Positions 1 to 34,998 of a DNA stretch of 34,998 nt are shown piece by piece; position 1 is the stretch's first letter, and each line of letters opens with the position of its first letter. The stretch lies in NCBI RefSeq assembly GCF_022227845.1, contig NZ_JAJNQN010000024.1:1-34998 (forward strand), in the 5' to 3' direction. The DNA is from Ectothiorhodospira lacustris (GTDB lineage Bacteria > Pseudomonadota > Gammaproteobacteria > Ectothiorhodospirales > Ectothiorhodospiraceae). The notes under the pieces are model-generated. The model was not told the DNA's origin. It saw only the letters and a program-made list of their open reading frames with translations, and did not search any database. The translations under genes were made by a program, and so were the position numbers.

Positions 1-1
1 G

Positions 2-1411
2 GCCAGTGGCCGTGCCTTTGTTCGGGCCTTCGACAGCCGGGGGCTGCGGGCCAACGGACTGGTGCTGCTGTCACTGCTGGCCGGGGCCGGTGTGACATTG
101 CTGCTGGCCTGGGCCCTGCCCCTGGACGGTCCCACCAGCGCCGGACTCTTTGCCGGTGCCACGACCAATACACCCGCCCTGGCCGGTGTGTTGGAAACCC
201 TAAGGGACAGCGCCAACGAGGCCAGCCTATCGGCCCCCGTGATCGCCTATTCCCTGGCCTATCCGGGCGGCGTCCTGGGTATCATCCTGGCCATCATCGT
301 GCTGCAACGTCTCTGGCGCATCGACTATGCGCGGGAGGCGGCAGGGCTGCGCGACTATGGTGCCACCGGTGAGCATCTGACCCACATTACCGTGCGCATC
401 ACCTGCCATGAAGTCACTCGCATGCCCATCCAGGCATGGCGGGAACGGGAGCGCTGGCATGTCATTTTCGGTCGTTACCGCCGTGGTGACGTGGTGGAAC
501 TGATCCAGCCGGACACCGTGCTCGAACCGGGTGATGAGATCAGCCTGGTGGGGGCCCGGAACGACCTGGAAAGCACCGCCGCCCGACTGGGTGACGTGGT
601 GAATACAGACCTCATCTTCGACCATTCCCGCCTGGATTTTCGACGCATGTTTGTCAGCAATCCCCAGGTGGCCGGCCGCACCCTGGGAGAACTGGCCCTG
701 CCCCAGCGCCTGGGCGCCGTCGTGACCCGGGTGCGTCGGGGGGACATGGATTTTTTGCCGACCGCGGATCTGCGACTGGAACTGGGGGACCGGGTGCGGG
801 TGGTGTCCCGGCGCGATGACATGGACAAGGTCACCCGATTCTTCGGGGACTCCTACCAGGCCCTGTCGGAAATCAATATCCCGATCCTGGCCATTGGCCT
901 GGGTCTGGGACTGCTGCTGGGTCTGATACCCCTGCCCCTGCCCGGCGGGCTGACACTGCAACTGGGATTTGCCGGTGGCCCCCTGCTGATGGGGCTGCTG
1001 CTGGGGGCCATCGGTCATACGGGGTCGGTGGTCTGGACCCTGCCCTATTCCGCCAACCTCACCCTGCGCCAATTCGGTCTGCTGCTGTTCCTGGCGACCG
1101 TGGGCACCAATTCCGGTCATGCCTTCGCATCCACGCTGCAAGCCGGCGAGGGTCTGGACCTCATCCTGATGGGTGGCCTGCTCACCTTCTCGCTGGCGGC
1201 CACCACGTTGGCGGTAGGGTATCAACTGCTGAAACTGCCCATGAACGTCATGCTGGGGGTGGTCTCCGGACAGCATACCCAGCCTGCAGCCCTGGGTTAC
1301 GCGGTAGAGCAGGCAGGTAACGATCTGCCCCATATCGGCTATGCCACCGTCTTTCCCATGGCCACCATTGCCAAGATCCTGCTGGCCCAGATCATCCTCA
1401 TCCTTGCTTGA
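2..1411 (+). CDS. AspT/YidE/YbjL-type transporter with two RCK_C (TrkA_C) domains, 5' end missing
   Basis: The frame is open from the first base of the window, so the start codon lies outside it and only the last ~470 residues are present. The visible order is membrane segments, two soluble domains and a second membrane block. The first soluble domain runs from about the [11 protein letters not shown] stretch to LESTAARLG, the second from [13 protein letters not shown] to VTRFFGDS; both have the beta-rich pattern of RCK_C/TrkA_C domains. The C-terminal block has about five hydrophobic segments with the Gly-rich texture ([22 protein letters not shown]) of the aspartate:alanine exchanger family. 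This layout is known for the AspT/YidE/YbjL family of inner-membrane carriers; the substrate cannot be read from sequence. It ends in TGA, 251 bp before the convergent regulator gene. Family assignment is fairly secure, function open. Confidence 0.85.
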
Positions 1412-1662
1412 ACATGACCTTACCCGCACTGCCAGGGACAGCGGCACCATGGGGGTGGAGCAAAACAGGCCGATGTTGACCCCAGGAGCTGCAAATCGTG
1501 CCGAGCGGCCCGCCACGGCGAGATCGCAACAGACCACCAGTCTGGCAGCCCGCCGCCGAAGCCATGCCGTGGACCTGCGCGATCACGCGCATGGGCAGGG
1601 ATTTGAGCGTTAAACAAATTCTCTCTCCGCCAACCCCATCAGATGTGCCGAAACACTGAGCC
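1412..1662. other. intergenic gap between convergent genes
   Basis: No convincing gene is seen. Short open frames on both strands (for example 1398-1592 and 1420-1617, minus) have no ribosome-binding site or recognisable sequence. No intrinsic terminator hairpin with a T-tract was found for either neighbour. Confidence 0.5.
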
Positions 1663-3180
1663 CTACCCTGCCCGGCTCACTTTCAGCTTGCGCATCTTGG
1701 ACCGAAGGGTATTCGGATTAAGGCCCAGCAGGGCTGCCGCCCCCGTGGGGCCGGAGATACGTCCCCGCGTGCGGACCAGGGCGGCCTCGATATGGGCGCG
1801 CTGCACCTGCTCCAGCGTGGGGAATGCCTGGTCGGGCATTCCCGGGTTGGATTCACTCGGCCGTGACTCCATCACACTCCCGCTCGGCAAAGCCTGCCCC
1901 AGGGCGGAGGCCAGCACCAGCTGCTTGCCCTGCCCCAGCACCACCGCACGGTCAAATACCGCTGCCAGTTCCCGCACGTTGCCCGGCCATGAGTAGGCCG
2001 CCAGCAGGCGCAGGTCCTCCGCGCTGGGCAGCACCAGCGGCAGACCCAGGCGCTGGGCCGAGCGCCAGGCCATGTGCTCCGCCAGGGCGGGCAGGTCATT
2101 GGGACGGTGACGCAAAGGCGGTATGTGGATAGGGAAACCCGCCACCCGATACCACAGATCTTCCCGGAAGCTGCCGGCCGCCACCATGGCGGCCAGGTCC
2201 CGATGCGTAGCCGCCACGATACGCACATCCACCGGCACTGCGTCGTGACCACCCACCCGCTGGATCACGCCCTCTTGCAGCACCCGGAGTAGACGCACCT
2301 GGGCGGCATGGGTCAACTCACCGATCTCGTCCAGGAACAGGGTGCCCCCATCCGCCCGTTCGAACCATCCCTGTCTCTGGGATAGCGCACCGGTGAAGCT
2401 GCCACGCTCGTGGCCGAACAGTTCGGAGTCGATCAGCTCCGCCGGGATTGCACCGCAGTTGACGCGAACAAACGGCGCCCCACAACGCCGTGAACCTTCA
2501 TGAATGGCCCTGGCAATGACTTCCTTGCCCGAGCCCGTCTCGCCCAGCAACAGGACCGACAGATCCGAATCGCCCACCAGCCCGATCCGTTCCATGACAG
2601 GCCTTAGATCGCCCTCGGCCCCAACGATGCGCCCATCCTCGGTGCGCCCGCCCAGCCGCTGACCCAGCGCCTGCTGATCCACCTGAACGGCCCGCTCCAG
2701 GGCATCCCGGGCGCGCGCCTCCAGATGCCGCTCCAGGATCACCGCCAGGGGCAAGGTCACGGCTTCCAGCCACTGACGCTGTTCCGGGACAAGCCCCACC
2801 CGGGACTCCGGCACTACCAGCAGCACCCCCACGGGACGGTCCTGAATCCTCAGAGGGCAGACCAGCGCCACCCCGGAATGCAGGGATGCGAAGGACCGGT
2901 CCATCGGGGATGTCCGTCCGCCCCCACCGGTTTCCAGCATGTCCCCGGTACGACACCACGCCGCCACCCCTGGAATCTCCAGGTTCGATGCAGCGCCATT
3001 TGCCGCCCCATCGCCCGTACAGGCCACCCGGGTGAGGCGATGCTCATCCTGAAGCTGGAATAGCTGCAGCTGGCACAGTGGTACCTGCAGTCCCAGGGAC
3101 TGTCGCAGGTGTTCCAGCTTGGATGCGATGGGCTCGTGGGAGGCAACATCGTTCCAGATTGTCAGGAGCAAGGATTCCAT
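1663..3180 (-). CDS. sigma-54-dependent enhancer-binding regulator, GAF + AAA+ + Fis-type HTH (NorR-like)
   Basis: A 505-residue bacterial enhancer-binding protein. Residues ~1-160 form a GAF-like sensor. The central AAA+ domain has Walker A GETGSGKE (213-220), the sigma-54 contact loop as GSFTGA (260-265, Ser in place of the usual Ala of GAFTGA), Walker B GGTLFLDE (279-286), an arginine-rich sensor region and WPGNVREL. The C-terminus (about 465-505) is a Fis-type helix-turn-helix. I chose ATG at 3180 because GGTGA lies 8 bases upstream; a TTG at 3195 in the same frame would add five residues. The architecture resembles NorR, but no nitric-oxide gene is nearby. The gene is divergent from the sulfate transport operon, whose upstream region has a sigma-54-like promoter and palindromes, so I infer that it activates that operon. 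The GAF ligand is unknown. Confidence 0.9.
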   Translation of the reverse strand: MESLLLTIWNDVASHEPIASKLEHLRQSLGLQVPLCQLQLFQLQDEHRLTRVACTGDGAANGAASNLEIPGVAAWCRTGDMLETGGGGRTSPMDRSFASLHSGVALVCPLRIQDRPVGVLLVVPESRVGLVPEQRQWLEAVTLPLAVILERHLEARARDALERAVQVDQQALGQRLGGRTEDGRIVGAEGDLRPVMERIGLVGDSDLSVLLLGETGSGKEVIARAIHEGSRRCGAPFVRVNCGAIPAELIDSELFGHERGSFTGALSQRQGWFERADGGTLFLDEIGELTHAAQVRLLRVLQEGVIQRVGGHDAVPVDVRIVAATHRDLAAMVAAGSFREDLWYRVAGFPIHIPPLRHRPNDLPALAEHMAWRSAQRLGLPLVLPSAEDLRLLAAYSWPGNVRELAAVFDRAVVLGQGKQLVLASALGQALPSGSVMESRPSESNPGMPDQAFPTLEQVQRAHIEAALVRTRGRISGPTGAAALLGLNPNTLRSKMRKLKVSRAG

Positions 3181-3219
3181 CGCACATTTCACCAAATAAA
3201 ACGATTCACGTCTTATATC

Positions 3220-3233
3220 ACGAAAATTTTCGT
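3220..3233. promoter_or_regulatory. perfect 14-bp palindrome, candidate activator site 1
   Basis: ACGAAAATTTTCGT is a perfect palindrome 74 bp upstream of the -24 element of the proposed sigma-54 promoter. It shares the core GAAAA/TTTTC with a second palindrome at 3250-3264. Fis-type enhancer-binding proteins usually bind repeated palindromes upstream of their promoter, so I infer a binding site for the divergent regulator. Confidence 0.55.
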
Positions 3234-3249
3234 TTTATTTGACGGATTT

Positions 3250-3264
3250 CAGAAAAATTTTCTG
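3250..3264. promoter_or_regulatory. 15-bp palindrome with one central base, candidate activator site 2
   Basis: CAGAAAAATTTTCTG has perfect 7-bp arms around a central A. Its centre is about 30 bp, close to three helical turns, from the centre of the palindrome at 3220-3233, which would place two dimers on the same DNA face. Confidence 0.5.
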
Positions 3265-3306
3265 GCTGCTTTTTATAAATCATTGTTATGGCGGCATTTA
3301 TTTAGT

Positions 3307-3322
3307 TGGCACGCCTTTTGAT
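3307..3322 (+). promoter_or_regulatory. sigma-54-type (-24/-12) promoter for the sulfate transport operon
   Basis: TGGCACG-CCTT-TTGAT matches the consensus TGGCACG-N4-TTGCW at all positions except GA for GC in the -12 element, and the 10-bp spacing between the GG and the GA doublet is exact. It points towards the binding-protein gene at 3552. Transcription would start near 3333, giving a leader of about 220 nt. No good sigma-70 promoter was seen in the same stretch. Confidence 0.6.
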
Positions 3323-3375
3323 ATTCACTTAAGTGTAAGTAAATTTTCTTTTATAGAAAAAACGAGAATATCCAT

Positions 3376-3517
3376 GGGTGTTCTGAACAGGTCATTCCCG
3401 TGCAAACGGGAATCCAGTCACGGACTGAACATTCTGGGCTCCCGCCTTCGCGGGAGTGACGGCAGGGGGCTTGTTCCGGGAGTCACGGAATGGGGCTTGT
3501 TCAGTGCTTCCCTAACG
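3376..3517. repeat. MITE-like repeat, copy A (contains the 72-bp two-hairpin unit 3391-3462)
   Basis: The core holds two hairpins, ATTCCCGTGCAAACGGGAAT and CTCCCGCCTTCGCGGGAG, and is nearly the reverse complement of the copy at 30791-30862. The outer ends form imperfect terminal inverted repeats: CTGAACAGG on the left (from ~3383), and on the right TTGTTCAGTGCTTCCCT, whose complement AGGGAAGCACTGAACAA closely matches the left flank of the other copy (AGGGAAACGCTGAACA at 30702). The element lies inside the proposed leader of the sulfate operon. Confidence 0.65.
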
Positions 3518-3551
3518 CATCACAACACAACGCTTTCGGAGTCCATACGTC

Positions 3552-4574
3552 ATGCCCAGATCCCGCTTTTCCCGTCTCGCCCTTGCCGGTGTCACCGCCC
3601 TGGCACTGGGGCTGTCAGGGGCCGCCCTGGCCCAGCAGGCCGCTACCTTGCTGAATGTCTCTTACGACCCCACCCGGGAGTTCTATCGGGAATACAACAA
3701 CGCCTTCGCCGCCCACTGGGTAGCCGAAAAGGGCCAACGGGTGAACGTGCGCATGTCCCACGGCGGTTCAGGCTCCCAGGCCCGTTCGGTCATCGATGGC
3801 CTGGATGCCGACGTGGTCACCCTGGCCCTGGCCTACGACGTGGACGCCCTGCACGACCGGGCCCAACTCATCCCCGAAGACTGGCAAACCCGCCTGCCGC
3901 AAAACAGTTCTCCCTATACCTCCACCATCGTCCTGCTGGTGCGGGCCGGCAATCCCAAGAACATCCGCGACTGGGATGACCTGGTGCGCAAGGACGTCCA
4001 GGTGATCACCCCCAACCCCAAAACCTCCGGCGGTGCCCGCTGGAACTATCTGGCGGCCTGGGGCTACGCCCTGGAGAAGTTTGGCGATGAAGATAAGGCC
4101 TACGAGTTCGTGCGGGACATCTTTGCCAATGTCCCGGTGCTGGACCCCGCCGCCCGCGGCGCCACCAACACCTTCGTGCAGCGGCGCATCGGCGACGTCT
4201 TCATCGCCTGGGAAAACGAGGCCTTCCTCGCCGTGGAACAGCTCGGGCAGGGCCAGTACGAGATCGTGGTGCCCTCGGTAAGCATCCTGGCCGAACCGCC
4301 GGTGAGCGTGGTCGATCGCAACGTGGACCGCAAGGGCACCCGTGAGCTGGCCCAGGCCTACCTGGAGTTCCTGTACACCGACGAGGCGCAGCGGCTGGCG
4401 GGCAAGCATTACTACCGCCCCTCCAATCCCGAGATCCTGGCGGAGTTCGCCGAGCGCTTCCCCGAGGTGAACCTGCACACCGTGGATGAATGGTTCGGCG
4501 GCTGGCGCAACGCCCAGGAAACCCACTTCAATGATGGTGGGGTATTCGACCGCATCCTGGCCGAGATCCACTGA
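3552..4574 (+). CDS. sbp: sulfate/thiosulfate ABC transporter periplasmic binding protein
   Basis: A 340-residue periplasmic receptor that delivers sulfate (or thiosulfate) to the CysTWA importer. The first ~28 residues are a signal peptide (MPRSRFSRLAL, hydrophobic core, cleavage near GAALAQ). The mature protein shows the family signatures VSYDPTREFY, ISMSHGGSGSQ-like RMSHGGSGSQARSVIDGL, DVVTLALAYDVDAL, NPKTSGGARWNYLAAWGYAL and PPVSVVD. The length is usual for the family. ATG 3552 follows GGAG at 3538-3541. It heads a binding protein-permease-permease-ATPase operon and is separated from the first permease by a strong hairpin. Choosing between Sbp (sulfate) and CysP (thiosulfate) from sequence alone is not firm. 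Confidence 0.93.
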   Translation: MPRSRFSRLALAGVTALALGLSGAALAQQAATLLNVSYDPTREFYREYNNAFAAHWVAEKGQRVNVRMSHGGSGSQARSVIDGLDADVVTLALAYDVDALHDRAQLIPEDWQTRLPQNSSPYTSTIVLLVRAGNPKNIRDWDDLVRKDVQVITPNPKTSGGARWNYLAAWGYALEKFGDEDKAYEFVRDIFANVPVLDPAARGATNTFVQRRIGDVFIAWENEAFLAVEQLGQGQYEIVVPSVSILAEPPVSVVDRNVDRKGTRELAQAYLEFLYTDEAQRLAGKHYYRPSNPEILAEFAERFPEVNLHTVDEWFGGWRNAQETHFNDGGVFDRILAEIH

Positions 4575-4589
4575 GACCGGTTCACCGGG

Positions 4590-4619
4590 GGGCCGGCTCC
4601 CACCCGTGGGGGCCGGCCC
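4590..4619 (+). repeat. strong intercistronic hairpin between binding protein and permease genes
   Basis: GGGCCGGC (4590-4597) pairs perfectly with GCCGGCCC (4612-4619), and the intervening CCCA/TGGG also pairs, leaving a loop of about four bases and a stem of ~13 pairs with one G-T. There is no T-tract after it, so it is unlikely to be a complete terminator. Such hairpins after binding-protein genes often protect the upstream mRNA or attenuate read-through, which would favour excess binding protein. Confidence 0.7.
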
Positions 4620-4669
4620 GCTTGTGGGCGATGGGATCCGATCAAACCTTATCTCATGGAGCATGAGTG

Positions 4670-5503
4670 ATGACATTGGCCTTGCGACAGCCCAGCGTGA
4701 TTCCGGGGTTTGGGATCACCCTGGGTTTCACCCTGTTTTACATGGGACTGATCCTGCTGATCCCCATCGGCGCATTCCTGCTGTACACCGCCCAGATGAG
4801 CTGGGCGGATTTCTGGCAGGCCGTCAGCCATCGTCAGGTGGTGGCCTCCTACAAGCTGTCCTTCGGCGCCTCGCTGATCGCCGCCCTGCTGAACTTGGTG
4901 TTCGGCGCCATCGTCGCCTGGGTGCTGGTGCGCTATCAGTTCTTCGGCAAGCGCGTGATCGACGCCCTGGTGGATCTGCCCTTTGCCATGCCCACCGCCG
5001 TGGCCGGCATCGCCCTGGTCACCCTCTACGCCTCCACGGGCTGGGTGGGGCAGTACCTGGAGATCCTGGGTCTGCGCGTGGCCTATACCCAGCTGGGTGT
5101 GGTGGTGGCCCTCACCTACATCGGCCTGCCCTTCGTGGTGCGTACCGTGCAGCCGGTGCTGGAAGACCTGGAGCGGGAGCTGGAAGAGGCCTCCGCCATC
5201 CTGGGGGCCAACCGTTTGACGACCCTGCGGCGGGTGATCCTGCCGGCCCTGCTGCCCGCCCTGCTCACCGGCTTCGCCCTGGCCTTCGCCCGGGCCCTGG
5301 GGGAATACGGCTCGGTCATCTTCATCGCCGGCAATCTGCCGTTTCGTACCGAGATCACGCCGCTGCTGATCGTGGCCAAGGCCGAGCAGTACGATTATCC
5401 GGGGGCCGCCGCCATCGGCACCGTGATGCTGCTGGCCGCCTTCGTGCTGCTGCTGCTCATCAACACCCTGCAGTGGTGGACCGCCCGCCACAGCCGCCGC
5501 TGA
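4670..5503 (+). CDS. cysT: sulfate/thiosulfate ABC transporter permease CysT (CysU)
   Basis: A 277-residue inner-membrane permease with about six membrane segments. It carries the cytoplasmic EAA loop that contacts the ATPase: DLERELEEASAILGANRLTT followed by a RRVILPALLPALLTGFALAFARALGEYGS-type stretch. The domestic features YQFFGKRVIDALVDLPFAMPTAVAGIALVTLY are typical of CysT. I prefer ATG 4670 (GGAG at 4658-4661, 8 bases away) to the adjacent GTG at 4667. It pairs with CysW, 20 bp downstream, to form the channel for sulfate. Assignment is secure from sequence and context. Confidence 0.93.
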   Translation: MTLALRQPSVIPGFGITLGFTLFYMGLILLIPIGAFLLYTAQMSWADFWQAVSHRQVVASYKLSFGASLIAALLNLVFGAIVAWVLVRYQFFGKRVIDALVDLPFAMPTAVAGIALVTLYASTGWVGQYLEILGLRVAYTQLGVVVALTYIGLPFVVRTVQPVLEDLERELEEASAILGANRLTTLRRVILPALLPALLTGFALAFARALGEYGSVIFIAGNLPFRTEITPLLIVAKAEQYDYPGAAAIGTVMLLAAFVLLLLINTLQWWTARHSRR

Positions 5504-5523
5504 CCCTGCCGGAGAGATCCCCC

Positions 5524-6411
5524 ATGAGTACCATCGCTTCGCACATACACGGCACTCGGGCGGCCGCACCCACCTGGCGGCGGGCCACCGAAGAGCCCGC
5601 CTGGGTCCGCCGCCTGCTCATCGGCATCGCCCTGGGTTTTCTAAGCCTGTTTCTGGTCCTGCCCCTGACCGTGGTGCTGTATGGGGCCTTTGAGCAGGGC
5701 CTGCAGGTGTGGTACGCCGCCATCACGGAACCCGATGCCCAGGCCGCCATCCGCCTCACCCTGCTGGTGGTGGCCATCGTGGTGCCGATCAACCTGGTGT
5801 TCGGGGTCATGGCGGCCTGGGCCATCGCCAAGTTCGAGTTCCGCGGCAAATCCGTGCTGATCACCCTGATCGACCTGCCCTTTGCCATCTCGCCGGTGGT
5901 GGTGGGCCTGATCTTCGTCATCCTGCTGGGCTCCCAGGGCTGGCTGGGCCCCTGGCTGGCGGAGCATGACCTGCGCGTCATCTTCGCCGTGCCGGGGATC
6001 ATCATCGTCATCGCCTTCGGCACGATGCCCTTCGTGGCCCGGGAACTGATCCCCCTCATGCAGCAGCAGGGCAAGGAGGAGGAGGAATCCTCCCTGACCC
6101 TGGGCGCCAACGGCTGGCAGACCTTCTGGCGCGTCACCCTGCCCAACATCAAGTGGGGGGTGATCTACGGGGTGATCCTGTGCAATGCCCGGGCCATGGG
6201 AGAGTTTGGTGCCGTGGCCGTGGTCTCCGGACGCATCCGCGGCGAGACCAACACCATGCCTCTGCACATCGAGGTGCTCTACAACGAGTATCTGTTCACC
6301 GCCGCCTTTGCCGTCTCATCCCTGCTGGCGGGACTGGCCATCGTCACCATTGCCGTGAAGAGCCTGGTGGACTGGCGTGATGAACGCCAACGCCACCAGG
6401 CAGCGGCGTGA
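5524..6411 (+). CDS. cysW: sulfate/thiosulfate ABC transporter permease CysW
   Basis: A 295-residue second permease of the sulfate importer. About six membrane segments are visible, with family motifs [41 protein letters not shown] (EAA loop) and [19 protein letters not shown]. The C-terminus has the [15 protein letters not shown] segment typical of CysW. Start ATG 5524 follows GGAGAG at 5510-5515. The reading frame stays open far upstream (to 4486) but that stretch is the shadow of cysT and sbp and is not part of the protein. It lies between cysT and cysA in the standard order. Confidence 0.93.
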
Positions 6412-6458
6412 CCCCAACCCTTTTCACCTTCAGACAAACCACATCCTGCGGACAGCCC

Positions 6459-7556
6459 ATGAGCATTGAAATCGAACACGTCAACAAGCGCTTCGGCCAC
6501 TTCGTGGCTGTGGACGACGTCACCCTGTCCCTCCCCGAGGGCCAGCTCACCGCCCTGCTGGGGCCGTCCGGCTCCGGCAAGACCTCCCTGCTGCGCATCA
6601 TCGCCGGCCTGGAGTTCCCCGATTCGGGCCGCATCCGCTTTCATGGCGAGGATGCCACCGATGTCCACGTCAGCCGACGCGGCGTCGGCTTCGTGTTCCA
6701 GCACTACGCCCTGTTCAAGCACATGACGGTGTTCGACAACGTGGCCTATGGTCTGACGGTCCAACCCCGGCGCCTGCGGCCCAGCAAGGCCGAGATCCGC
6801 AACCGGGTCACGCGCCTGCTGGAACTGGTCCAGCTGGACTGGACCGCCAACCGCCTCCCCGCCCAGCTCTCCGGGGGACAGCGCCAGCGCATCGCCCTGG
6901 CCCGCGCCCTGGCGGTGGAACCCAAGGTGCTGCTGCTGGATGAGCCCTTCGGCGCCCTGGACGCCAAGGTGCGGGCGGAACTGCGCCGCTGGCTGCGCCG
7001 CCTCCACGACGAGATCCACCTCACCAGCGTGTTCGTCACCCATGACCAGGAAGAGGCCCTGGAGGTATCGGATCGGATCGTGGTGATGAACCAGGGCCGG
7101 GTGGAACAGGAGGGCACCCCGGAGGAGGTCTACGATCACCCGGCCAATCCCTTCGTGTTCAGCTTCCTGGGCCAGGTCAACCTGTTCCATGCCCGGGTGC
7201 AGGACGGACAGGCCCGCATCGGCGACCTGGCCCTGCCCACGGCAGCAACGGGCGATCAGCCGGAAGGTCACGGACTGGCCTATGTGCGTCCCCACGACAT
7301 CGAGATCCTGGCGGACGACAGCGCACAAGGCGCACTTGCAGCCGTGGTCGAAGGCATCACGGTGGTCGGGCCGACCGCCCGCCTGGAACTGAAGGTGGCT
7401 GGCGCCCGGGACCTGATCCATGCCGAGTTGCCCAAGAGCCGGCTCAGGTCCTTGGGCTTGTCCCAGGGCTCGAACACCTGGGTGCGGCCACTCAACGGCC
7501 GCGTCTTCGTGGAACCGGGACGCACACCGGCAGATCCTGAATCCGTGGGTATGTGA
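6459..7556 (+). CDS. cysA: sulfate/thiosulfate import ATP-binding protein CysA
   Basis: A 365-residue ABC ATPase that energises CysTW. Visible motifs are Walker A GPSGSGKT (35-42), Q-loop [17 protein letters not shown] (from 79), signature LSGGQRQR (137-144), Walker B VLLLDEP with Asp161-Glu162, D-loop GALDAK and switch His in [10 protein letters not shown]. The last ~110 residues form the TOBE-like regulatory extension ([11 protein letters not shown]). ATG 6459 begins the usual N-terminus [13 protein letters not shown]; an in-frame GTG at 6408 would add a tail overlapping cysW and is rejected. It ends the operon; a repeat with two hairpins lies 116 bp downstream. Confidence 0.94.
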
Positions 7557-7671
7557 CCGCCATCGAAAGGATGTGTATCGCTTTTAAGCCTCTTACTCGC
7601 TCATGCGCTCCCGCCATGCCTGGTCACCCCCGCATCCTTGTCATTCCCGCCATCATCATTCCCACCACCCT

Positions 7672-7744
7672 CGTCATTCCCGCGCAAGCGGGAGTCCAGT
7701 CACAGACCGAAAACCCTGGACTCCCGCCTTCGCGGGAGTGACGG
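7672..7744. repeat. REP/MITE-like two-hairpin repeat, copy B
   Basis: Two hairpins, ATTCCCGCGCAAGCGGGAGT and ACTCCCGCCTTCGCGGGAGT, follow one another in the same orientation as the unit at 3391-3462. It begins CGTCATTCCC and ends GGGAGTGACGG. It lacks the longer terminal inverted repeats of copy A. Degenerate ATTCCC motifs just upstream (7641-7671) look like a decayed extra copy. It may serve as the 3' end of the sulfate operon transcript. Confidence 0.7.
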
Positions 7745-7817
7745 CAAGAGAGGCCTTTCATCGCATCCCACCTGGATCGGGATCAGGATCAGGGTCAAGA
7801 GCGATACGTCTACAGGG

Positions 7818-7982
7818 TCAGATCCGCGGGTTTCTGCCCGTAATCAGGAAGACGAGTGCGACCACCAGACCAACGATGAACAGGATCCAGGCGATGTTCG
7901 TGGCCACGCCGGCAATACCGCTCAACCCCAAGACCCCCGCAACGATAGCCACGATCAGAAAGATCAGTGCCCAATGGATCAT
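7818..7982 (-). CDS. small DUF1328-family membrane protein
   Basis: A 54-residue protein starting MIHWALIFLIVAIVAG with two hydrophobic segments joined by GIAGVATNIA and ending LITGRNPRI. This is the pattern of the DUF1328 (YtjA-like) family of tiny inner-membrane proteins. An AAGGAG box lies six bases before the ATG at 7982, which is why I reject the longer in-frame start at 8036. Its role is not established; members often appear among stress-induced genes. It stands alone between the sulfate operon and the subtilase gene. Confidence 0.85.
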   Translation of the reverse strand: MIHWALIFLIVAIVAGVLGLSGIAGVATNIAWILFIVGLVVALVFLITGRNPRI

Positions 7983-8128
7983 GACGCTCTCCTTGTGACG
8001 AGTTACAAGCACTCCTATCAACTCTAGCAGCCGCACGGGAGCTTTTCCAAAACCTGCTGATCATCGGCTTTTTCAAAGGCGCCCTTCCCTTCCTCTTCGT
8101 CGTTGTGGAATCTCACCCATGGAGCCTG

Positions 8129-8137
8129 TGCTATCGT
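8129..8137 (+). promoter_or_regulatory. possible extended -10 promoter of the subtilase gene
   Basis: TGCTATCGT has the TGN extension next to a hexamer resembling TATAAT, 38 bp before the ATG at 8175. No well-spaced -35 element was found, so this is tentative. Confidence 0.25.
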
Positions 8138-8174
8138 CCGCAAGAAGAACCAGTCAGCAACGGGCGGGCGACCG

Positions 8175-11100
8175 ATGAAAGGCAGTGTTGAGAATAGAAT
8201 TCGGACCCGGCCGGCGAAATGCTGGCTTGTTTTCCTCGCGTTATGGCTCCTGCCCGTCATCGCCCTGGCCGGGGAGCATCCGCTGTATATCGTGACGCTT
8301 TCCGGTGAACCCATTGCCCGCTATGAGGGTGGTATTGCGGGTTACCCTCCCACCAACCCAAGGGCAGCCGGTGTACGGCGACTGGACATGGAACAGGCCT
8401 CCGTCCAGCAATACCGTGAATACCTGCGGGGGGAACGTCAACGCATCATCCGGGACCTGGAATCCGACCTTGGGAGGCCCCTGACCATTGTGCGGATATA
8501 TGACGTCACGATGCATGGATTGGCCGTGCCTCTGAGCACGGTCGAGGCGGGGCGCATTCGGGAGCACCCCGACATCCTGTCCGTGGAGCGCGAAGGCGTC
8601 ACCGGCCCGCGGGGGATGGCCGACGATACGCGGTGGATATACGAAGGCGAACAAAAGACGCCTCCAACATCCGCGTCGCCCTTGGCGTGGCTCGGGCTTT
8701 CCATGCTGATATTCATCACGGCCTTCTGGATCTATCGGCGCCATGGACGTCCCCGTACCACCTTATTCCTGCTGACGACGGCGGGGGTTGTGGTCATGCT
8801 CCCGGCCTGTTTCAACTCCGGCGGAGGCGGCAGCGTTCGGCTTAATCTGCCCGGGGCGGAGTTCGCGTCTCCCGGCGCGGCCCTGATCGGCGCCCCCGCT
8901 GTCTGGTCAGGCAAGGCTCACCCGGGTCTGCCGCCCACCATGGGTGAGGGCATTGTGGTGGGGGTCATTGATTCAGGCATCAATCCTCACAGCCCGTCAT
9001 TCGCGCAAGTCGGTGATGATGGCTACGAGCATGACAATCCTCGGGGACGTTTTTATGGGGTTTGCGATCCCGGCAACGTTCGCCTCTACAACCCCAATTT
9101 CCCTTGTAACAATAAATTGATTGGTGCCTGGGCGCTGGATGATGCAGGGTACAACCCCGTGGACCGCCATGGCCATGGCACCCATGTGGCCGCCACGGCG
9201 GTGGGGAATTTTGTCCGGGAGGCGACGGTATACGCCCCTTCTGGGCTGCGCCTGATAGCCAATCTCTCCGGCGTGGCGCCCCATGCCAACCTCATTGCCT
9301 ATCATGCCTATTACGAAGACGGTGGTTTTTTTCGCGATTCAGCCCTCATTGCCGCCGTGGAACAGGCCGTCATGGATGGGGTGGATGTGCTCAATCTCTC
9401 CCTGGGCGGTGGGGAGTATGATCCCTGGCAGGATTCCGTGCTGGGCCTTCCCTTACTGTCGGCCATCGACCTGGGGATCCATGTGGTGGTCTCCGCGGGC
9501 AATGACGGGCCCGGGAATGCCACCGTGGATACGCCCGGTGACGCACCATGGGTGTTCACGGTCGGTTCCAGTACGCACGCACTGAGTTACGTCAACCATC
9601 TGCAGCTGTCCTGGGGCGACAGGAGCGAGCGGATCACGGGGGCGGCGTTGACCCGGGGCCTGGACCCTGCCCCGATCGTCCACGCGGTGGATTTCGGTGA
9701 CCGGTTCTGTGAAGGGGAGTTTGACTCTCGTTTCAATGGCAGAATCGTGATCTGTGATCGTGGTGAAAATGCTCGCGTGGAGAAGGGGCAACATGTCCTG
9801 GACAATGGTGGCGTCGGGATGATCCTGGTCGAGGTGGAGCCCGGTGATGAATCGGCGCTGGCGGCGGACCCACACTTCTTGCCTGCCGTGCACATCACCT
9901 ATGGGGACGCCCAACGTTTGGCGCAGTGGCTGAGCGAGGCATTGGAAGCGGGTGAACCTTTGACGGGGAGCCTGTCGGGGACTGAAGTACGGCATGATCC
10001 CGGGGGTGCGGACCGGGTGGCGTCGTACAGTTCGCGTGGGTGGAACCGGCAGGTGCCCGACGTGATCAAGCCCGATGTGGTGGCACCCGGGTCGGCGATC
10101 CTGGCCCCGGTGGTGGATGGCGCGGGCTACGCCGTCTGGAACGGCACCTCCATGGCCAGCCCCCATGTGGCCGGGGTATTGGCCCTGATCACCGCGTTGC
10201 ACCCGGACTGGACACCTGCACAGGCCCGCTCCGCCATCATGACCACAGCCCGGCCGGAGGGCATCAAAAATCACGATGACCAGCCGGCCACCCCCTTTGA
10301 CCGAGGGAGCGGGCGGGTGGATGCCGCCGGGGCCATCAGTGCACCACTGGTTCTGGACGAGACCGGACCAGGCTATGAAGCGGCAAACCCAAGCCTGCGT
10401 TGGGAAAATGCCTCACCGGATGTGGGCGACCCGAGCCGGTTGAATCTGGCCAGTCTAGGGCGTGGGGCGTGCGTCCTTGACTGCGGATGGAGCCGCCGTT
10501 TGACCAACGTCTCCGGTGAGACCACCCACTGGGAGGCGGTCGCGGAACTGGAGGATGGCCGCCCCATGGAGGTTTCGCCCCGCAGTTTTTCCCTGAGGCC
10601 CGGGCAGAGTCAAGATCTGCGGCTTGTTGCGACCCAACATGAAGGCGGGGAGCTGGGCGTCTTTCGACATGGCTCCCTGACACTGACGGAGGCCGCTGGC
10701 GCTGTCCGGACCCTGACCATGCCCATTTCCATCCGGGACACCATGGCCCATCTGCCCCGGGACATCAGGATTCATACCCTGGAGCGCGAGGACACTCGTC
10801 GCTACGAGCGCGTAGAGGCCTTACCGGATGTCGAATTTGCGACCCACGGACTGATCAGGGGAATCGAGGTTTCCGGGGTACTGGACTCGGACCCCACGCC
10901 GGAATATCCATTCAATGGCGATGGCGGGGTTTTCATGGAATCCATCAGCGTGCCCGAGGGCGCATGGGTCCTGTTCGTGGATCTGGGAATAACGGAATCT
11001 CCGGGGATGGAATTCCATGTGGGCAAGGGAGACGACCCCGTCGAGACACTGGACACGGGAGTTTTACTGAACAGCAAGGGGCTCGTGATCACGAACCCGG

Positions 11101-11471
11101 AACCCGGGACCTGGTGGGTGGTCGGGCAAAACCTGGCGCCCATGCGCACGGATGATCACTACAGTCTCCACTACATGATCATCACGCCGAATACCCCCGC
11201 TTCCGGCACACTGAGCGTTGATCCTGTATCGCGCTCTCAGGACCCTTTCCCCTTGGACGTCACCTGGTCGCTGGATGACGTTCAGCCCGGTGATCATTTC
11301 TATGGCGCGGTTCATCTGCATCGGCCTGGCTGGGTGGATCAGGAGGATCGAATCTTGCCGATCCGAATCCTGGGAACAGAGGAAGAAGACCAATTTCTCG
11401 ACACGGGTTCCTCCCGGTTTGACGTGCGTCCACGCAACGCCGTGGTTCAGCGGGCCGGCTCGATGCGATAA
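8175..11471 (+). CDS. subtilisin-like serine protease (S8) with internal membrane hairpin, lipobox and PA domain
   Basis: A 1098-residue exported protease. In order: signal peptide (1-~33, ending VIALAG); an inhibitor I9-like propeptide (~36-125); a hydrophobic segment (~167-187) followed by RRHGRPR; a second hydrophobic segment ending in LPAC (Cys212), which looks like a lipoprotein lipobox; a GGGGS linker; then the catalytic domain with Asp266 (GVIDSGI), His334 (HGHGTHVAA), the oxyanion Asn in VSAGNDGPGN and Ser659 (NGTSMASPH). A PA domain is inserted at ~505-605 (GRIVICDRGENARVEKG), and the last ~370 residues are beta-rich, including an Fn3-like stretch. ATG 8175 places the signal peptide at the N-terminus; an in-frame ATG at 8103 would precede it with 24 odd residues. 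The gene overlaps the convergent dehydrogenase gene by 25 bp. Protease activity is well supported; the membrane arrangement is unusual. Confidence 0.92.
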   Translation: MKGSVENRIRTRPAKCWLVFLALWLLPVIALAGEHPLYIVTLSGEPIARYEGGIAGYPPTNPRAAGVRRLDMEQASVQQYREYLRGERQRIIRDLESDLGRPLTIVRIYDVTMHGLAVPLSTVEAGRIREHPDILSVEREGVTGPRGMADDTRWIYEGEQKTPPTSASPLAWLGLSMLIFITAFWIYRRHGRPRTTLFLLTTAGVVVMLPACFNSGGGGSVRLNLPGAEFASPGAALIGAPAVWSGKAHPGLPPTMGEGIVVGVIDSGINPHSPSFAQVGDDGYEHDNPRGRFYGVCDPGNVRLYNPNFPCNNKLIGAWALDDAGYNPVDRHGHGTHVAATAVGNFVREATVYAPSGLRLIANLSGVAPHANLIAYHAYYEDGGFFRDSALIAAVEQAVMDGVDVLNLSLGGGEYDPWQDSVLGLPLLSAIDLGIHVVVSAGNDGPGNATVDTPGDAPWVFTVGSSTHALSYVNHLQLSWGDRSERITGAALTRGLDPAPIVHAVDFGDRFCEGEFDSRFNGRIVICDRGENARVEKGQHVLDNGGVGMILVEVEPGDESALAADPHFLPAVHITYGDAQRLAQWLSEALEAGEPLTGSLSGTEVRHDPGGADRVASYSSRGWNRQVPDVIKPDVVAPGSAILAPVVDGAGYAVWNGTSMASPHVAGVLALITALHPDWTPAQARSAIMTTARPEGIKNHDDQPATPFDRGSGRVDAAGAISAPLVLDETGPGYEAANPSLRWENASPDVGDPSRLNLASLGRGACVLDCGWSRRLTNVSGETTHWEAVAELEDGRPMEVSPRSFSLRPGQSQDLRLVATQHEGGELGVFRHGSLTLTEAAGAVRTLTMPISIRDTMAHLPRDIRIHTLEREDTRRYERVEALPDVEFATHGLIRGIEVSGVLDSDPTPEYPFNGDGGVFMESISVPEGAWVLFVDLGITESPGMEFHVGKGDDPVETLDTGVLLNSKGLVITNPEPGTWWVVGQNLAPMRTDDHYSLHYMIITPNTPASGTLSVDPVSRSQDPFPLDVTWSLDDVQPGDHFYGAVHLHRPGWVDQEDRILPIRILGTEEEDQFLDTGSSRFDVRPRNAVVQRAGSMR

Positions 11472-12598
11472 AGGGCACCGTTGGGGGCGTCATTAAGCAC
11501 ATAGAGATACCCGTCAGGCCCCTGACGGACATCCCGGACCCGGCCCACGCGGTCCCGCAGCAGCTCTTCGGCATGGACCACCGCATGATCCTCCACCACC
11601 AGGCGCAGGATGCGCTGGGCACGCAGGCCGCCCGCCAGCAGATTACCCTGCCAGCGCGGGAAGTGGGCACTGTCCACCACCGCCAGCCCGGAGGGCGCCA
11701 GGGTGGGCAGAAACTCGAATACCGGGTCCACCATGCCTTCCCGTTGACGGCCCTGGGCATCGGGGAACCGGTCCTCGCTCCGGTAATCCCGCCCCAGGGT
11801 CACCACGGGCCAGCCGTAGTTGTTGCCCGCTTCGATCAGGTTCAGTTCATCCCCGCCCCGGGGGCCGTGTTCCGTGACCCAGACCTCACCGGTGGCGGGA
11901 TGCAGGGCCATGCCCTGGATATTGCGGTTGCCGTAGGTGTAGATCTCCGGGGCATACCCCTCCTGCCCCACGAAGGGATTGTCCTCGGGCACCGTACCGT
12001 CGTCGTTCAGGCGCACGATGCTGCCGGAGTGGTCCAGGGTGTCCTGGGCCCTGGGAGGATGGGCGCCGCGGTCACCGATGGTCATCAGCAGGGTGCCGTC
12101 AGGCAGAAACAGCAAGCGGGAACCGTAATGGCGCCCGGGCTGAGTGTACGTATTGGACTCGAAGATATTTTCCACCGCCGTGAGCCGGCCGCCGTCCAGC
12201 CGGGCACGGATCAGGGCCGGCACCGTACCCCGGGCATCGCCCTTCGAATAGGTCACATAGATCCAGCCATTGTCCTCATGGCGGGGATGGAGCACCACAT
12301 CCAGCACCCCGCCCTGGTTGAAGGCATGGAAGGCGGGAAACCCTTGCAGGGGTGCCTTGCGCCCGTCCCGGTCTACCAGGACCAGTCCATTGGGGCGCTC
12401 GGAGATCAGCTTGCGCCCATCGGGCAGGAAGGCCACCGCCCAGGGGTGGGTCAGGCCATCCACCACCTTGACCAGACGCATGGACTGATATTCAGAGCTG
12501 ATGCTTCGTTCCACCACCTCCTCGGCCAGGGCGGGTGCCGCGGCCAGGGCGAGCCACAGGGTCGCACCTGCCCAAAGATTACCGGCATGGATCCTCAT
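11447..12598 (-). CDS. periplasmic PQQ-dependent aldose sugar dehydrogenase (YliI/Asd-like)
   Basis: A 383-residue beta-propeller quinoprotein. Residues 1-25 are a signal peptide ending APALAEE. Family motifs are LTHPWAVAFLPDG, the catalytic-His region GRHYGSRLLFLPDG (His157), MTIGDRG, EIYTYGNRNIQGMA, TEHGPRGGDELNL (~242-254) and NNYGWPVV. These match soluble aldose sugar dehydrogenases that oxidise sugars in the periplasm with PQQ. ATG 12598 has AAGGAG seven bases upstream, so the in-frame ATG at 12628 is not used. No PQQ biosynthesis gene is in the window. Its 3' end overlaps the subtilase gene tail to tail by 25 bp, so the two stop codons lie inside each other's coding sequence. Confidence 0.9.
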   Translation of the reverse strand: MRIHAGNLWAGATLWLALAAAPALAEEVVERSISSEYQSMRLVKVVDGLTHPWAVAFLPDGRKLISERPNGLVLVDRDGRKAPLQGFPAFHAFNQGGVLDVVLHPRHEDNGWIYVTYSKGDARGTVPALIRARLDGGRLTAVENIFESNTYTQPGRHYGSRLLFLPDGTLLMTIGDRGAHPPRAQDTLDHSGSIVRLNDDGTVPEDNPFVGQEGYAPEIYTYGNRNIQGMALHPATGEVWVTEHGPRGGDELNLIEAGNNYGWPVVTLGRDYRSEDRFPDAQGRQREGMVDPVFEFLPTLAPSGLAVVDSAHFPRWQGNLLAGGLRAQRILRLVVEDHAVVHAEELLRDRVGRVRDVRQGPDGYLYVLNDAPNGALYRIEPAR

Positions 12599-12720
12599 GT
12601 CATCTCTCCTTCGAAATGGCTTCAGCAAACACCTATTGGCAGGCTATACCGCGACGGTGAAATGCTCAAACCGATCTGCGGCTACCAGCGGGAAAATGCA
12701 TTTATCCCCCACACGTACCC

Positions 12721-14229
12721 TCAATGGGTATCCGCAGACGACGAGGAGGTTAGGAGATTCTCCCCCGGGGTCCAGGATCTGCGTGCCTGTTCCTTGATCT
12801 CCTGGGCTTCGCTTTGCAGACCGGCTTCCGCAGAGGTCGCAACTGTCTTGGGCTCGACGGTCGACCTCACCAGGACTGAGTCGACTGGTTCTGGATGCCC
12901 TTCGCTTTCCATCATACCGACAGGCATCCCCTCAGCTGAGGTGATGTCGCGAACCTCGCCCGCCAGAGAGATGCCGGCGTCCTGGAAGGCCCGTTTGACG
13001 AGTCGAATGACGGACGATTTCACTTTCACCCAGCTGTGGCGACCGCCATCAATCCAGAAATACACGCGCAGGTTGACCGTGGATGGCCCAAGCTCTTCCA
13101 CCAGCACCATCGGTTCGGGCTCATGCAAAACGGCCGGATGTTCACCCAGCACCTTCAAGGCGACTTCCTGGGCAGAAGAGATGGAATTCTCGTAGCCGAT
13201 CCCCACGATGAAATCATCGCGGCGATTGGGATTGCTCGTGAAGTTACGCAGTGTGCTTTTGAAGACGGTGGAATTGGGGACCTGTACCTGATTGCCGTCG
13301 AGTGTCATCAGCACCGTGGTACGAGAGGTCAACCGCTGAACGTAACCCGTGACGTTTGCCACTTCGACCAGATCGCCCTCACGAAACGGTTGCTGCAGAC
13401 TCAGAAAGAGACTGGCAAGAAAATTCTCGGTGATGTCCCGGAATGCGATGCCCAGCACCAACCCGATCAGGCCTGTGCCGCCCACCACCGTCAGCGCGAG
13501 TTGGGTGAGCCCGGCGATACGGAGCACAAGATATAGGCCGGCAAGCATGACAAGCATTCCGGCAGCCCGAGCCAATACTTCCCGCAAAAGCTGGCTGAGG
13601 GGTCGCGCCAGCAGCCGACGACGCAGGACGAACACCGTTAACCGGGCGAGGATCCATGAAATAACGATGACGCCCACCGCCACCACAATCAGGGGCAGCG
13701 ATCGAACGAGACCCCGTGCTAAATCGTTCAGTACCTGAAAGGCGGGATCGAAATCCCAAACCGTGGTGGGGACCACCTCGATTTCATTGACGACTGCAAC
13801 GACGCCCTCCGTATTCTTCGCCAGATCTCTGGCCCATTGCTTGGATTCCTCATTTGCCGTCGTTCCTTTAAGGAAAACGATCCCTTCCTGAACAGTGACC
13901 TCGGGCTCGCTGAACCAGTTTGTCGCTCTAAGAATGTCCGTGATCCGTTGCCGGATCTGGTCATCTTTGGCGACGCGCTGGACCTCGACCCTACCCGGGG
14001 GCTCGGGTGTGCCATCAGGCGCACTGGAGCGCACCGGCCTATCCTCGCTACCGTATGCCTGTTGGGCAGCAACCGAGTTGATCGCAAAGACTGCGCAGCA
14101 CAGGGACATGGCGCAGATAAGTCCGGCCACTCGAGCCCGGGAAAAGCCCCAGGTTCGAACCAAACTCCGCCCTTGATGCCCAGGGGTTCCTGCACCATGG
14201 ATTGCCGACGCCTGCGCTGGTTGTCCCAT
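12721..14229 (-). CDS. BON-domain MscS-family mechanosensitive channel
   Basis: A ~502-residue membrane protein. A signal-like hydrophobic segment (RVAGLICAMSLCCAVFAIN, ending SVAAQQ) is followed by a BON domain (about residues 80-155: RQRITDILRATNWFSEPEVTVQ to GVVAVVNEIEV). Three further membrane segments follow, then the MscS pore and beta domain with GTGLIGLVLGIAFRDI, ENFLASLFLSLQQPFREGD, TSRTTVLMTLDGNQVQVPN and the VGIGYENSI C-terminal domain. The start is uncertain: ATG 14229 (GGAGG 12 bases away) keeps a long charged leader, and a TTG near 14160 after GGCGGAG is an alternative. The frame remains open to 14523, where it encodes a GGDEF-like fragment that I treat separately. It probably acts as an osmotic or envelope-stress channel. 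Confidence 0.85.
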   Translation of the reverse strand: MGQPAQASAIHGAGTPGHQGRSLVRTWGFSRARVAGLICAMSLCCAVFAINSVAAQQAYGSEDRPVRSSAPDGTPEPPGRVEVQRVAKDDQIRQRITDILRATNWFSEPEVTVQEGIVFLKGTTANEESKQWARDLAKNTEGVVAVVNEIEVVPTTVWDFDPAFQVLNDLARGLVRSLPLIVVAVGVIVISWILARLTVFVLRRRLLARPLSQLLREVLARAAGMLVMLAGLYLVLRIAGLTQLALTVVGGTGLIGLVLGIAFRDITENFLASLFLSLQQPFREGDLVEVANVTGYVQRLTSRTTVLMTLDGNQVQVPNSTVFKSTLRNFTSNPNRRDDFIVGIGYENSISSAQEVALKVLGEHPAVLHEPEPMVLVEELGPSTVNLRVYFWIDGGRHSWVKVKSSVIRLVKRAFQDAGISLAGEVRDITSAEGMPVGMMESEGHPEPVDSVLVRSTVEPKTVATSAEAGLQSEAQEIKEQARRSWTPGENLLTSSSSADTH

Positions 14230-14399
14230 GCGGCTTCGCGGCCTCCGCCCGTTCCTGGCAGGCCCGGGATGCTTCTTTAGAGCTCCGCCATTCGACTTCT
14301 CCTCGATGGGGTCGGGGATCTTTCGGGCATAGGTGTCGTCCATTAGCGCTTGCTCATGCGTGCGAGGGTTTGATGCGGTGAAGGGCTTCTCATCCCCGG

Positions 14400-14523
14400 T
14401 AAAGCCATGGATAAATTTGTTCAGTCCCTCCAGCCGACTGTCGGCCAGAGTCTGGCCCATACGGATCAGGACCTGATCACCCACCGGATAGCCATGGGTA
14501 TCTTTGATCTGCGTCAGGGACAT
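14400..14523 (-). pseudogene. GGDEF-domain-like fragment in frame upstream of the MscS gene
   Basis: The residues TQIKDTHGYPVGDQVLIRMG closely resemble the core of diguanylate cyclases (INDTHGHPVGDEVLRRxA). No DPLTGLxNR segment lies upstream, where an in-frame TGA occurs within ~30 bases, and no GGDEF motif follows. It appears to be a short relic of a cyclase gene that now forms an open frame with the MscS gene. It may be untranslated or may supply an N-terminal tail to the channel. Confidence 0.45.
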
Positions 14524-14789
14524 GCGCTGTTGAATGCCACCTCGCGATCATACCGTTGAAAGCAACCGGGATGCAGCGTCACACACCTTCACTGCACACG
14601 CCGGGCTACGCATCCCTGCCAGGATGTGTTCTGAATGATGGGTGCCGTCACATCCCTTGGGTAGGCGGTATTCAATCCAATCAGGACACCATAAATTCAA
14701 AAAAGGAATTAATAGAATAAAATTTATTCTTTATTGATGAAGCAACAATCCCCTTAAAGTCGGGGTCAGGATCGTTCAGGAGTATCGTC
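14524..14789. other. divergent intergenic region with palindrome
   Basis: No gene is seen in these ~265 bp. The right end is AT-rich and contains the 17-bp palindrome described at 14714-14730. Confidence 0.5.
14714..14730. promoter_or_regulatory. 17-bp palindrome upstream of the hydrolase gene
   Basis: AGAATAAA-A-TTTATTCT has perfect 8-bp arms around one central base, 60 bp before the ATG at 14790. Its symmetry and AT-richness suggest an operator; no regulator gene is adjacent. Confidence 0.4.
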
Positions 14790-15371
14790 ATGGCCCACAC
14801 CACACTGATCGTACCCGGCTTTCACGGCAGTGAAGCCGAACACTGGCAAACCTGGATGGAATCGGCGCTTCCGGATACTCGCCGGGTCACCGGCATCGAT
14901 TGGGAATCGCCGGTCCTGTCCCGCTGGGCAGAGGCCGTGAGCAACGAAATCATCCGTTCGACAGGGCCGGTCTGGCTGGTGGCGCACAGCTTCGGCTGCC
15001 TGGCGACGGTCACCGCCGCCAGTCGTCTGTCCTCGCAGGTGGCCGGGGTCATGCTGGTGGCGCCGGCAGACCCGGACCGGTTCTCTCCCTTCGGCACGCG
15101 AGATCCATCAGGCCCGGCCGAAAGCCTGGCCTCCCGGCTGCCCTCCCGCCCGCTGGAGTTTCCCGGTCTGGTGGTGGCCAGCACCAACGATCCCTGGATG
15201 CCCATGGCCAAGCTGCTTCCCTGGACCACCCGATGGGGCACTCCGGTCATCAACATCGGCAGCGCCGGTCACATCAACGTGGCATCCGGCTTCGGCCCCT
15301 GGCCGCAGGGGCTGGATCTGCTTCGCACCCTGCAGCAGCAGTCCTCCGCAGAGGTACGCCGGGTCGGGTAG
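14790..15371 (+). CDS. RBBP9/YdeN-family alpha/beta serine hydrolase
   Basis: A 193-residue cytoplasmic hydrolase. It begins with the strand-loop TLIVPGFHGSEAEHWQTWM typical of the RBBP9/YdeN family. The catalytic triad is visible as Ser67 in AHSFGC, Asp134 in STNDPW and His161 in SAGHIN. AGGAG precedes the ATG at good distance (14776-14780). The length is usual for the family. No signal peptide or membrane segment is present. The substrate is unknown for most bacterial members. It converges on the permease gene, with 9 bp between the two stop ends. Confidence 0.88.
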   Translation: MAHTTLIVPGFHGSEAEHWQTWMESALPDTRRVTGIDWESPVLSRWAEAVSNEIIRSTGPVWLVAHSFGCLATVTAASRLSSQVAGVMLVAPADPDRFSPFGTRDPSGPAESLASRLPSRPLEFPGLVVASTNDPWMPMAKLLPWTTRWGTPVINIGSAGHINVASGFGPWPQGLDLLRTLQQQSSAEVRRVG

Positions 15372-15380
15372 TGGTTGACC

Positions 15381-16442
15381 TTATTGGTTCACGCTGGAAT
15401 TCATCTCCAGCCGACGACCCAGGGGGCGTAACATCAATATCAGCAGCAGGATGAGCGACGACCATTCCAACCACGGCGGAAGCAGTTCCCGTACCGTCGC
15501 CACCTGAGCGATCAGATCCAGTTCCATCCATCGCACCCAGGCATCCACCAGCAGGCCGGCCATCACGGACGTAACCACGATGCCCGTCAGGTAGAGAACC
15601 AAGGCGGTGCCGCCGAATTCCCGGCGCAACACACCCAGGGTCGCCAAACTGGTGATGGGCCCGGCCAGCAGAAATACCAGCGCCGTGCCGGGTGATATGC
15701 CGCTGGCGATCATGCCTGCCGCAATCGGCGTCGCCGCCGTGGCGCACAGGTACAGAGGGATGCCGATCAAGGCTGCCATCAGCATGGCCGGCAGACCGCT
15801 GCCGTAGGTCATCATGGTCTCAGGAGGGGCATAGGCAATCAGAACGCCGGCAGCCACCAGACCGATCACCAACCACACGGTGATATCGTCCAGCACATCG
15901 TTGAACGCAAATGCCAGCCCCCCGCTGAGGCGCCGGCCCAGCGGTTGGCGGACCTGATCCGTCTCATGCAGGTGTGAATGGGCATCTCCACAGCATCCCG
16001 ATCCCTGGCAACCGGTGCTGCCCGCCGCGGCCCTCGCGGGTGATTTGCCGGTAACAGCCACCAGCAGTCCGGTGGCGATGGCGGTGGCGATGGTGCCCAT
16101 GACCCTGGCCACAGCCATGAAAGGCCCCAGCAGGGCATAAGTGACCGCTACCGAATCCACCCCCACGCCCGGCGTGCCGATGAGAAAGGCGGTGGCCGGG
16201 CCCCGTCCCGCACCTCCCCGATACAAGGCCAGGGCAGTGGGTATGGCGCCGCAGGAACACAGGGGCAACGGAGCCCCCATCACCGCCGCCAGGGCGACGC
16301 GCTTCACCCCGTCTCCCCCCAACGCCTTGCCGAGCATCTTTTCAGAAATCAGGGCCTTCACGAGCCCGGCCATGGTCAGGCCCAGCAGCAGCCATGGAGC
16401 TGCCGCCAGGGCGATGGAGAGGGTTTCCTGCAAGGCCTTCAT
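15381..16442 (-). CDS. SO_0444-type Cu/Zn efflux permease (DUF318/ArsP-like)
   Basis: A 353-residue permease with 8-10 membrane segments. It carries the family motif APLPLCSCGAIPTA (Cys62, Cys64), GTPGVGVDS and the second-half repeat IGIPLYLCATAATPIAAGMI. A soluble loop at ~145-159 is rich in potential metal ligands (Cys145, Cys150, Cys151, His155, His157, His159), as in the SO_0444 group annotated as copper/zinc efflux proteins. ATG 16442 follows GGAG eight bases upstream; the longer in-frame start at 16502 is not needed. The metal specificity is inferred from the family only. No ArsR-type regulator is adjacent. Confidence 0.82.
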   Translation of the reverse strand: MKALQETLSIALAAAPWLLLGLTMAGLVKALISEKMLGKALGGDGVKRVALAAVMGAPLPLCSCGAIPTALALYRGGAGRGPATAFLIGTPGVGVDSVAVTYALLGPFMAVARVMGTIATAIATGLLVAVTGKSPARAAAGSTGCQGSGCCGDAHSHLHETDQVRQPLGRRLSGGLAFAFNDVLDDITVWLVIGLVAAGVLIAYAPPETMMTYGSGLPAMLMAALIGIPLYLCATAATPIAAGMIASGISPGTALVFLLAGPITSLATLGVLRREFGGTALVLYLTGIVVTSVMAGLLVDAWVRWMELDLIAQVATVRELLPPWLEWSSLILLLILMLRPLGRRLEMNSSVNQ

Positions 16443-16721
16443 CGTGCTTGCTCCACTTTCCGGCGGCCTCGAACGGGGCCGACTTTCGTGAGGGGTCAGC
16501 ATTGTGCCGGCCCCGGTGGTTCACTACGATAAACCTTATATGCATGGATCGGCATCAACATCGATCCACACAACGAAGATACCGAGTTGATACCGGAACA
16601 CTGTGACCACAGGATGTTCGATAAAGTTATAAATAGATTTTTTATATGACCTTATGAAACAACAAGCCTGCCCACACCCCCTTCCCTTTCCGCACAAATT
16701 TCTTTTTGTCAAGGAGGAATG
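16443..16721. other. divergent intergenic region, permease / SIMPL protein
   Basis: These ~280 bp hold no gene. The right half (from ~16618) is AT-rich and should carry the promoter of the SIMPL gene. GGATCG/CGATCC form a weak inverted repeat near 16543-16564. No clear metal-regulator operator was recognised. Confidence 0.4.
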
Positions 16722-17465
16722 ATGAAAGAACGCTCGCTATTGCTGGTTTCCATCCTGGCCCTGTCCCTGGCCTGCGTGGGCTTGATCCTGGGACCGGCCC
16801 TGCTGGGCTCCCAAGTACGCCAGGGCATGACGTCCTCCGCCGACAAGATCACCAGCGCCCATCGGCAGGTGACGGTACGGGGCCTGTCGGAACGGGAAAT
16901 TCCCGCCAATCTGGTCCTCTGGCCCGTGGTGTTCCAGGTCCAGGCGCAGCGCCTGGATGAACTGCAGCAGAGTATCGACGGCCAGCGAGGTCAGGTCATC
17001 GACTTTCTGCTGAACCAGGGATTTGACAGGGAACAGATCCGGATCGTGCCGCCCACCATCACCGACCGGGAGCAGAACATCTACGGGGAACACCGCCCGT
17101 CCTATCGATTCGGGGCGGACGTGGTGGTGCTGGTACGCACCGATGACGCCCGGCGGGTGAGCCAGGCCATGCGTGAAACCGGCACCCTGGTGACCGCCGG
17201 CGTCGCCCTGACACAGAGCTACGAACACCGGCCCCAGTTCCTGTTCACCGAACTGGAAACGGTCAAGCCGGACATGGTGGCTGAAGCCACCCGTGATGCC
17301 CGCCGCGCCGCCGAACAGTTCGCTCAGGACTCAGGCAGCCGGGTGGGCGGTATCCTCACCGCCACCCAAGGCCTGTTCAGCATTGAAGATCTGGACAGCT
17401 ACACGCCTGAAATCAAGAAGGTGCGGGTGGTCACCACCATCTCCTTCAAGTTGGAAACTCCCTGA
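16722..17465 (+). CDS. SIMPL-domain (DUF541) membrane-anchored periplasmic protein
   Basis: A 247-residue protein. An N-terminal hydrophobic segment (LLLVSILALSLACVGLILG) acts as signal anchor. The remainder matches the SIMPL/DUF541 fold: RQVTVRGLSEREIPANLVLW, QVIDFLLNQGFDREQIRIVPP, YRFGADVVVLVRTDD, a helix with AEATRDARRAAEQFAQDSGS and a final strand KKVRVVTTISFKLE. AAGGAGG at 16711-16717 is spaced correctly for ATG 16722 rather than the overlapping ATG at 16719. Family members are linked to oxidative or envelope stress, but the biochemical role is unknown. The gene is followed by a strong hairpin. Confidence 0.85.
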   Translation: MKERSLLLVSILALSLACVGLILGPALLGSQVRQGMTSSADKITSAHRQVTVRGLSEREIPANLVLWPVVFQVQAQRLDELQQSIDGQRGQVIDFLLNQGFDREQIRIVPPTITDREQNIYGEHRPSYRFGADVVVLVRTDDARRVSQAMRETGTLVTAGVALTQSYEHRPQFLFTELETVKPDMVAEATRDARRAAEQFAQDSGSRVGGILTATQGLFSIEDLDSYTPEIKKVRVVTTISFKLETP

Positions 17466-17488
17466 GGAGGCACCGTGGGACCGAGGCA

Positions 17489-17525
17489 CTGAACGGATTG
17501 GTCATTAAATAACCAATCCGTTCAG
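17489..17525. terminator. perfect 14-bp-stem hairpin after the SIMPL gene
   Basis: CTGAACGGATTGGT (17489-17502) pairs completely with ACCAATCCGTTCAG (17512-17525) across a 9-base loop. It begins 24 bp after the stop codon. No T-tract follows, so it may end transcription inefficiently or protect the 3' end. Confidence 0.6.
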
Positions 17526-17566
17526 GCCCCCATGTTCTTCAAGGCATCCGGGCGGGTATCCCGACA

Positions 17567-17600
17567 TTATCCACAGGATTGTCCACGCTTTCTGTGGATA
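17567..17600. promoter_or_regulatory. inverted DnaA-box-like pair
   Basis: TTATCCACA at 17567-17575 is a perfect consensus DnaA box. TGTGGATA at 17593-17600 is the inverted partner, with TTGTCCACG between them. The arms could also pair as an 8-bp RNA hairpin. Three related 9-mers in 34 bp is more than expected by chance, but no replication gene is nearby, so this is a candidate regulatory site rather than an origin. Confidence 0.4.
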
Positions 17601-17687
17601 CCGGCCGCCTAAATCCTGAACCGGCGTTTCATCACCATCGAAAACCACCCATGCACCCGGGTGCCTGACAACAGGACGCCCTAATCC

Positions 17688-17722
17688 GTTGCAGTTCCGG
17701 GGTTGCTCCGGCAAGATCGAAC
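17688..17722 (+). repeat. 35-bp shared element, copy 1
   Basis: TTGCAGTTCC-N7-CTCCGGCAAGATC-N-AACA agrees with the sequence at 24077-24111 at 30 of 35 positions. It lies about 105 bp upstream of the STAS gene. Confidence 0.55.
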
Positions 17723-17828
17723 AACCATCCGCGCCGGCTCCAGAAGCGAGTGGCGCGGGGCGATTCGCCCGCGGACAACCACTATTCGGACGCTCAACGC
17801 CACAACCTCCATGAAGGAAAACTGATCG

Positions 17829-18170
17829 ATGGATATCTTCTGCGAAAAGCAATCCGATGCACTGATCTTCGTGGTGCGCGGACGCCTTGATGGGAGCACG
17901 GCCCCCGCGTTGCAGGAGCAACTGATCAGCCAATTGGACACCGCCTCCACCATCATCATCGATTGCTCCGCGCTCGATTACATGGCCAGCGCGGGACTGC
18001 GGGTGCTGCTGCTCGCCACCAAACAATGCAAAAAAGCCGGACGCCCATTCGGTATTTGCAGCCTGAAAGATGAAGTGCTTGAGGTGTTTAAACTGAGCGG
18101 TTTCATTGCCATCATCGAAACCTTCAACTCGCGTGAACAGGCGCTCGCCAAACTCGCATCGCCGGCCTGA
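17829..18170 (+). CDS. STAS-domain anti-sigma factor antagonist
   Basis: A 113-residue single STAS domain. It shows the family's strand-helix order, with VVRGRLDGSTAPALQEQL, IIIDCSALDYMASAGLRVLL and FGICSLKDEVLEVFKLSGF. Ser54 in ASAGLR is the expected phospho-acceptor; the preceding residue is Ala where many homologues have Ser. In partner switching the unphosphorylated antagonist binds the anti-sigma kinase; the kinase phosphorylates it and a PP2C phosphatase reactivates it. Both partners are encoded downstream at 21386 and 19322. AAGGAAA precedes ATG 17829. Confidence 0.9.
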   Translation: MDIFCEKQSDALIFVVRGRLDGSTAPALQEQLISQLDTASTIIIDCSALDYMASAGLRVLLLATKQCKKAGRPFGICSLKDEVLEVFKLSGFIAIIETFNSREQALAKLASPA

Positions 18171-18258
18171 GCATGGCCATCATGCCAGTCCGGGCCATCG
18201 AATACGATGAACGGCCACCACGCAGGCTGACAATCAGCGCGCTTCATCACGCCCGAGG

Positions 18259-19335
18259 GTGAATCCATTGTTTCATGCCAATCCCGCTCACGGTTTTTGG
18301 GTGCGTGCGCTCGTCCTGCTCGCGGGCATGGCGGTATTCCAACCCTGCCTTGGCGAGACGCTGCAACCCCAGGATCACGCCGCCCCACCGGCTCAGGTGC
18401 GCATCGCCTTGCAATGGATACCGCAGAGCCAGTTCGCCGGCTTTTACCTGGCCCAACAGCAAGGTTTTTACGCCGCAGCCGGCGCGGAGGTGACCTTTGT
18501 GCACGCCAATGCCCGGCGCTCCTCGCTGGAACACCTGCAGGACGGAGAGGCTGAGCTTGCCACCGTCTTTCTGACCGACGCCATGGTCGCCGCCGCGGGT
18601 GCCCATGACAGCCCCAACGCCGCGCACCCCGTGCTGATCGGCCAGTTAGTGCAACGCTCCAACCTGATGCTGCTGGCATGGAAGGATCAAGGCATCGAGC
18701 ACCTGCAAGACCTGAGCGGCCATCGGATCAGCCTGTGGACAGGGCCTTTTTCAGCCGCGATTCGCACCCTGCTGGCCGAACGGCAGATTGAATACGAACC
18801 GATCCCGCAAAACGCAACGGTGAACCTCTTCCTGCACGGGGGCGTTGCCGCCTGCGCTGCCATGGAGTACAACGAATACCATCGCATCTGGCAGGCGGGC
18901 GTGGACGAGGACCGCCTCACCGGTTTCCTGCTGCGTGACCTTGGGTTCGATTTCCCGGAGGATGGACTATACGCCCGCTCGGACTGGCTACAGCACAACC
19001 ACGCGCTGGCACAGCGTCTCTGGCAGGCCACCCTGGCCGGCTGGGAATACGCCCGCGCCCACCCGGAACAGGCCGTTGACCTGGTGCTGGCAGAGGCCGA
19101 GCGCGCCCGAGTCCTGACCAACCGCCCCCACGAACGCTGGATGCTCGAACATCTGCTCGCGTCCATCTTCCCCGAGACCGCCGGTGAATCGCCCACCGCG
19201 GGTCGCCTTTCACCCGCGGCCTATACTGCCACCGCGCAAGCCCTGATCGCCTCAGGGTTGATCTCCGAAGCGCTTCCCTTAACGCGCTTCTGTCCTGACT
19301 GTTGCGCGGAGGATGGGCCTGATGAACCCTGCTGA
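18259..19335 (+). CDS. NMT1/THI5-type periplasmic solute-binding protein, no cognate transporter
   Basis: A ~358-residue exported binding protein. After a signal-like segment (LVLLAGMAVFQPCLG) it has the THI5/NMT1 signature RIALQWIPQSQFAGFYLAQQ, then GFYAAAGAEVTFV, a gate-like segment AELATVFLTDAMVAAAG and DLSGHRISLWTGPF. These proteins normally deliver pyrimidine precursors, sulfonates or similar small ligands to ABC importers. No permease or ATPase is adjacent; it sits between a STAS antagonist and a Cache-PP2C phosphatase, so I infer a sensory role in which the loaded protein signals to the phosphatase. The start is uncertain: GTG 18259 or TTG 18268, the latter with GAGGG at better spacing. 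Its end overlaps the next gene by 14 bp. Confidence 0.85.
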   Translation: MNPLFHANPAHGFWVRALVLLAGMAVFQPCLGETLQPQDHAAPPAQVRIALQWIPQSQFAGFYLAQQQGFYAAAGAEVTFVHANARRSSLEHLQDGEAELATVFLTDAMVAAAGAHDSPNAAHPVLIGQLVQRSNLMLLAWKDQGIEHLQDLSGHRISLWTGPFSAAIRTLLAERQIEYEPIPQNATVNLFLHGGVAACAAMEYNEYHRIWQAGVDEDRLTGFLLRDLGFDFPEDGLYARSDWLQHNHALAQRLWQATLAGWEYARAHPEQAVDLVLAEAERARVLTNRPHERWMLEHLLASIFPETAGESPTAGRLSPAAYTATAQALIASGLISEALPLTRFCPDCCAEDGPDEPC

Positions 19336-21295
19336 ACGCATGAACCCGGCCGACTTGGGCATTGGCCCGGTTCCGGCCAAAGCGCGGCTGCGCAACCGTC
19401 TGCTCGTGTCGACGGTGGGCATCGCGGGCTTGATTCTATGCGGCCTGCTACTGTGGAACTACCTGAGCTTTCGGGAACATTTGACGGAGGAGGCGCAAGT
19501 CCGCGCGCGCTTTCTCGCCGATGGCGCGGCGGATCGCATCGACGCCACCCTGAGCGGTCTGCAGAGCCTCGTCGACGGCATGGCCCTCAGCCTCAGTGCC
19601 ACCTCGCTGGATCTGACACTCGAGCAGATGCGCACCCTGCAACGGGAAGCCCTGCACCAGCAGCCCGGGCTTTACGGCACCACCTTCGCGTGGCTGCCGG
19701 AACGCAAGCCGCCCGACTGGGGGGCGCTGGCACCTTTCAGCTACCGCGACGGCGACAGGCTGGCCTATCACGACCTCGCCCATGACGGCCTGGATTATCT
19801 TGACGAGGACTGGTTCGCCCTGCCGCGCTTTCTCGGCCGCGCCGTCTGGACCGAACCCTACATCCACTACACCGGCAAACGCATGGTGACCTACTCGGTG
19901 CCCGTGTGGCTGGCGTCGCCGGACGGCCCCCTCCTCGCCGGCGTTGTCACCAGCGACATCGAGCTGGACTGGCTCGACCGGCTGCTGGCCGACCTGCCGC
20001 TGGGCGAGCAAGGTTATGCCTTGCTGATCAGTCGCAATGGCGTTTACATCAGCCATCCCACTGACACCATCGCCATGAGGGAGTCTGTATTCAGCCTGGC
20101 CGAGGCGCGCGGCGACCCCGGACTGCGTCAGGTGGGCCAGTCAATGCTGTCCGGAGATCCGGGCATGCGACCCTGGATCGGCTGGGCCACGGGAGAAAAG
20201 AGCTGGCTGGCCTGGGGTCGTCTTTCCACCACCGGATGGACCTCTGCGGTGGTGATTTCCCAAACCCAACTCGACCGTGAGATCGCCCGGCTCACCCAGC
20301 TCCAGGCGCTTGCCGGCGGCGGCGGCCTGATCCTGCTGTTCCTGGCGGTAGGCTGGATCGCGCGTTCCATCACCCGCCCCATCACCGCCCTCAGCGAAGC
20401 CGCGCCCGGCATCGCCGCCGGGAATCTCGACGCACCACTGCCCGCGCCCAAGGGACAGGATGAGATTGCCAGGCTCACTACGATTTTCCATGCCATGCGC
20501 GATCGTCTGAAGCAGTACATTGCCGATCTTGAGGAAACCACAGCCGCTCGGGAGCGCATCAACGGCGAACTGCGCATCGCCAGCGACATCCAGATGGATC
20601 TGGTCCCCAAGACCTTCCCGGCCTTTCCTGAACGCAACGACATGGACCTGTGCGCCATCATTCAACCGGCGCGCGAGGTGGGGGGAGACTTCTACGACTT
20701 CATGCTCCTGGACGAGGAGCATGTCTTCCTGGCCATCGCCGACGTCTCGGGCAAGGGTGTCCCGGCGGCCCTCTTCATGGCGGTGGCTCGCAGCCTGCTG
20801 CGGGCTGAGGCCAAGATCGACCGCAACCCCGGGCGGATGCTGGAGCGCCTGAACGATACCCTGGCCGAGCACAATGACGCCTGCATGTTCGTCACACTGT
20901 TCTGTGCCGTGGTGTGCCTGTCCGACGGCACCGTGACCTATGCCAATGCCGGGCATAACCCGCCGCTATGGCTGCGCACCACTGGAAGCATCGAGTGGAT
21001 CGACAGCCCCACGGGCATCGCTGCCGGACCCATGGCCGGGCTCCAGTACGACACCGGCCACATCCAACTCGCCGCCGGCGATGGCCTGCTGCTCTACACC
21101 GATGGCGTCAACGAGGCCACGGATCCGGACAATCAGCTTTTCGGCAACGAGCGCCTGCTTGAGCGCCTGCATGCGAGCCAGTCGCTGAGCTGTCGCGAAA
21201 CGCTGGATGCCTTACTGGCGGACATCCTCGCGCATACCGGCGAAGCCGAGCAGTTCGACGACATCACCATGATGATGTTCCGGCGCCTGAGTTAA
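19322..21295 (+). CDS. membrane-bound Cache-HAMP-PP2C (SpoIIE/RsbU-type) phosphatase
   Basis: A 657-residue sensor phosphatase. Order: membrane segment (~27-48, VGIAGLILCGLLLWNYL), a ~280-residue periplasmic region with Cache features (WFALPRFLGRAVWTEPYIH, VTYSVPVWL, GYALLISRNGVYISHP), second membrane segment (~329-350), HAMP (RSITRPITALSEAAPGIAAG), a short helix, then the PP2C domain with GGDFYDF (~453), IADVSGKGVPAALFM, YANAGHNPP, LLLYTDGVNEATD and FDDITMMMF. These supply the metal-binding aspartates. It should dephosphorylate the STAS protein at 17829. I chose ATG 19322 because GGAGG lies nine bases upstream; ATG 19313 directly abuts that box. It overlaps the binding-protein gene, suggesting translational coupling and co-function. 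Confidence 0.92.
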   Translation: MNPAERMNPADLGIGPVPAKARLRNRLLVSTVGIAGLILCGLLLWNYLSFREHLTEEAQVRARFLADGAADRIDATLSGLQSLVDGMALSLSATSLDLTLEQMRTLQREALHQQPGLYGTTFAWLPERKPPDWGALAPFSYRDGDRLAYHDLAHDGLDYLDEDWFALPRFLGRAVWTEPYIHYTGKRMVTYSVPVWLASPDGPLLAGVVTSDIELDWLDRLLADLPLGEQGYALLISRNGVYISHPTDTIAMRESVFSLAEARGDPGLRQVGQSMLSGDPGMRPWIGWATGEKSWLAWGRLSTTGWTSAVVISQTQLDREIARLTQLQALAGGGGLILLFLAVGWIARSITRPITALSEAAPGIAAGNLDAPLPAPKGQDEIARLTTIFHAMRDRLKQYIADLEETTAARERINGELRIASDIQMDLVPKTFPAFPERNDMDLCAIIQPAREVGGDFYDFMLLDEEHVFLAIADVSGKGVPAALFMAVARSLLRAEAKIDRNPGRMLERLNDTLAEHNDACMFVTLFCAVVCLSDGTVTYANAGHNPPLWLRTTGSIEWIDSPTGIAAGPMAGLQYDTGHIQLAAGDGLLLYTDGVNEATDPDNQLFGNERLLERLHASQSLSCRETLDALLADILAHTGEAEQFDDITMMMFRRLS

Positions 21296-21385
21296 TCGAC
21301 ATTGAGATCACGGACTCATGCCTGCCCGGAAAAACCACCGACAATCCCCCCTGCCCTCCAACGGACATCGACGGGGCAACTGCAG

Positions 21386-21808
21386 ATGAACCCGACAAGC
21401 ACCTTGACGCTGACCAACGACCTGTCTGAGCTGGCCCGGTTGGCACAGTGGCTGACAACCTTCGGCCAAGGGCAGGGTATTGAAGAAAAAACCATCCACT
21501 TTCTCAATCTGGCGCTCGATGAACTGGTCACCAACATCATCCACTACGCCTATCCCGACGGACAGACCCATTCATTCAGCCTTGAACTAAGACGGGTGGA
21601 TGACCGGGTCGAGGCCGAACTGATCGATGATGGCATCCCCTTCAACCCGCTGGAAGCGCCGGAACCGGACCTGGATGCAGACCTCGACTCGCGTCGGATC
21701 GGCGGACTGGGCATTCATTTCGTCCGCCAGACCATGGATGAAGTCAGCTACCGTTTCGAGCGGGGACAAAACCGCCTGCGCCTCGTCAAGCGCTGCACCG
21801 GCGCCTGA
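21386..21808 (+). CDS. RsbW-type serine kinase / anti-sigma factor (HATPase_c)
   Basis: A 140-residue GHKL ATPase. The N-box is LALDELVTNIIHYAYPD (Glu46, Asn50), followed by the G1 box LIDDGIPFNP (Asp82, Gly84) and the G2-like box RRIGGLGIHFVRQTMDEV. This is the compact form of SpoIIAB/RsbW proteins that phosphorylate a STAS antagonist and bind a sigma factor or another target. ATG 21386 gives the usual N-terminus; an in-frame ATG at 21302 would extend it with unrelated sequence, and the ribosome-binding site is weak (ACGGGG). It lies 90 bp after the phosphatase. No sigma factor gene is in the window, so the final target is unknown. Confidence 0.9.
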   Translation: MNPTSTLTLTNDLSELARLAQWLTTFGQGQGIEEKTIHFLNLALDELVTNIIHYAYPDGQTHSFSLELRRVDDRVEAELIDDGIPFNPLEAPEPDLDADLDSRRIGGLGIHFVRQTMDEVSYRFERGQNRLRLVKRCTGA

Positions 21809-21826
21809 ACACGAGCACAAGGCCTT

Positions 21827-22720
21827 TCAAGGCATAAGCACCACGCGCACTTCGCTACCCGGAATATCGCGCTCCAGCTTCTCACACAGTTGCCTGACGG
21901 TGTTCTGCGCAGCCTCCATGGTCGTTTCAGAATCGAAGCCAAGGGCGATTTCGATGAAGATGCGCCCACCCGCGCGCCGAGAACGCACGCCGTGGAAGGC
22001 ATCGAAATCGTCAAAATGCTCAGCGAGGCGCCGATCAATGCGCAGTTGCAGGTCTTCCTGCAGCGTCTTATCGAGAAGATCATTGACCCCATTGGCGAGA
22101 ATAGGCAGAAAGGACAGGCCAACATAGGTGATGAAGCACAGCGCCAGGATAGGGTCGAGATAGACCGCCCAGGGCAAATCGCGCAGCAGCAGCGTCACTG
22201 ACAGACCGATCACGACCGCGAACGACAACAGGGCATCCGCGCGATTGGCCCGCCATTGCATTTCCATCACTGGCGAAAATTCCAGCTGCGCCATTCTTTT
22301 ATTCCGCTGCCATAGCCAAGCGCTGCTCGCACCATCGATCGACTGGAACAGTACGCCGAGCAGGATAAAGGTATAGTTCGGCTCGCTGGGCTCAAAGAGC
22401 CGCCCAATCGCCCAGATCGCAAACAGACCCAGAGTGCCGAGATACAGCGCAGAGCCGATCACGCCGGCAAAGGCCTGGATCTTGTCCGTGCCGTAATCGT
22501 AGCCCTGGATGCGCCCGAGTCGGATGGAGCGCAGGATCTGCCACCCCATGAAGGTCGTGAACAGTCCACGGCCATAGGCCAGCAGATCGCTCATCAGCAG
22601 GATCGACCCCGAAAATACGGCGATCACAATCGTCGGCAGAAAACCGGCCAGATCCAGCAGAAAACTCAGTAAAATCGCGCGTTCCTGCTTGCGCAAGGGT
22701 TCGCTGTTCGGGGCCGACAT
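21827..22720 (-). CDS. cation diffusion facilitator-like membrane protein with degenerate metal site
   Basis: A 297-residue protein with the CDF layout: six membrane segments, then a cytoplasmic domain (FHGVRSRRAGGRIFIEIALGF, 242-262). In TM2 the family's HxxxD is replaced by Ala48/Gly52 (SDLLAYGRG); in TM5 the pair is Ala158/Asp162 (ANRADALLS). Three of four ligands of the transport site are therefore absent. It may move something else, act as a subunit, or be a sensor. ATG 22720 overlaps the upstream gene's TGA as TGATG, so translation is coupled. A TTG at 22723 is not needed. Fold assignment is good, transport activity doubtful. Confidence 0.8.
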   Translation of the reverse strand: MSAPNSEPLRKQERAILLSFLLDLAGFLPTIVIAVFSGSILLMSDLLAYGRGLFTTFMGWQILRSIRLGRIQGYDYGTDKIQAFAGVIGSALYLGTLGLFAIWAIGRLFEPSEPNYTFILLGVLFQSIDGASSAWLWQRNKRMAQLEFSPVMEMQWRANRADALLSFAVVIGLSVTLLLRDLPWAVYLDPILALCFITYVGLSFLPILANGVNDLLDKTLQEDLQLRIDRRLAEHFDDFDAFHGVRSRRAGGRIFIEIALGFDSETTMEAAQNTVRQLCEKLERDIPGSEVRVVLMP

Positions 22721-23928
22721 CAAGGTTCACCAGGCGCGCAGACATCGGGAGGGGGTGCCGACTTAAGCCCGATACTGATCGGGTCGGTCGATACGTTCAG
22801 GGGCATTTGATACAGCCGGTGACATTTAACCCGCACGGAACCCACCTTTTCCGTCATCCGGCTCATGCTGTCGGAGTGTTCGCTCAAATATCCAATGGAT
22901 GCCCCAGCATAGCCGCCGCGTTGCACCTTGAGCCAACTGTAATGATAAAGCGGCACAGCCGCGTGGGTGCGGTGATACTCGGGCAAAACGGCAAATTCGT
23001 TGGACCGGATCCACTGAATGGGCCTGCCGCGCAACTCCTCGTCATAGTTCGGTGCCGTCAGGTTAAGCCCCACCGGTCGGCCGTCGATCTCAACGATGGA
23101 GAAACAATGCAGGTCTTCCCGGCGTGCGATGGATTGGAGCAGGAAGCCATGGGTGGCGCCATCGAGTTCGGCATAGAGCGGCCGATCCGCGAAGGCCTGG
23201 GTCAAAATGTGCCGCACGACCTCCACCTCCTCATCGAAGCGGGTCACATCGAAGTCGCGGACCCTGGCGGCGGAATGGCGCGCGCCATAGCGCCCCATCT
23301 GCGCCATGGCGCGATCATAGATCGGATTTCCATCGACCCGGTTCATCACCGAGATAAAATCCCGCTCCTTACGCAAGCCGAACTGTTCGCACAACCCGGG
23401 ATAATACTCGGGATTGAACGACTCTCCACTGACCTGAAGCTGATCGAAGCCCTCGATCAGCAAGCCGTAGCTGTCGTAATCCGGCGTCGGCTGGCAGGGT
23501 CCCAGCATGCGGGTGCAACCCCGCTCCAGCAGCCAGTTCGCGGCGGCTTGCAGCAATCCGCGGGCGGCTGCGAGATCCGGAATACATTCAAAGAAACCGA
23601 AAAAACCATCCGTTTCCCCTACCCCGCGCTGCCCTGCCGGGAACCTCCGAACGGCACTGATCCGCCCGATTGGGCGCACGCCCTCCCAGGCCATGAAAAG
23701 GGCATATTCAGCCTGCCGCCAGTAGGGATTTCGCGCTTGATCGAGCAACTGCCGCGTGCGCACACTGGGGCGTGCTCGCCAGGGCGAGTTTCGATCATAG
23801 ATCGTCTCAGGGAAGTCGAGAAAGGCCTCGAAGGCCGGCCCCTCGGCGGGGATACTGGCAATCTGAATCACGCTGAATGCTCCAACCTCGACCATAGGGG
23901 ACCGCCATAAGCTGCGCGCCTCTGACAT
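22720..23928 (-). CDS. YghO-like GNAT-family acyltransferase
   Basis: A 402-residue protein of the large-GNAT group that includes E. coli YghO. Typical features are the N-terminal FLDFPETIYDRNSPWRARP region, EYALFMAWEGVRPIGRISAV, the GFFGFFECI stretch, ANWLLERGCTRMLGPCQPTP, DYDSYGLLIEGFD, NPEYYPGLCEQFGL and a C-terminal acetyltransferase-like half (RPVGLNLTAPNYDEEL). The substrate is not known from the sequence. Some bacterial ceramide synthases are described as related GNAT proteins, but no sphingolipid gene is visible here. The start is ATG 23928 or ATG 23895; neither has a strong ribosome-binding site. It is coupled by TGATG to the CDF-like gene. Confidence 0.75.
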   Translation of the reverse strand: MSEARSLWRSPMVEVGAFSVIQIASIPAEGPAFEAFLDFPETIYDRNSPWRARPSVRTRQLLDQARNPYWRQAEYALFMAWEGVRPIGRISAVRRFPAGQRGVGETDGFFGFFECIPDLAAARGLLQAAANWLLERGCTRMLGPCQPTPDYDSYGLLIEGFDQLQVSGESFNPEYYPGLCEQFGLRKERDFISVMNRVDGNPIYDRAMAQMGRYGARHSAARVRDFDVTRFDEEVEVVRHILTQAFADRPLYAELDGATHGFLLQSIARREDLHCFSIVEIDGRPVGLNLTAPNYDEELRGRPIQWIRSNEFAVLPEYHRTHAAVPLYHYSWLKVQRGGYAGASIGYLSEHSDSMSRMTEKVGSVRVKCHRLYQMPLNVSTDPISIGLKSAPPPDVCAPGEP

Positions 23929-24076
23929 CCGAAACGTCCATTATGCCAGAGGCCCTGCACCGCGGTATCCGCGTTGCCGACGGTCAGACAGTACAGCCCC
24001 CCCACACCCGGGAAGCCGGGCGTTCGCGACAGCGTCGAGACAATGGGTCATCAATCCTTCCTCGCCACCTGATTCA

Positions 24077-24111
24077 TTGCAGTTCCCGGGACACTCCGGC
24101 AAGATCAAACA
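24077..24111 (+). repeat. 35-bp shared element, copy 2
   Basis: It matches 17688-17722 at 30 of 35 positions: TTGCAGTTCC, then CTCCGGCAAGATC, then AACA, with changes clustered in the middle. Confidence 0.55.
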
Positions 24112-24433
24112 CCTGCCCGCACGACCTCATCTCAGGAAAGCCAAAGAACTGGACAAATTGCGCGACATCAACCCGCTGGACGGATATCTGTGATTCCAAG
24201 ATCTCCGGCTCCAAAAATTCAGCAAGGACTTCAACTTCGTTTTCCGTATGAGCTATCAGCTCATTTATTATTGGAAGATGTCTTTCCGCAGTAATATATA
24301 GTTTTTAATTTTCAGCTTTCTGAGTAGTACAGAAGGGAGACTTGGTGTTCCATCCCGAAGAGGTCGCGGTCACGTTAGATTGCCCCTGCCGAAAACGGTC
24401 ATGTCACTTATAACCAAGTTTTATGGTAGCTAT

Positions 24434-24695
24434 TCAGGCTGTCGCAGCCAACCGCAGGTCTTCGAAGGGGAAGCGCCGGATGGACTCGCGAAAGTCACGC
24501 AGCCTCACGAGCAGGTTGGTGGCGGGATGCTGCTTGATACGGCGCCAGCTGCCATCAGCAGGCACTTTGACCGGCTTGGCCGCCAATCGGACACTCAGCA
24601 TCTCCAAGGCATCGAACAACTGCATAATCAGCGTCATCCTTCTGCGCATGGGTCATGCCGTCGAGTTCCGCTTGCGTAGGGCGCTGGAGCTTCAT
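24434..24695 (-). pseudogene. IS66-family transposase N-terminal remnant, frameshifted
   Basis: From ATG 24695 the minus strand encodes MKLQRPTQAELDGMTHAQKD, the style of IS66-type transposase N-termini. After this one extra A shifts the frame, and the neighbouring frame continues with LIMQLFDALEMLSVRLAAKP, the expected coiled-coil continuation. The following residues diverge and end at 24434. No inverted repeats or downstream transposase domains were found. It is a fragment of an insertion sequence. Confidence 0.5.
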
Positions 24696-24832
24696 ACAGG
24701 ACAAGATAGCCTATCGAGGGAAAAATGGGCAGACTGCAGGCGGGGAGCCTGAACAGTTACTTTTTATGATCCATTAATCGCTCTATCCAGTAAATTGAGT
24801 GTACATGCGTATCCCACTCTCAGGAGGGTGAT

Positions 24833-26461
24833 GTGGATAAAGGCGACGAACGGCCCACACCTGAATTCAAGCCGTGTACGGAAACACCCGCATATCGTCA
24901 GTGGCTGCGCGATTCCGGTCGCGCCCCTGAAAGGCTCTGCGTCGAGGCGCAACGCCTGGGCCTGTACTGCCGGTATGCCGGTGTGGGCCTGTGGGACATG
25001 TCCGTGGTGGAGGCGGATCCTCTCAACCCCGATAACGTCTTTTTCTGGTCGGAGAGCTTTCGCAGGCTTTTAGGTTTTGAGACTGAAGAAGAATTTCCCA
25101 ATCGCTTGGAAAGCTGGTCTTCCCGCCTGCATCCCGCCGACAAGGCCCGCACCCTGCAGGCCTTCCACAAACACCTGCTGGACCGGAGCAACCTGACACC
25201 TTACGACCTGAAATACCGTCTGAAATGCCGGGACGGGCACTATCGCTGGTTCCGGGCCACCGGCGATACCCAACGAGATGTCGGCGGGCACCCCATTCGC
25301 GTCGTCGGCTCGCTGATCGACATTCACGAATCCACCCTGAACCAGCATGCCGCCCAGCAGGCGGAGATTCTCAAAGAGCTCAATCGCTTCCACGATGCCG
25401 CGGCCCGTCTGGCCACCGCCAATGCCCGGCTTCGCATTGACCGCATGGAAGAGGGCCTGAATGAGTGTCTGGGCATCCTGGGAAACTTCCTGGATGCAGA
25501 CCGAGCCTACCTGTTCAGCAATAACCTGGTTGAGCGGTACTGGAGCAACACCCATGAATGGTGTGCACCCGGTGTAAATGGTTATATTGATGAACTCCAG
25601 CACGTGCCCTTCGACTGTGCCCCCGGCATGGTTGATGGTTTTCAGCAGGGAGAGCCCTTCATCGTCACCAGCCTGGATAATCTGCCTCCCGATAAGGGCA
25701 CTTTCCGGAAGTTTCTGGAAATGCAGGGCATTCGCTCCGTGATCCTCCATCCCCTGCTCACGGACGGCGAATTGCTCGGCTTCGTGGGCTTTGACGATAT
25801 CGAGGAAGAACGGGACTTTTCCTCCACGGAGAGGGCCATGCTCAGTCTGGCCGCGGAAAACTTTGCCGCTACCCTGGCCAGGCAACAACACTATCAGCAT
25901 GTACAACAGGCCAAGGCTGAACTTGAAATCGTCAATCAGCGTTTGCGCGAGGCCCTGGAAGAGGTTCAGCGCCTGGCTCGTACAGACCCGCTGACGGGGC
26001 TGTCCAATCGCCGCTGGATGCAGGAATGTCTGGCCAACGAGGCGGCCCGCCGCTTACGCACGCCCAGTCCGCTTTCGATCATCATCATGGACGTGGATCA
26101 CTTCAAAAAGATCAATGACCAGTTCGGACACAACGTGGGTGACAAGGTCCTGAGAAGACTGGCGGACACACTCAAGGATACAGTGCGCTGTAATGATGTT
26201 GTTGCACGTTGGGGTGGCGAGGAATTCATGGTGATGGCGGCGGATACGGATCGACAGGAAGCCCTGAAGCTGGCGGAACGCCTGCGGGGAGAAGTGGCCA
26301 GGTTGCGAGTGCCGCCCCTGAGACGGATTACCATCAGCCTGGGACTGGCAGAGGCCGGCCCGGGGGAAGACCTCAACCAGCTCATCGTGCGTGCAGATCG
26401 CGCCCTGTACAAGGCAAAAGCCGAGGGCAGAAACCAGACCGTACTTGCCGAACTTTCCTGA
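24833..26461 (+). CDS. diguanylate cyclase with PAS and GAF sensor domains
   Basis: A 542-residue cytoplasmic cyclase making c-di-GMP from GTP. Residues ~45-165 are a PAS_3-type domain (FFWSESFRRLLGFETEEEF, YRLKCRDGHYRWFRATGD). Residues ~200-350 are a GAF domain (ILGNFLDADRAYLFSNN, SVILHPLLTDGELLGFVGFD). A coiled coil leads to the GGDEF domain with DPLTGLSNRRWMQE, MDVDHFKKINDQFGHNVGD and the active site GGEEF (461-465). RCND (452-455) is an intact inhibitory I-site five residues before it. GTG 24833 follows AGGAGG with five bases between. No membrane segment or signal peptide is present. The next gene starts 7 bp downstream, suggesting co-transcription. Confidence 0.93.
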   Translation: MDKGDERPTPEFKPCTETPAYRQWLRDSGRAPERLCVEAQRLGLYCRYAGVGLWDMSVVEADPLNPDNVFFWSESFRRLLGFETEEEFPNRLESWSSRLHPADKARTLQAFHKHLLDRSNLTPYDLKYRLKCRDGHYRWFRATGDTQRDVGGHPIRVVGSLIDIHESTLNQHAAQQAEILKELNRFHDAAARLATANARLRIDRMEEGLNECLGILGNFLDADRAYLFSNNLVERYWSNTHEWCAPGVNGYIDELQHVPFDCAPGMVDGFQQGEPFIVTSLDNLPPDKGTFRKFLEMQGIRSVILHPLLTDGELLGFVGFDDIEEERDFSSTERAMLSLAAENFAATLARQQHYQHVQQAKAELEIVNQRLREALEEVQRLARTDPLTGLSNRRWMQECLANEAARRLRTPSPLSIIIMDVDHFKKINDQFGHNVGDKVLRRLADTLKDTVRCNDVVARWGGEEFMVMAADTDRQEALKLAERLRGEVARLRVPPLRRITISLGLAEAGPGEDLNQLIVRADRALYKAKAEGRNQTVLAELS

Positions 26462-26468
26462 GCCCTAC

Positions 26469-29054
26469 ATGACCGCCCTGGACCTGATCTCGCTCCTGTC
26501 CTTTCTGCTCTTTCTGGGCGCGATCATCGGCGCCGTCCTGGGCTGGGTGGGTTTCTTTCACGTACGCGCCCTGCGGCAAAGGGTCTTCCGGCTGGAGCAG
26601 GCACTGGCCGGTCGGCAATCCACGGCACCGATCCCGCCCCCTGAAACCGATCAGGCGGCGGAAACACCCCCGCCGGATCCGCAACTGGTCACGGCTACGC
26701 CCCCATCCGCCCCACCCCCGGATCCCTCGTGGTCCACCGATGGGGCGCCGGGACGCCCGGCCTGGCTGGAGCATCTGTCCCGGCACTGGATGATCTGGCT
26801 GGGCGGCCTGTGCGTGGCCCTGGCCGGCGTCTTCATGGTCAAGTACAGCATCGATGCCGGGCTGCTGGGTCCTTGGGGACGGGTGATGATGGGGCTGGGC
26901 ACCGGGATCGGCCTGCACGTCCTGGCCGAATGGCTACGCCGCAGGAACGGACCGGACCCGTCCATCGCCGCCCTGGCCGGCGGCGCCAGCATCACCCTCT
27001 ACGCCGCTCTGCTGGCCGCCCTCCACCTGTACGACCTCATGGACCCCAGGCTGGTCTTCGCCCTGCTGGCCCTGGTTTCCCTGTTCACCATGATGCAGTC
27101 CCTGCTCCACGGCCCTGCCCTGGCGGCCGTGGGTCTGGTGGGTGCCTATGGGGTTCCCCTGCTGGTGTCCGAAGAGAGCGGCAACATCCTGAGTGCCCTG
27201 CTCTACGCCCTGATCATCAGCGCCGCCGCCCTGCTGCTGTTGCGGCGGATATTTCGTACCTGGCTCTGGTGGGGCGTGGTGGTCGGCGCCCTGGGCTGGT
27301 GGCTGCTGTCCCTGACTATCCCCCAGGCCGATGGATTCCGGGGCCTGTATCTGGCCTTGCTGGCCTGGGGCGTGCTGGCCATCCCCACCTTCGACTGGCG
27401 CCTGGATCGCGGCGAGCCCGCCGATACCCGGCCCGGACATCGACCCATAAGCCTGTTTGGCCGGGTGTTTCGGCTGGACCAGATCACCCTCGTGCTCATC
27501 ATCCTGGCCTGGGGTCTATCCATCCGGCAACAGGGCTTTGACGACCAGGCCCTGTGGCAATGGGGGCCGATGGTGCTGCTGTCGGCCCTGGCTGCCCGGC
27601 ATCGGGACAGCCTGCGCTGGCTGCCCTGGATGACCCTGGGCGTGCAGTGGTCGGCCTGGATGGCCGGAGCCATGGTCTTCGACTGGATAGGCGGGCAGTA
27701 TCGATTGATCGGCATTGACGCCGATCTGCAGCCGGCCTTTTTGCAATTTGCCGCGCTCATGGCCCTGCTCTATGCGGTCATGGCGGCCCTGCACCTGCGG
27801 GGACGGGGATTTTCCCACCCCTGGGCCGCCCTGGCCTTTGTCTCCCCGCTGGCCTGGGTGGCCCTGGCCTATCTGCTGACCGAAGACCTGTCCCGCTCAC
27901 CGGGTTGGGCCGCGGGCCTGTTCCTGATGGGCATGATCTACGGCGCCATCGCCGCCTGGCGACTGGAACGGCGCCCGGGTGAGGCCGGTGCCGGGGTCTG
28001 GTTTGTCATCGGCGGGCATCTGGCCTACTCCTTGGCCGCCGCCGTCATGTTCCGCGAGGCCGGTTTGACCCTGGCCCTGTCGGCCCAGCTTCTGTCTCTG
28101 GCCTGGGTGATGAAGCGCTATCAACTGCCTTGGCTGGATACCCTGATCAAGGGCATCCTGGTGCTGGTGGTGATCCGCCTCACCTTCAATCCCTGGATCC
28201 TGGGCTATCCGCCCGAGCTGCACTGGTCCCTGTGGACCGGTGGCGGCGCCACCCTGTTCTGCGCACTGGCCGCCTGGCAGACCCGCTCCCGGCCCGATCT
28301 GCAACGCTGGCTGGAGGCGGGCACCCTGCACTTGCTGGTCCTCACCCTGGGGGCCGAGGTCCGTTACCAACTCTATGACGGCGACATTTTCATTGCCCGC
28401 TACAGCCTGACGGAAGCCGCCATCAACGCCGCTCTCTGGTCGGGCCTGGCTCTGACCTACCGGCAGCGAGCTCGCCATAGTATGTCGCTTGCCAACCTTT
28501 ACCGGCTCTGTTCCAGGCTCCTGCTGCTCATGGCCCTGGGCAGCTATGCCCTGGCGGTCACGGCCCTCAATCCCCTGTGGGGGCTGGAAACCGTCGCCAC
28601 CCGCCCCATCGCCAATCTGCTGCTCCTGGCCTACGGCCTGCCGGTGGTGATGGCCCTGCTGGTGGCCCGCTACCACGAAGCGCATTTTCGTCCCGCCGCC
28701 CTGGCCATCGCGGGTCTGGGCCTGTGGTTGTTCATCACTTTGGAGATCCGCCACCTCTGGCAGCGGGGGGCGCTGTCCATCACCCTGCCCACCGGCAACG
28801 GCGAGCTCTACACCTACTCCGCCGCCTGGCTGATCCTGGCGGCAGGCGCCATCGTTGCCGGCGGCTACTGGCGCGGCACCCGGCTGTACCGGGCCGGCAT
28901 GGCCCTGCTGATCATCGTCATTGCCAAGCTGTTCCTGGTGGATCTATCGGGCCTGGACGGCCTGTGGCGGGTGGCCTCCTTCATGGGACTGGGTCTGTCA
29001 CTGCTGGGGCTGGCCTGGCTGCACCGGCGCATGGGTGAAATTCGGCAGGTATAA
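26469..29054 (+). CDS. DUF2339 polytopic membrane protein
   Basis: An 861-residue protein with an N-terminal membrane segment, a short coiled region and a Pro-rich linker (~60-95), then roughly 20 or more hydrophobic segments. The HWMIWLGGLCVALAGVFMVKY segment, AWLRRR-type loop and GNGELYTYSAAWLILAAG are typical of DUF2339 proteins, whose function is unknown. ATG 26469 starts just after the stop of the cyclase gene; the longer frame from 26391 overlaps that gene and is rejected. The ribosome-binding site is weak, so translation probably depends on coupling. A perfect TATAAT covers the stop codon at 29050-29055 and may be the -10 box of the next gene. Confidence 0.87.
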   Translation: MTALDLISLLSFLLFLGAIIGAVLGWVGFFHVRALRQRVFRLEQALAGRQSTAPIPPPETDQAAETPPPDPQLVTATPPSAPPPDPSWSTDGAPGRPAWLEHLSRHWMIWLGGLCVALAGVFMVKYSIDAGLLGPWGRVMMGLGTGIGLHVLAEWLRRRNGPDPSIAALAGGASITLYAALLAALHLYDLMDPRLVFALLALVSLFTMMQSLLHGPALAAVGLVGAYGVPLLVSEESGNILSALLYALIISAAALLLLRRIFRTWLWWGVVVGALGWWLLSLTIPQADGFRGLYLALLAWGVLAIPTFDWRLDRGEPADTRPGHRPISLFGRVFRLDQITLVLIILAWGLSIRQQGFDDQALWQWGPMVLLSALAARHRDSLRWLPWMTLGVQWSAWMAGAMVFDWIGGQYRLIGIDADLQPAFLQFAALMALLYAVMAALHLRGRGFSHPWAALAFVSPLAWVALAYLLTEDLSRSPGWAAGLFLMGMIYGAIAAWRLERRPGEAGAGVWFVIGGHLAYSLAAAVMFREAGLTLALSAQLLSLAWVMKRYQLPWLDTLIKGILVLVVIRLTFNPWILGYPPELHWSLWTGGGATLFCALAAWQTRSRPDLQRWLEAGTLHLLVLTLGAEVRYQLYDGDIFIARYSLTEAAINAALWSGLALTYRQRARHSMSLANLYRLCSRLLLLMALGSYALAVTALNPLWGLETVATRPIANLLLLAYGLPVVMALLVARYHEAHFRPAALAIAGLGLWLFITLEIRHLWQRGALSITLPTGNGELYTYSAAWLILAAGAIVAGGYWRGTRLYRAGMALLIIVIAKLFLVDLSGLDGLWRVASFMGLGLSLLGLAWLHRRMGEIRQV

Positions 29055-29055
29055 T
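29050..29055 (+). promoter_or_regulatory. candidate -10 box for the FAD dehydrogenase gene
   Basis: TATAAT matches the -10 consensus exactly, 38 bp upstream of ATG 29093, in otherwise GC-rich DNA. The -35 region is poor. Confidence 0.35.
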
Positions 29056-29092
29056 TCCGCCCTTGCCCCTCTTCCGATTACGGACCTGCCCC

Positions 29093-30703
29093 ATGCTGCG
29101 CATCACCGAATTGAAGCTGCCCCTGGATCATCCCGAAGCGGCCCTGCGCGAGGCCATCGTGACGCGCCTGGGGATCGACGCGGCGGACCTTGTCGGCTTT
29201 CGTCTGTTCCGGCGCAGCTACGATGCCCGCAAGAAGCACAGCGAGATCCAGTTCATCTATACCGTGGACGTAGAGGTCCGCAACGAAGCGGCCCTGCTCA
29301 AGCGACTGGCCCAGGATCGGCATGTAGGCCCGGCACCGGACATGCGTTACAGGCCGGAGGTGCATGCACCGGAAGGTCTGCGGGAGCGCCCGGTGGTCGT
29401 AGGCTTCGGCCCGGCCGGCATCTTCGCCGCCCTGATCCTGGCCCAGGGCGGCTTTCGACCCATCGTGCTGGAGCGGGGCCCCGAAGTCCGCCGGCGCACC
29501 CAGGACACCTGGGGCCTGTGGCGCAACGAGGTCCTGAACCCGGAATCCAATGTCCAGTTCGGAGAAGGCGGGGCCGGGACCTTTTCCGACGGCAAGCTCT
29601 ACAGCCAGATCAAGGACCCCAGGCATTACGGGCGCAAGGTGTTTGAGGAGTTCGTCAAGGCCGGGGCACCGGAAGAGATCCTCTACAGCAGCAAACCCCA
29701 TATCGGCACCTTCCGCCTCGCCGGCGTCGTGGCGCAGATCCGTGAAGAGATCAAGGGACTGGGTGGCGAAGTACGTTTTCAGCACAAGGTCACGGACCTG
29801 CTGATGGAGGACGGCCGCGTGCGGGGGGTAGTGCTGGCGGACGGGGAAGAGATCCTGAGCCGTCATGTGGTCCTGGCCCTGGGCCACAGCGCCCGGGACA
29901 CCTTCCGCATGCTCCATGCCCGCGGGGTATTTATGGAACCCAAGCCGTTCTCGGTGGGCTTTCGCATCGAACACCCCCAATCCCTGATCGACAAGGCCCG
30001 CCTGGGCAAGTATGCGGGGCACCCCAAGCTGGGCGCGGCCGACTACAAGCTGGTCCACCATGCCGACAACGGGCGCTCGGTCTACAGTTTCTGCATGTGC
30101 CCGGGCGGGACCGTGGTGGCCGCCACGTCCGAACCGGAGCGGGTGGTCACCAACGGCATGAGTCAGTATTCCCGCAACGAACGAAACGCCAATGCGGGGA
30201 TTGTGGTGGGTATCTCACCGACGCAGGATTATCCCGGCGGTCCGCTGGCGGGCATCGAATTGCAGGAGCGGCTGGAATCCCAGGCCTATCGGCTGGGGGG
30301 TGGCAATTATCACGCCCCGGCCCAGCGAGTGGGGGATTTCCTTGCCGGCCAGACCTCCAGTGCCCTGGGCAGTGTGGAACCCTCCTACAAACCGGGCGTC
30401 ACGGCCACGGATCTGGCCCAGGCCCTGCCGGACTTCGCCATTCAGGCCATGCGCGAGGCCCTGCCGATGTTTGATCGGCAAATCAAGGGGTTCGCCATGG
30501 GCGATGCCGTACTCACCGGGGTGGAGACCCGTACCTCCGCGCCATTGCGCATCACGCGCGGCCAGGATCTGCAAAGCCTGAACCTCAAGGGTCTGTACCC
30601 GGCGGGCGAAGGGGCCGGCTATGCCGGCGGCATCCTCTCCTCCGGGGTGGACGGTATCCGCGTGGCCGAGGCGGTGGCCAGAGATCTGATCAAGCCACTT
30701 TAG
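29093..30703 (+). CDS. COG2509-type FAD-dependent dehydrogenase
   Basis: A 536-residue flavoprotein. The first ~95 residues form a small alpha/beta domain with ELKLPLDHPEAALREAI and LVGFRLFRRSYDARKK, characteristic of this uncharacterised group. The dinucleotide-binding motif is VVVGFGPAGIFAALILA (GFGPAG at 104-109) with LERG at the end of the second strand. Further family motifs are NVQFGEGGAGTFSDGKLYS, KPHIGTFRL, VLALGHSARDTFRML, CMCPGGTVVAATSE, SQYSRNERNANAGIV and LYPAGEGAGYAGGILSS. The substrate is unknown. ATG 29093 gives the conserved N-terminus; an in-frame start at 29063 adds ten poor residues. Confidence 0.9.
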   Translation: MLRITELKLPLDHPEAALREAIVTRLGIDAADLVGFRLFRRSYDARKKHSEIQFIYTVDVEVRNEAALLKRLAQDRHVGPAPDMRYRPEVHAPEGLRERPVVVGFGPAGIFAALILAQGGFRPIVLERGPEVRRRTQDTWGLWRNEVLNPESNVQFGEGGAGTFSDGKLYSQIKDPRHYGRKVFEEFVKAGAPEEILYSSKPHIGTFRLAGVVAQIREEIKGLGGEVRFQHKVTDLLMEDGRVRGVVLADGEEILSRHVVLALGHSARDTFRMLHARGVFMEPKPFSVGFRIEHPQSLIDKARLGKYAGHPKLGAADYKLVHHADNGRSVYSFCMCPGGTVVAATSEPERVVTNGMSQYSRNERNANAGIVVGISPTQDYPGGPLAGIELQERLESQAYRLGGGNYHAPAQRVGDFLAGQTSSALGSVEPSYKPGVTATDLAQALPDFAIQAMREALPMFDRQIKGFAMGDAVLTGVETRTSAPLRITRGQDLQSLNLKGLYPAGEGAGYAGGILSSGVDGIRVAEAVARDLIKPL

Positions 30704-30727
30704 GGAAACGCTGAACAGGTCTCCTTC

Positions 30728-30790
30728 CGTCCCTTCCGTCCCTTCCGTCCCTTCCGTCCCTTCCGTCCCTTCCGTCCCTTCCGTCCCTTC
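30728..30790. repeat. tandem array of seven perfect 9-bp units
   Basis: CGTCCCTTC is repeated seven times without change and directly abuts the MITE-like unit, whose first bases (CGTCACTCC) look like the parental sequence. An imperfect unit precedes it at 30719-30727. Perfect identity suggests recent slippage expansion. Confidence 0.95.
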
Positions 30791-30862
30791 CGTCACTCCC
30801 GCGAAAGCGGGAGCCCAGAATGCTCAGCCCGTGACTGGATTCCCGCCTGCGCGGGAATGACG
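30791..30862. repeat. MITE-like two-hairpin repeat, copy C (inverted relative to copy A)
   Basis: CTCCCGCGAAAGCGGGAG and ATTCCCGCCTGCGCGGGAAT form two hairpins joined by a linker containing CAGAATGCTCAGCCCGTGAC. This is nearly the reverse complement of 3391-3462. The flank at 30702-30720 matches the terminal inverted repeat of copy A. Confidence 0.75.
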
Positions 30863-30897
30863 GATACTCGGAGCATCGCTATCTGCCTGACGGCCTC

Positions 30898-30922
30898 GGA
30901 TTCCCGCCTGCGCGGGAATGAC
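30898..30922. repeat. half copy of the MITE-like unit
   Basis: GGATTCCCGCCTGCGCGGGAATGAC repeats only the right-hand hairpin of the unit at 30791-30862. Confidence 0.7.
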
Positions 30923-31017
30923 TTCTTCAGAAAATCCTCGGCATATGCGGCGTTTTCATCCTGTCACGGGGGCGGGATACACTCTGCTTCTCTCACCCGC
31001 AAGTTATCCCAGGTCAG

Positions 31018-31746
31018 ATGGATTTCCCCCTCAACATCTCTCAGTGGTTAATGGCCAGTCTCGTGATCGTCATCGGCGCCGTCATCCAGGGCGGCATCGG
31101 CTACGGCGTGGCATTGCTGGGGGCGCCCTTGCTCTACCTGATCCATCCCCAGTTGATTCCCGCGCCCATGATCATCATCGGCATGACCCTGCCGCTGCTG
31201 ATCCTGTCCCGGGAATGGCGCGCCGTGCGGCCCAGGGACGTGGCCTGGGCCCTACCCGGCAGTCTGGCCGGCACGGTGCTGGCCGCCGCCCTGCTGGGCA
31301 GCATCGCGGAAGATGTCATGGGGATATTACTGGGCAGTCTGGTGCTGCTGGCCGTAGCCCTGAGCCTGGTACACCGGGTACCCGAGCCGCAACCGGCCCA
31401 TCTGGTGGGCGCAGCGGGGCTGTCCGGTTTCATGGCCACCATCACGTCCATCGGCGGCCCACCCTTAGCCCTGGCCTTTCAGAATGTCACCGGTCCCCGG
31501 CTACGGGGCACCCTGTCGGCCATTTTCGTGCCCGCCGGCCTGCTGTCCCTGACCGCACTCGGTCTGCTGGGTCGATTCGGGGGTACCGAGATCCTGCTGG
31601 GGCTGTCACTGCTGCCGGCCATCCTGGTGGGATTCCGAATCTCCGTCGGGGTGGCCGGCTATCTGGACCGTCACTGGCTGCGGCCTGCCGTGCTATGGTT
31701 TTCCGGTATCGCCGGCGTAGCCGCCATCGTGCGCGCGGTGATCTGA
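31018..31746 (+). CDS. TauE/SafE-family membrane transporter (putative sulfite/organosulfonate exporter)
   Basis: A 242-residue inner-membrane protein with about seven to eight hydrophobic segments. The first carries the family motif VIVIGAVIQGGIGYGVALLGAP, and the second half repeats it as LSGFMATITSIGGPPLALAF. ATG 31018 begins MDFPLNISQW; AGG is eight bases upstream. Family members are proposed to export sulfite, sulfoacetate or related anions, which would fit with sulfate uptake elsewhere in the window, but substrate is not shown by sequence. It converges on the HD-GYP gene with only 8 bp between coding ends. Confidence 0.85.
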   Translation: MDFPLNISQWLMASLVIVIGAVIQGGIGYGVALLGAPLLYLIHPQLIPAPMIIIGMTLPLLILSREWRAVRPRDVAWALPGSLAGTVLAAALLGSIAEDVMGILLGSLVLLAVALSLVHRVPEPQPAHLVGAAGLSGFMATITSIGGPPLALAFQNVTGPRLRGTLSAIFVPAGLLSLTALGLLGRFGGTEILLGLSLLPAILVGFRISVGVAGYLDRHWLRPAVLWFSGIAGVAAIVRAVI

Positions 31747-31754
31747 CCCCCGGA

Positions 31755-32993
31755 TCAGTCATCAAGTACATCACCAAAACACAGGGCATGGACATCGGTC
31801 AGATCCCAGTCCCGAGGGTCCTCACGTTGGATGATGGATTCATCGCACCCGGGGCGGGATAAATCCATTACCACCGGAGATATTTTCCGTGCCCGGTTCA
31901 CCGAATAAAACGTCCTGACGACGGGTTTGAGCAGTGAACCTTCCGACTGCTCCATGACAACCGCCAGTTTCCCGGAACTCAACCGCACCAGCGAGCCCGC
32001 GGGATAGATTCCCAGTACCTTGACGAAGGCATGAAAGACCACAGAATCAAAGTGATTGCCCGTCCAACTCATCATCTTTTGTAGTGCGATCGAGGGATCC
32101 CACCCCGACCTGTAGGGACGGTTTGATGTAATGGCATCGTAGACATCGCAGACCGCCCCCATCTTTGCCGGTATGCTGATCTGATCACCGACCAGCCCAT
32201 ACGGATAACCGGAACCGTCCATCTTCTCGTGATGATGGAGGCAGACATCAAGCGTGGCAGAGTCGCCGGGCACACCCTGAGCCAGGAGCGTTTGACCGCC
32301 TCGCTGCGGATGGGACTTCATGAGCTCGAATTCAGAGTCCGACAACTTTCCCGGCTTGTTGAGAATCTCCTGTGGAATGTCAGACTTCCCGAGGTCGTGC
32401 ATCAATCCCGCAATACCCGCTTCCTTGACCTGGGCATCGTCGAATTTCAACTCTCGGGCCAACGCCATCATCAAGGCCGAGACAGCCACCGAGTGCATGT
32501 AGGTGTACTCATCCAATTTCTTCAGCCGGCTCAGACTGATCAAGGCGCTGGGATTACGGACAATGGAATTCGATATCTGCTCGACGATATTCCAGGCCAC
32601 GTTCATGTCCACGGCATTACCCATGCGCGCCTCGGAAAACATTTCCGCCACAGCGTTCTTGGATAAATGAAGGATTGTTTTGGCCTGGAGCAGCTCTTCT
32701 TCCATGGTAGTCGGCGGCAGGTGGTGACGCATATCCGCCGCTTTCTCAAGCTGAGCGTCCACTCCGGACTTCCTATGATCCAGGGATGCTGACTCCCGGG
32801 TGCAGCCCACATCCTTCCCCTTGGCGCTATCAATCCAGACTTCCTTGATATGGCTGGCCCGAATGATTTTTAGATCATGGGGATCGGACAGCAAGAAGCG
32901 CGTACGCCAGAAGGGATGATCCATCCATGAACCACAAAATTCCGCGATGTACACACCCAATCTCAGGTCTTCGACACGGATCTTCTTGAGCAA
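31755..32993 (-). CDS. DUF3391 + HD-GYP c-di-GMP phosphodiesterase
   Basis: A 412-residue cytoplasmic protein. The N-terminus LLKKIRVEDLRLGVYIAEF is the usual DUF3391 start. The HD-GYP domain (about 145-330) has HSVAVSALMMALA, GLMHDLGKSDIP (His199-Asp200), HPQRGG, HHHEKMDGSGYP (with GYP at 262-264) and DVYDAITSNRPYR, so metal and GYP residues are intact. It should hydrolyse c-di-GMP and counteract the cyclase at 24833. The start is TTG at 32993, preceded closely by AAAGGA; no ATG fits the conserved N-terminus. The C-terminal ~80 residues follow the pattern of this family. Confidence 0.92.
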   Translation of the reverse strand: MLKKIRVEDLRLGVYIAEFCGSWMDHPFWRTRFLLSDPHDLKIIRASHIKEVWIDSAKGKDVGCTRESASLDHRKSGVDAQLEKAADMRHHLPPTTMEEELLQAKTILHLSKNAVAEMFSEARMGNAVDMNVAWNIVEQISNSIVRNPSALISLSRLKKLDEYTYMHSVAVSALMMALARELKFDDAQVKEAGIAGLMHDLGKSDIPQEILNKPGKLSDSEFELMKSHPQRGGQTLLAQGVPGDSATLDVCLHHHEKMDGSGYPYGLVGDQISIPAKMGAVCDVYDAITSNRPYRSGWDPSIALQKMMSWTGNHFDSVVFHAFVKVLGIYPAGSLVRLSSGKLAVVMEQSEGSLLKPVVRTFYSVNRARKISPVVMDLSRPGCDESIIQREDPRDWDLTDVHALCFGDVLDD

Positions 32994-33090
32994 TGTCCTT
33001 TCACCCCAGTATTGACCGGAAGCCAGGCCGATCCTCCGTTGTGATCTTACTATCCGGCCTTTTCAAACTCCACCAACAGCACCGCAAACG

Positions 33091-33122
33091 AAAAAAGGCC
33101 CGCAATCAAGCGGGCCTTTTTT
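33091..33122. terminator. bidirectional intrinsic terminator
   Basis: AAGGCCCG and CGGGCCTT flank an 8-base loop, with an A-tract on the left and a T-tract on the right, so it can work on both strands. It follows tRNA-Cys in the minus direction. Confidence 0.85.
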
Positions 33123-33153
33123 CAGAAGGACGACAAAGACGTCTTCAATAATT

Positions 33154-33227
33154 TGGAGGCTGGGGTCGGAATCGAACCGGCGTCCACGGCTTTGCAGGCC
33201 GCTGCATAACCACTCTGCCACCCAGCC
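33154..33227 (-). tRNA. tRNA-Cys (GCA)
   Basis: A 74-base cloverleaf with acceptor arms GGCTGGG/CCCAGCC, discriminator T, encoded CCA, T-arm GGTTCGATTCC and anticodon GCA in CTGCAAA. The U73 discriminator is expected for tRNA-Cys. Confidence 0.96.
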
Positions 33228-33252
33228 ATGGGTATCGACAAGTGAAGCGCGG

Positions 33253-33281
33253 ATTCTATCCGGATGCCCTCTACTTGGCAA
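33253..33281 (-). promoter_or_regulatory. sigma-70 promoter of tRNA-Cys
   Basis: On the minus strand TTGCCA (33281-33276) and TAGAAT (33258-33253) are separated by exactly 17 bases, 26 bp before the tRNA. Confidence 0.75.
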
Positions 33282-33355
33282 CCCCCCGCTTGCTGCACTG
33301 CGCCGACCGCATCATCTTCCCGACGGCCGAAACAGCCCTTCCCTGGACTGGAAAC

Positions 33356-33389
33356 GCAAAAAAGCCGCCTTTAAAGGCGGCTTTTTTGC
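33356..33389. terminator. bidirectional terminator between the two tRNA genes
   Basis: A perfect 34-bp palindrome: A-tract, GCCGCCTTTAAAGGCGGC, T-tract, bounded by GC at each end. It would end the tRNA-Gly transcript and block read-through in the other direction. Confidence 0.85.
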
Positions 33390-33409
33390 TTGATTTACAA
33401 TGACATGTC

Positions 33410-33485
<76 letters not shown>

Positions 33486-33502
33486 ATCACTTGATGGCGC
33501 GT

Positions 33503-33530
33503 ATTCTACATCCCTGTTTCAGTGTGTCAA
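33503..33530 (-). promoter_or_regulatory. sigma-70 promoter of tRNA-Gly
   Basis: On the minus strand a consensus TTGACA (33530-33525) is 16 bases from TAGAAT (33508-33503), which shares its -10 box with the tRNA-Cys promoter. Confidence 0.8.
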
Positions 33531-33560
33531 CACTTTTTTTACGTGACGGAGTTCCTGGCG

Positions 33561-33977
33561 TCATCGCGCGCGCCTTTCAAGCCTGTTGATCCCCATGCCC
33601 TGAAGATAACCTACCCACACCGCCAGCATCCACAGCGTCACGGACCCGGCCACATAGCCCGCCACCATCCCCACGCGCCCCTGTTGCAACCAGATCAGCG
33701 CCTCCAGGCTGAAGATGGAAAAAGTGGTAAACCCACCACAAAATCCGGTGAGGACAAACTGACGAGTGGCAGGACTGACCGCAAACGAGCCGCCCGGCTC
33801 GGTCAAGGCGGCGTAGAAGCCGATCAGCCAGGACCCCAGCAGATTCACCACCAACGTGCCCCAGGCAAAGGTCGGCCCCATCAGGGCGAGGGCGGCCACC
33901 GACAGCAGATGTCGTGACAAGGCACCCAGACCACTGCCAAGAGCCACGGCCAGATAGATCGGGCGCTGACTGATCAT
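33561..33977 (-). CDS. crcB: fluoride channel subunit CrcB/Fluc (second of a pair)
   Basis: A 138-residue membrane protein with four hydrophobic segments. Family motifs are GALSRHLLS in TM1, FAWGTLVVNLLGSWLIGF with the conserved Asn, and the TGFCGGFTTFSIFSLE break helix that lines the fluoride pore. ATG 33977 overlaps the TGA of the upstream crcB as TGATG, so translation is coupled. Two adjacent genes suggest a heterodimeric channel in which subunits insert in opposite orientation; single crcB genes usually form homodimers. Confidence 0.93.
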   Translation of the reverse strand: MISQRPIYLAVALGSGLGALSRHLLSVAALALMGPTFAWGTLVVNLLGSWLIGFYAALTEPGGSFAVSPATRQFVLTGFCGGFTTFSIFSLEALIWLQQGRVGMVAGYVAGSVTLWMLAVWVGYLQGMGINRLERRAR

Positions 33978-34420
33978 CAGAGGCTCACCCGACCAATCAC
34001 ACCCCGTACCGCAGTGTAGGCCAGCGCGGCAGCGCTCAGGCAGAGCGTCACGGACAGAAGAATATTCAGGAGGGCCTGCATCGGTCGCCCGTCGCGCAAC
34101 AGGATCAGGGTCTGCAGACTGAAGGAAGACACGGTGGTGTAACTACCCAGGATGCCCACCACCAACCAAGCCCACATGGGGATCCACGCTTCACTCAGAC
34201 CACCGGGCGGCATCCACGCGGCGGCTGCCATACCGATCAGGAGGGCACCGCTGACATTGACCACGAGGGTGCCCCAGGGAAAGGACACCCCTGCGCTTGC
34301 GCTGACCCACCCGGTCATCCAGTAACGGGCCAGCCCGCCCAAGGCGCCGCCCAGCAGGATGAGGGTCAGAGACAGCGGGGCCAGATTCACGGAAGGGATC
34401 GCATCAGCCATGCCGGTCAT
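33977..34420 (-). CDS. crcB: fluoride channel subunit CrcB/Fluc (first of a pair)
   Basis: A 147-residue four-segment protein: GGALGGLARYWMTGW, FPWGTLVVNVSGALLIGM, and a diverged pore helix GILGSYTTVSSFSLQTL where the partner has GFCGGFTTFSIFSLE. ATG 34420 or the in-frame ATG 34411 may be used; AAGGAGG is 34 bases before 34420, too distant to be certain. No fluoride riboswitch was recognised in the 190 bp upstream. It is coupled to the second crcB by TGATG. Confidence 0.9.
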   Translation of the reverse strand: MTGMADAIPSVNLAPLSLTLILLGGALGGLARYWMTGWVSASAGVSFPWGTLVVNVSGALLIGMAAAAWMPPGGLSEAWIPMWAWLVVGILGSYTTVSSFSLQTLILLRDGRPMQALLNILLSVTLCLSAAALAYTAVRGVIGRVSL

Positions 34421-34615
34421 TATGCCGGTTACGTTTTACAGAAATAACCACCTCCTTCTCCCAAAGCTTGAGACAGGACACCGAATCCATGGTCGAGGGA
34501 ACATAAGCTGTATCGTGGAATCCATAGAAATGGGTCTTCTGTCCTTAATCACGGAGTTCCCAGGTGTTTTCTGGCCAATGGATTCTTTACCCAATCAATC
34601 GTGTAGGAGGTTTGC
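34421..34615. other. divergent intergenic region, crcB / lipoprotein
   Basis: No gene is supported. It contains AAGGAGG on the minus strand near 34450 and the AGGAGG ribosome-binding site of the lipoprotein at 34604-34609. No fluoride riboswitch consensus was seen. Confidence 0.4.
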
Positions 34616-34909
34616 ATGAAGCAACATCACACATTAATTGCCGCGCTGTCCGTCTTCCCTCTGGCCTTCCTGATAGGCTGTTCCGACCGAGGCCCCGCTG
34701 AAGAAGCCGGTCAGACGGTGGACGAGGTGATGGAAGAAGCCCAGGAACGTTACGAAGATGCTGTGGACGCCACGAAAGAGGCGGTGGACGATGCCGCCGA
34801 AGCCGCCGGCGATGCCGTGAATGAGCCTGGCCCGGCGGAAAGAACCGGTCGTGAAATCGACGGCGCCATGGAGGAAGCCGAAGAAGCCGTGGAAGACATG
34901 AGGGAATAA
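34616..34909 (+). CDS. small acidic Ala/Glu-rich lipoprotein
   Basis: A 97-residue protein with a lipoprotein signal peptide (LIAALSVFPLAFLIGC, lipobox Cys22). The mature part is acidic and helix-prone, with a heptad-like spread of Ala, Glu and Asp (VDEVMEEAQERYEDAVD, KEAVDDAAEAAGDAVNE) and a repeated ERTGREIDGAMEEAEEA segment. It recalls entericidin-like or Lpp-like small lipoproteins, but no family is assigned. AGGAGG lies six bases before ATG 34616. Function is unknown. Confidence 0.8.
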   Translation: MKQHHTLIAALSVFPLAFLIGCSDRGPAEEAGQTVDEVMEEAQERYEDAVDATKEAVDDAAEAAGDAVNEPGPAERTGREIDGAMEEAEEAVEDMRE

Positions 34910-34998
34910 CTTAGTGTCCCGCGGGGCAAGGGGGATTAATAACCCATGCCCCCCCCCCGTGTGTAGTTTAAAAAATTTGGGGTTATTAAATATAGCGC
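34910..34998. other. window end with poly-C run, probable contig edge
   Basis: A run of ten C residues follows ATAACCCATG, then low-complexity AT-rich sequence. TTAATAACCC (34936-34945) and GGGTTATTAA (34980-34989) are inverted copies around the run. The sequence is unlike the rest of the window and may contain assembly error. Confidence 0.5.

Follow-up and report, generated by a model that had tools for sequence, protein, structure and literature searches.

The window, by which we mean the whole stretch of DNA analysed here, is an entire contig of 34,998 bases (G000:C17) from a draft genome of 3.28 Mb that is 99.93% complete. It carries four consecutive genes on the + strand, real and intact, which encode a STAS-domain antagonist, a solute-binding protein (SBP), a dCache-HAMP-SpoIIE phosphatase and an RsbW-like kinase. 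An earlier note on this DNA had named these four genes and their domain types, and the coordinates and assignments were borne out by Pfam and TIGRFAM-type models, as was its remark that the module comes without an ABC permease or ATPase, neither of which adjoins the four genes (an ABC permease ORF at 4471-6408 of the window scores as the sulfate system's CysW). The 14 bp overlap that it saw between the SBP and phosphatase genes holds when the phosphatase starts at ATG 19322; an upstream ATG at 19313 would give 23 nt, and a third possible ATG lies 4 nt beyond the SBP stop. No promoter-like site was found in positions 17300-22000.

The transmembrane phosphatase (19322..21295, +, or from the alternative ATG 19313) matches dCache_1 (E 9.6e-13), HAMP (1.2e-12) and SpoIIE (8.8e-53). 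The first of these marks the periplasmic sensor domain (19484..20251, +; residues 58-313, 48.7 bits against a cut-off of 45), which is flanked by hydrophobic segments at residues 28-53 and about 329-354 in the hydropathy profile, and the last, PF07228, marks the SpoIIE/PP2C catalytic domain (20714..21286, +; residues 468-658). By fold, the phosphatase matches 6k4e (SiaA-PP2C) in Foldseek, and the columns of D445, D463, D583, D635 and D636, which we take to be the metal-binding aspartates of SpoIIE-type PP2C, are invariant (23/23). Hydropathy also picks out an extra hydrophobic stretch within the catalytic domain. The STAS-domain antagonist (17829..18170, +; 113 aa) matches PF01740 (E 4.8e-22) and the anti-sigma factor antagonist model TIGR00377 (74.6 bits, cut-off 53.45), and its Ser54 (codon 17988-17990), the residue singled out in the earlier note, is invariant in all 16 aligned relatives; the protein misses the SpoIIAA equivalog cut-off, at 49.3 versus 114.75 bits. 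The RsbW/SpoIIAB-like serine kinase (21386..21808, +; HATPase_c_2, E 5.9e-26) has an ORF that is open from TTG 21302, and comparison with its relatives puts the probable start at the internal ATG 21386, where they begin. Its E44, N48, D79, G81 and G104-G107 columns are invariant in 15 of 15, the E44/N48 region presumably being the N-box of GHKL kinases, and it misses the RsbW/SpoIIAB equivalog cut-offs (36 against 145 bits for RsbW, then 34.2 against 155.05 and 24 against 135). The catalytic roles of the invariant residues in these three proteins are family knowledge, and the PP2C aspartates, the STAS serine and the GHKL kinase residues that the putative activities of a partner switch call for are all intact. 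Three more SpoIIE phosphatases are encoded in the same genome. Two stand among GGDEF genes, one of them a HAMP-SpoIIE protein whose Cache match is below threshold (L073), the other L074, and the third is a REC-SpoIIE-HATPase protein accompanied by STAS (L072), so this strain has other such switches besides the window module.

What sets the module apart is the second gene (18259..19335, +), which encodes an orphan periplasmic SBP of the NMT1/THI5 type, 358 aa long, matching PF09084 NMT1 with E 1e-29 and 104.5 bits against a gathering cut-off of 20.5. The only hydrophobic segment in its hydropathy profile is N-terminal, at residues 13-31, and reads as a predicted signal peptide. The structure model has a pLDDT of 92.2, and its best fold matches are 4nmy, 3ix1 and THI5. 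Where else this protein occurs was followed with an SBP query in one species-genome collection (18 loci) and in 116 relatives (18 genomes matched, its own included), the surroundings of each locus being annotated with profiles built in this analysis. The SBP gene is immediately followed by a Cache-HAMP gene in 24 loci (the window, L030-L034, L036-L043, L047 and L075-L083) from eight phyla: Pseudomonadota, Actinomycetota, Verrucomicrobiota, Acidobacteriota, Coprothermobacterota, Atribacterota, Bacteroidota and Thermodesulfobacteriota. Conservation of the SBP with the module, on which the earlier note had staked its reading, is thus found for the phosphatase, and a conserved SBP gene beside a gene for a receptor with a predicted periplasmic domain, as in SBP-gated receptors, is what all 24 loci present. 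The output of the Cache gene is PP2C in 23 of them and a histidine kinase in one, the verrucomicrobial L037, where the SBP-Cache unit sits on a HisKA-HATPase-REC-REC hybrid histidine kinase with a cyclase ORF after it, which indicates that the unit occurs with another output as well.

The species collection gave the pair in 14 of its 18 SBP loci, and the four pairless ones are a locus that ends inside the SBP (L035), an ABC operon (L044), an SBP followed by a GGDEF gene (L046) and one with none of these (L045). In the relatives search the pair appeared in 10 among the 22 SBP matches listed, and of the other 12, the 11 examined with wider surroundings mostly lie beside ABC genes or are fused to GGDEF, kinase, PAS or membrane domains; eight of the nine other genomes of the genus gave no SBP match at E 1e-8. 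Because 12 of the 14 named loci are metagenome-assembled genomes, single records may be mis-assigned. Against the 24 pair loci stand none of 34 loci of related SBPs from outside the clade, a few of which end at contig edges, and by this comparison of gene neighbourhoods the pairing is more than chance. In addition, a putative start codon giving a 4-17 nt overlap between the SBP and Cache genes is available in 22 of the 24 loci, which suggests coupled translation.

The switch proteins are held far more loosely than the pair. Of the 23 loci that pair the SBP with a phosphatase, 15 have a kinase domain, 15 have STAS and 14 have the two together, and there are at least five gene orders around SBP-PP2C: STAS-SBP-PP2C-kinase (the window and L042, and with the kinase fused in L031, L032 and L034), kinase-SBP-PP2C-STAS (L038, L043), STAS-kinase-SBP-PP2C (L039), SBP-PP2C-STAS-kinase (L047) and kinase-STAS-SBP-PP2C (L083). 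Five of the 23 have kinase and phosphatase fused in one protein, which argues for a shared substrate. Six g3 relatives (L075-L080) have neither kinase nor STAS near the pair; the genomes of L076-L080 each hold one strong kinase match elsewhere, adjoining STAS, and the sixth g3 genome (G046, 66% complete) gave a weak kinase match only. The survey of the four-gene order that the earlier note had called for therefore has a divided outcome, in that the SBP-Cache pair is conserved but the order of the four varies, and we see SBP-Cache as the fixed unit and the switch proteins as its flexible partners, because STAS and kinase shift place or are unlinked.

The phosphatase, for its part, also occurs without the SBP. 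A search of 321 genomes of the class with a phosphatase profile at E 1e-80 matched nine, of which two have the SBP pair (the window's and G005), four encode five Cache-PP2C proteins with no SBP from the family beside them (L127-L130, where L127 starts near the start of its contig with little upstream sequence and L128-L130 were judged for this SBP family only), and three match in the catalytic part alone (L131-L133). Such relatives indicate that the SBP is an added input and not a requirement of this phosphatase type, and they tell against a single obligate four-gene system. At the level of the phylum, a module-SBP profile found relatives in at least 128 of 398 genomes, and among 20 loci examined, chosen by score and family spread, none has a Cache-PP2C gene and 17 have an ABC ATPase; the 20 were selected among the matches listed, and we do not read these counts as a phylum frequency of the module.

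Trees of the components point the same way. Labelled by gene neighbourhood only, the module SBPs are separated by a 99/97 branch from all others in a tree of 55 SBPs that was midpoint-rooted for drawing only and that left out seven rows (two split-gene pieces of L113, the second SBP of L102, a duplicate of L037 and the divergent L045, L046 and L094). In the Cache-only tree a 95/95 branch sets the SBP-linked domains, along with the SBP-less, long-branched L129, apart from the rest (two changes), and the whole-phosphatase tree is poorly resolved at depth, with SBP-linked and SBP-less rows mixed (five changes). Pairwise distances of SBP and Cache correlate with r 0.93 over 18 loci and 0.86 over 10 distant loci, none of 2000 permutations reaching as high, and those of SBP and PP2C with 0.91 and 0.64; over 14 loci each, SBP-kinase gives 0.77 and SBP-STAS 0.40. 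The near-duplicates L077-L080 and L082 were left out of these figures, L035 and L037 are absent from the phosphatase alignment, and correlated trees are expected for any co-inherited neighbours. For both the SBP and the phosphatase of the window, the nearest sequences are those of a Chromatiaceae-type group, at 51-57% identity, and the copy in G005, a genome of the same genus, is distant (29% for the SBP, 37% for the phosphatase); it seems, then, that the two genes travelled or were retained as a pair.

What might the SBP bind? The structures that match it best by fold are also the nearest solved ones by sequence, 4nmy with thiamin, 3ix1 with FAMP, and THI5. The nearest group in the SBP tree consists of 14 rows, of which 12 come from loci that include an ABC ATPase, one likewise lies near an ATPase (L111) and one is fused to a membrane domain (L084), and seven of eight scanned ABC loci have a dihydropyrimidinase (five) or an M20-type amidohydrolase (four) beside the SBP. 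The dihydropyrimidinases of L098, L104, L107, L109 and L113 exceed the model cut-off, and the amidohydrolases of L098, L105, L110 and L113 are of the hydantoinase/carbamoylase family, with a best model named allantoate amidohydrolase; in L101 no pathway enzyme was found in the ORF scanned, and L113, whose SBP gene is split, lies outside the SBP tree. PreA of dihydropyrimidine dehydrogenase lies further upstream in three of four extended regions (L153, L154, L155), and a PreA-like ORF was not seen in the fourth (L152). Taken together, dihydropyrimidinase, amidohydrolase and PreA place the reductive pyrimidine pathway beside the nearest relatives of the SBP. That group and the module SBPs share W127, E173, Q96 and E201-D202-G203 (numbering of alignment A1, from which the second SBP of L033 was left out), and in both groups (25 and 12 rows) conservation reaches 90% or more at 30 positions. 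Many of these, for example the QFAG motif, recur in eight GGDEF-fused SBPs, in which E173 and D202 are shared but W127, Q96, E201 and G203 are not. The shared residues would line a putative pocket, or may instead be structural. Because the nearest group stands in pyrimidine-breakdown operons and shares these putative pocket residues, a pyrimidine-type compound is our leading candidate ligand, at odds a little short of even; the earlier note had proposed none. In the window genome no PreA or dihydropyrimidinase was found above cut-off (best 144 against 335 and 80 against 393 bits), which fits sensing rather than feeding, and a pyrimidine would in this strain be a cue and not a food taken by the reductive route. 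Titles in the open-access literature offered nothing fitting on the ligand side.

Signalling systems that resemble parts of this module are on record. SiaA, a membrane protein with a Cache domain, is a partner-switch phosphatase, and SiaC, the antagonist of SiaABCD, is not known to be a STAS protein of the window type; NspS is a polyamine SBP of another family, and the NspS-MbaA system is not known to include STAS or a kinase. With RsbU-RsbV-RsbW and SpoIIE-SpoIIAA-SpoIIAB the window shares a PP2C phosphatase, a STAS antagonist with a conserved serine and a GHKL kinase, but it differs in its membrane Cache and SBP input, in having no sigma factor among 20 window proteins scanned and in missing the equivalog cut-offs. 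With ThiY/THI5 and the importers of the pyrimidine operons it shares the SBP fold, the closest solved sequences and the putative pocket residues of the nearest group, whereas those proteins serve importers or are enzymes and the window SBP has no permease or ATPase. SiaABCD of Pseudomonas aeruginosa is described as having a PP2C phosphatase in a protein-phosphorylation pathway that feeds a diguanylate cyclase, and by a term search the main text of PMC7647112 is without the words periplasmic, dCache and binding protein; the window operon, by contrast, has no cyclase, and its phosphatase reaches 96 bits against the cut-off of 700 of the SiaA model NF038263. In Vibrio cholerae, excerpts of PMC8079147 place the NspS gene immediately upstream of that of the membrane receptor MbaA, whose periplasmic domain NspS contacts, but the output of MbaA is GGDEF-EAL and not PP2C. 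Given SiaA and NspS-MbaA, the earlier note went too far in saying that known partner switches take their input by other routes. SBP-driven receptors comprise, in excerpts of PMC9602780 (2022), chemoreceptors, sensor kinases, cyclases/phosphodiesterases and Ser/Thr kinases, a list there without PP2C, and titles and abstract openings in the open-access literature yielded nothing that ties an SBP to a PP2C or a partner switch. SBP-gated receptors are known and so is a partner-switch phosphatase with a Cache domain; it is the combination that looks new. An SBP gene beside a receptor gene is no proof of partnership, since extracts of PMC11113362 report that AgtS gave no binding in calorimetry and that the two-hybrid signal of PA4985-AruS was absent despite the adjacent SBP gene.

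We think that the four genes form a partner-switch module whose membrane phosphatase is fed by a dedicated periplasmic SBP, a reading to which we assign a probability of about 0.7. The small ligand captured by the SBP would most likely be a pyrimidine base or a compound resembling one, and the loaded SBP would dock on the dCache domain and alter PP2C activity through HAMP; phosphatase and kinase would then determine how far Ser54 of the STAS protein is phosphorylated, and the balance of STAS and kinase would free or hold a target, possibly a c-di-GMP turnover enzyme. That SBP and Cache act together is likely, and for the sense of the signal we lean slightly towards the loaded SBP activating rather than inhibiting the phosphatase. 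The co-sensor idea of the earlier note thus gains comparative support from the pairing and from the lack of a recognised importer, but the SBP must be seen as an add-on, absent from some Cache-PP2C relatives. A bolder version, which we offer tentatively and give about one chance in three, is of an ancient transporter-free unit in which a free SBP sensing extracellular uracil-, thymine- or thiamin-type pyrimidines gates a dCache-PP2C, the same SBP-Cache unit having been plugged on to a histidine kinase in another phylum.

Other explanations would leave the SBP with a lesser role. The Cache domain could bind a small ligand of its own, with the SBP as a co-expressed scavenger or buffer tuning the periplasmic level of that ligand, and this would agree with the SBP-less Cache-PP2C relatives and with the Foldseek matches of the Cache part to direct-binding dCache receptors, including the uracil chemoreceptor 9hvj. 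We find it improbable, as the SBP keeps to one Cache clade and pairs also with a Cache-histidine kinase, and R-x-W-Y, presumably the amino-acid motif of Cache domains, is present in the g3 rows but missing from the window's group, where D152-W153 alone is invariant. An ordinary sigma-factor switch, with the kinase as anti-sigma factor and the SBP of little account, has the resemblance of kinase and STAS to RsbW and anti-sigma antagonists behind it; it is slightly less probable again, given the missed RsbW and SpoIIAA cut-offs, a window in which Pfam finds no sigma factor among 20 proteins scanned, the earlier note having seen none nearby, and flanks in which no cluster recurs in more than four distinct loci.

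The operon place of the SBP could also be incidental, the protein serving an importer encoded elsewhere, as most of its nearest non-module relatives do appear ABC-linked, down to the ATPase in 17 of the 20 phylum loci. We looked for such a partner throughout the genome, which has 11 permease-domain matches. Eight ORFs, covering nine of the 11, could be named by model scores (two peptide, a choline/betaine at L049, a sulfate, two molybdate, a phosphate and a PhnU2-like permease; the sulfate, the phosphate and one molybdate permease are over cut-off), and the two unnamed matches adjoin CysW and PstA. The closest thing to a candidate is the L049 permease, which weakly matches NtrB and TauC (59.6 and 54.3 bits against cut-offs of 209 and 342). 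With nine of the 11 matches named, no NMT1-type permease was recognised in the whole genome, the finding that the earlier note had set against itself did not turn up, and the idea of an importer partner elsewhere was not supported. The permeases score best as other systems, the other two NMT1 matches are TAXI TRAP binding proteins over cut-off, no permease and ATPase stand next to the SBP, and the pairing is conserved in 24 loci, so that we regard this explanation as very unlikely and return to an SBP dedicated to the phosphatase.

We know of no signal for many partner-switch phosphatases, and this is where such a module would be of value. If our reading is true, a soluble, easily purified input protein with a short ligand list would give a partner switch a defined signal, PP2C phosphatases would join the receptor classes driven by binding proteins, with the first serine phosphatase under SBP control within the literature found, and pyrimidine supply, perhaps from lysed neighbours, would become a partner-switch decision.

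As to the target, a conserved fifth gene was considered and dropped, since BLAST clustering of 182 flanking ORFs found none in more than four distinct loci; the widest cluster, in four, is an ABC ATPase-like ORF, and Pfam gave unrelated functions or nothing for ten flanking ORFs. A neighbouring cation-efflux gene was likewise rejected as co-transferred cargo, with no match at E 1e-30 in nine other genomes of the genus and one match to the module flanks, short and of 33%, in L034. Elsewhere in the window, the protein at 1663-3195 is a sigma-54 activator by Pfam. Output through c-di-GMP is possible but unlikely, and its enzymes are a weak candidate at the level of a hint: a PAS-GAF-GGDEF gene (24833-26461) lies 3 kb downstream of the module with two opposite-strand genes between, and three g3 genomes, which are close relatives, have a PAS-GGDEF-EAL gene, of a common type, at a distance of 0.7-1.4 kb from their unlinked kinase-STAS pair.

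Besides the SpoIIE phosphatase of the module, the genome to which the window belongs encodes three others, at loci that we refer to as L072, L073 and L074: a REC-SpoIIE-HATPase protein accompanied by STAS at L072, a HAMP-SpoIIE protein with a weak Cache match at L073, and a third phosphatase at L074, with GGDEF genes around both of the latter. In the window itself, a cation-efflux gene (21827-22723) adjoins the module, and had no matches at an E-value of 1e-30 in the other nine genomes of the genus that were searched. The module shares its strand with a PAS-GAF-GGDEF gene (24833-26461) located 3 kb downstream; two opposite-strand genes separate them.

In a Verrucomicrobiota locus (L037:5812-11241), it is a hybrid histidine kinase that bears the solute-binding protein–Cache unit found in the module, and the ORF that follows it combines receiver with adenylate/guanylate cyclase domains. 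In an Atribacterota MAG, a STAS-TCAD9 domain fusion (L042:1512-3935) sits immediately upstream of the module, and at L041 an M50 peptidase gene (6292-8169) is placed between the phosphatase-kinase gene and STAS. Directly adjoining the module at a further locus (L081:7972-10272) is a fusion of an SBP_bac_3-type binding-protein domain with a Gly_transporter (UPF0126) membrane domain; this same membrane domain is fused to an NMT1-type binding-protein domain at L084 (5702-7606). Finally, in a pyrimidine ABC locus, the binding-protein gene (L113:5990-7059) is broken across two frames.
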